From Alphaproteobacteria bacterium (GTDB lineage: Bacteria > Pseudomonadota > Alphaproteobacteria > Micavibrionales > Micavibrionaceae), in assembly GCA_030427385.1 (NCBI GenBank), contig JAUHWR010000001.1, positions 1,426,001 through 1,490,000 on the forward strand: 64,000 nucleotides of DNA. Direction: 5' to 3'. This document shows, one piece after another, positions 1 to 64,000 of the stretch; the stretch's first letter is position 1, and each line of letters starts with the position of its first letter. Position numbers and translations under genes: made by a program. The notes under the pieces are model-generated. The model made no database searches. It saw nothing but the letters and a program-made list of their open reading frames with translations, and had not been told where the DNA came from.

Positions 1-606
1 GATATCCCTCTATCCGCCAGCACCTTTAGCGCCAGTATTGGTCAGACAGATACGGCACAACAATGGTTTGACACTCAAACAGGGGAATGGACAAATATCC
101 CTGCGCTTCCCTCTGCCTTAAGCGGAACAAATATCACCTCGGCCATTACACAATCAGCGCAGGCGCATAGCGGACACCCCGCCATGCAGACCATAGCAAT
201 TTCCATTAAAAATAATGCTGCAAATAAAGATAGTCGTAATTGGAGCTTGCAGCTTGATCCCCCTGAATTAGGCAAAGTCCGCGTTGAACTTAGTTTCAAT
301 AAAGATAAGCTAATGAAAGCGCATCTGGTGATGGAAAAACCGGAAACATATATGATGATGCAGCGCGATTCCCAGATGTTGGAACGTATGCTGCAAGATA
401 GCGGCCTTGATATTGACCAAGGAAACTTAAGCTTTGATTTGGCAGAAAGCGGTGATGATTTTTTTGAAGAAAATAAACAGAATGATAATGGCAGCAACGG
501 ATCATTACAAAATGCTGCTGATGATGAAATAGAAACAATTGAAACCACCATGACTTGGTTCGTTGACCCGAATAACGGCATTCAACGTTATAACTTGATG
601 GCTTAG
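1..606 (+). CDS. fliK: Flagellar hook-length control protein FliK, C-terminal part (5' end outside window)
   Basis: The reading frame is open from base 1 to the stop at 604-606, so this is the 3' end of a longer gene. The visible part carries the C-terminal FliK hook-length domain: the segment LQLDPPELGKVRVEL is the family's core, followed by a helix-rich stretch ending in LDIDQGNLSFDL and an acidic, Asn-rich tail. FliK measures the hook during assembly and makes the export apparatus switch from hook to filament substrates. The ATG at 184 lies inside the domain's lead-in and is unlikely to be the true start. The downstream neighbours are flgD and flgE, the usual partners of fliK in hook operons, 12 bases apart. 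Confidence 0.85.
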   Translation, partial: DIPLSASTFSASIGQTDTAQQWFDTQTGEWTNIPALPSALSGTNITSAITQSAQAHSGHPAMQTIAISIKNNAANKDSRNWSLQLDPPELGKVRVELSFNKDKLMKAHLVMEKPETYMMMQRDSQMLERMLQDSGLDIDQGNLSFDLAESGDDFFEENKQNDNGSNGSLQNAADDEIETIETTMTWFVDPNNGIQRYNLMA

Positions 607-618
607 GAGAGCAAAAAA

Positions 619-1332
619 ATGAGTAGTGATATTACCGTTACACAGGCCGCCGCCAATGCGCAACAAACGCAATCACAGCGTGCGCAATTAACCGAGGATT
701 TCGATGATTTCCTTAGCCTCTTAACGCTTCAACTGCAAAATCAAGATCCGTTATCACCAATGGATTCAACAGAGTTCACAAATCAGCTTGTGGCATTCGC
801 CGGCGTTGAACAACAAATTAATTCTAATGAAAAGTTAGATTCTCTCGTTAGCTTCGGATTAGCAAATGTAAATACACAGATTTTAAGTTATGTCGGCTTA
901 AAAGCAAATTATCAAAGTACAGAACTATATTATGATGGCGCGCGTCCGGTTGATATTTCTTATGTCGTTGACGGCACAGCGGTCGAAGCTGATATCCGCA
1001 TTATAAATGAAGATGGTGATGTCGTTAGAATTATAGAAGGCGAAGCCGGAGCAGGCAGAAAAGATTTCGTATGGGACGGATTAAAAGATAACGGGCAACC
1101 TGCAGACTCTGGAACATATCAGGTGCGAATTGACGCAACAGATCAAAATGGGAAACCTATCGATTCCCAAATTCTGGTCAGCGGTATTGTACGCGGCGTT
1201 GAATCACAAGATGGTGTCGCCCTCTTATTAATTGGGCAACGCGCTGTTCCGGTCAGTAATGTCATAAATGTATCACAACCAGAACCGATTGATGCCGCTA
1301 CAGAAACTCCTGAAGAAGAGGAGAGCGCATGA
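619..1332 (+). CDS. flgD: Flagellar hook-capping protein FlgD
   Basis: FlgD is the scaffold cap on the growing hook, needed for polymerisation of FlgE subunits. The 237-residue protein has the N-terminal FlgD signature, DFLSLLTLQLQNQDPLSPMD and then STEFTNQLVAFAGVEQQI, at about residues 30-70. A FlgD Ig-like/tudor region follows, including FVWDGLKDNGQPADSGTY around residues 150-170. The tail is acidic (ETPEEEESA). A purine-rich ribosome site (aggagagc) precedes the ATG. Its stop overlaps the start of the next gene by four bases (ATGA), pointing to translational coupling with flgE. Length is normal for the family. Confidence 0.93.
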   Translation: MSSDITVTQAAANAQQTQSQRAQLTEDFDDFLSLLTLQLQNQDPLSPMDSTEFTNQLVAFAGVEQQINSNEKLDSLVSFGLANVNTQILSYVGLKANYQSTELYYDGARPVDISYVVDGTAVEADIRIINEDGDVVRIIEGEAGAGRKDFVWDGLKDNGQPADSGTYQVRIDATDQNGKPIDSQILVSGIVRGVESQDGVALLLIGQRAVPVSNVINVSQPEPIDAATETPEEEESA

Positions 1333-3176
1333 GTTTATTCGAAGCCCTAGACACCAGCAGAGGGGGGATGACCGCACAGACGAAGTCTACGGCGATCACA
1401 TCAACCAATATTGCGAACCTTACGACCGTAGGTTATAAGCGATCTGAAGTCTCCTTTCATGATTTGGTGACAACGTCGCAATATAACCCAAGTTATGAGC
1501 CCGGCGGTGTGCGCGCCAACCGTATTTTACGCGCAGATCAACAAGGAACAGTCCAACAAACTGCCTCATCAACTGATGCATCTATTCTTGGGAACGGTTT
1601 TTTTGTGGTTGGTTTAGGATCTAATATTGAAGCAGACAGCGCCGTAGCGCCGACCAACATGTTTTTCACCAGAAACGGAACCTTTGGCGAAGCCGTCGTA
1701 AGAGATTTTTCCGCAGGAACGCAATCAACATATTTGGCAAATGCGGCCGGGCAATTCTTATATGGCTGGCAATTTGACCAAAACGGTGAACTACCAGTAG
1801 ATCGTGATTTCGGATCATTAACGGCTGTGAATGTTAGCCAATTTGATGAAATGGCTTTGCCGACAACTTTATTGAATATCTCAGTCAATCTGGATGCTAA
1901 TGCACAAGATATTGATCCACACGTCTCTAGTATCGCTAGCGGGCAACTTCCTGCAAATTCCGAAGATGTTAGCTTCAGTCGAAGCTTTACAGTTTATGAT
2001 CAAAACGGCGCGCCGCAGCAACTCTCCTTTGAATATCGTAAAATAGTCGGGCCAATGGCGCACTTCACCTCTAATAACGGTACGATACAAACGCCGCAAG
2101 ACGTGTTCATCCCGACAACTGGCAACAGCTCATATGACGGCATAAGTGTCGGCGATAGCTTCTCTGTGGATATTGGAGGTATATCTGAAACATATACATT
2201 TGTTGATGAGGCAACCGGCGATGATGTCGCCACCAATCAAATTGCAACAATGCAAGGCTTAATCGCAGCTCTAAACCAACATGGCGCTGATCCCCTAGCC
2301 GTTCCCGCAGTTGCTAGTGCGGCGCAGGCAGGGATCGAAAATGGACGCCTTCTGGTTCGCGCAACGGATCCAACCGTAACAATCACATTAGCAGAAGCCA
2401 GCGGCACGCCGATATCCGGTGCAAACACTTTAAATATTGTCAATGATCCGGACGCTCCCGGTGATTTAACCTATGAACCGGATGAAGATATTACCAACCC
2501 GACGATATATCCCGGGCAAGTCGACTTTCCGGCAATTGAAAACACAACCAATCCCGTACCGCAAAACTGGTGGGAATTAACGATTGTTAATCCTGCAAAT
2601 GGCAATGTGCTGCGGCAGGGACTATTAAATTTCAATGGAGACGGATCATTAAATGCAACACCTGATGCCGATGGAAATATTTTAATTGATTTATCGACAA
2701 ACCCAATTGATTTCGATGGAGATCCCGCAACCGCAGGCGATGCCATTACCGTAAATATGACCAATACCAGTCAATTTGCCGGAAATTTTGATGTCATCAA
2801 TTCCAGCCAGAACGGCGCAGGATTAGGAGATCGAGTCGGCGTGGAGATCACAAATGACGGACGCGTCATCGGGCTTTTCTCCAATGGATTAACCGCCAAT
2901 CTCTATCAGATTCCTTTGGCGAATTTTGCGAATGCCAATGGGTTAAATGATATCAGCGGGACAATATTTTCAATTACAGAAGCCTCTGGCGATCCAATGA
3001 TCGGACTTCCCGGGGAATTTGGTAACGGGCAAATCCGCGGATCTGCCATTGAAAACTCCAATGTTGATATCACAGACGAATTTGCGCATTTGATCGTGTC
3101 ACAACGCGGGTTTTCATTAAATTCTCAAATGATTCAAGCCATTGACGAAATGGCCGAAAGGTTAGGTCAACTATGA
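1329..3176 (+). CDS. flgE: Flagellar hook protein FlgE (copy 1)
   Basis: This is the structural subunit of the flagellar hook, exported by the flagellar type III system. The 615 residues begin with the rod/hook N-terminal domain (MSLFEALDTSRGGMTAQTKS, then STNIANLTTVGYKRSEVSF). They end with the matching C-terminal coiled-coil domain (SNVDITDEFAHLIVSQRGFS and the IQAIDEMAERLGQL end). The middle is a long, variable, Asp/Asn/Thr-rich surface region, which makes it longer than the about 400-residue enterobacterial form but normal for alphaproteobacteria. The start overlaps the flgD stop. A second, diverged hook gene follows 61 bases downstream. Confidence 0.92.
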   Translation: MSLFEALDTSRGGMTAQTKSTAITSTNIANLTTVGYKRSEVSFHDLVTTSQYNPSYEPGGVRANRILRADQQGTVQQTASSTDASILGNGFFVVGLGSNIEADSAVAPTNMFFTRNGTFGEAVVRDFSAGTQSTYLANAAGQFLYGWQFDQNGELPVDRDFGSLTAVNVSQFDEMALPTTLLNISVNLDANAQDIDPHVSSIASGQLPANSEDVSFSRSFTVYDQNGAPQQLSFEYRKIVGPMAHFTSNNGTIQTPQDVFIPTTGNSSYDGISVGDSFSVDIGGISETYTFVDEATGDDVATNQIATMQGLIAALNQHGADPLAVPAVASAAQAGIENGRLLVRATDPTVTITLAEASGTPISGANTLNIVNDPDAPGDLTYEPDEDITNPTIYPGQVDFPAIENTTNPVPQNWWELTIVNPANGNVLRQGLLNFNGDGSLNATPDADGNILIDLSTNPIDFDGDPATAGDAITVNMTNTSQFAGNFDVINSSQNGAGLGDRVGVEITNDGRVIGLFSNGLTANLYQIPLANFANANGLNDISGTIFSITEASGDPMIGLPGEFGNGQIRGSAIENSNVDITDEFAHLIVSQRGFSLNSQMIQAIDEMAERLGQL

Positions 3177-3237
3177 TTAGGTCACAGACTACAAACAATA
3201 TAACCATTCAACTTTTTAACAATCGGGAGGACTAACC

Positions 3238-4956
3238 ATGTCTTTATTTGGATCACTCTTTACAGGCGTATCGGCATTATCTGCCCAATCGCAAAACACC
3301 GCGATTATTTCGAATAATATCGCCAACGTTAATACGATCGGCTTTAAAAGATCAGAAGCAACTTTTGAATCTTTGGTCACAACCGAAAGCCGCTCATCAC
3401 GATATTCACCAGGCACAGTGGCTGTGAACCGCCTACAACGCGTTGATCAGCAAGGCCCCATTCAACAATCTATTTCCTCAACGGATGTTTCCGTATCGGG
3501 TAATGGCTTTTTTCCGGTTAAACGGAATGATCTTGATAGCTCGCTGGATGAATATCTCTATACTAGAAACGGTCAATTCAGCGAAGATGCTCAAGGCAAT
3601 CTTGTTAATTCCGCAGGCTTCTTCCTTTATGGCTGGCCTCTGGATTCTGAAGGTCTCCTTCCTGCCGCCCAAGGGGATTTAAGCTCGCTCGTCCCTGTTG
3701 ATGTTGCATTCTTGGGCGGCTTGACACGCCCAACCAACACTGTGGACTTGTCTATTAACCTTAATGCGGACGAAGCATCATCACCGCTAGTAAATGCGAC
3801 ATCGCTAATTGACCCCGCGACATCGCCTAACTTTACACGAAGCGTGCGCGTCTATGACTCTCTCGGCTCCGCGCAGGATATTAACCTCCAATTTTCAAAA
3901 ACATATGGACCACAGGCAACATCTGTTTCCACAGGTTTTGGCGTATCCGCGACAGATGAGCTTGTAGACGATGTCGGATTAACATTGGGTGAATCAATCG
4001 ATTTCACAGCCGGCGGGCAACCGGCCGCGACGTTTACAGTTACCGCAACCAGTACCGTTCAGGACTTTTTAAGCTTTATCAATACCTACGATACAGGCAC
4101 ACGCTCCGAAGCATTTTTAAATGAAACAGGGCAAATCGTTGTACAAGCTGTTGATTTTACCGCGCCGGATGATTTTACATTAACAGATAATGTCGGCGCG
4201 CCGCTTGCAACGTTGGGATTTGTATCTGGTGCTGTTATTACTGCGCCGGGACTCCCCGCAACTGGTAATGGTAATGTGGGCGATATCCCCCCCTACAGCA
4301 CCGGCACATTCCCGACACCTGATAACCTGCCTGGAACCACGACCTATAATTCACGTGGTTGGTGGCAGGTGAATATCGTTGCGCCGGATGGTACAAATCT
4401 GACGCAGGGACATATTAACTTTAACGGGAACGGTAATATTAACGCCATTCGTGACGTTGATAATGAAATTGACATTACTCTATCCAATATTGATTGGGGC
4501 AATGGCTCAGACCCTCAAGATATCGAGATTGATATTGAACGTTTCTCCCAGTTCTCCGGTGAATATAACGTGATTTTCTCGGATCAGAACGGTGCAGAGC
4601 TTGGGCTTCGTACCGGCGTAGAAATTGACCGTAACGGTTTCGTGATTGCCCGCTTCTCAAATGGTGCTTCAACAGAGCTATATAAAATCCCAATGATTAC
4701 CTTTGCCAATGCCAACGGTTTGCAAGAGATCTCAGGAACCGCCTATAGCGAGAATGAACTATCCGGCGAAGAAAACCTTCGGGAAGCAGGTCGCGGCGGC
4801 TCCGGTTTAATTGAAACGGCAACGCTCGAGGGATCAAACGTCGATCTGGCAGATGAGTTCGCAAGGCTGATTATCGGACAGCGCGCCTATTCTGCAGGAA
4901 CAAAGGTCATTAACACCGTCGACCAAATGACGGAAGAATTGTTGAGATTGAGATAA
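3238..4956 (+). CDS. flgE: Flagellar hook protein FlgE (copy 2, tandem paralogue)
   Basis: A 572-residue hook-family protein with the same architecture as the preceding gene. The N-terminal domain reads MSLFGSLFTGVSALSAQSQN then SNNIANVNTIGFKRSEATFE, and the C-terminal domain includes SNVDLADEFARLIIGQRAYS and ends NTVDQMTEELLRLR. The end domains resemble copy 1 closely while the central domains differ, as expected of an old tandem duplication. It has its own strong ribosome site (cgggaggac, 3225-3233). A rho-independent terminator follows. It could be a second hook subunit, a hook/rod transition protein, or a FlgE-like member such as FlgF/FlgG, although the length favours FlgE. Confidence 0.88.
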   Translation: MSLFGSLFTGVSALSAQSQNTAIISNNIANVNTIGFKRSEATFESLVTTESRSSRYSPGTVAVNRLQRVDQQGPIQQSISSTDVSVSGNGFFPVKRNDLDSSLDEYLYTRNGQFSEDAQGNLVNSAGFFLYGWPLDSEGLLPAAQGDLSSLVPVDVAFLGGLTRPTNTVDLSINLNADEASSPLVNATSLIDPATSPNFTRSVRVYDSLGSAQDINLQFSKTYGPQATSVSTGFGVSATDELVDDVGLTLGESIDFTAGGQPAATFTVTATSTVQDFLSFINTYDTGTRSEAFLNETGQIVVQAVDFTAPDDFTLTDNVGAPLATLGFVSGAVITAPGLPATGNGNVGDIPPYSTGTFPTPDNLPGTTTYNSRGWWQVNIVAPDGTNLTQGHINFNGNGNINAIRDVDNEIDITLSNIDWGNGSDPQDIEIDIERFSQFSGEYNVIFSDQNGAELGLRTGVEIDRNGFVIARFSNGASTELYKIPMITFANANGLQEISGTAYSENELSGEENLREAGRGGSGLIETATLEGSNVDLADEFARLIIGQRAYSAGTKVINTVDQMTEELLRLR

Positions 4957-4970
4957 TATACCCCCTAAAT

Positions 4971-5008
4971 AAAGCCCCTGATTAGTATTCAATCAGGGGC
5001 TTTGTTTT
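4971..5008 (+). terminator. Rho-independent terminator after the flagellar hook genes
   Basis: A 10-base-pair perfect stem (gcccctgatt 4974-4983 with 4991-5000), extended by flanking A/T pairs, has a 7-base loop and is followed by tttgtttt. It separates the hook operon from the ATP synthase operon. Confidence 0.9.
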
Positions 5009-5054
5009 ATCAAAATAGTTTTCCTATTTAATATCAAAAATCGTTATTTAAAGG

Positions 5055-5083
5055 TTGCAGAGTAAAGATTGCTATGCTAAATC
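5055..5083 (+). promoter_or_regulatory. Putative promoter of the atp operon
   Basis: TTGCAG (5055-5060), a 17-base spacer and TAAATC (5078-5083) lie 35 bases before the atpH start. The -35 matches the TTGCA element seen before several ribosomal operons in this window; the -10 is weak. This is inferred from sequence only. Confidence 0.5.
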
Positions 5084-5117
5084 GAACACAACTTTAAAAA
5101 CCAAGACAGGATCATAA

Positions 5118-5705
5118 GTGACGACCGTATCAGCCGCCCATTCTGCCTTTGCACAGCGCTATGCAAGCGCCTTTATTGATTCTATATCTAAAAAAGATTA
5201 TAAAGCTGCAAATGACGAAGTCGAAATGCTCTCCTCTACTATTGATGAAAGCAAGGATTTAACAGAGATTATTGAAAATCCATTATTCTCTAAGCAAGCT
5301 AAAATAGAGGTATTTCAAAGCCTTTCCAAAAAAGCAAAAATTACCAAAGAACTAACTAACTTTGTTTTGACAGTTATACAAAATAATCGCCTATCCGACT
5401 TGCCGGTTATTTTAAAAGCTATTTTGATGAAGCTCGACGCCCTTCAAGGGATCATCGAAGCACGTATTGAAACTGCTTACCCCTTGAATAAAACACAAAC
5501 AATCGATCTTGAAAAAGAAATCGGCAAGCTGACTGGTGGTAAAGCACGCATCTCTGTTCATGTAAAACCAGATCTGATTGGTGGATTGGTTGTCACCATC
5601 GGATCAAAACGCATCGATGGATCAATTAAGCGCCGTTTGGAGCTTTTAGAGCAAGATTTACGCGCAAGTGCAAATGAGAATTTAAAATCGGTAAAAACCG
5701 CCTAA
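5118..5705 (+). CDS. atpH: F1 ATP synthase delta subunit
   Basis: This is the delta (OSCP-like) subunit that joins the F1 catalytic head to the peripheral stalk. The 195 residues show the family pattern: an N-terminal helical domain (FAQRYASAFIDSISKKDYK) and a C-terminal segment with ARIETAYPLNKTQT and KPDLIGGLVVTIGSKRIDGS. It begins with GTG, with aagacagg about 7 bases upstream. It is the first gene of the F1 operon atpHAGDC. The F0 genes (atpB, E, F) are not in the window, which is the usual alphaproteobacterial arrangement. Confidence 0.94.
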   Translation: MTTVSAAHSAFAQRYASAFIDSISKKDYKAANDEVEMLSSTIDESKDLTEIIENPLFSKQAKIEVFQSLSKKAKITKELTNFVLTVIQNNRLSDLPVILKAILMKLDALQGIIEARIETAYPLNKTQTIDLEKEIGKLTGGKARISVHVKPDLIGGLVVTIGSKRIDGSIKRRLELLEQDLRASANENLKSVKTA

Positions 5706-5732
5706 ACGAATAGTAAGAAGGAAAAAAGAAAA

Positions 5733-7289
5733 ATGGATAAAATCAACGTTTCTGAAATATCAGACATCATTAAGAAACAAATCAAAGACTTCGATAAGAA
5801 AATGGACGTCTCTGAAATTGGTCAGGTTCTATATGTTGGTGATGGTATTGCGCAAATTTATGGCCTTGATGACGTTCAGGCGGGGGAGATGGTTGAATTT
5901 CCAAATGGCACAAAGGGCATGGCGCTAAACTTGGAAGACGATAATGTCGGTTGCGTTATTTTCGGCTCTGACCGTGACATCAGCGAAGGCGATATTGTTA
6001 AAAGAACAGGTAAAATCGTTGAGGTTCCTGTTGGTCGTGGCCTATTGGGGCGCGTGGTTGACCCACTTGGTAATCCGCTTGATGGAAAAGGCCCGATTGA
6101 ATTCACAGAAACACGCCGTATTGAAACAAAAGCGCCGGGCATTATTCCGCGTCAATCCGTTTCCGAGCCAATGCAAACAGGTATTAAATCTATTGATGCT
6201 CTCGTGCCGATTGGTCGTGGACAGCGTGAGTTGATCATGGGTGACCGTCAAACTGGTAAAACCGCGGTTGCGATCGATGCGATCATCAACCAGAAAGAAG
6301 CCAATAAATCCAAAAATGAAAAAGAACACTTATATTGTGTTTATGTTGCGATCGGTCAAAAACGCTCCACTGTGGCGCAGCTTGTAAAAGAACTGGAAGA
6401 AAACGGCGCAATGGAATATTCCATTGTTGTTGCCGCAACGGCCTCCGATTCTGCGCCGATGCAATTCCTTGCCCCCTATGCCGGTTGCACCATGGGTGAA
6501 TATTTCCGTGATAATGGGCTGCACGCCCTTGCGATTTATGATGATTTGTCAAAGCAAGCTGTTGCTTACCGTCAAATGTCACTTCTGCTTCGTCGCCCAC
6601 CAGGTCGCGAAGCGTATCCAGGGGATGTGTTCTACATTCACTCCCGCTTATTGGAACGCGCAGCGAAAATGTCAGATGAGCATGGCGGCGGATCTCTAAC
6701 GGCTCTGCCGATTGTTGAAACACAAGCAGGTGACTTATCTGCTTACATTCCAACCAACGTGATTTCAATTACAGATGGTCAGATCTTCCTTGAGACAGAT
6801 CTGTTCTTTAAAGGTATTCGTCCGGCGATTAACGTTGGTGCATCGGTTTCCCGTGTGGGTTCTGCCGCGCAAACGAAGGCGATGAAACAAGTCTCAGGCT
6901 CTATCAAGCTAGAATTGGCGCAATTCCGTGAGATGGAAGCTTTCTCTCAATTTGCATCCGATCTTGATGCCTCAACACAGAAACTTCTGGCACGCGGCGC
7001 GCGTTTGACACGCTTACTAACCCAGCCTCAATACCAACCACTCGCTGTTGAAGAGCAAGTAATGGTCATTTATGCAGGAACAAACGGATATCTGGATGGT
7101 ATTCCGGTAGATGCCGTCAGCGCTTATGAAGCTGCATTACGTGAAGATATGAAATCTGGCGCAAAAGACATCTTGAAAACTATTGCGAAAGAGAAAAAAT
7201 TAAGCGATGAGTTGAAAGAAAAAATGAACGCCTATTTGGAAACTTTCACAAACGGTTTTGCCGCAAGCGTTGAACAGAAAGCCGCTTAG
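5733..7289 (+). CDS. atpA: F1 ATP synthase alpha subunit
   Basis: This is the non-catalytic nucleotide-binding subunit of the F1 hexamer, on the cytoplasmic face of the inner membrane. At 518 residues it is close to the family norm. Clear marks are the P-loop GDRQTGKT (about residues 170-177), [15 protein letters not shown] just before it, and the alpha/beta signature region [14 protein letters not shown] (about 360). A ribosome site (agaaggaaaa) precedes the ATG. It lies 27 bases after atpH and 59 before atpG. Confidence 0.97.
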
Positions 7290-7300
7290 GAATAAGAACG

Positions 7301-7316
7301 GCGTCGTTCGCGACGT
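7301..7316 (+). other. TTCG-loop hairpin in the atpA-atpG spacer
   Basis: The spacer mRNA can form GCGTCG-TTCG-CGACGT, a six-pair stem (one G-U) closed by the very stable UUCG tetraloop. No T-run follows, so it is not a terminator. It may mark an RNA processing or stability element between cistrons. Confidence 0.45.
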
Positions 7317-7348
7317 CTTTCGTATAAACGAATTAGAAGAAGTAAAAT

Positions 7349-8242
7349 ATGCCAAGCTTAAGAGATTATAGAGACCGCATTTCCTCCGTTAAATCCACTC
7401 GTAAAATTACAAGTGCGATGAAAATGGTGGCGGCTGCAAAATTGAAAAAGGCACAGGACGCCGCGGAACGTGCGCAGCCTTACTCCAATTCCATGGCAGA
7501 GATGATGGCGCGGGTTGCGGGCGGCGTGACTTTAACGCCCTCCTCCCCTAAGCTATTGATCGGCTCTGGTAATGATCAAAACCATCTTCTAATTGTCATG
7601 ACCTCTGACCGCGGTTTATGCGGCGGCTTTAATGGCAATCTGATCCGTTTTGCGAAAATCAAAACAAAACAGCTTTTGAAAGAAGGCAAAAATGTTCAAC
7701 TGATTACGATTGGACGCAAGGCGCGCGACATTTTAAAGCGTGACCATGCCGATCTGATTATTAAAAGCTTTACCGGCATTGGCGGCAAAGACAAAATTAA
7801 CTTTAATGACGTTAACGAAATTTCCGGTTATATGTTGGGACTTTTTGAAGAAGGTCAATTTGATGTTTGCCATTTGGTTTATAACGAATTCAAATCCGTC
7901 CTCTCCCAACCACCACAAATTCAGCAACTAATCCCCTTTAGCCTGCCTACTGTCAACAATGAAATAAAAAGTGAAGACGGCTTAAAATCACCTTATACAT
8001 TTGAGCCCGAAGAAGAAGCGCTTCTGGCGGAGCTTTTACCAAAAAATATTTCCATGCAAATCTTCCGCGCACTTTTGGATAGTGCGGCTGGTGAGCAAGC
8101 GGCACGCATGACCGCGATGGATAACGCAACGCGCAATGCAGGCGAGATGATTGATGATCTATCCCTACAATATAACCGCGCGCGCCAAGCTTATATTACA
8201 AAAGAATTAATCGAAATTATTTCCGGTGCGGAGGCCGTGTAA
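7349..8242 (+). CDS. atpG: F1 ATP synthase gamma subunit
   Basis: This is the central rotor shaft of F1. The 297 residues start with the family signature MPSLRDYRDRISSVKSTRKI and TSAMKMVAAAKLKKAQ. The Rossmann-like middle includes VMTSDRGLCGGFN. The C-terminal helix carries the conserved AARMTAMDNATRNAGEMI. It lies between atpA and atpD in the standard order. A 111-base gap before atpD holds only a purine-rich ribosome site and a 25-codon ORF with no recognisable features. Confidence 0.96.
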   Translation: MPSLRDYRDRISSVKSTRKITSAMKMVAAAKLKKAQDAAERAQPYSNSMAEMMARVAGGVTLTPSSPKLLIGSGNDQNHLLIVMTSDRGLCGGFNGNLIRFAKIKTKQLLKEGKNVQLITIGRKARDILKRDHADLIIKSFTGIGGKDKINFNDVNEISGYMLGLFEEGQFDVCHLVYNEFKSVLSQPPQIQQLIPFSLPTVNNEIKSEDGLKSPYTFEPEEEALLAELLPKNISMQIFRALLDSAAGEQAARMTAMDNATRNAGEMIDDLSLQYNRARQAYITKELIEIISGAEAV

Positions 8243-8338
8243 TGATTATTCATAGCGGTAATGAATATTTTAGCCGGTTTGATGAAAACGCGCTTACAAG
8301 AGATGTTAACGCAAAATAAATTAGAATTGGAAATTTAA

Positions 8339-9799
<1,461 letters not shown>

Positions 9800-9801
9800 G
9801 T

Positions 9802-10131
9802 ATGAAAAAACAAATTTACTTTGTTATATTTACATTTCTTTTAATGGGGTGTGGAGATGATCCTGGTGCTTTTAAAGCTGGATCTAAAGTTTTTGGTACC
9901 GATTTAGTAATGCTAGAAGATGTAAAAGATTTTTCTATACTTGAGGACTGTACTAAAATTTTAAAAGAAAAAACTGCGGAATACGGCATTAATGTTGATT
10001 TTGAACAATACAATAAGAAAGAAATGAGTATCGTCTCTGGAACAGATAAAAATGATGTTGAATATTTAAATAATTGTATGAAAAGTAAAAATAATAATTA
10101 CCTTTTACGAATAGCTAAAAAAGAGGCATGA
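9802..10131 (+). CDS. Small predicted lipoprotein inserted in the atp operon
   Basis: This is an unrecognised protein of 109 residues. It starts with a lipoprotein signal: a short basic start (MKKQ), a hydrophobic core (IYFVIFTFLL) and a lipobox-like LMGC with Cys at residue 17, followed by GDDPG. The mature part is charged and Lys/Asn-rich, with two further cysteines (in EDCTKIL and NNCMKS). The coding sequence is visibly more A+T-rich than atpD or atpC. The ATG comes two bases after the atpD stop, so translation is probably coupled. Its location implies co-transcription with ATP synthase, but no role can be assigned. The lipobox is not ideal (Met at -2). Confidence 0.7.
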   Translation: MKKQIYFVIFTFLLMGCGDDPGAFKAGSKVFGTDLVMLEDVKDFSILEDCTKILKEKTAEYGINVDFEQYNKKEMSIVSGTDKNDVEYLNNCMKSKNNNYLLRIAKKEA

Positions 10132-10141
10132 TGTTCAATAT

Positions 10142-10360
10142 ATGACCAATCACCGCGACATAGAAAAATCCTACCCAACTAGCCAATTTGTTGAAAAATT
10201 GCGCCGCTTGGCAGATTGCTTAGAAAATGGTGAAAATTTTGAAATTCAAGTCGCGGGGGAGCGTATTTATGTGCCGGATCACGCGATTTTTAATATTGAA
10301 CATGAACGCGAAGACGACGAAGAAGAACTGGAATTTCAATTAAAATGGAAAACAAAATGA
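10142..10360 (+). CDS. Amphi-Trp domain protein
   Basis: A 72-residue acidic protein matching the small amphi-Trp family by pattern: a helix with LRRLADCLENGENFEIQVAG, the strand segment ERIYVPDHAIFNIEHERE, and the terminal acidic-then-basic EEELEFQLKW, whose Trp gives the family its name. The family's biochemical role is not established to my knowledge. It sits between the inserted lipoprotein and atpC. Its TGA overlaps the preferred atpC start (ATGA), so it is probably translated together with epsilon. Confidence 0.75.
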   Translation: MTNHRDIEKSYPTSQFVEKLRRLADCLENGENFEIQVAGERIYVPDHAIFNIEHEREDDEEELEFQLKWKTK

Positions 10361-10761
10361 GTAACAAAACATTTCAATTCGAACTCGTCTCCCCTGCGGA
10401 AAAGCTGATTTCAGAACCTGCGCGATACGTTTCTGTACCGGGATCTGAAGGCGAATTTGGCGTTCTTCCTGGTCACTCTTCTCTAATGTCTTCTTTAAAG
10501 CCGGGCGTTGTCACCTTTAAAAATGCTGATAATGGCCACGAAGATATCTTTGTTGCGGGTGGCTTTGCCGATGTGACCGCGGATAATGTCACTATTCTGG
10601 CAGAGGAAGCGATTTCCGTTGCGGCGCTGGACAAAGCCGATCTGGAAAAAGAACTGTCCCAATTGCAAAGCGACTTAAAGCTTGCTGAAGGCACAGCCGA
10701 TAAAAAACGCTTCGATCTAAAAATCGAAGTCGTAAAAGCAAAACTTCACGCCGCCGCATAA
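10357..10761 (+). CDS. atpC: F1 ATP synthase epsilon subunit
   Basis: The epsilon subunit binds gamma and restrains ATP hydrolysis. It is 134 residues from the preferred start. The beta-sandwich domain reads FELVSPAEKLISEPARYVSV and PGSEGEFGVLPGHSSLMSSL, and a C-terminal helical hairpin is rich in Lys, Glu and Leu. I chose the ATG at 10357, which overlaps the previous stop and gives a start typical of the family (MSNKTFQFELVSP). An in-frame ATG at 10345 would add four residues (MENK) and is possible. Confidence 0.93.
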   Translation: MSNKTFQFELVSPAEKLISEPARYVSVPGSEGEFGVLPGHSSLMSSLKPGVVTFKNADNGHEDIFVAGGFADVTADNVTILAEEAISVAALDKADLEKELSQLQSDLKLAEGTADKKRFDLKIEVVKAKLHAAA

Positions 10762-11292
10762 GTGCAAGACTTCCTAGAAAGTTTTACGAACTTCTACGGA
10801 ATATTAGGCTGGATTGCTGTTTGCTTTTATATTTTTTCTTTTCAAATCCGCAATCCAAAGAACACTATTTTATGCTGGGTTCCTGCAGATGCTCTCATGG
10901 CAGTTCATTATTATGGCTTAGGCTCACTGACATCTTGCGCCATGGCCTTAGGCGCCATCATAAGAAACCTTACAACCGTTTACGGCCCTAAAAAATTAAT
11001 CGTTTTCATCGTCGTTATTTATCTGTTTTATCTTTGGATCTCAGCATACTTTCTATCTCTTTTCCTGTTTGATTTTATGATTGCAACCGGCGCGACCTTT
11101 ACAACATTATCTATGCTTGCCCGCGATTACTTCTGGCGGCATCGACTTATTATGTTAGTTTCAAACCTATGCTTCCTAACGGGCTTTTTCCTAATGGGCT
11201 CTTATCCCGGCATGGTTAATGTTATTTTTGTAATCAGCTCAAACCTCATTGGAGCCGCACGCAAATATCATTATGATTTTAAAAACAAATAA
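10762..11292 (+). CDS. YgjV-type inner membrane protein
   Basis: A 176-residue integral membrane protein with about five or six hydrophobic segments, for example ILGWIAVCFYIFSFQI at the start and LIVFIVVIYLFYLWISAYFL in the middle. The pattern, with FQIRNPKNTILCW and AVHYYGLGS near the N-terminus, resembles the YgjV (Imp-YgjV) family, whose function is unknown. It starts with GTG directly after the atpC stop, so it is likely the last gene of the atp transcript. Start choice rests on this zero-base junction. Confidence 0.7.
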   Translation: MQDFLESFTNFYGILGWIAVCFYIFSFQIRNPKNTILCWVPADALMAVHYYGLGSLTSCAMALGAIIRNLTTVYGPKKLIVFIVVIYLFYLWISAYFLSLFLFDFMIATGATFTTLSMLARDYFWRHRLIMLVSNLCFLTGFFLMGSYPGMVNVIFVISSNLIGAARKYHYDFKNK

Positions 11293-11296
11293 ACCC

Positions 11297-11325
11297 TTGC
11301 ATTTATTGGCCAAACTTCTTATAAA
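11297..11325 (+). promoter_or_regulatory. Promoter of rplK-rplA
   Basis: TTGCAT (11297-11302), 17 bases, TATAAA (11320-11325). It is one of the best members of the CTTGCA promoter family in this window. It lies about 90 bases before rplK and leaves a structured leader. Confidence 0.75.
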
Positions 11326-11337
11326 CTAACGTAATCT

Positions 11338-11378
11338 GTGGAAGGTTGGGCGTATTAAGACCTGCGCCGCCATACCAC
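11338..11378 (+). promoter_or_regulatory. Structured rplK leader, candidate L1 control site
   Basis: The leader can fold with GTGG (11338-11341) pairing CCAC (11375-11378) and, inside it, GGCG (11349-11352) pairing CGCC (11365-11368). In well-studied bacteria, ribosomal protein L1 represses its own operon by binding a leader before rplK. That this is such a site is inference from position and folding. Confidence 0.4.
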
Positions 11379-11415
11379 GGGAACTCTTTATGCAACAACA
11401 CAAAGGAGTCATAAC

Positions 11416-11853
11416 ATGGCAAAGCAAAAGAAAATTGCCGGCTTTATTAATCTGATTATTAAAGCTGGTGCGGCAAACCCCTCACCGCCCGTTGGTCCGG
11501 CACTCGGTCAGCATGGTGTGAATATCATGGAATTCTGTAAAGCGTTCAACGCCAAAACAGAAGATAAAAAGGGTATGCCCATTCCGGTCGTGATTACAGT
11601 TTACGCTGACCGTTCCTTCTCATTCATTACGAAAACACCTCCTGCAAGCTACCTGATCACTCAGGAAGCGAAATTGCAAAAAGGTTCCGGCGCGCCAAAT
11701 CGCGATCCGGCTGTTGGTCAAATTCGTAAAAGCCAAATCAAAAAGATCGCGGAACTAAAATTCGTTGATTTAAACGCCAATGACATTGACGCCGCGATGA
11801 AAATCATCGCCGGGACCGCCAATTCAATGGGCGTAGAAGTAGTGGAGGGTTAA
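11416..11853 (+). CDS. rplK: Large ribosomal subunit protein uL11
   Basis: L11 binds the GTPase-associated region of 23S rRNA. The 145 residues show the family marks [20 protein letters not shown]-like sequence (here [20 protein letters not shown]), [14 protein letters not shown] and the C-terminal RNA-binding domain with [12 protein letters not shown] clear ribosome site (aaaggagtc) precedes the ATG. The usual upstream genes secE-nusG are absent; an atp-linked membrane protein is there instead. rplA follows three bases later. Confidence 0.97.
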
Positions 11854-11856
11854 AAC

Positions 11857-12570
11857 ATGGCAACATCAAAACTCATGAAAAAAGCTTATGAAGCTGTGGA
11901 TCGTACAAAAATGTATGACGTCACAGAAGCGATTAAAATCCTTCAGGCAAATGCTAAAAACCGTAAATTTGATGAATCAATCGAATTATCATTGAATTTG
12001 GGCGTTGACCCACGTCACTCTGACCAGATAGTGCGCGGCGTTACCAGCTTGCCACATGGGACGGGCAAAACAATTCGCGTTGCCGTATTCGCACGTGATG
12101 AAAAAGCCAAAGAAGCCAAAGCGGCAGGTGCAGACATCGTCGGCGCAGAAGATTTGGTTGATCAAATCAATGCAGGCGAGATCAACTTTGACCGTGCGAT
12201 TGCCTCCCCTGACATGATGGCTCTTGTGGGCCGCGTGGCAAAAGTTTTGGGACCGAAAGGCATGATGCCAAACCCGAAAGTTGGCACTGTGACCCCAAAT
12301 ATCAAAGAAGCCGTTGAATCCGCCAAAGCGGGCGCATTGGAATTCCGCGCTGAAAAAGCCGGTATTGTGCATGCAGGCATCGGTAAAGCCTCTTTCAAAG
12401 AAGCACAATTGGTTGAAAACGTCAAAGCTTTCGTAGATGCGATCCAAAAATCACGCCCAACTGGTGCGAAAGGAACGTTCCTTAAGAAAGTATCCATTAC
12501 CTCAACAATGGGACCGGGGCTAAAACTGGATATTTCCACATTAACGGAAAAAACAGCGAAAGCCGCCTAA
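11857..12570 (+). CDS. rplA: Large ribosomal subunit protein uL1
   Basis: L1 forms the mobile stalk that guides tRNA release, and in many bacteria it represses its own operon. The 237 residues include [40 protein letters not shown] and the signature MGPKG-type segment ([17 protein letters not shown]). Length is normal. The downstream genes expected in most bacteria (rplJ, rplL, rpoB) are missing here; a terminator follows 20 bases after the stop. Confidence 0.97.
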
Positions 12571-12590
12571 TAATTAGAAAAATCTAAATT

Positions 12591-12621
12591 AAAAGCCTCA
12601 TCACCACGATGAGGCTTTTTT
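12591..12621 (+). terminator. Terminator after rplK-rplA
   Basis: A 12-base stem aaaagcctcatc (12591-12602), loop accac, gatgaggctttt (12608-12619), and a T-run. Strong intrinsic terminator. Confidence 0.93.
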
Positions 12622-12724
12622 GCATGCAAAATATTCATACCTTCATAAAAAAAACATATTTCTCATTTACAAAGGTTAAAGAAGTGTTAATAATAACGAC
12701 ATATGAAATAGAAGTGTGTATAAA

Positions 12725-12743
12725 TTTGTAATTTTATTACAAA
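12725..12743 (+). promoter_or_regulatory. Inverted repeat in the leader of the secreted-protein gene
   Basis: TTTGTAAT-TTT-ATTACAAA is an eight-base perfect inverted repeat, directly after a TATAAA (12719-12724) and just before the ribosome site. It could be an operator or an mRNA hairpin near the start. No regulator can be named. Confidence 0.45.
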
Positions 12744-12763
12744 AACAAAGAGGAGAAAATGAA

Positions 12764-13570
12764 ATGACCACGCCATCAATGACAAGGAAATTTGCATCTG
12801 CAGTGGCTGGTGTTTTGATGTTAGCAACACCCGCAATGGCTGAAGATGCTGCTCCCCCCCCGCTTCCTATCGGATTTAATGAATATGTAGCTCAAATCGC
12901 GCCACAAACGTTAAATGGTTCTGTTTGCGGCGAACAAAATTCAATTCATATGCAAGTTAATTCAGAGAATCATCCCACTCGACAACTTGATTATAGTATA
13001 AAAGTTGGAGAGATGTCATTGGGTGGTAAAGATCCATTTACAGATACTGCTCTTACAGTCTATGCAGACCCAGACAGCAAAATTGAGATTGAGGGCGATA
13101 ATCATAGCTATACAAGACGTGCTATTGTAATGGATTTTGGAGATGATGGAATGTATTCACTTGGTCAAACATCATGTATAATTGCCGTAACAGAAGGCGC
13201 TTATAATCCCGAAAGTAATAACCCGGGACATTATGTGATGACAAACTTTGCAAATACTAAAAATCCTGCTTACGTCCAAGCATTTTCTAACTTTGCTGAG
13301 CAAATAAAAAATAAAGATCCATCTGGCATTACACAAAAGTTTGCCGTTGCTTTTAATGCTACAACACAATTAAGCGTATTTGATCGCTCCGTTAATGGTA
13401 AACCAGATTTAGTTGTTTTTTATGCGGACGGCAAAGCCGCTATTATTGGGGTAACCACAGAACAGGGACACAAACCGGAAAGTGATATGATTTCCAGCCT
13501 AGAAACACCGTCAATAGAAGTTGCTTCTGCAGGAACGCAGACGCGGCAACCAGAAACTCCAGCTAGATAA
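12764..13570 (+). CDS. Secreted protein of unknown function
   Basis: A 268-residue unrecognised protein with a typical signal peptide: basic start (MTTPSMTRK), hydrophobic core (FASAVAGVLMLA) and likely cleavage after TPAMA, then the mature start EDAAPPPLP. I chose the ATG at 12764 because aggag sits eight bases upstream; a frame extension to 12716 would hide the signal peptide. The mature part has two cysteines (SVCGEQ, TSCIIA) that could form a disulfide, and a C-terminal Thr/Glu/Pro-rich tail. It is flanked by the rplA terminator and the convergent trhO, so it is probably monocistronic. An 8-C tract (12854-12861) follows the signal peptide. Confidence 0.75.
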   Translation: MTTPSMTRKFASAVAGVLMLATPAMAEDAAPPPLPIGFNEYVAQIAPQTLNGSVCGEQNSIHMQVNSENHPTRQLDYSIKVGEMSLGGKDPFTDTALTVYADPDSKIEIEGDNHSYTRRAIVMDFGDDGMYSLGQTSCIIAVTEGAYNPESNNPGHYVMTNFANTKNPAYVQAFSNFAEQIKNKDPSGITQKFAVAFNATTQLSVFDRSVNGKPDLVVFYADGKAAIIGVTTEQGHKPESDMISSLETPSIEVASAGTQTRQPETPAR

Positions 13571-13574
13571 TCCT

Positions 13575-14456
13575 CTACCGCAACTGTTCCTGACGGTGAC
13601 GCAACATTTTGGCGCGATCTTCTGTTAAATTGTGAATGCAATGCGGACAGGATACGCCGGCTTCATAGGCGCTGGATTTGATATCTTCTGGATTTAACGG
13701 CATACGACATCCGAAACAAAGTTTATAATCGCCCTCCTCTAAACCATGTCCTACGGCAACGCGCTTATCGAAGACAAAGCACTCGCCTTTCCATTTAGAT
13801 TCTTCCGCCGGAATGGTTTCCAGATATTTTAAAATGCCGCCCTTCAAGTGGTAAACTTCCTCAAACCCTTTTGCTAACATGTAAGACGAAGCCTTCTCAC
13901 AGCGGATACCACCGGTGCAATACATCGCTACTTTCTTATTTACTAATGGATCTAATTCACGCTCCACGTACTCAGAAAACTCTGTAAACGTTTCGGTGCG
14001 CGGATCAATAGCTTTGTCAAATATACCCACCCCGGTTTCATAGGTATTACGTGTATCCAGAACAATCACCTCCGGGTCATCAATTAAACTGTTCCAATCT
14101 TCCGGCGCAACATATGTTCCCACCAATTTTGTCGGGTCGGCACATTCTTGCTTCATAGTGATAATTTCTTTTTTTATCCGCACTTTAAAGCGAGAAAACG
14201 GCTGCTCCGATGCCCATGAATATTTTAACTCGCCCTGTTCAACTCCCAAATGCGCATCAAGAAACGCAATGACGGGCGCAAGGTTGCCTACAGGCGCGGC
14301 AATTGTGCCATTAATACCCTCCGGGGCAATAAGGATGGTTCCGGATGTGCCGTATTCCGCGGCAAAGCCCTTAATCATAGTTTGAATTTTAGGCAGATCT
14401 GCGATTTCCACAAACCGATAAAAAGCACAAACATCATATTTCTTATTATTATCCAT
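13575..14456 (-). CDS. trhO: tRNA uridine hydroxylase TrhO (rhodanese family, YceA/UPF0176)
   Basis: TrhO hydroxylates U34 of certain tRNAs, the first step to the 5-oxyacetyl/methoxy wobble modifications. The 293-residue protein has the family layout: an N-terminal acylphosphatase-like domain (GTSGTILIAPEGINGT at about 36-51), a rhodanese domain with VLDTRNTYETGVG and the active-site loop CTGGIRCEKAS (catalytic Cys), and a C-terminal zinc-type tail with CFGCRMPL and CPHC. It lies 26 bases downstream of oxyR on the same strand, so the two may be co-transcribed. Confidence 0.9.
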   Translation of the reverse strand: MDNNKKYDVCAFYRFVEIADLPKIQTMIKGFAAEYGTSGTILIAPEGINGTIAAPVGNLAPVIAFLDAHLGVEQGELKYSWASEQPFSRFKVRIKKEIITMKQECADPTKLVGTYVAPEDWNSLIDDPEVIVLDTRNTYETGVGIFDKAIDPRTETFTEFSEYVERELDPLVNKKVAMYCTGGIRCEKASSYMLAKGFEEVYHLKGGILKYLETIPAEESKWKGECFVFDKRVAVGHGLEEGDYKLCFGCRMPLNPEDIKSSAYEAGVSCPHCIHNLTEDRAKMLRHRQEQLR

Positions 14457-14482
14457 AGCGCTAGTTTAATCACAAAATGAGG

Positions 14483-15376
14483 TTAATTTTCAAGTGCCTC
14501 TATCAATTGCACAATATCTTTTGATAAAGGACTATCCGACCGCCAAACAAACCCAATCTCCCGATAGGGTTGCGGGGCTTTGAATTCCACGTTTTTCAGC
14601 CCTTCCGGCAAATCAATATGCCGTAAAGCCATATGAGGGAGAAGGGTATAACCGTAGCCCTGTCCCACTAACTCCATTAACGTTGCCATAGTTGAAATAG
14701 AGAATTTTTTATCCTGTAAATTAGATCCCTTTTGTACATTACAAGATAAAAGAATATGATCGCGCAAACAATGTCCATCTTCTAAAACTAATAAATCATT
14801 CGTATCTAAATTATCCATTGTTATACCATTTTTAAACCGGCGATCATCCATACGTGCGATTAAACTAAAATGATCTTTATAAATAATATGCGTTTCCAGT
14901 CCCTTCGTATCATAAGGAAAGGCAATCAACGCGGCATCTAACATGTCATTATTTACGTGCTCTAACAAAATGTGGCTCATATTCTCTTGTAATCTCAGAT
15001 CAAGATCAGGATAGTGCCCTTTAATAATGCTAAGAAATTCAGGCAAATGGTACGGCGCGATTGTGGGAATCACACCAAGCCGTAATATTCCCGACATGGG
15101 CTTTGCAACAATTTTCGATAGATGAATAATATGCGCAGCTTCATTAAGTACGACGTCACCATGTGATAACACATCCAGTCCAAATGCCGTTAAGCTGACA
15201 TGGCGGCTTGTACGACGCGCCAAAGGATGGCCCAATAGGTTTTCTAGCTCCTTTATGCCATTACTAAGGGTGGATTGGGTTACATTGCATTCATTGGCTG
15301 CCTTGCTAAATGATTTAAACCGGGCAAGCGCAGATAAATATCTTAAATGACGTAAAGAAGGAAGATGTTGATGCAT
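14483..15376 (-). CDS. oxyR: Hydrogen peroxide sensor regulator OxyR
   Basis: A LysR-family activator of 297 residues. The N-terminal winged helix reads ALARFKSFSKAANECNVTQS then TLSNGIKELENLLGHPL. The effector domain contains the OxyR redox motif GHCLRDHILLSC, in which the two cysteines have the same spacing as Cys199 and Cys208 of E. coli OxyR. This supports peroxide sensing through a reversible disulfide. It is divergent from ahpC-ahpD, its classical targets, and shares a 131-base intergenic region with them. trhO follows on the same strand. Confidence 0.93.
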   Translation of the reverse strand: MHQHLPSLRHLRYLSALARFKSFSKAANECNVTQSTLSNGIKELENLLGHPLARRTSRHVSLTAFGLDVLSHGDVVLNEAAHIIHLSKIVAKPMSGILRLGVIPTIAPYHLPEFLSIIKGHYPDLDLRLQENMSHILLEHVNNDMLDAALIAFPYDTKGLETHIIYKDHFSLIARMDDRRFKNGITMDNLDTNDLLVLEDGHCLRDHILLSCNVQKGSNLQDKKFSISTMATLMELVGQGYGYTLLPHMALRHIDLPEGLKNVEFKAPQPYREIGFVWRSDSPLSKDIVQLIEALEN

Positions 15377-15465
15377 AGCTATTTTATATTAGTTTATGCA
15401 TTATTAATTCAAAATATCGATAGATGGAAGAGAAAATTTTCATTGGTATTCACCCCGATGAATCG

Positions 15466-15479
15466 CCTATAGCTATAGG
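15466..15479 (+). promoter_or_regulatory. 14-bp perfect palindrome upstream of ahpC
   Basis: CCTATAGCTATAGG is perfectly self-complementary and lies 28 bases before the ahpC ATG in the oxyR-ahpC divergent region. It contains ATAG/CTAT units like those of OxyR half sites, but not with the classical 7-base spacing, so the link to OxyR is only suggestive. Confidence 0.4.
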
Positions 15480-15507
15480 TAACAATTCATTAAAAAGGAA
15501 CAATATT

Positions 15508-16098
15508 ATGCTTACAATTGCCGATAAAATCCCCGACTTTAATGTCACAGGTGTTAAGCCTAAATTTATGGCTCATGAAGAAAACGGACAAAGCGCCTTT
15601 GAAGATATTAATCAGGATAGCTTTGCGGGTCAGTGGAAAGTTATTTATTTCTATCCAAAGGATTTCACATTTGTGTGCCCAACGGAAATTGTTGAGTTTG
15701 CAAACTTGAATGAAGAATTTTCAGACCGCGATTGCATCGTCATGGGCGGCAGCACAGATAACGAATTTTGTAAACTCGCATGGCGTCGTGAGCATCCCGA
15801 TCTGGCGCAATTAAACCAATGGTCATTTGCCGATACAAACGGCTCATTGATTGATGCTCTTGGCATTCGTGATTATGATGCCGGTGTAGCTTATCGTGCC
15901 ACATTCATTGTTGATCCACATAACGTCATTCAACATGTGTCTGTAAATAATCTTAATGTCGGACGCAATCCAAAGGAAACGTTGCGTATTTTGGATGCCC
16001 TGCAAAGTGATGAACTATGCGCCTGCAACCGCCCTGTTGGTGGAGACACAATTGGCGGCGCCTCCGCAGCAGCTAACGATACAAAAAAAGCAGCATAA
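15508..16098 (+). CDS. ahpC: Alkyl hydroperoxide reductase peroxiredoxin AhpC
   Basis: A two-cysteine peroxiredoxin that reduces hydrogen peroxide and organic peroxides. The 196 residues show the peroxidatic motif DFTFVCPTEIVEFANL and a C-terminal resolving cysteine region (DELCACNRPVGG). I place the start at 15508, where aaaaagga lies about seven bases upstream; the longer frame back to 15424 would run through the palindrome and lacks a ribosome site. It is divergent from oxyR. A terminator separates it from ahpD. Confidence 0.93.
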   Translation: MLTIADKIPDFNVTGVKPKFMAHEENGQSAFEDINQDSFAGQWKVIYFYPKDFTFVCPTEIVEFANLNEEFSDRDCIVMGGSTDNEFCKLAWRREHPDLAQLNQWSFADTNGSLIDALGIRDYDAGVAYRATFIVDPHNVIQHVSVNNLNVGRNPKETLRILDALQSDELCACNRPVGGDTIGGASAAANDTKKAA

Positions 16099-16113
16099 AT
16101 CTACACATTTATT

Positions 16114-16148
16114 AGGCTCTGCTTCATATAGGAAGCAGAGCCTTTTTT
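16114..16148 (+). terminator. Terminator between ahpC and ahpD
   Basis: A perfect 12-base stem AGGCTCTGCTTC (16114-16125) with 16132-16143, a six-base loop, then a T-run. Because no clear promoter fits in the 30 bases before ahpD, it may act as a partial terminator lowering ahpD expression. Confidence 0.9.
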
Positions 16149-16178
16149 ATTATCATTCAATAAACCACAGGACATATA

Positions 16179-16709
16179 ATGAGCATTGAAACTTTAAAAA
16201 ATAATCTACCTGATTATGCCAAAGACATTAAATTAAACTTATCATCCCTGGCAAATGATGACAGCCTGAGCGAACAACAAAAATGGGGCTCTTTTTTAGC
16301 GTCAGCATTAGCCACCGGCAGCCCAATCATCATCCGCGCCATAGAAGAAGAAGTCTCACCACATTTAAGCGATGAAGCCATAAAAGGCGTTAAAGCTGCT
16401 CATGCGATAATGGCAATGAATAACGTCTATTACCGCTTTTTGGGTTTGGTTGAGAATAATGTATATCAATCTATGCCGGCAGGGCTACGTATGAATATCA
16501 TTGCCAATCCCGGCGTTGAAAAAGCTGATTTTGAGCTATGGTCACTCGCGGTCTCTGCAATAAACGCTTGTAAGGCCTGTATTAATGCCCATGAAGCCGA
16601 ATTATTAAAGCATGATATCACAACGAAACAAATTCAAACTGCCGTGCGTATCGCTTCCGTCATACAGGCCGTTGCCTCAATTTTGGAAAGCGAAGAGGCT
16701 TTATCTTAG
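16179..16709 (+). CDS. ahpD: AhpD alkylhydroperoxidase
   Basis: AhpD is a thiol-active partner that helps regenerate AhpC and has weak peroxidase activity itself. The 176 residues are all helical in character and carry the AhpD core motif ACKACINAHE with the CxxC pair and the His six residues after the first Cys. The N-terminal half (LPDYAKDIKLNLSSL) is also typical. A ribosome site (acagga) precedes the ATG. It is the last gene of the oxyR/ahpC/ahpD peroxide defence cluster. Confidence 0.92.
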   Translation: MSIETLKNNLPDYAKDIKLNLSSLANDDSLSEQQKWGSFLASALATGSPIIIRAIEEEVSPHLSDEAIKGVKAAHAIMAMNNVYYRFLGLVENNVYQSMPAGLRMNIIANPGVEKADFELWSLAVSAINACKACINAHEAELLKHDITTKQIQTAVRIASVIQAVASILESEEALS

Positions 16710-16733
16710 CCTCCACTACACATAAGATTTCAT

Positions 16734-16774
16734 AAAAAAGCCCCCACTGAAACCTTATTCAGCGGGGGCTTTTT
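16734..16774. terminator. Bidirectional terminator between ahpD and the convergent secreted gene
   Basis: AAAAAGCCCCC and GGGGGCTTTTT enclose a second stem (CTGAA/TTCAG) with one mismatch. A- and T-runs on the two sides allow termination of both ahpD (+) and the minus-strand gene ending at 16787. Confidence 0.9.
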
Positions 16775-16786
16775 ACGTCTTAATTT

Positions 16787-18460
16787 TTAATTACAACTGC
16801 CGCCATTCCCAACAGCTAAGGTATAGTTACGGTAAAGAATTGCTGCCGAATTCTTCGCCCCATTTTCATTTTTATCTGTCAACATAATACCAAAATTATC
16901 CCAATTCGTATTTTTCTTAAACACCAAACCGGAAAGTGTTACTTTACTAATGACACCTCCACCACTATTAAGCATTGTGAATGTTGTTGACCCATTGGAT
17001 TGGCCATCATTATTCAGCGTCACATCTACAACCATTGTCACCCACTGCCCTTTTGGCACGCTACTGCCAGCCGATGGACCAATACCGTAATTACCATTAC
17101 CGGCACGATTTAGATGGTAACTATAAATACTTGGAACCAAATTCGCATTATAGTTAATACGCACAGTCCAGCCATCTTGTTGGGCGCGCGTACAGCGACC
17201 GCCACCACTGGCACAACTTTGCGTAGGTGAATCACCTCCGCGGATACCTATGGCAAAACGGTTATCTTTATTAGGGACATAATTCGACGGTATGAAAACT
17301 TGCACCGTCATACGTGCCGTATTGCCTTGATACCAGTTAGAAGGCTTATATTGATTAAGTTGCTTCCTATTACTTTGAAAAATAGACACGGCATCATTAG
17401 CGCTATCATAGGTTATAGGACTACTACTGTAACCTCCCCCAGATCCCCAATTGGCACTGGCTAAAGATTGACTTGATGGATTCCATTTTACAGGGCAGCT
17501 TCCAGGCGGCAGCGGCGTAGGAGGCGTTACAGGCGGCGTTACAGGTGGTGTAACAGGCGGCGTAACCGGAGGTATGATAGGGCCTAAACATGGGTTCTCA
17601 TTTGGCTCCAAATAAGTAGTCGTACAGCAACCTGTATATTTCGAATAATCCGATCCAGGCGGATTAGAACAATAATAGTATTTACCTTGTTGCGTTGTTG
17701 ACCCCGTCGGCGATGTATTATTACATTCATTAACACAGGCCAATAAATCTGGAATGGTCGGGATAAATGGATCTTTATAAAAATCATTATCGTTACCCGG
17801 CTTCGTTCCCATATCAGTTATACTACAAAAAGACTGACCATTTCCGGAACAAGCAGGTGACGGCAGGGGCGTGGCTGGCGCAGGCGGAATTGGCGGACAG
17901 CTTCCTCCGGGCGAATCCATTGATTTACCTCCATGAATTCTCATGTAATCACTAACCTTGGTGCCATTCGGGTCAGAAAAATCGTCTTTCCCACCTGACT
18001 TAAGAAATTGCTCAACCGCATGTCCACCGCGCAAGTGCGTTGCAGCTATAATACCGGATTCAGTGATAACAATTCCATTAATTCTCTGTCCAACATGGGC
18101 AAAGTTGCCTCTATTCTTATTTTCCTCAATTTGATCCTGAACAAGGTAACTGAAATACGTATCCTGCAGTTGAGGGCACTGCTTAAACGTTTCTGTATCT
18201 ACACAAGGGACAGGATATTTAGCGCAAATACTCGCTCTTGTCCCATCCAAAAACTGATACCGCCCGGTTGCCGAGCTATTAGGCGCTTCAGCTGTATAAT
18301 CTCCGCCACTTTCTGTTTTTATAAGGGAGTTTGTATAATCCTGGCTTACGCAATCCGATGGCGTAAAAGGTGGACACGTCAAAGCAGATGCCGTTACGGG
18401 CAGTAAACATCCCATAAACAAACATATATATAAAAACTTTTTACATGTGGATGAGATCAT
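16787..18460 (-). CDS. Secreted two-domain protein: lysozyme/transglycosylase-like plus polysaccharide-lyase-like jelly roll
   Basis: About 557 residues with a signal peptide (hydrophobic FLYICLFMGCLLPVTASA). The N-terminal part (about 30-160) looks like a transglycosylase or lysozyme fold: SLIKTESGGDYTAEAPNSSA then TGRYQFLDGT, with a catalytic-type Glu in the ESGG motif. Proline-rich linkers follow, including several PPVT repeats (about 285-305). The last about 230 residues resemble the beta-jelly-roll of PL14-type polysaccharide lyases (RFAIGIRGG, QDGWTVRINYN, KGQWVTMVVDV), so the protein may cut or bind an extracellular polysaccharide. I prefer the ATG at 18460, with AAAGG ten bases before; an ATG at 18484 overlaps the upstream gene. 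Domain calls come from motif reading only. Confidence 0.6.
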   Translation of the reverse strand: MISSTCKKFLYICLFMGCLLPVTASALTCPPFTPSDCVSQDYTNSLIKTESGGDYTAEAPNSSATGRYQFLDGTRASICAKYPVPCVDTETFKQCPQLQDTYFSYLVQDQIEENKNRGNFAHVGQRINGIVITESGIIAATHLRGGHAVEQFLKSGGKDDFSDPNGTKVSDYMRIHGGKSMDSPGGSCPPIPPAPATPLPSPACSGNGQSFCSITDMGTKPGNDNDFYKDPFIPTIPDLLACVNECNNTSPTGSTTQQGKYYYCSNPPGSDYSKYTGCCTTTYLEPNENPCLGPIIPPVTPPVTPPVTPPVTPPTPLPPGSCPVKWNPSSQSLASANWGSGGGYSSSPITYDSANDAVSIFQSNRKQLNQYKPSNWYQGNTARMTVQVFIPSNYVPNKDNRFAIGIRGGDSPTQSCASGGGRCTRAQQDGWTVRINYNANLVPSIYSYHLNRAGNGNYGIGPSAGSSVPKGQWVTMVVDVTLNNDGQSNGSTTFTMLNSGGGVISKVTLSGLVFKKNTNWDNFGIMLTDKNENGAKNSAAILYRNYTLAVGNGGSCN

Positions 18461-18464
18461 ATTC

Positions 18465-18983
18465 TTAGCCTTTAGGTTGTTCATTTGCTAAGACATATTT
18501 TTTACCATTAAAAGCCCATCTTATTTTTTTACCGCCGCTCCCGGTCATGTAAATATCTTGTAAGCCATTAGTCGCCTTGTTGGTCGAAATGAATAAATCA
18601 AAAGTCGATACTTGTAAAACCAGACGCCATTTAGATTGTTCAAAATTCTCAAAAACAAGCAATGTACACCCACCGGCGGCGCAATCATTATAACGAGCCT
18701 CCTGACGGTAATAAGCAATAAAGCGCGGATTTTTGCCTCTGCCATCTTTTAAATCTATATATTGGGCGAAATCTGGCGCCTCCTCAAATCCCATATTCCA
18801 CCGCGCCAAATAATTCGTAAATAACTCTTGTGCTTTAAACAGGGCCTTTGCATCCGTTTTTGATTTAGAAAACGTCACTTCTTTTAAATATACTTTGGCA
18901 TAAGCAACTGAAACAGCACCAGAAATTAAAAAGGCACAAAAACAAACGATCGTGATTATTTTGTTAAAACGGAGCAAAGACAA
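18465..18983 (-). CDS. Secreted protein of unknown function
   Basis: A 172-residue unrecognised protein with a signal peptide (MSLLRFNK, then hydrophobic IITIVCFCAFLISGAVSVA, cleavage near AYA). The mature part holds two close cysteines (NDCAAGGCTLL), which could form a disulfide, and alternating hydrophobic strands (KWRLVLQVSTFDLFIS, KKIRWAFNGKKYVLAN). It lies four bases upstream of the lysozyme/lyase-like gene on the same strand, so the two are probably one transcript. It may be a partner or inhibitor of that enzyme, but this is a guess from position. Confidence 0.7.
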   Translation of the reverse strand: MSLLRFNKIITIVCFCAFLISGAVSVAYAKVYLKEVTFSKSKTDAKALFKAQELFTNYLARWNMGFEEAPDFAQYIDLKDGRGKNPRFIAYYRQEARYNDCAAGGCTLLVFENFEQSKWRLVLQVSTFDLFISTNKATNGLQDIYMTGSGGKKIRWAFNGKKYVLANEQPKG

Positions 18984-19216
18984 AATTCAAACGCCTTATA
19001 TTATTTTATTATATGCATAAATCTTAGATGATTTTACATTTTAATGCAAAAGTTCTTCACATTTATTCGCAATCATTGTGATCCGCAGTATAATAGTAAA
19101 ATAAATATAATCCGGCTGGTCATATATCACGTCGCATAAAGTAAATATAACTAGTAGCCTTTTTAAATAGAACGCGTTAAAAAACTTACACGTGAATAAC
19201 CAAGTCTCCTAATAAT

Positions 19217-20311
19217 ATGCTGAAAAAAATCAAAAAAACAGCCTTCCGCATGGCGCGACCAGACATTATGTTTTATTGTCTGCCATGGCTGATGTTTTTG
19301 TTGGTTGCCGGCACAATTGCGCAGAAGGAAATCGGCCTTTATCAAGCAGAAAAGATTTTTTTCTCTTCCTGGATTTTATGGATTGGCTATGCCCCCCTAC
19401 CTGGCGGCATCCCTACGCTTGGGATTATTTTCTTAAACCTTGCCGCGAAATTTATTTTAAAAAGCCGTTGGGAAAAGAAGCGGGTTGGCACCATTATCTC
19501 TCATTTTGGCATTTTATTACTATTTATCGGCGCTATTTTTACAGCACTTACCACCGAAGAAGGCTTCCTCCTCATTCCTGAGAATGAGACGAGCCATACA
19601 ATCTATGATTATCATAAGAAAGCATTTTATATCCGCGAGGAAAACGGAACCGTTTATGCTATTCCTTTTGAAGATATGAAAGATCAGAACCATCCAATTT
19701 CAATCGATCTTCCTTTTAAAATAACGCCCCTATCCCATTGTATTAACTGCGATGTTACCACGCGCCCCTCCTCAAACTCTTCGCATAAAGGTTTGGCCAA
19801 AGAGAAACAACTTAAGCCAGCGCCCCTGCAAAATGACAGCGAGACGAACCTTGCCGGTGTCACATTTCAAATCAGCCATGCGGATGACGATCAGAACGGC
19901 ACCTATATCTCAACCGAAGCTATGCCATCCCCCCTAATTATAACCAAAGACGCGCGCCGCTTTGATCTACGTTTACAAAGAAAAGAAGCGTCCCTCCCCT
20001 TTGACATCACTTTGAATGATTTTGTCCGGGAACAACATCCTGGCACTGATATGCCGAGCCATTATCATTCTGATATCACACTCACCGACGGCGAAATTAA
20101 TTGGCAAACTCGTATTGATATGAATAGCCCACTTCGTTATCGCGGCTACACAATTTTTCAATCTTCCTTTACTGATAATGAACAGGGACAGGCATCCATT
20201 TTGGCGGTTGTCAAAAATACCGGATGGTTATTCCCCTATATTTCCAGCATTTTAATTGCTCTCGGATTGATTTTACATTTAATTATAAGATTGAAAGGGC
20301 GCTATGACTAA
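19217..20311 (+). CDS. ResB/CcsB-type cytochrome c biogenesis protein
   Basis: A 364-residue membrane protein of the ResB family, one half of the System II cytochrome c maturation machine that carries heme across the membrane and attaches it to apocytochromes. Visible are three hydrophobic segments in the first about 110 residues (including FYCLPWLMFLLVAGTI and ISHFGILLLFIGAIFTAL), a long periplasmic domain, and a last membrane helix near the C-terminus (LFPYISSILIALGLILHLII). SPLRYRGYTIFQSSF is typical of ResB. It overlaps the next gene by eight bases, which indicates one operon with the CcsA partner. Confidence 0.85.
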   Translation: MLKKIKKTAFRMARPDIMFYCLPWLMFLLVAGTIAQKEIGLYQAEKIFFSSWILWIGYAPLPGGIPTLGIIFLNLAAKFILKSRWEKKRVGTIISHFGILLLFIGAIFTALTTEEGFLLIPENETSHTIYDYHKKAFYIREENGTVYAIPFEDMKDQNHPISIDLPFKITPLSHCINCDVTTRPSSNSSHKGLAKEKQLKPAPLQNDSETNLAGVTFQISHADDDQNGTYISTEAMPSPLIITKDARRFDLRLQRKEASLPFDITLNDFVREQHPGTDMPSHYHSDITLTDGEINWQTRIDMNSPLRYRGYTIFQSSFTDNEQGQASILAVVKNTGWLFPYISSILIALGLILHLIIRLKGRYD

Positions 20312-22151
20312 ACACACATACCTCCTGACGATCTTATGTTTTTTTTCACTTATCGGACCTGCATTGGCGCAAAACACGCTGGATATGCGTTTTTTCTCTA
20401 AATTACCTATCCAACATGACGGGCGTATTAAACCTATGGAGAGCTTTGCGAGACACCTTAACGCAAAACTACAAAGCAATCCGAACCTAGAGAATCAAAC
20501 GGCCATATATTTTATAGCTGAGGCCTTCTTTGATCCTGCAAAATTTTCTGTAAAACCCCTCTTTGATGTATCTGATTCTAAATTAAAACAGACGTTAGGT
20601 TTAAACGGTAAACAACCTCTTTTTTCTCTCTCTGTAATTATTCCGTTATTGCAAAAAAAACGTAGTTTTTTAGAAAAAATACTGGAAAAAAATCCTAATG
20701 AATGGAATGAAACAGAAAAAAAGCTCTATGACCTTTATGAGACCGCGAGCTTGCTTAAAAGTGTTATGACATCATTCCAGATCTTTTTACCTTTAAAAAT
20801 CCCACTTCCTGAACGACTTATCTCTGAATTGAATATTCCTGCCTCCGACGCAGAGACATACTTAACATTCAAAAAACATGAGGAACGCTTTAAAACTTAC
20901 CTGCAAAAACAACCGCCGGAGCAGATCCGCGAAGATGTAAAGGCATTCCTATTTCAAATCACAGCGATTGAACAAAACACTGATCGACAAAATTTTGTCC
21001 GCATTTTGCCGCCCGAATGGCCCTTGAATACATCAGATGAATGGAACTCGCCTTGGATATTAATCAATACAGGCCTTAGTGGCCCTGAAAGCGCTGCCTA
21101 TATTTCACAATGGGAACGCATGGCCGCCGCTTATCGCGATAACAGCCCCGCTGAATGGAGGCAAGCAAGCCAAAGCGCGCTAAATCATGCGTTGGAATTT
21201 AAAAATATCGATACCACAAAGAATAAGTTAAATCTGGAGGTAACCTACCTCACTCTTAACCCTTATTTTTTTACTTTAATATTTTACGCTCTCACTTTAG
21301 GAATATGCCTGATAGCTTTTATGAAGCCGGAGCTTCCGCTTTCAATATTGGGGTTAACAACCCTCATTAGCGGCTCTTTATTTCAAATGATCGCGATCAT
21401 AATGCGCATCATTATTCTGGAACGCCCCCCCGTCAGCACACTATTTGAATCCATATTATTCGTCAGTTTAATCTGTGTAGCCACGTCCCTAATCATGGCT
21501 ATCTTACGAAAAGACAAAACGTTTTTGATATTTATTGGCGCTTTATTAGGAATACTTTTCTATTACCTCGGCGCTTACTTTGCTAAAAGCGGGGACACGC
21601 TCCAAGTACTGACCGCTGTCTTGGATACAAGCTTTTGGTTAGGCACGCACGTGATTATAATTACAGCCGGATACGGGTTATGCGCTATCACCGCCATGGT
21701 CGCGCATTTTTATTTATTTAAATGCGTCTTTAACGATAACAACGCGTCATATTTGGTTCCCTTAACACTTAAACTTGCCCTCGCCTCCCTTTTATTGACA
21801 ACCGTGGGAACGATTTTGGGCGGTATATGGGCAGATCAATCTTGGGGACGTTTTTGGGGTTGGGACCCAAAAGAAAACGGCGCTCTACTCATAGTATTAT
21901 GGCTGATTTGGGCTATTCATGGGAAAATTGCGGGGCAATTAAAAGATCTTGGTTTTATGGCTTGTATTGCCCTGTTAAATATTATTGTTGCATTGGCCTG
22001 GTTTGGCGTAAACTTACTTAACGTAGGACTTCATTCCTATGGCTTTATTAATGGCATTGCATATGGCCTCAGCGCCTTTTGCATCGCGGAAATCGTTTTA
22101 ATTGCCGTCCTCACATATATATCTATACGAAAATTTAAACATGAAGCTTAA
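20304..22151 (+). CDS. ccsA: CcsA/ResC-type cytochrome c heme lyase subunit
   Basis: A 615-residue membrane protein and partner of the preceding ResB-like protein. It starts with a signal peptide (MTKHTYLLTILCFFSLIGPA) and has a long periplasmic N-terminal part (about 25-300) containing HDGRIKPMESFARHL, then eight or so membrane helices. The heme-handling WWD-type motif WGRFWGWDPKENGALL lies near residue 514, followed by a conserved-looking His (LIWAIHGK). The long N-terminal part resembles the fused or extended CcsA of Bacteroidota and epsilon/delta-type systems more than the short plastid form. It overlaps both neighbours, so the three genes are co-translated. Confidence 0.88.
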   Translation: MTKHTYLLTILCFFSLIGPALAQNTLDMRFFSKLPIQHDGRIKPMESFARHLNAKLQSNPNLENQTAIYFIAEAFFDPAKFSVKPLFDVSDSKLKQTLGLNGKQPLFSLSVIIPLLQKKRSFLEKILEKNPNEWNETEKKLYDLYETASLLKSVMTSFQIFLPLKIPLPERLISELNIPASDAETYLTFKKHEERFKTYLQKQPPEQIREDVKAFLFQITAIEQNTDRQNFVRILPPEWPLNTSDEWNSPWILINTGLSGPESAAYISQWERMAAAYRDNSPAEWRQASQSALNHALEFKNIDTTKNKLNLEVTYLTLNPYFFTLIFYALTLGICLIAFMKPELPLSILGLTTLISGSLFQMIAIIMRIIILERPPVSTLFESILFVSLICVATSLIMAILRKDKTFLIFIGALLGILFYYLGAYFAKSGDTLQVLTAVLDTSFWLGTHVIIITAGYGLCAITAMVAHFYLFKCVFNDNNASYLVPLTLKLALASLLLTTVGTILGGIWADQSWGRFWGWDPKENGALLIVLWLIWAIHGKIAGQLKDLGFMACIALLNIIVALAWFGVNLLNVGLHSYGFINGIAYGLSAFCIAEIVLIAVLTYISIRKFKHEA

Positions 22152-22716
22152 TCTAATTCTATTACTGTTATTTACGATTGTTGCATTGGGAATAACAACC
22201 TATTTAAACCACTTCTCTCGCCCGCAGATTTTAAGCGTGCCACAGCCAACGGATCAAGAGATTACAAACTTTCCGCCCGCCCCCACTTTTTCTTTCACTA
22301 CGTTAGATCAGAAAAGCTATGAAATAACTGAGTTTAAAGGGAAAATTATTATCCTGAACTTTTGGGCATCTTGGTGTGCGCCTTGTGTCGTGGAATTTCC
22401 AAAGTTATTGGAGTTAGCATCACAAGAGCCGGAGAATATAATCCTCATTGCAATATCCGTAGATGCAGACAAACAAAATATTGATACTTTTTTCAATAAA
22501 ATGGGCGCAGATTTTCAAAAAAACATCCATCAAAAAAACGTCCTGATTGGATGGGACCCTAATAAAGCAATTTCTCAAGATTTATTTCAAACCATCCTCT
22601 ATCCCGAGACTTACATCATAGGCCGCGACCTGACTTTACGGCGTAAAATCGTTGGCGCAGATACTGATTTTTCTTCAGAAGCTTTTCGAAAAAACTTACT
22701 GAAAGAACTTCACTAA
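22141..22716 (+). CDS. TlpA/ResA-like membrane-anchored thioredoxin
   Basis: A 191-residue protein anchored by one N-terminal helix (NLILLLLFTIVALGITTYL) with a periplasmic thioredoxin fold. The active site is WCAPC (Cys about residues 79 and 82) within IILNFWASWCAPCVVEFPK. In System II cytochrome biogenesis such proteins keep the CxxCH cysteines of apocytochromes reduced. I place the start at 22141; the reading frame also opens at 22102, but that would remove the clean anchor. The start lies inside the ccsA end (11-base overlap). Confidence 0.85.
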   Translation: MKLNLILLLLFTIVALGITTYLNHFSRPQILSVPQPTDQEITNFPPAPTFSFTTLDQKSYEITEFKGKIIILNFWASWCAPCVVEFPKLLELASQEPENIILIAISVDADKQNIDTFFNKMGADFQKNIHQKNVLIGWDPNKAISQDLFQTILYPETYIIGRDLTLRRKIVGADTDFSSEAFRKNLLKELH

Positions 22717-22829
22717 TAGAAGATATATGCTTTTGGCGCAGACACCTTCTTGAAATCTACCATTGAACAAACCTCCTGCGCTGATTATCTTATTATGATA
22801 ACCTATATAGATTCGGAAACTGAGAGATT

Positions 22830-23834
22830 ATGCGACTAAAATCGTTTTATGCCGCAAATATGAAGGAAGCCATGCAACTTGTCAGAGAAACACTGGGAGA
22901 AGAGGCCATCATAGTCAGCACAAAAGAACAAAAAGGCGGCGGGGTCCAACTAACGGCGGCGATTGAGCCGGGCGTTGAAATATATGACGACCTTCCGGAT
23001 CCTATGGATCTTGGGCATGATTTAGATGTCTCCGACCGCGACTGGTTTCATGAAGATGGTAATGACGATGATTACCTTACAGACCAACTTACAGATGTCC
23101 TACTTCGACACGGCACCCCCGAAGATGTGATGAATCACATTATTTCCTGCGCAACGATTGTTGGCGCCGCCGATCCGAAAAATGGGTTGATTGCCGCCTT
23201 GGAACATATTTATGGGTATCGCCCTTTTCCGGTAAAGCCATATAAAAAAGCCATCATGCTGATTGGCACGCCCGGATCCGGTAAAACACTAAATACAGCA
23301 AAACTCGCCGCCAGAGCCGTCATGGGCGATTTAAAAATTGCCGTTATTTCAACAGATACCATTCGCGCCGGCGGTATCGAACAACTTGAAACATTTACTA
23401 ACATTTTAAAGACCCCTCTCTATAAAGCTGAAACAACTCAGGATTTAAAAGTAGTTCTATTAGAAACAGAAGCCAAAGGCGCACAACAAATCATCATCGA
23501 TAGCGCTGGGATTAATCCATTTGACCCTGACGATATGAAACGCACAGCAAAAATGTTAACGATTGGCGACATAGAACCGGTTTTGGTCATGTCTGCCGGC
23601 GGCGATGCCGCCGAATCAGGCGAAATCGCCCGCGTTTTTTCAACATTGGGCGCGCGCTGGATTTTACCGAGTCGCCTTGATATTGCACGGCGTCTTGGCG
23701 GCATATTAGAGGCTGCCCATAAAGGTGGCCTGTCTTTTGCAGATGCCTCCCACAGCGCGAAGGTGGCGGATGGCTTATTGCCGTTAACGCCTGAACGACT
23801 TGCAGATATCCTCATGCAAAGCGTGAAACGGTAA
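22830..23834 (+). CDS. flhF: Flagellar placement GTPase FlhF
   Basis: An SRP-family GTPase that sets the number and polar position of flagella. The 334 residues start with the FlhF N-terminal signature MRLKSFYAANMKEAMQLVRE and LGEEAIIVSTKE. After an acidic linker come the P-loop GTPGSGKT (about 146), the DTIRAGGIEQLETF motif and a final G-domain region with LPSRLDIARRLGG. The classical G3 DxxG appears as DSAGINPF. It is directly upstream of flhG, as in other polar flagellates. Confidence 0.88.
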   Translation: MRLKSFYAANMKEAMQLVRETLGEEAIIVSTKEQKGGGVQLTAAIEPGVEIYDDLPDPMDLGHDLDVSDRDWFHEDGNDDDYLTDQLTDVLLRHGTPEDVMNHIISCATIVGAADPKNGLIAALEHIYGYRPFPVKPYKKAIMLIGTPGSGKTLNTAKLAARAVMGDLKIAVISTDTIRAGGIEQLETFTNILKTPLYKAETTQDLKVVLLETEAKGAQQIIIDSAGINPFDPDDMKRTAKMLTIGDIEPVLVMSAGGDAAESGEIARVFSTLGARWILPSRLDIARRLGGILEAAHKGGLSFADASHSAKVADGLLPLTPERLADILMQSVKR

Positions 23835-23883
23835 ATTAGTTTTTTGGAAAGTATTAAAAAAACGTTAATACCCCTCGACAGAA

Positions 23884-24762
23884 GTGAAAAAAGCAGAGAA
23901 AATGGAAACCATCATGACTGATTCGGTCACCAAACCAGAGCAAAATAACGACGAGACAAAAACTGGCGCCCCTGTGTTCCGCCGGTCAAAAAACATTTTG
24001 GCTGTCGCGAGTGGCAAAGGCGGCGTTGGGAAAACGTGGTTTTCGATTACGCTGTCACATGCTCTTGCCAAGGCTGGGAAAAAAGTCCTGCTTTTTGACG
24101 GTGATCTGGGACTTGCAAATGTTGACGTTCAATTGGGCTTAATGCCGCGCCGTGATTTAAACGATGTCATCCGCGGGCGTCTTAGTATTGAAAAAGTTAT
24201 TCAACGATATGAAGATGGCGGCTTCGATATCATTGCCGGGCGCAGTGGACAAGCATCGCTCTCCGCTCTCCCTAGCCAGCGCTTATCCATGCTCCGCGAT
24301 CAATTATTGGAAGTATCAGATAAATATGACGTTGTTGTTGTCGATTTGGGCGCGGGCGTTGACCGCACAGTTCGTATGTTCTCTGCAACGGCAATACATA
24401 CGCTCCTTGTGACCACCGATGAGCCAACCTCTCTAACAGACGCCTATGCCTTTATTAAACTCGGCAATGCCGCCGGAGTATCAAAAAACGTCAGCATTGT
24501 TGCAAACGCCGCCAGTAGTCCCGCGGAAGGGGAGCGTACATATAAAACGCTCCTAAAGGCCTGCGAGAATTTCTTGAAACTATCCCCGCAACTTGCGGGC
24601 ATTATTCGCCAAGATCCAAAGGTTAAGGATTGCATTCGCCATCAAACACCGATCCTAACCCGCTCTCCAAATGCCGATGCCTCGGAAGATGTGGAAAAAA
24701 TTGCCGCCAAAGCAATTAAAATTTTGCAAGGCGCTCAAAAAGTTTCCGCATTAAACAATTAA
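23884..24762 (+). CDS. flhG: MinD-family flagellar number regulator FlhG/FleN
   Basis: An ATPase of the MinD/ParA class that works with FlhF to limit flagellar number. The 292 residues include the deviant Walker A AVASGKGGVGKTWFSITL (about 40-57), then VLLFDGDLGLANVDVQLGL and RRDLNDVIRG, the latter typical of FlhG. The start is uncertain: GTG at 23884, ATG at 23902 or ATG at 23914 all fit; the last has GGAAA about five bases upstream. It lies 49 bases after flhF and 32 before a FliK-like gene. Confidence 0.88.
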   Translation: MKKAEKMETIMTDSVTKPEQNNDETKTGAPVFRRSKNILAVASGKGGVGKTWFSITLSHALAKAGKKVLLFDGDLGLANVDVQLGLMPRRDLNDVIRGRLSIEKVIQRYEDGGFDIIAGRSGQASLSALPSQRLSMLRDQLLEVSDKYDVVVVDLGAGVDRTVRMFSATAIHTLLVTTDEPTSLTDAYAFIKLGNAAGVSKNVSIVANAASSPAEGERTYKTLLKACENFLKLSPQLAGIIRQDPKVKDCIRHQTPILTRSPNADASEDVEKIAAKAIKILQGAQKVSALNN

Positions 24763-24794
24763 CCATTCCGCACCATTTTCGGTTAGAATGAACC

Positions 24795-26663
24795 ATGTCC
24801 GACAATCCGCTTCATACTACGCCGACCCCGCCGCGCAACGCTGCTGACACAGTTCTCTCTCCTAAAAACTCGCCGGCAAGCGATACTCATATTAAAGTCT
24901 TAAAGCTGCCTGACGACCTAAAACAATCCTCACAAACTACGCGAAAAATAGAAGGGCGCGTCACCCACACCGATCCTAGAACTAGCCGCGTCACTATAAA
25001 AACAGCCCAAGGGGACGTTGAGTTGCAATTACCAAAGGAAGCAAAACTTCCCCCCCGCGGAACAACAGTTGAAGTTAAGATCACCCCCCAACCGCCACGT
25101 CAGGGAAGCACTACGCCGTCACAAACGGCAACATTATCGCCCCTTCCTGCGCCGCCTTTAAAAAATGATCAACTGCAACTTAACACACCCGCTCGCACGC
25201 CAAGCGCCACAAGCTATCAGCCACCGAATGTCCTCACCCCGCAAAACTTACAAACCCTTCCGCCTTTGCAAATGGCGCAAGCCGTCCGAATTGCCCCCTT
25301 ACCTGCAAGCCAAATTCAGTCCATTCAAATTGCCCCTTTGACCGCCCTAAACACGTCTCTCCCCCCCACCCTCTCGGGAACTTCCATCGCGCAACTCACC
25401 ACTCCTGCCGCGCCTTTAAGTACAATAAATGCTGCAAATACGTCGACGCTCTTCTCTTTTTTCCTCCCTGCCCCTTCTACCAGCCCCGCAAATCTTACAA
25501 CCACGATCCCCCCACTTCAAAGCGCCCTTATATCTTCGCACCCCCCCCCCGTAAGCTCTATAATCATTTCATCACATAATCAGGCATCGCCCGATCTGCT
25601 CGCAAAAATTACGATCCTGCCAAAACCTCAAACCATTACACCACTAACATTTCAAGATGCGTCCTCATCAATCATACAACCCAAAGGGACGGCGCTTACT
25701 CTGCAAATGGTGCAAACACAAACCGCCTTACAACAAACTATTTTTTCGCAAAACTTTACGCCCGCACACCTTCCTGCAACGGTTATTGGTCACCTACCAC
25801 AGGGACAACCCGTTTTATCTCTAACCAGCTTTTCTGCTATTAACACAAACACATTTTTTATTCTGCAAAACGCCGCCCTTCCGATCGGCGCGACCTTAAG
25901 CTTGCCCCTTACAGAATTACAAACTTTGCAAGCCGCGCAACTTAACGCAAAGAACAATTCGCTGCCCCTCTCTAATGACCGTATATTTAAAGCGGATACA
26001 TGGCCCGCCTTGGCAGAATTGCTTGATACATTGTCTCAAAACGCGCCGCAATTGGCGCAAAATCTCGCGCAAATCTTACCTTCGGTTAAATCGCCCGCGC
26101 AAATACCTACGGCTCTTTTATTATTTATTGCGGCGGTGCGCGGCGGCGATTTGGCCGCATGGACAGGAGACAAGCCCCTTGATACCCTACGAAACTTAGG
26201 AAAATCGGAGCTTATAAACCGGCTTGGAAATGATTTTTCGACTCTGTCCCGAACCGCTCTGGATCCCCTCCCAAATGACTGGCGCGGATTGGTCTTTCCG
26301 TTTCACAGCGAAGCCGAATTACACAATATTGCACTCTATTATAAACACGAACAAGAAGAAAACGCAGATAATGACACAAAAAAACAGACCCGCTTTCTCT
26401 TTGACATGAGCTTAAGCCGGATGGGAATGGTGCAGCTTGATGGGCTGTTTAAACCCTACGAAAACCATAAACGCCTTGATATCATTATCCGCACTGAAAG
26501 CCCGCTTAGCGAGACAATGAAACAAACGATGCGCCAAAATTATACTCAAGTCTTAGGCAGCGCAGAATTAAACGGCGATTTAAGCTTTCAAAGTGAAATA
26601 GAAAACTTTGTTGAAATTCATACTAAAAATGAAAGTGGAGAAAATATAGAATTTGTGACTTAA
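24795..26663 (+). CDS. FliK-like or flagellum-associated protein, Pro/Thr/Gln-rich
   Basis: A 622-residue protein downstream of flhF-flhG. Residues about 30-110 are a small domain with alternating strands (KIEGRVTHTDPRTSRVTIKT). A long low-complexity middle rich in Pro, Thr, Ala, Ser and Gln follows. The C-terminal 200 residues are ordered: DWRGLVFPFHSEAELH, RFLFDMSLSRMGMVQLDGLF and LDIIIRTESPLSETMKQ. That three-part plan (variable linker, then a compact C-terminal domain) is like FliK-type hook-length proteins, so a flagellar or export-switch role is plausible but not shown. A 10-C tract (25541-25550) lies in the linker. Confidence 0.55.
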   Translation: MSDNPLHTTPTPPRNAADTVLSPKNSPASDTHIKVLKLPDDLKQSSQTTRKIEGRVTHTDPRTSRVTIKTAQGDVELQLPKEAKLPPRGTTVEVKITPQPPRQGSTTPSQTATLSPLPAPPLKNDQLQLNTPARTPSATSYQPPNVLTPQNLQTLPPLQMAQAVRIAPLPASQIQSIQIAPLTALNTSLPPTLSGTSIAQLTTPAAPLSTINAANTSTLFSFFLPAPSTSPANLTTTIPPLQSALISSHPPPVSSIIISSHNQASPDLLAKITILPKPQTITPLTFQDASSSIIQPKGTALTLQMVQTQTALQQTIFSQNFTPAHLPATVIGHLPQGQPVLSLTSFSAINTNTFFILQNAALPIGATLSLPLTELQTLQAAQLNAKNNSLPLSNDRIFKADTWPALAELLDTLSQNAPQLAQNLAQILPSVKSPAQIPTALLLFIAAVRGGDLAAWTGDKPLDTLRNLGKSELINRLGNDFSTLSRTALDPLPNDWRGLVFPFHSEAELHNIALYYKHEQEENADNDTKKQTRFLFDMSLSRMGMVQLDGLFKPYENHKRLDIIIRTESPLSETMKQTMRQNYTQVLGSAELNGDLSFQSEIENFVEIHTKNESGENIEFVT

Positions 26664-26733
26664 CCCTTTACAAAACACTCAAATTTTTGTTCACTCTATT
26701 CTCATTTAATCTTAAGATCGGGTGTCCTGTAAT

Positions 26734-27813
26734 ATGACGAAAAAAATTGGAATTTTAACCAGTGGCGGCGATTGTGCGGGCCTGAATGCCGCCATCAGAG
26801 CCGTTGTCCATGCAGCGCATCAAAAAGGATGGGAAACCATTGGTATCCTTGATGGAACTGCAGGTCTTCTTTGCGAAGTGCCACAGGTTCGTGTTTTACA
26901 CCCAAACGATTTTGACGGTAATATTTTACGTCAGGGCGGCACCATTCTGGGCACAACTAATAAGGGCAACCCCTTTGCATTCCCTATGCCTGATGGCACC
27001 TTAAAAGATCGCTCCTATGAAATCACCGATGGCTTTAAAAAGCTTGGACTTGACGCCGTAGTGGGGATTGGCGGCGATGGCTCCTTCGCCATCTTAAGTA
27101 AACTCGCCGCACAGGGAAATATCAACATGGTTGGTATTCCAAAAACAATTGATAATGATATTGGTAAAACCGAGGCATCTATTGGCTTTGACACTGCCGT
27201 GGCGGTTGCGACCGAAGCGCTTGACCGCCTTCAACCAACAGCAGCATCACATGATCGCGTGATGATTCTGGAAGTTATGGGACGTGATGCGGGACATATC
27301 GCCTTAAATGCGGGAATTGCGGGCGGTGCGGACATTATTCTTATCCCTGAAATTAAATATGACCTTGATAAAATTGCTGCCAAAATCGCACGCGTCAAAA
27401 AATCAGGCCGTAATTTTGCGTTGATGGTTGTATCCGAAGCCGTCAAAACAGAAAAAGGTGAAAAATTTGAAATGACTTACTATGGCGGTGAAAAACGCTA
27501 TGGCGGCATTGGTCAATATCTTGCTGGAAAAATCGCCGATGCAACAGAATCTGAAACACGCGTTACTGTGTTGGGTCACGTACAGCGCGGCTCACCCCCC
27601 ACCTGCAATGATCGCCTTCTTGCCTCTGCGTTTGGCGCAAAGGCCGTGGATTTGATTGACCAAAAGAAATATAACCGCATGGTAGCATGGCAAAACCGCC
27701 AGATTGTGGACGTTGCTATTGCTGATGCAATTGCCGCCTACCAAGAGGTTAATTTAAATGATACACTTGTTCAAACAGCTCGTGCCCTTGGCATTTGTCT
27801 GGGGGATAAATAA
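26734..27813 (+). CDS. pfkA: 6-phosphofructokinase
   Basis: This enzyme phosphorylates fructose-6-phosphate in glycolysis. The 359 residues include ILTSGGDCAGLNAAIRAVVH, the nucleotide motif GIGGDGSFAIL and the catalytic segment GIPKTIDNDIGKTEASIGFD. The Gly in GGDGS at the position that discriminates phosphate donors favours ATP over pyrophosphate, while the Lys in PKTIDND is typical of the pyrophosphate/mixed clade, so the phosphate donor is not certain. I use the ATG at 26734; the frame also opens at a GTG at 26722. It is followed 20 bases later by a PH-domain gene. Confidence 0.9.
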   Translation: MTKKIGILTSGGDCAGLNAAIRAVVHAAHQKGWETIGILDGTAGLLCEVPQVRVLHPNDFDGNILRQGGTILGTTNKGNPFAFPMPDGTLKDRSYEITDGFKKLGLDAVVGIGGDGSFAILSKLAAQGNINMVGIPKTIDNDIGKTEASIGFDTAVAVATEALDRLQPTAASHDRVMILEVMGRDAGHIALNAGIAGGADIILIPEIKYDLDKIAAKIARVKKSGRNFALMVVSEAVKTEKGEKFEMTYYGGEKRYGGIGQYLAGKIADATESETRVTVLGHVQRGSPPTCNDRLLASAFGAKAVDLIDQKKYNRMVAWQNRQIVDVAIADAIAAYQEVNLNDTLVQTARALGICLGDK

Positions 27814-27833
27814 AAACTATACAGGACATTTGA

Positions 27834-28361
27834 ATGTATTACGTACAGCAATCACTCGGTAAAAACGAAGAACTCATCCATGTAGGGCACTTTCATTGGA
27901 TGTATAATGTCGGCGCGGTCATGCATATAGTTTGGGGCATTTTGCTATGTATCTTGATTTTAGTTGGCTCCTATATGCTACAAGTTAATGTGTTCAAATA
28001 CCCCGATCAGGGATTTCTTAACTCGGTTCAAAATTCACATGTCGGCGTTCGCATTCTGGCTTTTTTAATGATTATATATGGGTTACTTGGATTTGCGCGC
28101 GCAATGATTATTAAAATCACAACAGAAATTGCGGTGACAAATTCTCGTCTTATTTATAAGCGCGGCTTAATCGCACGCTCGGTTGGTGAGATTGCGATTG
28201 ACCGTATTGAAGGCGTGAACTTTCTACAGGGCTTCCTCGGCCGGATGTTAAATTATGGCCGCGTTGTTATTCGCGGGATGGGCATTGGTGAATTAATTCT
28301 CCCCCCGATTGCGGATCCTGTTCTGTTTCGCAAAGCCATAGATAAAGCGAAAAACAGTTAA
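27834..28361 (+). CDS. Bacterial PH-domain membrane protein
   Basis: A 175-residue protein with two membrane helices (HIVWGILLCILILVGSYML and VRILAFLMIIYGLLGFARAM) followed by a bacterial pleckstrin-homology domain of the YdbT/DUF304 type: ITTEIAVTNSRLIYKRGLIA, VGEIAIDRIEGVNF and RGMGIGELILPPI. Its role is unknown; family members are membrane-associated. The aggac ribosome site precedes the ATG. It lies 18 bases before nuoH, so it may share that transcript. Confidence 0.85.
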   Translation: MYYVQQSLGKNEELIHVGHFHWMYNVGAVMHIVWGILLCILILVGSYMLQVNVFKYPDQGFLNSVQNSHVGVRILAFLMIIYGLLGFARAMIIKITTEIAVTNSRLIYKRGLIARSVGEIAIDRIEGVNFLQGFLGRMLNYGRVVIRGMGIGELILPPIADPVLFRKAIDKAKNS

Positions 28362-28379
28362 GCGGAATAGTAAATAAGT

Positions 28380-29387
28380 ATGCTTGAATATTATACATTT
28401 TTTGGCCTTTCCATCCCCGTCTTTCTGGTTGGTATTGGCGTCTTAATCGGCGCGCTCTTACTTTCCGTTGCTTACCTGACTTACTTTGAACGTAAAGTTC
28501 TCGGCGCAATGCAACGTAGACAAGGCCCCATGACCGTTGGTCCGCTCGGCCTATTACAGCCAATCGCGGATGGTTTAAAACTATTTTCCAAAGAAACTAT
28601 TATTCCCAGTGCCGCGCACCGCGCCGTATTTTTAATCGCTCCTATGTTATTATTTATGCTGGCGCTGATCGCTTGGGCCGTGATTCCTGTTGGTGCACAA
28701 ATGGTCTTATCGAATATCAATGTCGGCATTTTATATTTATTCGCCGTCTCCTCCATGGGTGTTTATGGCGTAATCATGGCGGGTTGGGCCTCCAATTCCC
28801 GCTATGCCTTCCTTGGCGCAATGCGCTCCGCCTCACAAATGGTCTCCTACGAAGTTTCCATGGGCTTAATCATCGTTAGCGTACTTTTGGTATGCGGTTC
28901 TTTAAATTTGAGCGAAATTGTTCTTGCCGAACGTCCATGGTTTGCTCAAATCCTGCTTATTCCGATGTTTGTTGTGTTTCTTGTCTCCATTTTGGCGGAA
29001 ACAAATCGTGCGCCTTTTGATTTGCCTGAGGGTGAATCTGAATTATCCGGCGGCTTTATGGTTGAATATTCCTCCATGACATTCGCACTCTTTTTCCTTG
29101 GTGAATATGCCAATATGATTTTGATGTCCGGTATGACGGTTGTTCTATTTATGGGCGGATGGTTAGCGCCTTTGCCGTTAGAAGCCTTTGAATATGTTCC
29201 GGGAATTGTCTGGTTTGTTCTAAAAACCACGCTTGTTTTATTCTTCTTTATATGGGCGCGCGCAACTTTCCCGCGCTATCGCTATGACCAACTCATGCGC
29301 CTTGGTTGGAAAGTCTTTTTACCATTCACACTGGGCTGGATTGTCTTAATGTCCGGAACTTTACTCGCGTTTGACGCGCTGCCTTAG
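28380..29387 (+). CDS. nuoH: NADH-quinone oxidoreductase subunit H
   Basis: This membrane subunit of respiratory complex I forms part of the quinone site and the link to proton pumping. The 335 residues have about eight hydrophobic helices and the family motifs [20 protein letters not shown] and [20 protein letters not shown]. The last helices include [20 protein letters not shown]. It is followed eight bases later by nuoI. The other nuo genes are not in the window, so nuoHI stands apart from the standard cluster. Confidence 0.96.
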
Positions 29388-29395
29388 GGAATATT

Positions 29396-29878
29396 ATGAA
29401 ACATTTTTTCAACGCTTTTTTACTGACTGAAATCATCAAGGGGATGGCCCTCACCTTGAAATATTTCTTCTTCGTGCCACAGGTTACAATTAATTACCCT
29501 TACGAAAAAGGCCCTATTAGCCCGCGCTTTCGCGGAGAGCACGCCCTGCGCCGCTATCCAAACGGGGAGGAGCGTTGCATCGCCTGTAAATTATGCGAGG
29601 CCATTTGCCCCGCCCTTGCGATTACGATTGAGGCTGAACCACGCGAAGATGGCTCTCGCCGTACGACGCGTTATGATATTGATATGACCAAATGCATCTA
29701 TTGCGGTTTATGTCAGGAAGCCTGCCCCGTGGATGCAATTGTTGAAGGATCAAACTTTGAATTTGCGACTGAAACCCGCGAAGAGCTGTTTTATAATAAA
29801 GATAAACTATTAGAAAACGGCGACCGCTGGGAAGCGCAGATTGCTCGCAACCTGTCTGTTGATGCGGCCTATAGATAA
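29396..29878 (+). CDS. nuoI: NADH-quinone oxidoreductase subunit I
   Basis: This is the ferredoxin-like subunit of complex I that carries two [4Fe-4S] clusters (N6a and N6b) towards the quinone. The 160 residues contain two full cluster motifs: [12 protein letters not shown] (about 62-73) and [12 protein letters not shown] (about 101-112). The N-terminal segment ([20 protein letters not shown]) and C-terminal end are typical. Length is normal. nuoJ, which usually follows, is not here; a tiny zinc-ribbon ORF and convergent nadE come next. Confidence 0.96.
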
Positions 29879-29972
29879 ACGCCAGAATTCCTATCTAACT
29901 TCCTTTAATTTTGGGAACGATTAAACATTTAACCCGTTTGATCTTCACATTTATAAAAATAAGGAAGATATC

Positions 29973-30059
29973 ATGGATAAAGAAACATGCAGAGAATGCG
30001 GCGCCTGGATTACAGAGGGTTCAACCATTTGCCCAAAATGCCAGACTCCCACAAAATAA
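29973..30059 (+). CDS. 28-residue zinc-ribbon microprotein
   Basis: A very small ORF with a good ribosome site (aaggaag, six bases before ATG). It reads MDKETCRECGAWITEGST then ICPKCQTPTK: two CxxC pairs (Cys 6, 9, 20 and 23) in the spacing of a minimal zinc ribbon. The size, cysteine pattern and ribosome site make random occurrence unlikely, but expression is not shown. It might bind zinc or a nucleic acid or protein partner. It stands between nuoI and the convergent nadE, with no gene on the same transcript except perhaps nuoHI. Confidence 0.6.
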   Translation: MDKETCRECGAWITEGSTICPKCQTPTK

Positions 30060-30064
30060 ACGGC

Positions 30065-31666
30065 TTAATAACGATTAACTATGGGATAACGACGAGATCG
30101 TCCACCAAATGATTTTGTCGTGATATTAACCCCGGGGCATGATTGGCGGCGTTTATATTCGGCTCTATGGAGAAGCTTGTAAATGTGCGATACCATTTCC
30201 CGCTCAAATCCACATTGTGTGATGTCATCCACACTAACCTCCCCTTCTATCATTAAAGTCAAAATTTGATCCAGCACATCATAAGGCGGCAAGCTATCTT
30301 GATCTGTCTGATTCTCCCGCAATTCAGCGCTTGGTGCTCTAGTGATAATATTTTCCGGAATAAGGAGACCGCTTTGCCCCATTGCTATGGAAGGCTTATA
30401 ATGATTTCGAAGGCGCGATAATGCGTAAACCCTAGTTTTATATAAATCTTTTAAGGGGTTAAATGCCCCGCACATATCTCCATATAATGTGGAATACCCA
30501 ACCGCAATCTCCGATTTATTGCCAGTTGATAGTAAGAGCGCACCGCTTTGGTTGGAGAGACTCATCAGCACCGCCCCGCGCACACGCGCCTGCATGTTTT
30601 CATGGGCAAGCCCCTTTAACCCTGTAATCATTCCTTCATATGCTGTCATCGCGTATTTAATCGGAATGACAGCATGGCTAATATTCAAATTATCAATCAA
30701 CGTAAGCGCATCATGATTACTTTCATCGGATGTAAAGGTAGAGGGAAGCAAAACGGCATGCACATGCTCGCGCCCCAGCGCATCTACCGCCATCACCGCG
30801 GTTAGCGCACTGTCAATCCCGCCCGATAATCCCAATAACACGTCCTGAAAACCGCTTTTGTGCACGTAATCCCGCAAGCCAAGAATACAGGCCATATAAA
30901 TGGAGACATCCTCATCCGGATAATCAATGACGGGCGATTGCATCGCCGCCATTTGCACATCTTCCTCAAACGCTTTTAACTGGCACGCGATCTCTCCTTT
31001 TGCGCTCATCATAAATGAAGCTCCATCGAACACCAATTCGTCATGCCCACCGACCAAGTTCATATATAAAAGCGGCAATCCTGTCTCTGCGGTACGTTTT
31101 CGCGCTTCAATCAATCGCCGTGCATATTTTGTATTTTCATATGTACTCCCATTGGGGACAATTAAATATTCTGCCCCTTGCGCTTTTAAATGCGCGGCAA
31201 CTTCAGGCGACCAGAAATCCCAACAAATCATAATACCCAGCTTATGCCCACGAAATTCCGTTACATCCGGTAAGGGGCCTTTGGCAAAAATTCTTACCTC
31301 ATCAAATACGCCGTAATTGGGAAGATCATGCTTAAGAACAAAGCGCATCACGCCCTTTTCAATCAATATTCCGGCATTAAATAAGACCTCGTCTTTCACA
31401 ATCGGCGCGCCGATTAAAATCGCACTTTGCTTATCTTTATTTTGTATGCAAAAAGCCTCAAGTGCCTTGCGCACATCTTCAATAAAAGCAGGCCGCAACA
31501 CCAAATCTTCCAATGGATAGCCCGTGAAACACATTTCCGGAAAAACGATCAGATCACAATCCAGATCATTATCATCCCAAATTGCTTGTATTTTATTCGC
31601 ATTGCCGCTCAAATCACCCACAATCGGATTAATTTGCGCCGCCAGAATTTTCAGGGAGTCGATCAT
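30065..31666 (-). CDS. nadE: Glutamine-dependent NAD+ synthetase
   Basis: This enzyme makes NAD+ from deamido-NAD+, ATP and glutamine-derived ammonia. The protein is about 533 residues, with an N-terminal nitrilase-type glutaminase domain (KILAAQINPIVGDLSGNA, FPEMCFTGYPLEDLVL with a catalytic-type Glu, and IMICWDFWSPEVA with the Cys). The C-terminal synthetase domain has the pyrophosphate loop LLGLSGGIDSALTAV and STGNKSEIAVGYSTLYGDM. I start it at the ATG at 31666 (MIDSLKI); a GTG at 31690 would add eight residues, and neither has a clear ribosome site. It is divergent from an unknown gene at 31781. Confidence 0.94.
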   Translation of the reverse strand: MIDSLKILAAQINPIVGDLSGNANKIQAIWDDNDLDCDLIVFPEMCFTGYPLEDLVLRPAFIEDVRKALEAFCIQNKDKQSAILIGAPIVKDEVLFNAGILIEKGVMRFVLKHDLPNYGVFDEVRIFAKGPLPDVTEFRGHKLGIMICWDFWSPEVAAHLKAQGAEYLIVPNGSTYENTKYARRLIEARKRTAETGLPLLYMNLVGGHDELVFDGASFMMSAKGEIACQLKAFEEDVQMAAMQSPVIDYPDEDVSIYMACILGLRDYVHKSGFQDVLLGLSGGIDSALTAVMAVDALGREHVHAVLLPSTFTSDESNHDALTLIDNLNISHAVIPIKYAMTAYEGMITGLKGLAHENMQARVRGAVLMSLSNQSGALLLSTGNKSEIAVGYSTLYGDMCGAFNPLKDLYKTRVYALSRLRNHYKPSIAMGQSGLLIPENIITRAPSAELRENQTDQDSLPPYDVLDQILTLMIEGEVSVDDITQCGFEREMVSHIYKLLHRAEYKRRQSCPGVNITTKSFGGRSRRYPIVNRY

Positions 31667-31780
31667 AAAATATAATTTAAAGGAGATCACAAAAAACAGC
31701 GATATATTTTTTTAGGCAAAAAATTTGATTTTTTACAAAGAGCCGCGTATATTGATAGTAACTATTAGAGGAATAGAGTT

Positions 31781-32530
31781 ATGAGTACAGAATTAGCAGT
31801 TCAAATGCCAGATGTAACGGCGGACGTGCCAGTAGCCAGCTTTTTAAGTCCTAAAGAGCGTCAAGAAGACGTCAGAAGCGAGATTGCCACAGAATTGCTT
31901 GGATCATACGAAGATACAGAGAAAAAAGCGAAAGCGAGCGATTTGACTTCTGGCTATGGTCGTGATGGATTTAAGTATGAAGCTGGTTTAAAAATGACCC
32001 AGCCTCTCGTGCTACAGCAAGTTTTGAATAATGAAAAAACACTCGAAGATGTTGCTAAAGATCCAGCCGCGATTGAGAGATTAGACAATGAGCTTGCTGC
32101 TGTACAGCAGTTTCAAACAACACTTAATGATGCAGTAGCAAATAAACTTGAAACACCTCGCGCGTTTCAAAGCACATTAACAATGGTTTTAAATGGTGAT
32201 CTCAATATAGGTGACGCTGACCGTGCTTCACTAAGAAATATATCTTTGCAACTAGGAAATCTATATGCGATCCCTGCGTCTCTTGCCAATTCAATGCGTA
32301 ATTGGACAATGAATGAAAACCGCGATATGAATGGCGGCCCATTACAACAGATGGTTGCCGATAACTTCGCCGCCCGTCAGTCCGAAACAGGACGCGTCAA
32401 TATTAATGATAAAGTCATGCAAAATGGTGGCGTGGCATCATCTCCGCTTATGACGCGTGATGATATTAATGCTGCAATGAAAGATGGCCCTGATCATATC
32501 AATGCAGGCCCGATCGCCATGGCCATGTAA
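31781..32530 (+). CDS. Hypothetical protein, predicted soluble
   Basis: A 249-residue protein not recognised as any family. No signal peptide or membrane segment is seen. It is rich in Ala, Asn, Asp and Leu, probably mostly helical (AAIERLDNELAAVQQFQTTL, LQLGNLYAIPASLANSM), with a Gly/Asn-rich C-terminal third (NENRDMNGGPLQQMVADNFA) and an Ala-Met end (IAMAM). A clear ribosome site (agaggaat) precedes the ATG. It is a single gene, divergent from nadE and closed by a terminator. Confidence 0.7.
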   Translation: MSTELAVQMPDVTADVPVASFLSPKERQEDVRSEIATELLGSYEDTEKKAKASDLTSGYGRDGFKYEAGLKMTQPLVLQQVLNNEKTLEDVAKDPAAIERLDNELAAVQQFQTTLNDAVANKLETPRAFQSTLTMVLNGDLNIGDADRASLRNISLQLGNLYAIPASLANSMRNWTMNENRDMNGGPLQQMVADNFAARQSETGRVNINDKVMQNGGVASSPLMTRDDINAAMKDGPDHINAGPIAMAM

Positions 32531-32549
32531 ATATAGGTTTATAGATATT

Positions 32550-32579
32550 AAAAAAACCCTGCAAAATGCGGGGTTTTTT
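32550..32579 (+). terminator. Terminator after the hypothetical gene
   Basis: AAAAAACCC-TGCAAAATGCG-GGGTTTTTT, with an inner GCA/TGC pairing. The A-run on the left side could also serve the convergent aroG transcript. Confidence 0.88.
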
Positions 32580-32597
32580 GTATCTTAAATCATAAAT

Positions 32598-33947
32598 CTA
32601 ACTCTGAAATGCCTTCAACTCATCCGCCACTAAAAACGCTAGCTCCAATGACTGGTTCGCATTTAAACGTGGGTCGCAGGCCGTATGATAGCGATCACCC
32701 AGATCTTCATCCTTCACCTCATATGATCCGCCGGTACATTCCGTAACATTATCACCGGTGAGTTCAAAATGAACGCCGCCCGGCCATGTGCCTTCGGCTT
32801 TATGCACCGCAAAGAAGTCACGCACTTCGGAGAGGATATTTTCAAACCGGCGGGTTTTATAGCCGCTGGATGATTTTTCTACATTGCCATGCATCGGATC
32901 ACACGACCAAACCACATGACGCCCCTCTGCCTTGACGCGTTGAACCAAAGGAGTCAGGCTTTCTATCACTTTACCTGCCCCCATACGGGCAATCAGGGTT
33001 ATTCGCCCTGCTTCATTTTCCGGATTTAAAATATCGATCAAACGAATCAATTCATCCGGTGTCATCGCGGGAGAACATTTTAGCCCGAGTGGGTTTTTAA
33101 TTCCGCGTACGAATTCAATCTGTGCGTTTTCCGCCTGATGTGTGCGCGCGCCAATCCATAGCAAATGTCCAGACGTATCATACCATTCCCCCGTCAGCGA
33201 ATCAGTGCGGGTCATGGCTTCTTCATACGGCAATAACAGCGCCTCATGCGAGGTATAAAACTCGGTCTCACGCAAGGCGGGAACAGTTTCCCCCGTCACG
33301 CCGCAGGCCTGCATAAATTTCAAGGCTTCGCCAATTTGCCTTGCCATATCCTCAAAGCGCTGTGAGAGCGGCGAATCATGCACAAATTCTAAATTCCATT
33401 GATGTACCTTATTCAAATCCGCATAACCGCCGCGCGCAAATGCCCGCAGCAAATTTAACGTTGATGATGCCTGATGATAAGCATCCAGCATACGCTGTGG
33501 ATTTGGAACTCTGGCACCTTCTGTAAAAGCGATATCATTAATTATATCACCACGATAGGACGGCAGGGTCACGTCACCTTGTGTTTCATCATCGCTGCTC
33601 CGCGGTTTGGCGAATTGTCCGGCCACGCGCCCGACTTTCACCACGGGCATACCGCCGCCAAAGGTCATAACCACTGCCATTTGTAGCAAGACACGAAAGG
33701 TATCGCGAATTTTATTCGCGCCGAATTCCTCAAAACTTTCCGCGCAATCCCCGCCTTGCAATAAAAATGCTTTGCCATGGGCCACATTTGCCAATTTTGC
33801 TTTTAAAGTACGCGCCTCCCCGGCAAACACCAAAGGCGGTAATTTTGCAAGCCGCGCTTCAACGCTCTTTAGAGCCTCTTGATCCGGATATTTAGGGAGT
33901 TGTAATGCTGGCTTATCGCGCCAGCTGCTCGGTGTCCAATTCGTCAT
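32598..33947 (-). CDS. aroG: Class II DAHP synthase (shikimate pathway)
   Basis: This is 3-deoxy-7-phosphoheptulonate synthase of the plant-like class II, the first step of aromatic amino acid synthesis. The 449 residues start [20 protein letters not shown] and contain [15 protein letters not shown] (about 57-71), [30 protein letters not shown] and the C-terminal [18 protein letters not shown] with metal-type ligands (His, Glu). An aggat ribosome site lies 11 bases before the ATG. It is the last gene of a minus-strand run EEP-pgsA-pyrD-aroG. Confidence 0.95.
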
Positions 33948-33964
33948 GGTGTTTTATATCCTGT

Positions 33965-34969
33965 TTAGGCCGCTTTTGACAAGCCTTTACAGATATTCTG
34001 CGCCACATTTGGCCCTTCATACACCAGCCCAGTATAAAGCTGCACCAAAGAAGCCCCGGCATCCATTTTTGCCTTGACATCCATTGCATTTGCAACACCA
34101 CCTATCCCTATGATTGGAATATTCCCCTTAGTCAGTTGTGCAAAATTGCGGATAATATCTGTTGATTTATCTTTTAAAGGCTGCCCACTTAACCCCCCGA
34201 TTTCTTTAGAGAAATGCGCATCCAAGTAATCCGGACGCGCAAATGTTGTATTGCTCAGGATTAATCCGTCAATCCCCGCATTCATAACCACGCCTGCAAT
34301 ATCCTCTTGCTCTTGCTGAGTTAAATCGGGCGCAAGCTTTAATAATACGGGACGATGATAAGGCTGTGCGTCACGCTCCTTCAATAATGCCTGCAGAAAC
34401 GGTTCTAAATTTTCTTTCTTTTGCAGATCGCGTAAACCAGGCGTATTCGGGGAAGAAATATTAACCGTCAAATAGCTGGCAAATTCAGATAATTCACGGA
34501 TCAATAATTTATAATCCTCAACCGGTTCACTTTGCCCTTTATTCATACCGATATTCACGCCGATAATGGCTTCCTGAGCATGGGGGGTATGCCGAAATTT
34601 TTTGATATTGCTTTTAAAAACATCCAAACCCGCATTCGGAAAGCCCATGCGATTGATAATCGCTTTATTGGGAATATCGCGAAAAATACGCGGTTTTGGG
34701 TTGCCGTCTTGGGGCTTTGGAGTCACGGTGCCTACTTCAACAAAACCAAATCCCATATCAAGCATGGGCTGAATGACCTCGGCGTTTTTATCAAATCCCG
34801 CCGCTAACCCCACCGGATTGGGAAACTCAAACCCGAACAGACTACGTTTTAAGTTTGGATAAACATCCTTTTGCGCGGGAAACAATCCCGTTTTTAATGC
34901 TTTTATACCAAGGCCATGTGCAACCTCCGCGTCCATTTGAAATAAAGCTTTTTGGGCAAGTTTATACAT
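33965..34969 (-). CDS. pyrD: Dihydroorotate dehydrogenase, class 2 (quinone-linked)
   Basis: This enzyme oxidises dihydroorotate to orotate in pyrimidine synthesis, passing electrons to quinone at the membrane. The protein is 334 residues from the chosen start. It has the class 2 N-terminal helices (AQKALFQMDAEVAHGLGIKA), FPNPVGLAAGFDKNAEV, VEVGTVTPKPQDGNPKPR, and the FMN-site segments NISSPNTPGLRDLQ and IIGIGGVANAMDVKAKMDAG. Three in-frame ATGs adjoin (34975, 34972, 34969); I take the last because AAGGG lies six bases before it. It overlaps the pgsA stop by eight bases. Confidence 0.95.
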   Translation of the reverse strand: MYKLAQKALFQMDAEVAHGLGIKALKTGLFPAQKDVYPNLKRSLFGFEFPNPVGLAAGFDKNAEVIQPMLDMGFGFVEVGTVTPKPQDGNPKPRIFRDIPNKAIINRMGFPNAGLDVFKSNIKKFRHTPHAQEAIIGVNIGMNKGQSEPVEDYKLLIRELSEFASYLTVNISSPNTPGLRDLQKKENLEPFLQALLKERDAQPYHRPVLLKLAPDLTQQEQEDIAGVVMNAGIDGLILSNTTFARPDYLDAHFSKEIGGLSGQPLKDKSTDIIRNFAQLTKGNIPIIGIGGVANAMDVKAKMDAGASLVQLYTGLVYEGPNVAQNICKGLSKAA

Positions 34970-35564
34970 CATCATCCCTTAATATTGTATTGCCCTGATC
35001 ATTTTTGGCCACCAAATGCTCCCAAGCGGATTTCATATATATATAACCTGTATAGGCGGTAATGGCCGCCGCAATCAAAATTCCCGCCCATCCAATATAT
35101 AAAAACATGTCATTAAGATGCCCAATAATTAAAAATCCCATCGCAATCATTTGAATCGCCGTCTTCCATTTAGCAATAAAGATCACCGGAACATTGATAT
35201 TCTTTGCCCCCATATGCTCTCGCAAACCGGCAATTAAAAATTCACGGACAAAGATAATGGCCACAGGTAAAATCCATATCCCAGGTAATCTTCCCAAATC
35301 TACGAGCACAATTAATAAAACCGCCACCAAAATCTTATCCGCAATCGGATCTAAAAATGTCCCTATAGGGGATGAAACCTGCCATTTTCTAGCAAGATAG
35401 CCATCCAAATAATCCGTAATACAGATCGCCGCATATAAAATTAAGGCAACCCATGATGTAAAATGAAAGGGAAAATACAAAAATCCAACCAGTACAGGGA
35501 TTAAGGCAACCCGTGAAATAGTTAAATAATTAGGAATGGTTTCTCTAGTCAGCTCAAATTTCAT
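34962..35564 (-). CDS. pgsA: CDP-diacylglycerol-glycerol-3-phosphate phosphatidyltransferase
   Basis: This integral membrane enzyme commits CDP-diacylglycerol to phosphatidylglycerol. The protein is 200 residues from the ATG at 35564; the frame is open to 35603, but that would overlap the preceding gene and moves away from the family start (MKFELTRETIPNYLTISRV). The CDP-alcohol transferase motif appears as DYLDGYLARKW, followed by IGTFLDPIADKI, with the required Asp residues. Four or five membrane helices are visible. It overlaps pyrD and lies seven bases after the EEP gene. Confidence 0.93.
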   Translation of the reverse strand: MKFELTRETIPNYLTISRVALIPVLVGFLYFPFHFTSWVALILYAAICITDYLDGYLARKWQVSSPIGTFLDPIADKILVAVLLIVLVDLGRLPGIWILPVAIIFVREFLIAGLREHMGAKNINVPVIFIAKWKTAIQMIAMGFLIIGHLNDMFLYIGWAGILIAAAITAYTGYIYMKSAWEHLVAKNDQGNTILRDDDV

Positions 35565-35571
35565 AAAATGA

Positions 35572-36537
35572 TTATGACTCAGGCACATAGAACTTGGCAA
35601 CAAGCATATGATGATCCGACCCTAAAGAGGGGCCAACTTTTTTACTAATTTGCTGAATATCGGAACTATTAATCATGTGATCAATTGGAATTTTAAATAT
35701 CGGGAGGATGAACCGGCTATTCCATGTGACTTTAGGAAAGATTGAGTAATCATTATAATGAAGACCTGTTTTATCCAATAATTTTTGAAATACAGGTGAA
35801 TAAGGTGTTAAATTCCAATCTCCCGTCATAATTTTATGGGGATGAGGATCATTCATAAGAGCATCAGAAACAACACTTAATGCGCGTCCCCGCGCAGCAT
35901 ATCGCCTCGCCCCAAAGGGCACATAAGCATGAATGGAATAGATATGTACCGGCCCTTTCATGTCGGATGATTGAAACACTATCTTGGTGCCTGATAATCT
36001 TGTATCGACTTCATCACCTCTAATTTCGGATGCTTCAAAGGGCGTACGGCTTAAAATCATCACATCATTAAAATGATTCCACTTTTCATTAGGATATGAA
36101 AAAGGAAAATATTCCTTTAGCTCTTCGGCTTTATCAAATAATTCAGGGGTCATTTCCTGTATAATAAACAAATCAACGTCTTGATAATTTGCTTTAACCC
36201 AGCCATCGAAGGCACTCCAATTATTATTAGTATACAGCTTATTGAAATGCACAATATTCAAATTGGGACGGATATTTTGATAAGGCGACTCAATTACCCA
36301 AGGTGCAGAATAGCTTTCACGTACCTCATAGCCATTTAGAATTGCTAACATAATCATAACTATCGCAGGAATCCATTCCTGCATAGAAAAGCAGATAATG
36401 GCTAATAAAATAGCGCCAATCGCATATTGTATCGCAAAGTGGCTAAAGAGATCGAAGAACCAGCCATAATCAGCAAATAGCGATAATCCATAAGCCGTCA
36501 GGAACAATATACAGAAAAAATAAATCATCATTTTCAT
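35572..36537 (-). CDS. Membrane-anchored endonuclease/exonuclease/phosphatase-family protein
   Basis: A 321-residue protein with three hydrophobic N-terminal segments (YFFCILFLTAYGLSLFA, FAIQYAIGAILLAIICF, WIPAIVMIMLAILNGY) and a C-terminal DNase I-like (EEP) domain. Active-site motifs are visible in order: NIVHFN, IIQEMTPE, SIHAYVPFG, MTGDWNLTPYSPVF, IPIDHMI and LGSDHHMLVAKF. The substrate cannot be told: this fold includes nucleases, phosphatases and sphingomyelinases, and the anchor suggests a periplasmic or lipid-side role. It heads the minus-strand run to aroG. Confidence 0.88.
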   Translation of the reverse strand: MKMMIYFFCILFLTAYGLSLFADYGWFFDLFSHFAIQYAIGAILLAIICFSMQEWIPAIVMIMLAILNGYEVRESYSAPWVIESPYQNIRPNLNIVHFNKLYTNNNWSAFDGWVKANYQDVDLFIIQEMTPELFDKAEELKEYFPFSYPNEKWNHFNDVMILSRTPFEASEIRGDEVDTRLSGTKIVFQSSDMKGPVHIYSIHAYVPFGARRYAARGRALSVVSDALMNDPHPHKIMTGDWNLTPYSPVFQKLLDKTGLHYNDYSIFPKVTWNSRFILPIFKIPIDHMINSSDIQQISKKVGPSLGSDHHMLVAKFYVPES

Positions 36538-36561
36538 TTAGATGTTATCGCTGAAAGTGAC

Positions 36562-36597
36562 CAAAAAGAAAAGCCCTTCGAGGACACAAAGGGCTTT
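36562..36597 (-). terminator. Terminator after ctrA
   Basis: On the minus strand, AAGCCCTT-loop-AAGGGCTT is followed by a T-rich run (cttttcttttt). It lies 25 bases beyond the ctrA stop and separates ctrA from the EEP-pgsA-pyrD-aroG run. Confidence 0.85.
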
Positions 36598-36622
36598 ATC
36601 ATATTAAATTCATTAAAAAATA

Positions 36623-37330
36623 TTATGCTGAGGCGATGGCTTTCACATTTTCCTCTTGCGGGTCGCGTAAAACATAACCACGCCCCCAAACGGTTTCAAT
36701 GTAATTATCCCCATCTGCGGCATCTTGTATTTTCTTACGAAGCTTACAAATAAAGACATCGATAATTTTAACTTCCGGCTCGTCCATACCGCCATAAAGG
36801 TGGTTTAAGAATTGCTCCTTGGTAAGTGTGGAGCCTTTACGAAGTGATAACAGCTCCAAAATACCATATTCTTTTCCGGTTAAATGTAATGGCTTTCCAT
36901 CCACATCAACGGTACGCGAATCAAGATTCACACGAACCTTTCCGGTGACAATCTCACTATGGGCGTGCCCTTGAGAGCGACGAACAATGGCCTGTATCCG
37001 TGCAACCAATTCCGCTTTGTCGAACGGCTTAATCAGATAATCATCAGCGCCTAACCCAAGTCCCTTAATTTTATCTTTAATATCGGACAGACCGGAAAGA
37101 ATTAAAATCGGTGTCTCAATTTTGGCGGAACGCAGATTTTTTAAAACCTCATACCCGTCCATATCCGGTAACATCAAATCCAGAATCACAATGTCGTAAT
37201 CATATATCTTGGCAATCTCCTCGCCGTCCTCCCCCATATCCGTGGTATCAACCACGTATCCTTGGCTTTTCAGCATTAATTCAATGCTTTTTGCGGTGGC
37301 GCTGTCATCTTCTATGAGCAATATACGCAT
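36623..37330 (-). CDS. ctrA: Cell-cycle response regulator CtrA
   Basis: CtrA is the alphaproteobacterial master regulator of cell cycle and flagellar genes. The 235 residues match the Caulobacter protein along their length: receiver domain [20 protein letters not shown] with phospho-acceptor Asp51 ([15 protein letters not shown]), and an OmpR-type winged helix containing [40 protein letters not shown] and [13 protein letters not shown]. The last residues (KAIASA) are Ala-rich, as in CtrA proteins degraded by ClpXP, although the exact AA end is not present. It is preceded by an array of TTAA half sites. Confidence 0.97.
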
Positions 37331-37364
37331 AAATATTTTCCCCTTGGTTAAATCATTTCAAATT

Positions 37365-37428
37365 TTAATGATTATTAAACTTTATTAAATTAATATTAAC
37401 AAAGGATTAAGATCTTAACAATTATTAA
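37365..37428 (-). promoter_or_regulatory. Array of CtrA-type TTAA half sites before ctrA
   Basis: TTAA occurs at 37365, 37375, 37385, 37390, 37396, 37407, 37415 and 37425 (and again at 37348). The trio 37385/37396/37407 is spaced 11 bases apart, exactly the known CtrA consensus TTAA-N7-TTAA(C). This supports autoregulation of ctrA. The region is also A+T-rich, so some copies may be chance. Confidence 0.65.
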
Positions 37429-37455
37429 TATTTAGTGATTCTCTTGATAAGAAAG

Positions 37456-38541
37456 TTATCTGGATGCCTGTAAATTGTCATAAGAATTACCAACCTCCGG
37501 CGAACTATCCAAGCCAATTAAACGCCGCCCATCCGCACCAAGTCGGTATCCCACTCCTATAACTGTCTCTATGACATTAGAATAGCCCATTTCGGTGAAT
37601 GGTTTGCGAATATCTGAAATACGCGTCTTAACAAGCTCTCGTTGACATTTCTCGTCATTAATATGCTTATGTACTGCCATTTTAGAATACAGGTCCTTGT
37701 GCGAAAAAATACGCTCACTATTTTTAAAAAAAAGCATTAAAAGCCTCATACCAAAAGGTTGAGGTAAACTATTAAACCTAATTTCTCTGTCATCACATCT
37801 AATTTTTCCATCTTTGTAAAATTGCAACCTTCCTAATTCTGCAATGGCCTGATTAGCTGTTTCATCATTATAGAATACAAGCCCCCGCCCCCCGGCTTTA
37901 CCATGCAATTGAGGAAAGATATGATCATATGTTGTTTCATTCTTTATTAATTTTCTCATTTTACAGATTTGAACGCCAACTGAATCTGAACAAGTATCAC
38001 TTGATGCTGATATTATAGAAGGAAGAATGTCTCTGGAAAATTGCATACTATCACTATTCAACATTAAATGCGTTGCAATTCGCATTTGTTGGGGCATCAA
38101 TATCACTTCTTTTTTATTTATATTAATCCCCCTCTTTAAAACGCGCCTTTCAATTCTCTGCATCAAATCTAATTCAACGGGAACGCCCCCTGTCACACAC
38201 CTCAAAACAGTCTCGTCATCAAATCCGTAATTTGCGGCGACTTCACACAAAGTTGAGCGCACAAACTCTTCAGACAACTCTGCGCAATGTGACGGATCAA
38301 TTAACTTGACTACTCGTTTCGTGCCAAACGGCAATTCCGATGAAAAACAAAGATCACGCAGGCCATCGACCAATATCGCGGCATAGGCCTTATCATCAGC
38401 TAAATAAAGGCCTATTTCTTCACTCGGATCCTCAGGCATCTCTTCATCAATAACGGGATCCACGACCCAGTTAAAAGCCTCAAAAAGCTCTTGCGTTCTT
38501 AAGGCACTCTCATCAGAGGCCGCCCAGTGTAATACCTTCAT
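37456..38541 (-). CDS. Atypical regulator with two winged-helix domains and a degenerate receiver-like N-terminus
   Basis: A 361-residue protein immediately upstream of ctrA on the same strand. Residues 1-120 resemble a receiver fold (MKVLHWAASDESALRTQELF, YAAILVDGLRDL with Asp59) but lack the acidic pocket. Residues about 145-225 and about 245-335 both look like OmpR/PhoB-type winged helices: the first has KKEVILMPQQMRIATHLML, SDSVGVQICKMRKLI and GGRGLVFY; the second has PFGMRLLMLFFKNSERIFSH, ELVKTRISDIRKPF and VIETVIGVGYRLG. Two DNA-binding domains in one chain are unusual for this family. It is probably a cell-cycle or motility regulator working with CtrA; the targets are unknown. It is divergent from fliI. 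Confidence 0.7.
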   Translation of the reverse strand: MKVLHWAASDESALRTQELFEAFNWVVDPVIDEEMPEDPSEEIGLYLADDKAYAAILVDGLRDLCFSSELPFGTKRVVKLIDPSHCAELSEEFVRSTLCEVAANYGFDDETVLRCVTGGVPVELDLMQRIERRVLKRGININKKEVILMPQQMRIATHLMLNSDSMQFSRDILPSIISASSDTCSDSVGVQICKMRKLIKNETTYDHIFPQLHGKAGGRGLVFYNDETANQAIAELGRLQFYKDGKIRCDDREIRFNSLPQPFGMRLLMLFFKNSERIFSHKDLYSKMAVHKHINDEKCQRELVKTRISDIRKPFTEMGYSNVIETVIGVGYRLGADGRRLIGLDSSPEVGNSYDNLQASR

Positions 38542-38635
38542 TTTTAGTCACGCCCATTCTATTTTTTGTAATTTTACAGAACTCTCCCTCAAAATCAATT
38601 TTTATTATTGTTCTATTAAAGGCATACTATAAATT

Positions 38636-39961
38636 ATGACCCGCCTATTTGAAAAATCTTCCGCAGCCCTTAATGCTTTACCCGGTTTTGAAATTTATGG
38701 ATCGGTGACAAAAGTTCTTGGATTGCTTGTGGAGATAGCAGGTTTTCCGGAGAGTTTGGCTGTGGGAGCGCATGTTCATCTTCGCCCGAGCGACTCTTTA
38801 AACATTCCGTGCGAGGTCATTGGCTTTCGTGATGAACGCGCCCTTCTCCTGCCTTTTGGCACATTGGAAGGCGTTGGCCTTGGCTGCAAGGCTTTTATAC
38901 AAAGCAACCAGCCCGTCTTCTATCCGGATGAAAGCTGGCTGGGGCGCGTGATCAATGCGCTTGGTGATCCCATTGATAATAAAGGTCCGTTGCGTCATGG
39001 CGCGCTACCCATCCCTTTAAAAAACAAACCGCCGCCGCCGCACATGCGGCAAAGAATGGGCGGACAGCTAGATTTGGGCGTACGCGCGGTTAATACCTTT
39101 CTGGCAACCTGTCAGGGGCAAAGAATGGGGATCTTCGCGGGATCCGGCGTTGGTAAATCGGTTTTACTATCAATGATGGCACGCTACACAGAGGCCGAAG
39201 TCGCCGTAATTGGTCTGGTCGGTGAACGCGGACGGGAGGTGCAAGAATTTTTAGAAGATGATCTGGGGGTAGATGGCCTGCAAAAATCCGTAGTCATCGT
39301 GGCGACAGGGGATGAGCCCGCCCTAATGCGCCGTCAAGCTGCCTATATGACGCTATGCGTTGCCGAATATTTCCGCAATCAGGGAAAAAATGTTCTTTGT
39401 ATGATGGATTCTGTAACTCGTTTTGCCATGGCACAGCGCGAAATCGGATTATCCGCAGGGGAGCCCCCCACATCGAAAGGCTACCCCCCCACTACATTTG
39501 GCGAACTTGCACGATTATTGGAACGCGCAGGCCCCGGCGGGCAAGGGCAAGGTAATATTACCGGCATCTTTTCCGTTCTGGTGGAGGGGGATGACACGAA
39601 TGAGCCGATCTCCGATTCCGTGCGCGGGATTATTGACGGGCATATCGTCATGGACAGATCGATTGCTGATCGCGGGCGCTATCCCGCCATTGATATCCTA
39701 AAATCCATTTCCCGCGCCCTGCCAAAGGCCCTTAACGCCGATCAAAACGCCACCTTGAAACGCGCAAAACAGATTATCTCAACCTATGAAGACATGGCGG
39801 AACTCATCCGTTTGGGTGCTTATCGACGCGGCTCTGACAAAGCAGTGGACGAAGCCATCCAGATTTATCCGCAAATCGAAGACTTCCTAACACAAGATAA
39901 AGATGATAGCACCACAATCGAGGAAAGCTTTAAACTCTTAAAGGCAATCGTTAATGGCTAA
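38636..39961 (+). CDS. fliI: Flagellum-specific ATPase FliI
   Basis: FliI drives delivery of export substrates to the flagellar type III apparatus, with FliJ. The 441 residues include the Walker A loop GIFAGSGVGKSVLLSMMARY (about 163-182), VIGLVGERGREVQEFLED, the Walker B region NVLCMMDSVTRFAMAQREIG and PPTSKGYPPTTFGELARLLE, the last highly typical of FliI and T3SS ATPases. The ribosome site is weak (aaagg, 13 bases before ATG). fliJ follows with an eight-base overlap. It is divergent from the tandem winged-helix gene. Confidence 0.95.
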   Translation: MTRLFEKSSAALNALPGFEIYGSVTKVLGLLVEIAGFPESLAVGAHVHLRPSDSLNIPCEVIGFRDERALLLPFGTLEGVGLGCKAFIQSNQPVFYPDESWLGRVINALGDPIDNKGPLRHGALPIPLKNKPPPPHMRQRMGGQLDLGVRAVNTFLATCQGQRMGIFAGSGVGKSVLLSMMARYTEAEVAVIGLVGERGREVQEFLEDDLGVDGLQKSVVIVATGDEPALMRRQAAYMTLCVAEYFRNQGKNVLCMMDSVTRFAMAQREIGLSAGEPPTSKGYPPTTFGELARLLERAGPGGQGQGNITGIFSVLVEGDDTNEPISDSVRGIIDGHIVMDRSIADRGRYPAIDILKSISRALPKALNADQNATLKRAKQIISTYEDMAELIRLGAYRRGSDKAVDEAIQIYPQIEDFLTQDKDDSTTIEESFKLLKAIVNG

Positions 39962-40382
39962 CCTCTCCTCCCTCATTCGCCTGCGTAAGCACAATGTCGA
40001 TCAGAAACAGAAATTTCTCGCCGGGCTTTATCGGCAAGCCGAAGAAATGGAACAGAAAAAAGTTGATCTTCAAAACAAATTATCGGCGGAGCGCCAGCTA
40101 TTGGAAGAACAAGAAATGCTAGAGGCGCTCGCCTGGTTTGGGCGCTATGCGCAAGGAGTCAAAAGCCAGATTGAGCTTATTAATAAAGATATTAAAAGTA
40201 TGGAGCAACGTATTGAGATTGCCCGCGCCGATCTGCGCAATGCCTTTGCCGATATGAAAAAAATTGAAATCACCCATGAGCGCCGCCTAACCGCAGAGAA
40301 AAAAGCCGAGCAAGCCAAGGAGGATAAAGATTTGGATGATATCGGCATTGAAGTACATCGCCGCGGCAAGTCACAGGATTAG
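39954..40382 (+). CDS. fliJ: Flagellar export protein FliJ
   Basis: FliJ is a small coiled-coil chaperone-like protein that acts with FliI. The 142 residues are almost entirely helical and charged: LSSLIRLRKHNVDQKQKFLA, AEEMEQKKVDLQNKLSAERQ and an Arg/Glu/Lys-rich C-terminal half. Sequence similarity in this family is weak, so the call rests on the coiled-coil character and the overlap with fliI. No clear terminator is seen before the rpsL promoter. Confidence 0.85.
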   Translation: MANLSSLIRLRKHNVDQKQKFLAGLYRQAEEMEQKKVDLQNKLSAERQLLEEQEMLEALAWFGRYAQGVKSQIELINKDIKSMEQRIEIARADLRNAFADMKKIEITHERRLTAEKKAEQAKEDKDLDDIGIEVHRRGKSQD

Positions 40383-40456
40383 AGTTGCCGACACGCCGCA
40401 CTCTATATTATCTTAAACTCGTACGGCAAAACCTGTAACTATTCTTAAAAAAGTAC

Positions 40457-40485
40457 TTGACCTGCCCTATAATTATCCCTTATAT
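40457..40485 (+). promoter_or_regulatory. Promoter of rpsL-rpsG
   Basis: TTGACC (40457-40462), 17 bases, TTATAT (40480-40485), 38 bases before the rpsL ATG. The -35 is the classical TTGAC type rather than the TTGCA type of the other ribosomal units. Confidence 0.6.
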
Positions 40486-40523
40486 GTCCACACTCGATTA
40501 GAATTTTAAAACAGGATATATGA

Positions 40524-40895
40524 ATGCCAACCATTCAGCAATTAATCCGGAAGCCTAGATCTCCGGTCATTAAAAGAAAAAAGAACCGCGCCCTTGATCG
40601 CAACCCGCAACGTCGCGGTGTTTGTACGCGCGTTTATACAACAACACCTAAGAAGCCAAACTCTGCGCTTCGTAAAGTTGCAAAAGTTCGCATGACAACA
40701 GGTCACGAAGTTATTTGCTACATCCCTGGTGAAGGTCACAATTTGCAAGAACACTCCGTTGTGCTGGTTCGCGGCGGCCGTGTGAAAGACTTACCTGGTG
40801 TGCGTTACACAATCGTTCGTGGTGCACTTGATACTCAGGCTGTTAAAGATCGTAAACAAGCTCGTTCACGCTACGGCGCGAAACGTCCGAAATAA
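40524..40895 (+). CDS. rpsL: Small ribosomal subunit protein uS12
   Basis: S12 sits in the decoding centre and controls accuracy. The 123 residues are of normal length, starting [20 protein letters not shown] and containing [20 protein letters not shown] and [20 protein letters not shown]. The Lys residues that change in streptomycin-resistant mutants (in PKKPNSA and GRVKDLPG) are the wild-type ones. It is the first gene of the str-type unit, 19 bases before rpsG. A ribosome site (acagga) precedes the ATG. Confidence 0.98.
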
Positions 40896-40902
40896 TATTT
40901 AA

Positions 40903-41433
<531 letters not shown>

Positions 41434-41460
41434 GATAACCTTTAATATTGTTAAATTTTA

Positions 41461-41490
41461 AAAAGCTCGAAATTTTTGAGCTTTTTTTAT
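41461..41490 (+). terminator. Terminator after rpsG
   Basis: AAAAGCTC (41461-41468), a 9-base loop, GAGCTTTT (41478-41485), then more T. It makes rpsL-rpsG a closed two-gene unit. Confidence 0.85.
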
Positions 41491-41548
41491 ATTTAAATAA
41501 TAAAAAAACACTCCCTTACTTGCTCATTGATTTATCTGCAATATACAA

Positions 41549-41577
41549 TTGCCTTCTTGCAATATTCTGTCTAATAT
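41549..41577 (+). promoter_or_regulatory. Putative promoter of the small gene at 41627
   Basis: TTGCCT (41549-41554), 17 bases, TAATAT (41572-41577), about 50 bases before the ATG. Moderately good match only. Confidence 0.45.
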
Positions 41578-41626
41578 AACGCTCAATAAGAAATATATTA
41601 AACATATTTAATTTTGAGGAGTGATT

Positions 41627-41845
41627 ATGAGTAATTCTACAAATGCCCTTTCTAGAGCCTTCACAGAAACTACTGGTGAACCAGCAATAGAAACAATTAT
41701 AGCTACTACAGCATTAACTACCGCATCATTTACTGCAGCTTGTTATGGAGACTTTGCAGCTGCAGCACTTTTTGCTATGCTTCCAACGTGTTGTGCAGGC
41801 AGCATAATTTTTGACGCTCTGTCATCACCGGAGGCCAGAATGTAA
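41627..41845 (+). CDS. Small Ala-rich predicted membrane protein
   Basis: A 72-residue unrecognised protein. The ATG at 41627 follows TTGAGGA with six bases spacing; a GTG two codons upstream is unlikely. The sequence is rich in Ala, Thr and Cys and has hydrophobic stretches (IIATTALTTASFTAACYG, FAAAALFAMLPTCCAGSIIF) that could be one or two membrane segments. It sits between rpsG and fusA, with its own promoter and terminator, so it is an insertion into the str cluster. No function can be assigned. Confidence 0.6.
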   Translation: MSNSTNALSRAFTETTGEPAIETIIATTALTTASFTAACYGDFAAAALFAMLPTCCAGSIIFDALSSPEARM

Positions 41846-41945
41846 GACACCCTAAATTTTATACTATACTTAGGCACGCAGACACTCTGAAAACTAAATG
41901 AGCGGATGCATATTAACACTAACTAAATGTATATTTTTAAGCCAA

Positions 41946-41970
41946 AAGAGCCTAATAGGGCTCTTTTTCT
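41946..41970 (+). terminator. Terminator before fusA
   Basis: AAGAGCC (41946-41952), a six-base loop, GGCTCTT (41959-41965), then T-rich sequence. It ends the small upstream gene's transcript about 25 bases before the fusA promoter. Confidence 0.82.
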
Positions 41971-41993
41971 TTATTTATAAGAATAAAAATCCC

Positions 41994-42022
41994 TTGCATA
42001 TAGACGCCTTTTTGCCTATAAA
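41994..42022 (+). promoter_or_regulatory. Promoter of fusA
   Basis: TTGCAT (41994-41999), 17 bases, TATAAA (42017-42022), about 50 bases before the fusA ATG. It lies inside the longest open frame, which argues against the upstream start at 41898. Confidence 0.78.
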
Positions 42023-42074
42023 CCGCATAGATTATAAAGATAAAACAAGACCACTTAAACTTAAGGATAACAGT

Positions 42075-44186
42075 ATGTCACGCGAAACCCCGATCACCCA
42101 CTATCGTAACTTTGGTATTATGGCGCATATTGATGCGGGTAAGACCACAGCCACCGAGCGTATTTTGTTTTACTCCGGTAAATCCCACAAAATCGGGGAA
42201 GTTCATGACGGCGCCGCCACAATGGACTGGATGGAGCAAGAGCAAGAGCGTGGCATTACGATTACATCTGCCGCGACAACAACATTCTGGATGGGCCCTG
42301 AAGGCGGCTTTGATCCTGGTGCGAAATTCCGCTTTAACATCATCGACACACCCGGACACGTTGACTTTACAATTGAAGTTGAGCGTTCTTTGCGCGTACT
42401 TGATGGCGCGATTGCTGTGTTTGATGCGAATGCAGGCGTTGAACCACAAACCGAAACTGTTTGGCGTCAAGGCGACAAGTATAGAGTGCCACGTATGTGC
42501 TTTGTGAATAAAATGGATAAAATCGGCGCGGATTTCTACAATACTGTATCAATGATTGTCAGCCGTCTGGGCGCCGTTCCTTGCGTCATCCAACTTCCCA
42601 TTGGCTCAGAAAATGATTTTAACGGCGTTATCGATTTGGTGCGCATGAAAGCGGTTGTTTGGAACTCAGAAACTTTGGGAGCAACATTCCAAGACGAAGA
42701 AATTCCTGCGGATATGTTGGATAAAGCAAAAGAATACCGCGAGAAGCTAATTGAAGTTGCTGTTGAAATGGATGACGATGCCATGGAAGCATACCTTGAA
42801 GGGAATGAGCCCAGCATGGAAACATTGAAAAAATGTATCCGTAAAGGTACGGTTACTAATAAATTTGTTCCTGTCCTGTGTGGATCTGCCTTTAAAAATA
42901 AGGGCATTCAGCCTCTGCTTGATGCGGTTGTTGATTATCTGCCATCCCCACTTGATATTGGCGCCGTTCATGGAACTGACGTTCATGACGCAGAAAAGAA
43001 AATGTCACGCCCACCTGAAGATGATGCGCCGTTCTCTGCTCTTGCATTTAAAATCATGAACGACCCATTCGTTGGCTCTTTAACGTTTGCCCGCGTTTAT
43101 TCGGGAACACTTGAGGCGGGATCATACGCGCACAACACTAATAAAGATAAGAGAGAACGCGTCGGTCGTATGCTATTAATGCACTCAAACTCACGCGAAG
43201 AGATCAAAGAAGCCCGTGCAGGCGATATTGTTGCCTTGGCTGGCCTTAAAGACACCACAACTGGCGAAACTCTTTGTGATGCCTCAAACCCGATTATTCT
43301 GGACCGTATGGAATTCCCACGTCCGGTTATCGAGATTGCGGTTGAACCAAAAACTAAAGCCGACCAGGAGAAAATGTCAACGGCGCTTCAACGTCTTGCT
43401 GCGGAAGACCCATCTTTCCAAGTTTCTGTTGACCACGAATCCGGCCAAACAATTATGAAAGGTCAAGGCGAACTTCACCTTGATATTCTGGTTGACCGTA
43501 TGAAACGTGAATTTAAAGTGGAAGCAAATATCGGCGCACCGCAAGTGGCATACCGTGAAGCGATCACCAAAGAAGTTGAAATTGATTACACTCACAAAAA
43601 ACAATCCGGTGGTTCAGGTCAGTTTGCGCGAATTATCGCGACATTCCGCCCCTCCGAACCAGGCGTTGGCTTTAACTTCGAATCCAAAGTGGTTGGTGGT
43701 AACATTCCAAAAGAATACATCCCCGGCGTTCAAAAAGGGATCGAGCTTGCCAAGGAAACGGGCGTAATTGCCGGCTTCCCGGTTGTTGATTTTGAAGTCG
43801 TCTTGACTGATGGTTCATACCACGATGTTGACTCATCCGTAATGGCGTTTGAGATTGCCGGTCGCGCTGCCTTCCGTGAAGCAATGCAAAAGGCAGGCCC
43901 ACAACTTCTAGAACCAATGATGAAAGTGGAAGTGATCACTCCCGAAGATTACATGGGCGACATCATCGGCGACCTAAACTCTCGCCGCGGCCAAGTAAAT
44001 GCCATGGAAGACCGCGGTATCGCAAAAGTCATTACGGCTCTTGTGCCACTATCATCTATGTTTGGTTACATCAACACCCTTCGCTCAATGTCACAGGGAC
44101 GCGCGCAATACTCCATGACGTTTGAACGTTACGAGCCAGTGCCAAGCAACGTGGCAGAAGAAGTAAAGGCGAAATTGGCTGGATGA
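42075..44186 (+). CDS. fusA: Elongation factor G
   Basis: EF-G is the GTPase that translocates tRNA and mRNA on the ribosome. It is 703 residues from the ATG at 42075, which has aaggataa upstream; the open frame extends to 41898 but crosses the promoter. GTPase motifs are [19 protein letters not shown] (about 14-32), the ERGIT switch, DTPGHVDF and [10 protein letters not shown]. Later domains have [20 protein letters not shown] and [12 protein letters not shown]. The tuf gene that usually follows fusA is not here; a strong terminator comes 33 bases after the stop. Confidence 0.98.
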
Positions 44187-44218
44187 TTATATTAACGAAT
44201 AAGAACTCAAAAATTCAG

Positions 44219-44244
44219 AAACCGCCCTTTGGGCGGTTTTTTTT
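44219..44244 (+). terminator. Terminator after fusA
   Basis: AAACCGCCC (44219-44227), loop ttt, GGGCGGTTT (44231-44239), then more T. Textbook intrinsic terminator. Confidence 0.95.
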
Positions 44245-44298
44245 GTTGCAAACAAAATCAAAATAATATAGCTATTTTTTATTAACATATTAAAAAGA

Positions 44299-44310
44299 GG
44301 GGGGGGGGGG
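44299..44310 (+). repeat. 12-base poly-G tract in the ribosome site of the next gene
   Basis: Twelve consecutive G (44299-44310) follow AAAAAGA and end two bases before the ATG at 44313. The tract forms or extends the Shine-Dalgarno region. Such tracts slip during replication, so spacing to the start codon, and hence translation, could vary between cells. Confidence 0.9.
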
Positions 44311-44312
44311 AT

Positions 44313-44873
44313 ATGACTAAATATACTTTTACTTTGCAAGCGCCTGAGAGAGACACAAGAACCGACCTTACTTCTGAGCAAAAAGAGATTGTTGAAGCAA
44401 CTCTTAATCCGGAAGCAGAACTAGATGCATGTTTCAAACCTATGAAATGGGGCTTTTCAGGTAGCATTCTTTCCTTTGCAGGAGCAGGATTAACTCATGC
44501 TTTTAATGCGCCAGAACCCCTCACTTTAGGTCTAGTAATTTGTGGCGGTTTAGCCGGTGCGGCAGGATGCCTAAGTACGTTTTTTAAAGGGTTTGAAGTT
44601 TTGGCTGGTGCTAGCGGTACAGTGGCCTTAAACACAAGTGGTAGTAACCACCAAAAAACTCATGCTGCAGCAAAATTTGACAGACAGGCAAATAAATTAG
44701 AGAAAGAAGGAGGCGACCCGAAAAAAGTAGCTAATATGAGACAGTGCGCCCATAACATTCGACAAGAACGTGATAAGCATAACTATCCTCACCTAGACTT
44801 AAATAACGAAGTTCTCCACACAGACCCTATAAAGGTGAAACAAACCGACCCGCTCTGGGAACCTACTGTTTAA
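44313..44873 (+). CDS. Predicted membrane protein of unknown function at the tuf position
   Basis: A 186-residue unrecognised protein. After a charged N-terminal region (residues 1-45) it has two adjacent hydrophobic segments (GFSGSILSFAGAGLTHAF and LTLGLVICGGLAGAAGCL), then a soluble Lys/Asn/His-rich tail of about 90 residues (HAAAKFDRQANKLEKEGG, HNIRQERDKHNYPHLDL). It sits exactly where tuf is expected between fusA and rpsJ. Its start follows a 12-G tract. Promoter evidence upstream is weak (TTGCAA 44246 with poor -10). It may be an acquired gene. Confidence 0.65.
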   Translation: MTKYTFTLQAPERDTRTDLTSEQKEIVEATLNPEAELDACFKPMKWGFSGSILSFAGAGLTHAFNAPEPLTLGLVICGGLAGAAGCLSTFFKGFEVLAGASGTVALNTSGSNHQKTHAAAKFDRQANKLEKEGGDPKKVANMRQCAHNIRQERDKHNYPHLDLNNEVLHTDPIKVKQTDPLWEPTV

Positions 44874-44935
44874 GAAATTCTACATTGGTTACACCTAGAC
44901 CTTTTTCGGAAGAGTGGGAAAATCAAAAAAAACAC

Positions 44936-44965
44936 TTGCATTCCCTATTGGAAATGTGATTAATA
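44936..44965 (+). promoter_or_regulatory. Promoter of rpsJ
   Basis: TTGCAT (44936-44941), 18 bases, TTAATA (44960-44965), about 35 bases before rpsJ. The -35 and the preceding C match the CTTGCA family; the -10 is weaker. Confidence 0.55.
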
Positions 44966-45000
44966 CGACACTGAATTTAAATTTTTAAGGTTTATTGAAC

Positions 45001-45321
45001 ATGGATAATCAAAGCATTCGCATTCGTTTAAAGGCATTCGATCACCGTATCTTGGATACATCGTCTGCAGAGATCGCAAACACAGCTAAGCGCACAGGCG
45101 CAAAATGTGTGGGCCCTCTTCCCCTGCCAACACGTTTAGAGCGCTTTACCGTTCACCGTTCGCCGCACGTAAACTCAAAATCAAAAGAACATTTTGAAAT
45201 GCGTACGCATAAACGTCTTTTGGATATTGAACAACCAACACCACAAACAATTGATGCTTTGATGAAGCTTGACCTTCCGGCTGGCGTTGATGTGGAAATC
45301 AAAATCCGCGATAAAAAATAA
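45001..45321 (+). CDS. rpsJ: Small ribosomal subunit protein uS10
   Basis: S10 is a head protein of the small subunit and also the NusE transcription factor partner. It is 106 residues from the ATG at 45001, which fits aagg ten bases upstream; a TTG six bases earlier is less likely. Typical motifs are [20 protein letters not shown] and [20 protein letters not shown], with the C-terminal [11 protein letters not shown]. Unusually it is transcribed alone: a promoter precedes it and a strong terminator follows, before rplC. Confidence 0.98.
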
Positions 45322-45349
45322 TTATCGTTTTTTAAATTACAGTTTTTTA

Positions 45350-45377
45350 AGAGCACGGTTTTTTCCGTGCTTTTTTA
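45350..45377 (+). terminator. Terminator after rpsJ
   Basis: AGCACGG (45352-45358), loop tttttt, CCGTGCT (45365-45371), then a T-run. It splits rpsJ from the rest of the S10 operon. Confidence 0.92.
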
Positions 45378-45389
45378 TTAAAAAATCTC

Positions 45390-45418
45390 TTGCAATCCCA
45401 AAACAACTTAGATATAAA
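45390..45418 (+). promoter_or_regulatory. Promoter of rplC-rplD-rplW-rplB-rpsS
   Basis: TTGCAA (45390-45395), 17 bases, TATAAA (45413-45418). Ten bases at the -10 (TATAAACCGC) are identical to those before fusA. Confidence 0.78.
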
Positions 45419-45486
45419 CCGCTATCAATTAATTTTACGTACGATTTTGCGTGATGCAAATTCGGACCTATGAAAGAAAGACTATT

Positions 45487-46338
45487 ATGCGTACAGGATT
45501 AATCGCACAGAAAGCCGGCATGACCCGTATCTTTGATATGGATAATGGCAAACAAATTCCGGTAACTGTTCTTAAAGTTGAAAATTGCCAGGTAACGGCT
45601 ATTCGCACACAAGACAGAGACGGCTATAGCGCCCTTCAACTTGGTGTTGGTAAAGCTAAAATCAATCGCACTTCAAAAGCACAACGCGGACATTTCGCAG
45701 CGGCAAAAGTTGAGCCAAAGAAAAAGCTGGCTGAATTCCGCATCGCACCGGAAAATGTTGTTGATTTGGGCGCGGAAATCGGTGCTAATCATTTCATCGT
45801 TGGTCAATTTGTCGATTGCCAAAGCACATCTAAAGGTAAAGGTTTTCAGGGCGGTATTAAACGCCACAACTTTGGTGGTATGCGTGCATCTCATGGTGTT
45901 TCAGTGTCTCACCGTGCCTTAGGTTCAACCGGCCAATGTCAAGATCCCGGTAAAGTTTTCAAAGGTAAAAAAATGGCTGGTCACATGGGTGACGAGACCG
46001 TAACAATTCAAAATCTAAAAATTGCGGCGATTGATGAAGAAGATAATTTGATCTTGGTTCACGGCGCTGTCCCTGGCGGCAAAAATGCATGGGTTCTAAT
46101 CTCTGATGCGGTTAAAAAGCCTGCTCCAGAAGGTGTTCCAATGCCGGCAGGACTTCGCACACAACCTGCCCCTGCCAAAGAGCAAGACGATGTGGTCGCT
46201 GAAGAAACCGTAAGTGCTGATGATGCTACTGCTATTGAGCCTGCTGAGGTCACACAATCTGAAGCTGAAGCTGCTGTAAAAGAAGGTTCCGCGGATGTCG
46301 CATCACCTGAAGATAATAAAGACGAGAAGAAAGACTAA
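45487..46338 (+). CDS. rplC: Large ribosomal subunit protein uL3 with acidic tail
   Basis: L3 is an early-assembly 23S-binding protein near the peptidyl transferase centre. It is 283 residues from the ATG at 45487 (ribosome site gaaagaaag), where the typical [20 protein letters not shown] begins; the longer frame from 45451 is rejected. Signature sequences are [20 protein letters not shown] and [20 protein letters not shown]. The last about 60 residues are a Glu/Asp/Ala-rich extension not found in short L3 proteins. rplD follows five bases later. Confidence 0.97.
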
Positions 46339-46343
46339 ATAAA

Positions 46344-47105
46344 ATGAAACTCGCAATGACAAAATTAGGCGGCGCAAAGGCCGGAGATATTGAGCTTGAT
46401 GACAGCGTATTCGCTGCGCCTGTTCGTACGGATATTATGCACCGCATGGTTAATTACCAATTGGCAAAGCGTCAGGCAGGTACACACCACACAAAAACAC
46501 GTGCCGAAGTTTCCGGTACAGGTAAAAAGCCTTGGGCACAAAAAGGTACTGGCCGCGCACGTGCCGGCGACCTAAAGCGTCCGCAAGATCGTCAAGGCGG
46601 TGTCTCATTCGGACCACGTACACGTTCACACGCTTTTGATCTGCCAAAGAAAATTCGTTTTTACGCACTTAAATCTGCTCTATCTTCTAAAGTTGCCGAT
46701 AAGAAGTTGGTAATTCTGGACGAAGCAACAGCCAAAGACCATAAAACAAAGACAATGGTTGATGCCTTGGGCAAAATGAACATCACAAATGCCTTAATTA
46801 TTGGCGGCGCAGAAATTGATGCGAATTTCGCACGCGGTGCTAACAATATTCCGCATATCGATGTTTTGCCAATTCAGGGATTAAACGTTTATGACGTATT
46901 GCGCCGTGACACTTTAATCATGACCAAAGAAGCCGTTGAATTAATTACAGCGCGCCTAAACGGTACTGAAGAAAAACCTGCCAAGCCGGAAGCTCCTGTA
47001 AAAGCAAAATCACGCGGCGCGGAAGCTAAAAAAGCTCAGGCGGCAAAGAAAACAGCAGCAAAAACTGCTTCGAAAAAAACAGCTGCAAAAAAGGAAACTA
47101 AATAA
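46344..47105 (+). CDS. rplD: Large ribosomal subunit protein uL4 with Lys/Ala tail
   Basis: L4 lines the peptide exit tunnel and, in E. coli, also regulates the S10 operon. The protein is 253 residues, about 45 longer than usual. The core has [19 protein letters not shown]-type sequence (here [19 protein letters not shown]), [19 protein letters not shown] and [20 protein letters not shown]. The C-terminal extension is almost only Lys, Ala, Thr and Pro ([19 protein letters not shown]). Its stop overlaps the rplW start by one base (TAATG). Confidence 0.97.
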
Positions 47106-47425
47106 TGGCTGCAAAGAAAAAAGATAAAGTTGAGATCGCAGAATGGATGTACAATACCATCCGCGGCCCTCACATCACAGAAAAAGCAACATTGGGATCA
47201 GAGCATGGTCAAGTGACCTTTAAAGTTGCCAATGATGCTACAAAGCCAATGATCAAAGCCGCTATTGAAAGCCTTTACGGTGTAAAAGTTAAGGCCGTGA
47301 ATACATTGGTTCAAAAAGGTAAGAACAAGCGCTTTAAAGGTACAATCGGTCGTCGTAGCGATTTCAAAAAAGCCGTCATCACACTAGAAGATGGTCAAAT
47401 GATTGATACCGGAACCGGCATTTAA
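47105..47425 (+). CDS. rplW: Large ribosomal subunit protein uL23
   Basis: L23 sits at the exit of the peptide tunnel and docks trigger factor and SRP. The 106 residues include [40 protein letters not shown] and [20 protein letters not shown]. The N-terminus ([20 protein letters not shown]) is slightly extended and basic. It is translationally coupled to rplD through TAATG and lies 51 bases before rplB. Confidence 0.97.
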
Positions 47426-47476
47426 ACAACTTAATTTAAAAACTATGGCGCTTCCGCCGAAAATGGAGAAAAGAAC

Positions 47477-48304
47477 ATGGCACTAATTAAATACAACCCT
47501 ACGTCCCCTGGACGCCGTCAACTGATCACAGTTGACCGCAGCGACCTTCATAAAGGTGCGCCTGAGAAATCCTTAACAGAAGGTAAGAAAAAAACAGGCG
47601 GTCGTAACAATACTGGCCGTATTACGACACGTCACATCGGCGGCGGTCACAAGCAACGCTACCGTATCATTGATTGGAAGCGTAATAAATTTGACCAAGA
47701 AGCAACTGTCATCCGTATCGAATATGATCCGAACCGCACCGCATACATTGCGTTAATTGAATATAAAGACGGCGAAAAAGCTTACATCCTTGCACCACAA
47801 CGTCTTGCTGCAGGTGACAAAGTTATTGCTGCTGAAAAAGCAGATATTAAGCCAGGCAACGCAATGCCTTTGAAAGCAATGCCTGTTGGTACAATCATTC
47901 ACAATATTGAATTAAAGCCGGGCAAAGGCGCACAAATGGCACGTAGTGCCGGTGCCTACGCACAATTGGTTGGTCGCGATCAGGGTTATGCCCAGATTAA
48001 ACTACCATCCGGTGAGCTTCGCATTGTTCTTGGCAATTGCATGGCATCTATTGGCGCTGTGTCTAACCCGGATCATTCAAATGAGAATAAAGGTAAGGCC
48101 GGACGTAATCGCTGGCTTGGTAAACGCCCAACCGTTCGCGGTGTTGTGATGAACCCGGTTGATCACCCACATGGTGGTGGTGAAGGTAAAACATCAGGTG
48201 GTCGTCATCCGGTATCACCTTGGGGTAAACCGACAAAAGGTGCGAAAACACGTAAGAATAAAACAACTGATAAATATATTATCCGTGGTCGCAAGAAGAA
48301 ATAA
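47477..48304 (+). CDS. rplB: Large ribosomal subunit protein uL2
   Basis: L2 is a core protein needed for subunit joining and peptidyl transfer. The 275 residues are the normal length. Motifs include [40 protein letters not shown] and the highly conserved [20 protein letters not shown], with the catalytic-centre His. A ribosome site (tggagaaa) precedes the ATG. rpsS follows 41 bases later. Confidence 0.98.
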
Positions 48305-48345
48305 ACTTATAAAATAACAAAGATATTTTAAGAAAGAGAAGAAAT

Positions 48346-48621
48346 ATGGCACGTTCAGTTTGGAAAGGTCCTTTTGTTGACCGCTCAGTATTGAAAAAAG
48401 TTGAAACAACCTTGGAAAGTGGCAAGCGCACTGTGATCAAGACATGGAGCCGTCGCTCTACAATCTTACCACAGTTTGTCGGCATTACTTTTGGTGTTCA
48501 TAACGGCCACAAATTCATCCCTGTCTTGGTCACTGATAACATGATCGGTCACAAATTGGGCGAATTCGCGCCAACACGTACATACTACGGACATGGAGCA
48601 GATAAAAAATCCAAGAAATAG
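48346..48621 (+). CDS. rpsS: Small ribosomal subunit protein uS19
   Basis: S19 is a head protein of the small subunit that contacts the bridge to 23S rRNA. The 91 residues start [20 protein letters not shown] and contain [20 protein letters not shown], then [20 protein letters not shown]. Normal length. It closes this transcription unit: a strong terminator follows 21 bases after the stop, before a new promoter for rplV. In most bacteria rplV follows directly. Confidence 0.98.
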
Positions 48622-48642
48622 TATCCATTATTTTAATTTATG

Positions 48643-48667
48643 AAGCCCTCGCCAGAGGGCTTTTTTA
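48643..48667 (+). terminator. Terminator after rpsS
   Basis: AAGCCCTC (48643-48650), loop gcca, GAGGGCTT (48655-48662), then T. Splits the S10-type operon. Confidence 0.93.
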
Positions 48668-48726
48668 ATCCTCACGAGCATGACGAGAAACTCTTTATAA
48701 AAAGCGGATAAAATACAAAAAATCCC

Positions 48727-48755
48727 TTGCAAAAAAAAATAAAACCAAGTAAAAA
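48727..48755 (+). promoter_or_regulatory. Promoter of the rplV-to-rplO operon
   Basis: TTGCAA (48727-48732), 17 bases, TAAAAA (48750-48755), about 120 bases before rplV. Same CTTGCA type as the other ribosomal promoters. Confidence 0.7.
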
Positions 48756-48773
48756 GAGCCATCTTCGGAATTG

Positions 48774-48847
48774 TATCGTGCCGTAAACGCGATAAACCAA
48801 AGGATTTTAGCGCCTATCGTGATTTTCATACAGGCGCTTTTTATTTT
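48774..48847 (+). promoter_or_regulatory. Terminator-type leader (possible attenuator) before rplV
   Basis: AGCGCCT (48809-48815) pairs with AGGCGCT (48832-48838), followed by TTTTTATTTT, so the leader can form an intrinsic terminator about 40 bases before rplV. Upstream, CGCGATA (48788-48794) can pair either with TATCGTG at 48774-48780 or with a second TATCGTG at 48815-48821, which touches the terminator stem. Two competing folds are the hallmark of attenuation; the regulator is unknown. Confidence 0.55.
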
Positions 48848-48876
48848 GAGTGTAAGAAAGAAATTGGAAAGAACAC

Positions 48877-49251
48877 ATGGGACAGAAAGCTAACGCACCC
48901 CGCACAAACGAAAATGAGTCACGTAGTTTCTTAAAGAACCTACGTACGTCTCCGCAGAAACTTGGCCTTGTTGCCGAGCTTATTCGCGGTAAAAACGCTG
49001 CGCGGGCGCTCACAGATCTAGAATTTTGCCATCGCCGTATTGCGAATGACGTTCGTAAATGCTTGGCAAGTGCAATTTCCAATGCCGAAAACAATCATGG
49101 TCTGGATGTTGACCGTTTGGTCGTTGCCGAAGCTTATGTCGGAAAATCAATTCGTATGAAGCGTTTTCAGGCACGTGCACGCGGACGCGGCACACGCATC
49201 ATTAAAGACTTCAGTAACCTTACAATCATTGTTAGAGAACAGGACGCATAA
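48877..49251 (+). CDS. rplV: Large ribosomal subunit protein uL22
   Basis: L22 reaches through the large subunit to the exit tunnel wall and is where macrolide-resistance changes occur. The 124 residues include [33 protein letters not shown]-type sequence (here [20 protein letters not shown]) and the hairpin end [20 protein letters not shown]. The ribosome site is ggaaag. It is first in the long operon running to rplO; rpsC begins three bases after its stop. Confidence 0.97.
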
Positions 49252-49254
49252 TTT

Positions 49255-49989
49255 ATGGGACAGAAAATTAATCCAATCGGAATACGTGTAGGTATCAATA
49301 GAACTTGGGAAAGCCGTTGGTTTTCAAAGAAAGATTATGCATCCAAGCTTGTTGCTGACCTAAAATTACGCGATTACATCAAAGATAAGCTTAAGCCGGC
49401 AGGAATAAGTAATGTTGTTATTGAGCGCGCTGCAAAAAATACTTCTGTTAAAATTTACACTGCTCGTCCGGGCGTTATTATCGGTAAAAAAGGCGCCGAC
49501 ATTGAAAAGCTTCGCCGCGATCTATCTAACCATGCTGGTGGTGATGTGTCGTTGAATATTATCGAGGTGCGTAAGCCAGAAGTTGATGCGCAATTAGCGG
49601 CTGAAGGTGTATGTCAACAACTTGAGCGCCGTGTATCATTCCGCCGCGCCATGAAACGTGCTGTGCAATCTGCTCTACGTATGGGCGCACAAGGAATTAG
49701 AATTAACGTATCCGGCCGTTTGGGCGGAACAGATATCGCCAGAACAGAATGGTACCGCGAAGGTCGCGTTCCACTTCACACATTGCGCGCCGATGTTGAT
49801 TATGGCTTTTCTGAAGCGTTAACAACTTACGGTATTATTGGCGTGAAGGTCTGGATTTATAAAGGCGATGTCATGGAACATAACCCGCAGGCTCGTGATG
49901 CGCGCATTCAAGAAGTGCAAAGCAGCGGCGGCGGCCAAGGTCAAAGACCAAATAATAGACCAAACAATAACCGTCCAAACAACAGATAA
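49255..49989 (+). CDS. rpsC: Small ribosomal subunit protein uS3 with Asn/Arg/Pro tail
   Basis: S3 is a head protein at the mRNA entry site with a KH domain. The 244 residues start [20 protein letters not shown] and have the KH motif [20 protein letters not shown] and [20 protein letters not shown]. The C-terminal end is a run of RPNN repeats ([15 protein letters not shown]), a small low-complexity tail. It lies 23 bases before rplP. Confidence 0.97.
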
Positions 49990-50012
49990 TTTGAAGAATT
50001 AGGTGAGAGACC

Positions 50013-50426
50013 ATGTTACTACCAAAGCGTACAAAATTTAGAAAACAGTTTAAGGGCCGCATTCATGGGAATGCCAAAGGTGGTAGTGATCTGAACTTTG
50101 GATCATTCGGCTTGAAAGCTATGGAGCCTGATCGTATTACAGCGCGTCAGATCGAAGCTGCACGTCGTGCGATGACGCGCCATATTAAACGTCAAGGTAA
50201 GGTATGGATTCGTATCTTCCCTGATGTGCCTGTATCCAAAAAACCTTTGGAAGTTCGCCAAGGTAAAGGTAAGGGTTCTGTGGAATTCTGGGCAGCAAAA
50301 GTAAAGCCCGGACGTATTATGTTTGAAATGGAAGGCGTGAATGAAAATATTGCACGCGAAGCATTGGAGCTTGCTGCGGCAAAGCTTCCAATTAAAACAA
50401 AATTTGTCAAACGTGTTGGCATATAA
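50013..50426 (+). CDS. rplP: Large ribosomal subunit protein uL16
   Basis: L16 sits near the A-site of the large subunit and helps tRNA accommodation. The 137 residues are normal in length: [40 protein letters not shown] and [20 protein letters not shown] are all signature segments. The ribosome site (taggtgagag) precedes the ATG. rpmC follows 21 bases later. Confidence 0.97.
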
Positions 50427-50447
50427 GTAGATAAGTAGGAGTAAAAA

Positions 50448-50654
50448 ATGGTTGATCCGATTAAAAAGTTTGAAGAGCTAAAAGGGAAATCTCAAGATGA
50501 GATGAATAAGCTCCTGCTTGATCTGAGAAAAGAGCAATATAATATGCGCTTTGAGAAAGCAAACGGAACGCTTGACAATACGTCAAAAATGCGTAAGATC
50601 CGCCGCTCAATCGCAAAAGTTAAAACCGCGCAAAACGCGACTAAGAAAGCATAA
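50448..50654 (+). CDS. rpmC: Large ribosomal subunit protein uL29
   Basis: L29 is a small two-helix protein near the exit tunnel. The 68 residues include the family pattern EELKGKSQDEMNKLLLDLRK and EQYNMRFEKANGTLDNTSKM, then KIRRSIAKVKTAQNA. Normal length and position between rplP and rpsQ. A clear ribosome site (aggagtaaa) precedes the ATG. Confidence 0.96.
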   Translation: MVDPIKKFEELKGKSQDEMNKLLLDLRKEQYNMRFEKANGTLDNTSKMRKIRRSIAKVKTAQNATKKA

Positions 50655-50664
50655 GGAACAGTAA

Positions 50665-51048
50665 ATGCCAAAACGCATCCTTGAAGGAAAAGTAGTCAGT
50701 GACAAGCAAGACAAAACCGTAACAGTTTTGGTTGAGCGTCGTTACATGCACCCTGTTTATAAAAAGTATATTAAGCGTACTGATAAATATGCCGCGCATG
50801 ACGAAAGCAATTCTATTGAAGTGGGCGCGATGGTTCAGATTGAGGAATGCCGTCCAATTTCAAAGCGTAAGGCTTGGACTGTCATTACAGGCGGTAATCC
50901 TGATGTTGTAAATGTACCTAAGTCGGCGATGAAAAAAGAAGAGGCCCCGAAAGCAGAAAAGAAAACTGCGACAAAGAAAAGTGCAGCTAAAAAAGCGCCT
51001 GCTAAGGCAAAAACCGAAACAAAAAAAGACGATAAGAAGAAAGCATAA
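50665..51048 (+). CDS. rpsQ: Small ribosomal subunit protein uS17 with Lys/Ala tail
   Basis: S17 is a primary 16S-binding protein with an OB fold. The 127 residues are about 40 longer than usual. The core is typical: [20 protein letters not shown] and [20 protein letters not shown], then [14 protein letters not shown]-type sequence (here [18 protein letters not shown]). The extension after about residue 85 is nearly all Lys, Ala, Thr and Glu ([20 protein letters not shown]). rplN begins three bases after its stop. Confidence 0.96.
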
Positions 51049-51051
51049 GCC

Positions 51052-51420
51052 ATGATTCAAATGCAATCAAATATGGATGTAGCGGATAACTCCGGCGCAA
51101 AACGCGTTCAATGCATCAAAGTACTTGGTGGATCACATCGTCGCACTGCGAATGTTGGTGACATTGTTGTTGTGTCTGTAAAGGACGCTATCCCGCGTGG
51201 TAAAGTTAAAAAAGGTGCTGTTCACAAAGCGGTTATCGTGCGCACAGCATTTGGTTTAAAGCGCGGCTATGGTGAAAAAATTCGTTTTGATAAGAATGCT
51301 TGTGTTCTGATCAATAATAGCGGAGAGCCAATCGGTACACGTATTTTTGGCCCAGTAACACGTGAGTTACGTGGCAAAGGCTACATGAAAATCATCTCAC
51401 TTGCAGGGGAGGTTCTATAA
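51052..51420 (+). CDS. rplN: Large ribosomal subunit protein uL14
   Basis: L14 forms part of an intersubunit bridge. The 122 residues are normal in length. Motifs are [40 protein letters not shown] and [20 protein letters not shown]. rpsQ ends three bases before it and rplX starts at the next base after its stop, so the three are tightly coupled. Confidence 0.97.
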
Positions 51421-51744
51421 ATGACCGCGCAAAAATTAAAAATTAAAAAAGGCGATCAAGTGATTGTTCTTACGGGCAAAGACAAAGGCTCAAAAGGTGA
51501 AGTTTTAAAAACCATGCCTTCTGAATCTCGCGTTCTTGTACAGGGCATCAATATGATGACCAAACATAATAAACAAACCCAAGCCGGTGCAGGCGGAATT
51601 GAGAAAAAAGAAGCTTCCATTCATATTTCGAATGTGGCTTTGGCTGATCCAAAATCCGGTTCAGCAACGCGCGTTGGATATAAGACTTTAAAAGATGGAA
51701 AGAAAGTTCGCATCGCCCGTAAATCCGGCGAGACAGTGGCTTAA
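51421..51744 (+). CDS. rplX: Large ribosomal subunit protein uL24
   Basis: L24 is an early-assembly protein of the large subunit. The 107 residues include the KOW motif [20 protein letters not shown] and the segment [20 protein letters not shown], then [17 protein letters not shown]. Its start abuts the rplN stop. Normal length for this family. rplE follows 11 bases later. Confidence 0.97.
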
Positions 51745-51755
51745 GGATAAATAAA

Positions 51756-52316
51756 ATGGCAGATACACGTTTATATACAGAATATAAAGACAAGATTGTT
51801 CCCGCAATGAACAAAACATTTGGATATAAAAATCCACATGAAGTTCCGAAGTTGGAAAAAATTGTGTTGAACATGGGATGCGGCGATGCCTCTAATGACC
51901 GTGGTTTAATGACCGAAGCGGTTGAAGCCATGACATTAATTGCCGGTCAAAAAGCATTGATCACAAAAGCACGTAAATCAAATGCGTCATTTAAAATTCG
52001 TGATGGCATGAATATCGGTTGCAAAGTGACTTTGCGCGGCGCGAAGATGTATGAATTTTTGGATCGCTTAGTCACAATTGCGATGCCTCGTATTCGTGAC
52101 TTCCGCGGTATTAATGGAAAAAGCTTTGATGGCAATGGAAATTACGCAATGGGCATTAAAGAGCACATCATTTTCCCAGAAATCAACTATGACAAAGTAA
52201 ATAAAATTCGCGGTATGGACATTATTGTTTGTACGTCAGCAAAGAACGATAACGAAGCGAAAGAACTTCTGAAGCATTTCAGATTCCCTTTCAAAGATAA
52301 TAATCAAGAAGGATAA
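51756..52316 (+). CDS. rplE: Large ribosomal subunit protein uL5
   Basis: L5 binds 5S rRNA and contacts the P-site tRNA. The 186 residues include [40 protein letters not shown] and [20 protein letters not shown], then the C-terminal [20 protein letters not shown]. Normal length. It ends six bases before rpsN. Confidence 0.97.
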
Positions 52317-52322
52317 GAACAT

Positions 52323-52628
52323 ATGGCTAAAGTCTGCATGATCGAACGTGATAAAAAACGCGCTAAGCTCGTGGATAAATATGCTGAAAAACGTGCAGCA
52401 TTAAAAGCGATTATTAAAGATCGTGATAATTCCCCGGAAGAGCGCTTTCAAGCAACTTTGGACTTGAGCGAACTGCCTAAAAACAGTGCGCCAAACAGAA
52501 AAAGAAACAGATGTGCCCTGACCGGACGCCCCCGTGGATACCACAGAAAATTTGGTCTAAGCCGTAATATGATACGTGAACTGGCCTCAAAAGGCGAACT
52601 ACCTGGCGTTGTAAAATCAAGCTGGTAA
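52323..52628 (+). CDS. rpsN: Small ribosomal subunit protein uS14 (zinc-free type)
   Basis: S14 is a head protein of the small subunit. The 101-residue form is the long, zinc-independent type: it lacks the CxxC pairs of the short form. Motifs are [20 protein letters not shown] and [20 protein letters not shown], ending [18 protein letters not shown]. Normal length and position between rplE and rpsH. Confidence 0.97.
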
Positions 52629-52656
52629 GACAAGAGAGAATATAAGGATATAAACT

Positions 52657-53055
52657 ATGAGTATGAGTGACCCAATCGCAGACATGTTAGCTCGCATCCG
52701 TAATGGACAGCATGCGGCGCGTAGAACTATTCTTTGTCCTTGGTCAACACACAAGGTAAACATTCTTGACGTGTTGAAAGAGGAAGGATTTATTCGCGGC
52801 TATTCCATCATTGATTTAGATAATAATAAAAAAGATATCAAAATTGAGCTAAAGTATAACGATGGCGAAGGCGTTATTAAAGAGATGAGCCGTATTTCAA
52901 AGCCGGGTCGTCGTCAGTATTTTGCGTCTAATGATGTACCAAGCTTCCACAATGGATTAGGAGTTGTCATTATTTCAACGCCTAATGGTGTGATGACAGA
53001 CCACAATGCCCGTCAGCAAAAAGTCGGCGGCGAAGCAATTTGCAGAGTATTTTAA
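52657..53055 (+). CDS. rpsH: Small ribosomal subunit protein uS8
   Basis: S8 is a core 16S-binding protein and in E. coli the repressor of the spc operon. The 132 residues include SDPIADMLARIRNGQHAARR, LKEEGFIRGYSIIDLDNNKK and the C-terminal ISTPNGVMTDHNARQQKVGG, then EAICRVF. The second codon of its start (MSM) gives two possible ATGs; the first follows an aagga site. rplF follows. Confidence 0.97.
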   Translation: MSMSDPIADMLARIRNGQHAARRTILCPWSTHKVNILDVLKEEGFIRGYSIIDLDNNKKDIKIELKYNDGEGVIKEMSRISKPGRRQYFASNDVPSFHNGLGVVIISTPNGVMTDHNARQQKVGGEAICRVF

Positions 53056-53065
53056 GGAAAAAATT

Positions 53066-53611
53066 ATGTCACGTATTGCAAAACACCCAATGATTGTCCC
53101 TGAAGGCGTAACAGTAGAGGTTAACGGACAAAATATTAAAGTGACCGGAAAGCTTGGTAACATGTCTTTACGTGCTCATGATGATGTGTCTGTCACCGCT
53201 TCCGAGGAAGATGGCAAAAAGCTTGTTATGTTTAAGCCGCGCACGAATTCTATTCAGGCCAAAAAACTTTATCCAACGATGAAGCGTTTGACTGAATCAA
53301 TGGCGGAAGGCGTGACAAACGGATATAAAAAAGTTTTGGAATTACATGGTGTTGGTTACCGTGCCCAGGCACAGGGTCAAGGAATTAAACTTGCTCTTGG
53401 TTTTTCACATGATGTGATATACAACCCACCAGAAGGAATTAAGTTGGAAGTTGAAAACCAGACAAAAATTACGGTTTCCGGTATTGATAAACAAAAAGTT
53501 GGTCAAGTCGCAGCAGAGATTAAGCGTTACAGACCACCAGAGCCATATAAAGGCAAAGGTGTTCGTTATGAAGGTGAATATATCCTCCGTAAAGAAGGGA
53601 AGAAAAAATAA
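53066..53611 (+). CDS. rplF: Large ribosomal subunit protein uL6
   Basis: L6 lies near the factor-binding site of the large subunit. It is 181 residues from the ATG at 53066, which has taagga upstream and yields the typical [20 protein letters not shown]; the open frame back to 53006 lies inside rpsH and is rejected. The C-terminal domain has [20 protein letters not shown] and [11 protein letters not shown]-type sequence (here [20 protein letters not shown]). Its stop overlaps rplR by one base. Confidence 0.97.
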
Positions 53612-53979
53612 TGGTACAAAAACTTAACAATGCACAGCGTCGTCGTTTCCGTACACGCAATAAATTGAAGCAGATTAATAAATCAGGTTCACCACGTTTG
53701 AGCGTACATCGCACAGGTAAACAAATTTATGTGCAAATCATTGATGACGCACAGGGAAAAACACTTGCGGCGGCTTCTACATTGGAAGCAGATCTGAAAG
53801 AAAAGTTGAAATCAAACGGGGCAAATGTTGCCGCGGCATCTGAAGTTGGTAAATTAGTTGCGGAACGCGCTAAAAAAGCCGGTATTGAGATGGTTCAATT
53901 TGATCGTGGCCGTTTCTTATATCATGGACGCATTAAAGCCGTTGCTGATGGTGCGCGTGAAGGTGGTTTGAAGTTTTAA
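53611..53979 (+). CDS. rplR: Large ribosomal subunit protein uL18
   Basis: L18 binds 5S rRNA. The 122 residues include [40 protein letters not shown] and the terminal [20 protein letters not shown], then REGGLKF. Normal length. It starts on the last base of rplF and ends 24 bases before rpsE. Confidence 0.97.
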
Positions 53980-54003
53980 AAAACAGAATTTTAATTAGGA
54001 AAA

Positions 54004-54591
54004 ATGAGTATGGCACAAGCTGAAAGACAACAAAGAGAAGAATCAGAACTGATCGAACGCCTGGTCGCGGTGAACCGTGTTGCCAAAGTGGTGAAAGGTG
54101 GCCGTCGTTTTGGTTTTGCCGCCCTGGTTGTGGTTGGTGATGGTAAAGGTCGCGTTGGACATGGCCATGCGAAAGCAAAAGAAGTGCCGGATGCCATTCG
54201 TAAAGCGACTGATCAGGCGAAAAATAAAATGGTGCGCGTTCCTCTTCGTGAAGGCCGTACAATTCACCATGATATTCAGGGTCACCACGGCGCAGGTAAT
54301 GTTTATCTACGTTCAGCCCCTGCTGGTACAGGAATTATTGCGGGCGGCCCGCTTCGTGCGGTTTTTGAAGCGCTTGGTATTCAGGATATTGTGTCAAAAA
54401 CAATTGGCTCAAATAATCCTTATAATATGATCAATGCGGCATTTGATGCGTTGACTCGTATGGAATCCCCACGTCAGGTGGCGTCACGTCGTGGCAAAAA
54501 AGTCAGCGATATTATCGCATCACGTGAAATTTCACGCTCTAGCAGCGCAAGAGCTGATGAAGCAGCTGAAGAACATCAAGAGGTAGCATAA
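54004..54591 (+). CDS. rpsE: Small ribosomal subunit protein uS5
   Basis: S5 lies at the mRNA entry and affects accuracy. The 195 residues have the double-stranded RNA-like domain [20 protein letters not shown] and [20 protein letters not shown], then [20 protein letters not shown]. The C-terminal end ([20 protein letters not shown]) is slightly longer than in E. coli. The stop overlaps the rpmD start by one base. Confidence 0.97.
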
Positions 54592-54935
54592 TGGCAAAAG
54601 AAGAAGAAAAAAAAGCAGCTCCGACGAAAAAGGCACCTGCAAAATCTGCGGCGTCTAAGAAGGCACCTACGGCAAAGAAAGACGCTCCTGCTAAAGCAAA
54701 AGCGACTACAAAAAAGGCTGCGCCTGCAAAAAAAGAGAAGAAACAGCTGAGCGGTAAAACAATAACTGTTACACAAACAGGATCCCCGATCGGCCGTAAT
54801 CCGAAACAAAAGCAAACTCTGATTGGGTTAGGCTTAAATAAAATGCAGCGCACACGTACCTTGGAAGACACACCAGCGGTTCGCGGCATGATTAATAAAG
54901 TACACCACCTCGTAAAAGTAGAAGAGGCAGCATAA
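54591..54935 (+). CDS. rpmD: Large ribosomal subunit protein uL30 with long Lys/Ala N-terminal extension
   Basis: L30 is usually about 60 residues; here it is 114. The last about 60 residues are the L30 domain: [20 protein letters not shown] and [20 protein letters not shown], then [16 protein letters not shown]. The first about 50 are a Lys/Ala/Pro extension ([20 protein letters not shown]) like histone-type tails. The start is supported by its one-base overlap with rpsE; no later in-frame ATG removes the tail before the L30 domain. Its stop overlaps rplO. Confidence 0.93.
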
Positions 54936-55426
54936 TGAAACTGAATGAATTAAAACCCCAAGAGGGCAGCACACACAGAAAAATGCGCGTAGGACGCGGT
55001 ATTGGATCTGGTAAAGGTAAAACAGGCGGACGCGGCGTGAAAGGTCAAAAATCACGTCAGGGCGTTGCTATTAACGGTTTTGAAGGCGGTCAAACCCCTC
55101 TTCACAGACGTTTGCCTAAACTTGGCTTTAACAATATCTTCCGTAAAAATTATACGGAATTAAGCCTCGGTCATTTGCAGGCTATGATTGATGCAAAGCG
55201 TCTTGATCCAAAAAAAGCAATGACAGAGGATATGTTGGTTGAAGCCAAAGTTATCCGTCGTTCAAATGATGGCGTAAAGCTTTTAAATACGGGCGAACTC
55301 ACAACGAAGATAGAGCTCGAAGTATCAAAAGCAACCAAGTCAGCGATTGCTGCCGTTGAAAAAGCAGGTGGTAAAGTAAATATTAAAGCTGTAACGCAGC
55401 CTTATATTAAACCAAAAAGAGCTTAA
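54935..55426 (+). CDS. rplO: Large ribosomal subunit protein uL15
   Basis: L15 is a late-assembly protein of the large subunit. The 163 residues include [40 protein letters not shown] and [20 protein letters not shown]. Normal length. It is the last gene of the operon: two terminators follow. In most bacteria secY comes next, but here it is missing. Confidence 0.97.
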
Positions 55427-55440
55427 ACATTTTTATTTAA

Positions 55441-55470
55441 AAAAAAGCCTGCTTTCAGCAGGCTTTTTTA
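55441..55470. terminator. Terminator after rplO
   Basis: AAAAAAGCCTGCT-TTC-AGCAGGCTTTTTT is a nearly perfect 13-base stem. Its A- and T-runs would let it work in both directions. Confidence 0.94.
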
Positions 55471-55499
55471 ATATCCGATTTTTAATTATATAGAGAAAT

Positions 55500-55526
55500 A
55501 AAAAAGCCGCTTATAGCGGCTTTTTT
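55500..55526. terminator. Second bidirectional terminator between rplO and the convergent secreted gene
   Basis: AAAAAAGCCGCT-TAT-AGCGGCTTTTTT is a second perfect stem 29 bases further on. It is placed to stop the minus-strand secreted gene that ends at 55551. Confidence 0.93.
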
Positions 55527-55550
55527 AATAATCTTAGCTGAAGCGCAATA

Positions 55551-56057
55551 CTATTGAGTATTTTCAGGGCCCACAAAAGTTCCGAGAAGACTTTCACAAC
55601 TTGCTGGCCCTGTCCCTTCATCATTAAGAACATAAGCATTTAATCCTACAGCATTTACGCCATCTATATAGGCACTAGCTGTGCCACCACAAAATTCCGC
55701 TCCGAATTCATCAGTAATACTAATAGCAGGTTTGCCATTAATAACAGGTGCAAAATCGCCTTCTACAGGCTCCCACTTAATGCTTTCAATCGTTTTAGGA
55801 AGCGTGCCAGCTTCACCCGCAGCTATAATCAACTCAGCTTGCTCTCTTGTGAATATAACAGCTCTGTGTCCTTCAACTTCAGATCCTCTTATTTTACCAT
55901 CCTCATAAGATGTACCAGAAAAAGGGTTCTCCGCCTCTGGTAAGGCATCCACAGCTGGTGGAAGCTCAGATACAACGTTATCCTGTGCAAAAGCTGAGTT
56001 TGCACCGAGTGCAAGCCCAAATGCAGCTGTGGCCAAGCAATTTGTAATTTTAGTCAT
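55551..56057 (-). CDS. Secreted protein of unknown function
   Basis: A 168-residue unrecognised protein with a clear signal peptide (MTKITNCLATAAFGLALGAN then SAFA, cleavage before QDNVV). The mature part is acidic and contains two cysteines (AEFCGGT, ASCESLL) that could pair. Segments such as EGHRAVIFTREQAELIIAAG and KPAISITDEFGAEF alternate strands and helices. A good ribosome site (aggag) lies upstream. It is probably monocistronic and periplasmic. It sits just downstream of the ribosomal operon on the opposite strand, with no functional link visible. Confidence 0.75.
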   Translation of the reverse strand: MTKITNCLATAAFGLALGANSAFAQDNVVSELPPAVDALPEAENPFSGTSYEDGKIRGSEVEGHRAVIFTREQAELIIAAGEAGTLPKTIESIKWEPVEGDFAPVINGKPAISITDEFGAEFCGGTASAYIDGVNAVGLNAYVLNDEGTGPASCESLLGTFVGPENTQ

Positions 56058-56121
56058 TTTACTAATACTCCTCTATTAAATTTTTTATACTCTACTTGAT
56101 TTTAACATTAATTACAACTTT

Positions 56122-57393
56122 CTAAATATCCAGCATCAATCTTTGCGGATCTTCAATTCCCTCTTTCACGCGAACAAGGAAGGATACAGACTCGCGGCCA
56201 TCGATGATGCGGTGATCATAGGACATGGCGATATACATCATTGGGCGCGCTTCGATGGCGCCGTTTGGCATCACCATTGGGCGTTTTTGAATTTTATGCA
56301 TGCCCAAAATCGCAGATTGTGGAGCGTTAAGAATAGGTGTGGACATCAAAGAGCCAAAGACTCCGCCATTGGTCACGGTGAATGTGCCGCCGGTCATTTC
56401 GCTCATGGATAATTTGCCATCGCGGGCGCGTGTACCCAAATCAATGATATCCGCCTCCACATCCGCAAATGATTTTTTATCCGCATCACGTACAACGGGA
56501 ACAACCAATCCCTGCGGCGTGCTGACGGCAACGCCGACATCATAGTAATTTTTATAGATGATATCTGTCCCGCTGATTTCCGCATTAACGGCGGGGAATT
56601 CTTTCAAGGCATTAATGACGGCTTTAACAAAGAACGACATGAACCCCAGCTTCACGCCATGTTTTTTCTCAAATTGGTCTTTATATTCGCTGCGCAGCGC
56701 CATAACATTGGTCATATCGACTTCGTTAAAGGTCGTTAAAATCGCCGCCGTATGCTGCGCTTGTTTTAATCTATTGGCGATGGTCTGACGCAATTTGGTC
56801 ATAGGCACTTTTTCTTCACGCTGCGTCGCGCCTCTGGAAACGCCTTCTAATTTAGGTGCGCTGACATCGGCGGCGGGGGCGGAAGATGTTGCCGCAGAGG
56901 GTTTGGCTTTATTGGAGCCACCCTTTTCGATGTAAATTTGCACGTCTTCCTTCGTAATGCGCCCGTCTTTACCCGTCCCTGTAATTTGAGAGGCATCAAT
57001 ATTATGATCCGCAACCATTTTACGCACCGCAGGAGAAAGCTTCATATCTTCATCACCCTGTGACGATGCGGGAGCTTCGTCTTTTTTCTCGGCTGGCTTA
57101 GACGCTTCAGCCTTGGCGGAGTCTGCTTTTGATTCTTCTTTTTTTGCGCCGCCTGATGCGCCGGCTTTCAGGGTGCCAAGGACAGTGCCGACTTCAACGG
57201 TCTCTCCTTCTTTAACTGAAATTTTTGTAATCACCCCCGCTTCGGGAGCATTAACTTCTAAGGTGACCTTATCTGTTTCAAGCTCAACAAGCGCCTCATC
57301 GGCTTGAACTTCGTCGCCTTCCGCCTTTAACCATTTTGCAATGATCGCCTCGGAAACAGATTCGCCCAATGTGGGAACAGTAATATCAGTCAT
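56122..57393 (-). CDS. sucB: 2-Oxoglutarate dehydrogenase E2 (dihydrolipoyl succinyltransferase)
   Basis: This is the E2 core of the 2-oxoglutarate dehydrogenase complex in the TCA cycle. The 423 residues have an N-terminal lipoyl domain ([20 protein letters not shown] with the lipoylated Lys), a Lys/Ala/Glu linker, a peripheral subunit-binding domain ([29 protein letters not shown]) and a C-terminal catalytic domain ending [20 protein letters not shown] with the active-site His. It stands alone: sucA and lpd are absent from the window, and its upstream neighbour is a polysaccharide kinase gene. Confidence 0.94.
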
Positions 57394-57453
57394 ATGATCC
57401 TCTTTTTCTTTCTAAGATAATGAAGTGCTTTATTTTTACAAGGGGAACATGCA

Positions 57454-59535
57454 TCAATTTTGATAGTATTCACGGTAATGATTATAATAATAAGGTACAG
57501 CCCCCTGCTCATATTTAATATGTTGGGACATATCAACATTTGTTAACACCATAGACATATTTTGATACCCCATATCGGTGAATGTTTTTAGCCCGATAGT
57601 CACAATATCGCGCGGAGTTTTATTCCAATTAACGCAATATAATGAATAATCAGACAGGAATGTTAAAACCACGGCATCCGAGGCCGCAAGGCAGGCGGGG
57701 GTATCAATTAACACCACATCATAAACCTTACGCAGCGTCGCAATTAAATTTTTCATTTTTTCGGATTGAACCAGATTAAGTGCGGTATTCGGAACTGATC
57801 TGGCGTAGATCTTATGCATACCGGTATCGACATCTTTTTCAATAATATCATCTAAACTGGCTTGTCCGGTCAGATAATCAACCAGATTTTTTTGACCTTT
57901 TGCGGGTAAAATCTTGCTTATAGATGGCCGGCGAAGATCACAATCAATCAGAATAACTTTCTCCCCCGACGTTGCGGAAATGCGCCCCAGTAAAACTGAT
58001 AATGTTGTTTTACCTTCACCGGGAAGGGATGATGTGATTGAGACGACTTTTCCCCGTCCCTCTTGCTTTAAAGGGTCTGTCCGCAGCTTTAGAAGCACAT
58101 GTAGCGTTCGGGTCATTTCTGCCAATGGTGATGCCGGTTGATTTAGAATATAATTTGCCATCTCTTTTGGCGGCATTTTTTTCATTCCCGGTATCATGGC
58201 AAGACACGTTTGCCCCGTGAGTGCCTCCAATTGTGTTTTCTTCCGAAACCCACGATCCTTTTGTCTTTGGAATAAGATCACGGCAATTGCAAATAATCCT
58301 CCCAATACCGCAAATAGCCCCATAATATAAGGCTTATTAGGAGAAATAGGATCATGAGGAATTTCCGCATCCACCAATATTTGCATATCATCATCACCAA
58401 GATTATTCTGAATATTCAAAGCGGCATATTCTCTTAAAGCCTCTCGGTAAAATAATTCACGCTCTTCCAAATCACGAAAAAGCTCTCGCAAATCAGCTAT
58501 TTTTTGCAAGGGGATATGAACCGGCTTATCTTTAATATTTTCCTGCACAGATCGCTTAGGATTTTCAGGCATGGCAGACTCTTGTGTCTTTTGCTTCACC
58601 GCTTTGCCTGCTTTCTGACGGTGAAGTTCAGATCGCACGAATCTGATCTCTTTATTGAGATTAATCATAGTCGGATGTTTTGGTCCGTAACGCTCCGATA
58701 ACTTTGATAATTTTTGCTGAAGCTCACTTAGACGAATATTTAATTCAGTTACAAGCTTTGATGATGAGTCCTTAGAGGGGACATTCACGGGCTTTGCTAA
58801 TTTGATCGGCTTTGGCGCATGATCCCTTTCATGTAAAAATTGAGGGGCATAAAATGGATCAAAGGCCTTACCTCGCTCTATCCGGATATCATGCTTACGC
58901 TGGTATCCATCTAAGGCATTTAATGATGCCTCGGCTTGATCGCGCATAGCAGATAAATGGGCTTTTAATAAAGCAACCTGCTTTTGTAATTCTATTGATT
59001 TCTTGTGAAGGTGAAATTCTAAATATGTCTTGGCGATGGCATTTGCCACATGCGCGGCATTACCCGCAACTTTTGAAGTATAGCCAATTTCCATGATATT
59101 TGATTGGCTAATTGCGCGCACTTTTAACCGCCCCCTAATATTATGAATGATTTCATCCATAATCGACTTATTATCCCCCTCTTCAAAAACCGGTTCAGGT
59201 AAGGATAATGATTTAAACTGTCCCCCCAGCTTCGTTAGGTCTGTGTGATATTGCCGGTTTGAAGGGATTTTCTGTATTAAAAGCGGATTTAATTCAGGAT
59301 CTGACGTCAGGCGTTGCTGGATAATAACCTGTTTAATGAAATCGGATGATTGCAAGATCTCACGTTCGCCAATCATATCATAAGAAGATTCAGGAGATTC
59401 TAACTTGATATAAGCATGGGCTTCATAAAGAGGCGGAATCTGCGCGGATATAAACCAGCCTAAAACCATAAACACCAATACATTCAAGATGATAAACACT
59501 TTTCGTGCGCGTATATCTGAAAAAAAATCAGCCAT
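57454..59535 (-). CDS. Wzc-like polysaccharide co-polymerase with BY-kinase domain
   Basis: A 693-residue inner membrane protein for exopolysaccharide or capsule export. It has a first membrane helix (KVFIILNVLVFMVLGWFISA), a long periplasmic coiled-coil part, a second helix near residue 420 (YIMGLFAVLGGLFAIAVILF) and a C-terminal tyrosine-kinase domain with Walker A SLPGEGKTTLSVLLGR, Walker A' VILIDCDLRRPSI and Walker B VVLIDTPACLAASDAV. The end is a tyrosine cluster (YYYNHYREYYQN) of the kind that is autophosphorylated. It overlaps the Wza-like gene by one base. Confidence 0.88.
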   Translation of the reverse strand: MADFFSDIRARKVFIILNVLVFMVLGWFISAQIPPLYEAHAYIKLESPESSYDMIGEREILQSSDFIKQVIIQQRLTSDPELNPLLIQKIPSNRQYHTDLTKLGGQFKSLSLPEPVFEEGDNKSIMDEIIHNIRGRLKVRAISQSNIMEIGYTSKVAGNAAHVANAIAKTYLEFHLHKKSIELQKQVALLKAHLSAMRDQAEASLNALDGYQRKHDIRIERGKAFDPFYAPQFLHERDHAPKPIKLAKPVNVPSKDSSSKLVTELNIRLSELQQKLSKLSERYGPKHPTMINLNKEIRFVRSELHRQKAGKAVKQKTQESAMPENPKRSVQENIKDKPVHIPLQKIADLRELFRDLEERELFYREALREYAALNIQNNLGDDDMQILVDAEIPHDPISPNKPYIMGLFAVLGGLFAIAVILFQRQKDRGFRKKTQLEALTGQTCLAMIPGMKKMPPKEMANYILNQPASPLAEMTRTLHVLLKLRTDPLKQEGRGKVVSITSSLPGEGKTTLSVLLGRISATSGEKVILIDCDLRRPSISKILPAKGQKNLVDYLTGQASLDDIIEKDVDTGMHKIYARSVPNTALNLVQSEKMKNLIATLRKVYDVVLIDTPACLAASDAVVLTFLSDYSLYCVNWNKTPRDIVTIGLKTFTDMGYQNMSMVLTNVDMSQHIKYEQGAVPYYYNHYREYYQN

Positions 59536-60137
59536 TAGAAATTACGCCCCCGAATATAGAGGATATCACCCGGATGCAGCGGATCATTGATATGTGTAAA
59601 AATCCGGATCCACCCCTGCTTTGTGCGCCTTAATGTCTCATACTCGCGCTGCTCCGCGCCTTTTGTGAACCCTCCCGCCAAAGCAATCGCATCGGCCATC
59701 ACAACCCCTTCGGAGAAGTCATAGTTTCCAGGCGCATGAACGGCTCCCAATATTGAAAAAGGACGATAGGCAACAACTTCGATTGAGATACTGGGATGTT
59801 TTAAATATCCGTCCCTCAATTTTTCCGCAATCAGCGCCTCTGCTTCATAAATATTTAAATCTTGTAACAAAACGGGTCCAATTAAGGGGAATGATATTGC
59901 GCCCTCACCGTTTAATTTATAAGTGCCCGATAGGTCCTTTTCTTGAAACACATTCACACGAATTTGATCGCCCGATTGAAATGTATATAATTTTTGATCA
60001 TTGCTCTGCTGCGTACTTTGCAAAAGCGTTTGCCCCGCCGGAATCGGCGCAAGGCTATTGGGCATACATCCGCTTAGATATACGCCGATACATAAAAACA
60101 TTATGATAAAATGTTTCGTTTTCAATGTTAAAACCAA
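59535..60137 (-). CDS. Wza-like polysaccharide export lipoprotein
   Basis: A 200-residue outer membrane export protein of the Wza/OtnA type. The signal peptide has a lipobox (IGVYLSGC, Cys about residue 24). The mature part carries the polysaccharide export domain (LYTFQSGDQIRVNVFQEKDL, GEGAISFPLIGPVLLQ) and an SLBB-type segment (YRPFSILGAVHAPGNYDFSE). It is shorter than E. coli Wza (about 380) but normal for the small alphaproteobacterial type. It heads the operon with the Wzc-like kinase, one base overlapping. Confidence 0.85.
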   Translation of the reverse strand: MVLTLKTKHFIIMFLCIGVYLSGCMPNSLAPIPAGQTLLQSTQQSNDQKLYTFQSGDQIRVNVFQEKDLSGTYKLNGEGAISFPLIGPVLLQDLNIYEAEALIAEKLRDGYLKHPSISIEVVAYRPFSILGAVHAPGNYDFSEGVVMADAIALAGGFTKGAEQREYETLRRTKQGWIRIFTHINDPLHPGDILYIRGRNF

Positions 60138-60181
60138 ATTCTAGAGAATGGGGCGAATACCCGCAGAAAATTACAACTTAG

Positions 60182-60211
60182 ATTTTACTTGGTTTTACAA
60201 TCGATTGACAA
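60182..60211 (-). promoter_or_regulatory. Putative promoter of the wza-wzc operon
   Basis: On the minus strand, TTGTCA (60211-60206), 18 bases, TAAAAT (60187-60182), about 45 bases before the Wza-like start. Reasonable but unproven. Confidence 0.5.
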
Positions 60212-60230
60212 GCCTAAACTTATTTTTTAC

Positions 60231-61193
60231 TTAACGAGCCTCAATAATAGGAAAAGACACCGGCAAAGCCTTCTTGGTCTCTTTTTCTGATGATGATCCT
60301 CTTGATGCAATCATAACGGGATAGCCAGTGCGCTCATCTGCCGCCTGACGGATTTTATCCCAATCCAGACTTTCCGCAGAACTGCCTGACTTTTCAATGA
60401 TATAAGCGACATCTTTTTCCGTTAAACGCTTATTCTCCATAGGAAGATTTTCCTCTAAAAGATCTGCATCTTCTTTTGTGGAATGTATTTCGACATAAAA
60501 TTCATTTCCCACCCATCCGGCTTTAACAGGTTGATCGACAACATGAACCGGTGTGCCGGTCGGGACCATGTCAAACATTTTGACAATATCTTGGGGGTAC
60601 ATGCGAATGCACCCGCTACTAACGCGACGACCTATCCCATAGGCTTTGTTCGTGCCATGAATCAAATATTCCGGCCATCCCAAATAAAGTGCATGTGTGC
60701 CTAACGGGTTTTTAGGGCCAGGACCAACAGAAGCTGGCAATTCAGGCTTTTCTTTACGCATACGCGCTGTTGGACGCCATGTTGGGCCATCTTTTTTGCG
60801 GACAATCTTAGTCGTCCCGATTGGTGTCGCCAAGCCTTCACGACCAACACCAATTGCATAGGTAACGGGATCTCCGTTTTTCGGGAAGAAATACAAACGC
60901 ATTTCAGGTAAATTAATAATAATGCCATCCCGCGGCGCATTTGGTATAATATGGCGCTTTGGTAAAATCAGCTTCGTACCTTCCCCTGGAATCCATGGAT
61001 CCACACGGGGATTGGCGGCGCGCATCTCAACATAACCAAGCCCGTTTCTATCCGCGATTTTGACAAACGTATCCTCATAAACCGCGCGATATGTTTCGGG
61101 CTTCCCTATATAATCTTTATTATAGCCGGCATCCGAAGGTAGCGCGGCAAAAAAACTAAAGGAAAACAGAAGGCTAAGGCATATTTTTTTCAT
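60231..61193 (-). CDS. L,D-transpeptidase (YkuD family) with LysM-like region
   Basis: A 320-residue secreted enzyme that probably cross-links peptidoglycan or attaches proteins to it. It has a signal peptide (ICLSLLFSFSFFAALPSDA), a LysM-like region (ETYRAVYEDTFVKIADRNGL, AANPRVDPWIPGEGTKLILP), and the YkuD catalytic motif: HGTNKAYGIGRRVSSGCIRM with the active-site His, Ser and Cys. The C-terminal about 80 residues are charged and of unknown role. It lies upstream of the Wza-like gene on the same strand but probably has its own promoter. Confidence 0.92.
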   Translation of the reverse strand: MKKICLSLLFSFSFFAALPSDAGYNKDYIGKPETYRAVYEDTFVKIADRNGLGYVEMRAANPRVDPWIPGEGTKLILPKRHIIPNAPRDGIIINLPEMRLYFFPKNGDPVTYAIGVGREGLATPIGTTKIVRKKDGPTWRPTARMRKEKPELPASVGPGPKNPLGTHALYLGWPEYLIHGTNKAYGIGRRVSSGCIRMYPQDIVKMFDMVPTGTPVHVVDQPVKAGWVGNEFYVEIHSTKEDADLLEENLPMENKRLTEKDVAYIIEKSGSSAESLDWDKIRQAADERTGYPVMIASRGSSSEKETKKALPVSFPIIEAR

Positions 61194-61237
61194 AGAAAAG
61201 AAATAGTGTGTATCAACCTATTTTGCAAGAAATAGTA

Positions 61238-61582
61238 TTAATTTTCCGACATAAATTTCTCGACCACATCTCGATAACTTGTATAAACACGATCGAATAA
61301 AGTTGACTTGGAAACACGCCCGCGCTTTTCAACAAACAGCTCATACATGGTTGTCTGTGGCCCTACTTTATTGGCGATAAACATCACGGAAGGGTCATGA
61401 TAAGGGGTTTTTGCCAACGCAATCGTCATAATACCTTTATCAAAATCACAATCAACCGTGCGATATGTTAAAGTTTTTGCTGCAACAGCACGGCTAGCGA
61501 CCTGATCTAACTTGCGAAATTGTGATTTTGAAATGCCCGAAGGCGACGTGTCATGTAAAACACTAATGACATTATCTCTCAT
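61238..61582 (-). CDS. Conserved-looking small protein of unknown function
   Basis: A 114-residue soluble protein, not recognised. No signal peptide or membrane segment is seen. The sequence has regular alternation (VASRAVAAKTLTYRTVDCDF, DKGIMTIALAKTPYHDPSVM) suggesting a mixed alpha/beta fold, with one cysteine. It lies upstream of the L,D-transpeptidase gene by about 45 bases on the same strand and is divergent from yfgM, with 51 bases between. A role in envelope biology is only suggested by these neighbours. Confidence 0.65.
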   Translation of the reverse strand: MRDNVISVLHDTSPSGISKSQFRKLDQVASRAVAAKTLTYRTVDCDFDKGIMTIALAKTPYHDPSVMFIANKVGPQTTMYELFVEKRGRVSKSTLFDRVYTSYRDVVEKFMSEN

Positions 61583-61633
61583 AATGTTTAGGATAACACC
61601 GATTCACCTTAATGTGCAAAAAAGATAGACAAT

Positions 61634-62275
61634 ATGAGCGATATATTTAGAGAAGTTGATGACGCCCTCAAGCAGGAAAAAGTCGCTGCTTTCTGGTCAA
61701 AATACGGAAACATTGTAATTGGCGGCGTACTGCTTATTATAGTCGGAACGGGACTATATTCCGGTTACAGATCATGGAAACATGCTAGCGATGAGAAGAA
61801 TACAGCCATCATACTCGACCTCTATAAAAACCCCACTGATTTTGAAAATAAGGATCTGAGCCAATTAAATGCGTCGCAAAAGTCCATGGCAGACTTATTT
61901 ATCGCCCGCCAGCATCTTAGCAAGAAAGAATATGATAAAGCGTTCACCATATTCGAAAAAGTTAAAAATGACAGCGCGATTGAAGCAAATACACGCGGTC
62001 TTGCCGCCTACTACGCCCGCAACATGGCATTAAATAATCACGTTGATCGGAAACTGGAAGATATCACATTTTCAACGCCATCAATTTGGGATGGTCATTT
62101 GAAATTGCAAGACGCTTTGTCTTTGGGATCAGAAGAAAAAAAATATGCTGATGCTATCGCGCTTCTTGATCAAATCATTACAAATGCAGATAAAAATCAG
62201 ACCTTGCTTGAACAGGCCCAGCAACTTAAGTACGTATATACTTATGATTTAGAAAAAATGGAAAAAGGAAAATAA
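61634..62275 (+). CDS. yfgM: YfgM-like tetratricopeptide membrane protein
   Basis: A 213-residue protein with one N-terminal membrane helix (YGNIVIGGVLLIIVGTGLYS) after a short cytoplasmic start, then a periplasmic helical-repeat region of the TPR type (SQKSMADLFIARQHLS-like segments, KEYDKAFTIFEKVKND). In E. coli YfgM associates with SecYEG and the periplasmic chaperone network. The conserved order yfgM-bamB-der strongly supports the call even though sequence identity in this family is low. bamB follows four bases later. Confidence 0.82.
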   Translation: MSDIFREVDDALKQEKVAAFWSKYGNIVIGGVLLIIVGTGLYSGYRSWKHASDEKNTAIILDLYKNPTDFENKDLSQLNASQKSMADLFIARQHLSKKEYDKAFTIFEKVKNDSAIEANTRGLAAYYARNMALNNHVDRKLEDITFSTPSIWDGHLKLQDALSLGSEEKKYADAIALLDQIITNADKNQTLLEQAQQLKYVYTYDLEKMEKGK

Positions 62276-62279
62276 TCAC

Positions 62280-63599
62280 ATGACCTCACTGAAACACCTT
62301 CTTCTTTTAAGCGTTTCAACCGGGCTACTATTATCCGGATGCTCCAGTATTTTCGGCGAATCCGAGGATGCCCCTCTCCCCGGTGAGCGTGTCTCTGTTT
62401 TGGAATTACAAAAAGAGCTTGAACCTAATAATACAGCGCTAAGCGCGCAAGGCTTTGTGACCCCAAAAGTATGGAAAAATGAATTCTGGCCACAACGCGG
62501 CGGATACCCCAATCATGCCATGCAAAATCTGGATTTTGCAAATGATGGGCTGGAAAAAACATGGTCAATTTCAATCGGTGCGGGCTCCACGAAAACAACG
62601 CCCTTAACGACCCAACCCATTATTGTGGGCAATACCGTATTCACAATGGATTCAAAATTAAGTGTGCGCGCTTTTAATCTCACAAGCGGTAACCAGATGT
62701 GGGAAGCCTCCGTCAAACCACCATCAGAAGATGAAGTTGCCATCGGCGGCGGGCTGGCATTCGGAGAAAGCCTGATTTTTGCCACTAACGGATTCTCAGA
62801 AATTGCCGCCATCGACCCGAATTCCGGTCAACTCGTCTGGCGAAAGACGCTACCTGCCGCGGCACGATCTGCCCCCACTGTCTTGAATAAAAAATTATTT
62901 GTCCAGCTTAGCGATAATCGGTTAGTTGCCTTAAATACATCCAACGGAGAAGAAACTTGGATCTATAGCGGATTTCAATCGGAATCCGGCCTGATCGGCG
63001 CTTCCAGCCCTGCAGCAAGCCAAAACCTGGTTGTGGCAGCATTTTCTTCCGGCGAAATCACCGCCATTAATTCCGATAACGGCGCTGTTGTCTGGTCTGA
63101 TACACTTGCCCCGCGCAGAGGTGCGGGCGGCATTTCTTCCGTTGCTGATGTGACGGGATTACCTGTTATTGACCGCGATATGGTTTTTGCCATTGGGTTC
63201 GGGAAACGTATGCTTGGCTTGGATGCTGCAACGGGACGCCGCATTTGGCAAAAAGATATTGGCGGTTTGGAAACACCTTGGGTTGTCGGTAATTACATTT
63301 TTGTTATGACCATTGATCATAAATTAATCGCCCTCGGCCGCGAGACGGGTAGCGTTAGCTGGATCAGTGATTTAAAACCACATCTGAAAGATAGCGGTGA
63401 GTTCTGGACAGGCCCCTTACTGGCCAGCGGTCGTTTAATTCTGGCATCTTCCGGCGGACAAATTCTCGAAGTTTCCGCAGATGACGGAACAATTATCCGC
63501 ACAACAAAAGCAGAAGGCAATGTCACAATCCCCCCCGTTATCAGCAATGGCCGTCTTTACATTTTGAGCAATAATGGCAAATTAACGGCTTATAAATAA
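62280..63599 (+). CDS. bamB: Outer membrane assembly lipoprotein BamB
   Basis: BamB is a beta-propeller lipoprotein of the BAM complex that inserts outer membrane proteins. The 439 residues have a signal peptide with lipobox (TGLLLSGC, Cys about residue 21) and then PQQ-type repeats of about 40 residues, such as NTVFTMDSKLSVRAFNLTSG, GLAFGESLIFATNGFSEIAA and IWQKDIGGLETPWVVGNYIF. It lies between yfgM and der, as in E. coli. The stop overlaps the der start by one base (TAATG). Confidence 0.9.
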   Translation: MTSLKHLLLLSVSTGLLLSGCSSIFGESEDAPLPGERVSVLELQKELEPNNTALSAQGFVTPKVWKNEFWPQRGGYPNHAMQNLDFANDGLEKTWSISIGAGSTKTTPLTTQPIIVGNTVFTMDSKLSVRAFNLTSGNQMWEASVKPPSEDEVAIGGGLAFGESLIFATNGFSEIAAIDPNSGQLVWRKTLPAAARSAPTVLNKKLFVQLSDNRLVALNTSNGEETWIYSGFQSESGLIGASSPAASQNLVVAAFSSGEITAINSDNGAVVWSDTLAPRRGAGGISSVADVTGLPVIDRDMVFAIGFGKRMLGLDAATGRRIWQKDIGGLETPWVVGNYIFVMTIDHKLIALGRETGSVSWISDLKPHLKDSGEFWTGPLLASGRLILASSGGQILEVSADDGTIIRTTKAEGNVTIPPVISNGRLYILSNNGKLTAYK

Positions 63600-64000
63600 T
63601 GTCATTAACCATTGCGATTATAGGCCGTCCAAACGTCGGCAAATCAACGCTTTTCAATCGTATGGCGCGAAAGAAACTTGCCATTATTGATGATACACCC
63701 GGCGTGACACGCGACTGGCGCACGGCTCCGGCAGAAATCGCGGGGCACTCTCTAACGGTTATTGACACAGCAGGACTTGAAGAACGCTTTGATAATTCGA
63801 TCGAAAGCCGCATGCGTAAATCAACAGAAACCGCCTTATCGCATGCCGATGTTATCTTATTTGTGATTGATGGACGAATTGGCGTAACCCCTTTAGACGA
63901 TCACTTCGCCGGCTGGCTGCGTAAGCAAAATAAACCTTACTTTCTTGTCGTTAATAAATGTGAAAATGACAATGCCACCATGGCGGGCGTCGCCGAAGCG
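63599..64000 (+). CDS. der: Ribosome assembly GTPase Der (EngA), N-terminal part (cut by window end)
   Basis: Der is an essential GTPase with two G domains that assists large-subunit assembly. The visible 134 codons hold the first G domain: AIIGRPNVGKSTLFNRM (G1, about 5-21), the switch DTPGVTRDWR (G2), VIDTAGLEERFD (G3) and VVNKCEND (G4, NKxE type). The rest of the gene, including the second G domain and the KH-like domain, lies beyond base 64000. The ATG overlaps the bamB stop. This completes the yfgM-bamB-der cluster. Confidence 0.94.
   Translation, partial: MSLTIAIIGRPNVGKSTLFNRMARKKLAIIDDTPGVTRDWRTAPAEIAGHSLTVIDTAGLEERFDNSIESRMRKSTETALSHADVILFVIDGRIGVTPLDDHFAGWLRKQNKPYFLVVNKCENDNATMAGVAEA

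Follow-up and report, generated by a model that had tools for sequence, protein, structure and literature searches.

The window (the whole 64-kb stretch of DNA that was analysed) comes from a 2.19-Mb genome in 3 contigs. Between ctrA (36623-37330, minus strand) and the divergent fliI (38636-39961, plus strand) it contains a gene of 361 codons with an ATG start (37456-38541, minus strand), which we refer to as the orphan gene. ctrA was identified with the NCBIfam model NF045991 (403.9 bits against a cut-off of 350). fliI, which anchors the junction, is an open reading frame named after an earlier sequence-only reading of this DNA; its relatives are 63-89% identical, and most of the best named ones are MAGs under the label Alphaproteobacteria or Micavibrio. 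Since the NCBI taxonomy places the genus Micavibrio in Bdellovibrionota, we refer to the group simply as Micavibrio-like alphaproteobacteria. The open reading frames and the CtrA match bear out the location that the reading had given for the orphan gene. The gene is delimited by its open reading frame and by Pfam domains that lie in this frame, and the other five frames of 37456-38541 hold 13-51 stops each. The encoded protein has a receiver-sized N-terminal domain followed by two OmpR-type winged helices. We conclude that this is a real gene that encodes two predicted OmpR-type winged helices.

The orphan gene is on the same strand as ctrA and 125 bp upstream of it. The stretch separating them showed no terminator-like site, so read-through from the orphan gene into ctrA is possible. 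Its GC3 (0.356) is within one standard deviation of the mean of the 71 open reading frames of the window (0.39, sd 0.06). Its codon score of -0.015 is lower than the scores of all 15 neighbouring genes compared (0.007 to 0.152), and this atypical codon use is also compatible with a young, foreign or decaying gene.

Domain composition of the orphan protein

Pfam Trans_reg_C matched the whole chain in two stretches (E = 3.7e-12, 46.6 bits). The first winged helix spans residues 136-222 (37876-38136, minus strand) and is delimited by Pfam, an OmpR-family HMM, a structure model, Foldseek and a PDB comparison. The second spans residues 245-334 (37540-37809, minus strand) and is delimited by Pfam and the family HMM. 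The sequence-only reading had proposed a profile search of the two halves separately. The half from residue 236 to 361 alone exceeded the Trans_reg_C cut-off of 26.2 bits (E = 1.2e-7, 32.1 bits), but residues 120-235 alone stayed below it (E = 0.001, 19.6 bits). The NCBIfam PmrA model also matched residues 132-200 (E = 4.8e-4), far under the cut-off of that model.

We also used an OmpR-family HMM made from 142 response-regulator open reading frames, with eight open reading frames (the protein and its look-alikes) excluded. With the whole chain this HMM gave 24.6 bits at residues 136-214 and 32.3 bits at residues 245-334; with the cut pieces it gave 28.7 bits for the first winged helix and 36.1 bits for the second. 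No shuffled sequence reached the real scores (1000 shuffles per piece, of which 809 and 801 were scored, the best at 5.9 and 11.0 bits). The first winged helix is in the register of a normal response regulator, with residues 136-214 aligned to model positions 138-216. The claim of two winged helices in one chain is thus upheld: the second is over the Pfam cut-off, and the first is under it yet above all shuffles and complete in the model described below. The accompanying claim of one such domain per regulator agrees with the rest of this genome, where seven further Trans_reg_C places were found at E ≤ 0.1, all without a second winged helix. The same genome also encodes a 176-aa protein (L266, G000:C1:1674716-1674940) in which a winged helix is joined to a short N-terminal part unlike a full receiver.

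Both winged helices are basic (pI 9.3 for the first and 9.4 for the second), as are both recognition helices, and the N-terminal domain has a pI of 4.2. The conserved end of the first winged helix is altered, with HGKAGGRG where CtrA has WGRGY. In the set tested the best relatives differ between the two, being L051 and L052 for the first winged helix and L002 and L033 for the second. An internal duplication was considered and rejected, since the first and second winged helices score only 0.4-0.6 bits against each other. A stretch shared with CtrA (ICK-x-RK) raised the idea that the first winged helix came from CtrA; this too was rejected, with 12.7 bits for a CtrA-only profile versus 25.4 bits for a profile of other regulators. 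For the second winged helix the values are 7.2 and 43.2 bits, respectively, and the orphan protein is not among the 14 matches of the NCBIfam CtrA model at E ≤ 1.

An AlphaFold model of residues 1-230 was made with an alignment of 36 response regulators, which favours that fold. In this model the first winged helix is complete at residues 138-221, in the order strand-strand-helix-helix-recognition helix-wing hairpin, and over residues 141-220 the block means of pLDDT are 79-93 with this biased alignment. Foldseek matched the modelled domain to PhoP, PrrA and KdpE. In the PDB comparison it matched the CovR domain with Z 13.3 at 2.0 A over 96 residues, tied with other rows within 1 Z, and the top rows were OmpR-family proteins and DNA-binding domains. 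An alignment-free AlphaFold model of the whole chain had a pLDDT of 31.

The N-terminal domain (residues 1-118; 38188-38541, minus strand) was delimited by the lack of a Pfam match, a shuffle-like score, its charge and the biased model. It is very acidic, with a net charge of -16. Residues 1-125 matched no Pfam family at E ≤ 10, Response_reg included, and residues 1-120 scored -2.4 bits with the OmpR-family HMM, a value equalled or exceeded by 360 of the 719 scored shuffles. With the receiver-biased alignment, residues 2-58 were modelled as strand-helix-strand-helix-strand (block means of pLDDT 58-80) and residues 59-135 mostly had a pLDDT under 50. The start of the domain is thus only half-receiver-like in this biased model, and the receiver-like N-terminus proposed earlier is not supported, there being no profile signal for it. 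By eye, alanines 7 and 8 can be read as occupying the positions of the acidic pair, and aspartate 59, just after the third strand of the model, as standing where the phosphorylated aspartate would; a MAFFT alignment places the region otherwise. As a comparison, in excerpts from a study of pseudo-receivers the second acidic position has a non-acidic residue in approximately 80%, and approximately 65% retain the aspartate (PMC12632262). The same excerpts define a pseudo-receiver as a receiver identified by computation that lacks the catalytic residues (PMC12632262). The orphan protein is outside this definition, with no receiver identified by Pfam, NCBIfam or the OmpR-family HMM.

Distribution and origin of the orphan gene

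We searched for relatives at several taxonomic distances. Of 142 genomes of the order, 10 had a match at E ≤ 0.01; one is the own genome, and in the other nine the match is confined to the second winged helix. In a sample of the class there were matches in 17 of 385 genomes: the own genome, 14 that hit the second winged helix, and two weak ones that are partial (residues 119-278 and 156-267) and interrupted by stops. The sequence-only reading had proposed a check for homologues next to ctrA in related genomes; neither the other 141 genomes of the order nor the other 384 of the class sample yielded a full-length homologue. There were no relatives in the genome contig or viral contig collections, and among phages and plasmids the matches listed (20 of 30 plasmid records) cover the region of the second winged helix. 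The N-terminal two thirds used as a query matched 12 of 135 genomes of the order at E ≤ 0.1, own genome included. Three of the 11 weak matches were opened; two are ordinary response regulators and the third is in no single open frame, and we do not count these three as homologues.

In a congener (G001), ctrA (97% identical) and the start of fliI are on one contig and separated by a 153-bp junction that has no such gene. DNA similarity between the two species breaks at 37434 and 38629, with approximately 1194 bp on our side versus approximately 32 bp in the congener. Given that the junction is empty in the congener although both flanking genes are there, comparison of the two junctions makes the orphan gene a lineage-specific insert of approximately 1.2 kb (37435-38628). 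The gene seems to have been added locally and recently rather than to be a standing partner of ctrA. Insertion by a mobile element was also considered and rejected; the repeats in 37330-38700 are short and mostly imperfect, and none was seen pairing the insert ends.

To place this insert in context we collected 121 distinct divergent ctrA-fliI junctions from relatives in the order and from other alphaproteobacteria. Junctions that are broken by contig ends or exceed the fetched flanks are absent from this set, so that large inserts are undercounted in the following sizes: 75 junctions are up to 300 bp, 15 are 301-600 bp and 31 are above 600 bp. Five of the large junctions have regulator-like genes. 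Two of these are clearly OmpR-type (the orphan gene and a CtrA paralogue in G008) and three are marginal with the regulator profile (G043, 9.6 bits; G088, 5.0 bits; G055, 3.9 bits). The remaining junction genes are diverse. All five regulator-like genes are codirectional with ctrA. We rejected this as a signal, since in 19 of the 31 large junctions every listed gene has that direction; one junction is mixed. These data indicate that the ctrA-fliI junction is a variable site at which genes appear to turn over.

The G008 paralogue (L184 594-1448) is a 284-aa protein, 39% identical to CtrA, with a Pfam receiver (39.4 bits) and one Trans_reg_C stretch. Its receiver is weakened, reading WPI where CtrA reads KPF. 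The G043 and G055 genes (L173 978-1877 and L174 344-1378) occupy the same junction in one genus and are approximately 25% identical, with a faint winged-helix signal. Their proteins are mutually related (phmmer E = 8.9e-10 and 5.9e-9), and we read them as a fast-changing positional pair.

DNA upstream of ctrA

A ladder of TTAA half-sites lies upstream of ctrA (37365-37428) and contains five pairs with N6 or N7 spacing. In excerpts from a published description the CtrA motif has N7 spacing, with working variants of 6 bp (PMC6180460). Successive rungs are spaced by 10, 10, 11, 11, 8 and 10 bp, and a further TTAA falls between two of them. TTAA-N7-TTAA occurs at four sites in the 64 kb, an unremarkable count (chance mean 3.6), and two of the four overlap inside the 125 bp between the orphan gene and ctrA. 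In 5000 Markov simulations of a 125-bp stretch, at least two such sites occurred in 0.4% and five N6/N7 pairs in none. The congener, which is without the orphan gene, has four N6/N7 TTAA pairs before ctrA (L143 315-368). The ladder is thus found in both species of the genus, its half-sites spaced in most cases by about a helical turn, and it looks like a multi-site arrangement for CtrA autoregulation. Upstream of the orphan gene (38542-38635) there is no TTAA-N6/N7-TTAA, and one lone TTAA is at 38616.

Discussion

The orphan protein shares an OmpR-type winged helix with the OmpR/PhoB response regulators, the first one in their normal register, and differs from them in having two winged helices and no recognisable receiver. 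Pairing of OmpR-family proteins is normally receiver-driven. In the atypical regulators ChxR and RitR there is one DNA-binding domain per protein. The orphan protein would resemble these two in acting without aspartate phosphorylation, but their pseudo-receivers, in the excerpts seen, are recognised by computation and its N-terminus is not (PMC12632262). With CtrA and the G008 paralogue it shares place, direction and the OmpR-type winged helix, whereas that paralogue clearly resembles CtrA, with a Pfam receiver and a single Trans_reg_C stretch. Among the titles and starts of abstracts listed we found no description of a tandem OmpR-type regulator, and the titles listed on Micavibrionales regulators included nothing on such a protein. 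We suggest that the orphan protein is a new variant of OmpR-type DNA-binding architecture and, because no receiver was recognised, we do not class it among the response regulators.

We consider it only slightly more probable than not that the orphan protein is a phosphorylation-independent DNA-binding protein of which one chain grips two subsites. Independence from phosphorylation is plausible, solely from the absence of a recognisable receiver. If both winged helices bind DNA, one chain would hold two adjacent subsites, and this grip would come without phosphorylation-driven dimerisation. The acidic N-terminal domain could serve oligomerisation, receive a signal from a partner or ligand, or mask the basic DNA-binding faces. 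The most economical guess for the targets would be the gene's own upstream region, the AT-rich region before ctrA, or both. The two profile matches, the complete first winged-helix model, the missing receiver match, the opposite charges of the winged helices and the N-terminus, the empty congener junction and the absence of a full-length homologue are all consistent with this. Against it, the first winged helix is below the Pfam cut-off and may be structural only, its model is biased by the response-regulator alignment while the alignment-free whole chain has very low pLDDT, and the codon score is under those of all neighbours compared.

That same codon score, together with the empty congener junction and the lack of full-length homologues, would also fit an accessory gene that is young or decaying and without a settled role, as one of the many unrelated genes that come and go in this variable junction; most of the 31 junctions over 600 bp among the 121 have no regulator-like gene. 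This is a serious possibility that we nonetheless rate lower, given that drift would erode 361 open codons, two winged-helix patterns and basic recognition helices. Somewhat less probable is a variant of the two-subsite reading in which the second winged helix alone binds DNA, the first having degenerated into a spacer or serving as a module for dimerisation; the sub-threshold score and the HGKAGGRG end point this way, but the first domain as modelled is complete with a wing hairpin and has a basic recognition helix and a pI of 9.3. It is improbable that the protein is a dedicated phosphorylation-independent CtrA partner acting on the TTAA ladder, as the sequence-only reading had it: the shared strand, the 125-bp distance with no terminator-like site, the half-sites in the gap and, in one relative, a clear CtrA paralogue at this position would suit this, but the congener has a similar ladder without the gene, a search of 141 further genomes in the order gave no full-length homologue, no full CtrA box precedes the gene, and both winged helices score higher with the profile of other regulators than with that of CtrA. 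Adjacency is the sole basis of a CtrA partnership, which is not supported.

If, as the two-subsite reading has it, DNA is bound by both domains, a single chain without phosphorylation would stand in for the receiver-driven pairing of OmpR-family proteins, and the role of receiver dimerisation would become directly testable. If the gene is merely transient, the finding is a minor one. The ctrA-fliI junction also emerges as a site of apparently fast gene turnover beside a cell-cycle master regulator. Because the remaining junction genes are diverse, the idea of the junction as a nursery of regulators is offered as a suggestion only. A bolder form, which we think quite unlikely, is that the junction of Micavibrio-like alphaproteobacteria would be a nursery of fast-evolving regulators, codirectional with ctrA and with degenerate or no receivers. 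The orphan protein would be an extreme case from it: two winged helices in one chain that, needing neither phosphorylation nor dimerisation, would read the TTAA ladder in cis, so that ctrA would be tuned differently in each lineage.

Elsewhere in the window, a 109-codon open reading frame (9802-10131) directly follows an apparent ATP synthase beta gene; it is very AT-rich (28% GC) and has a lipoprotein-like signal at its start.
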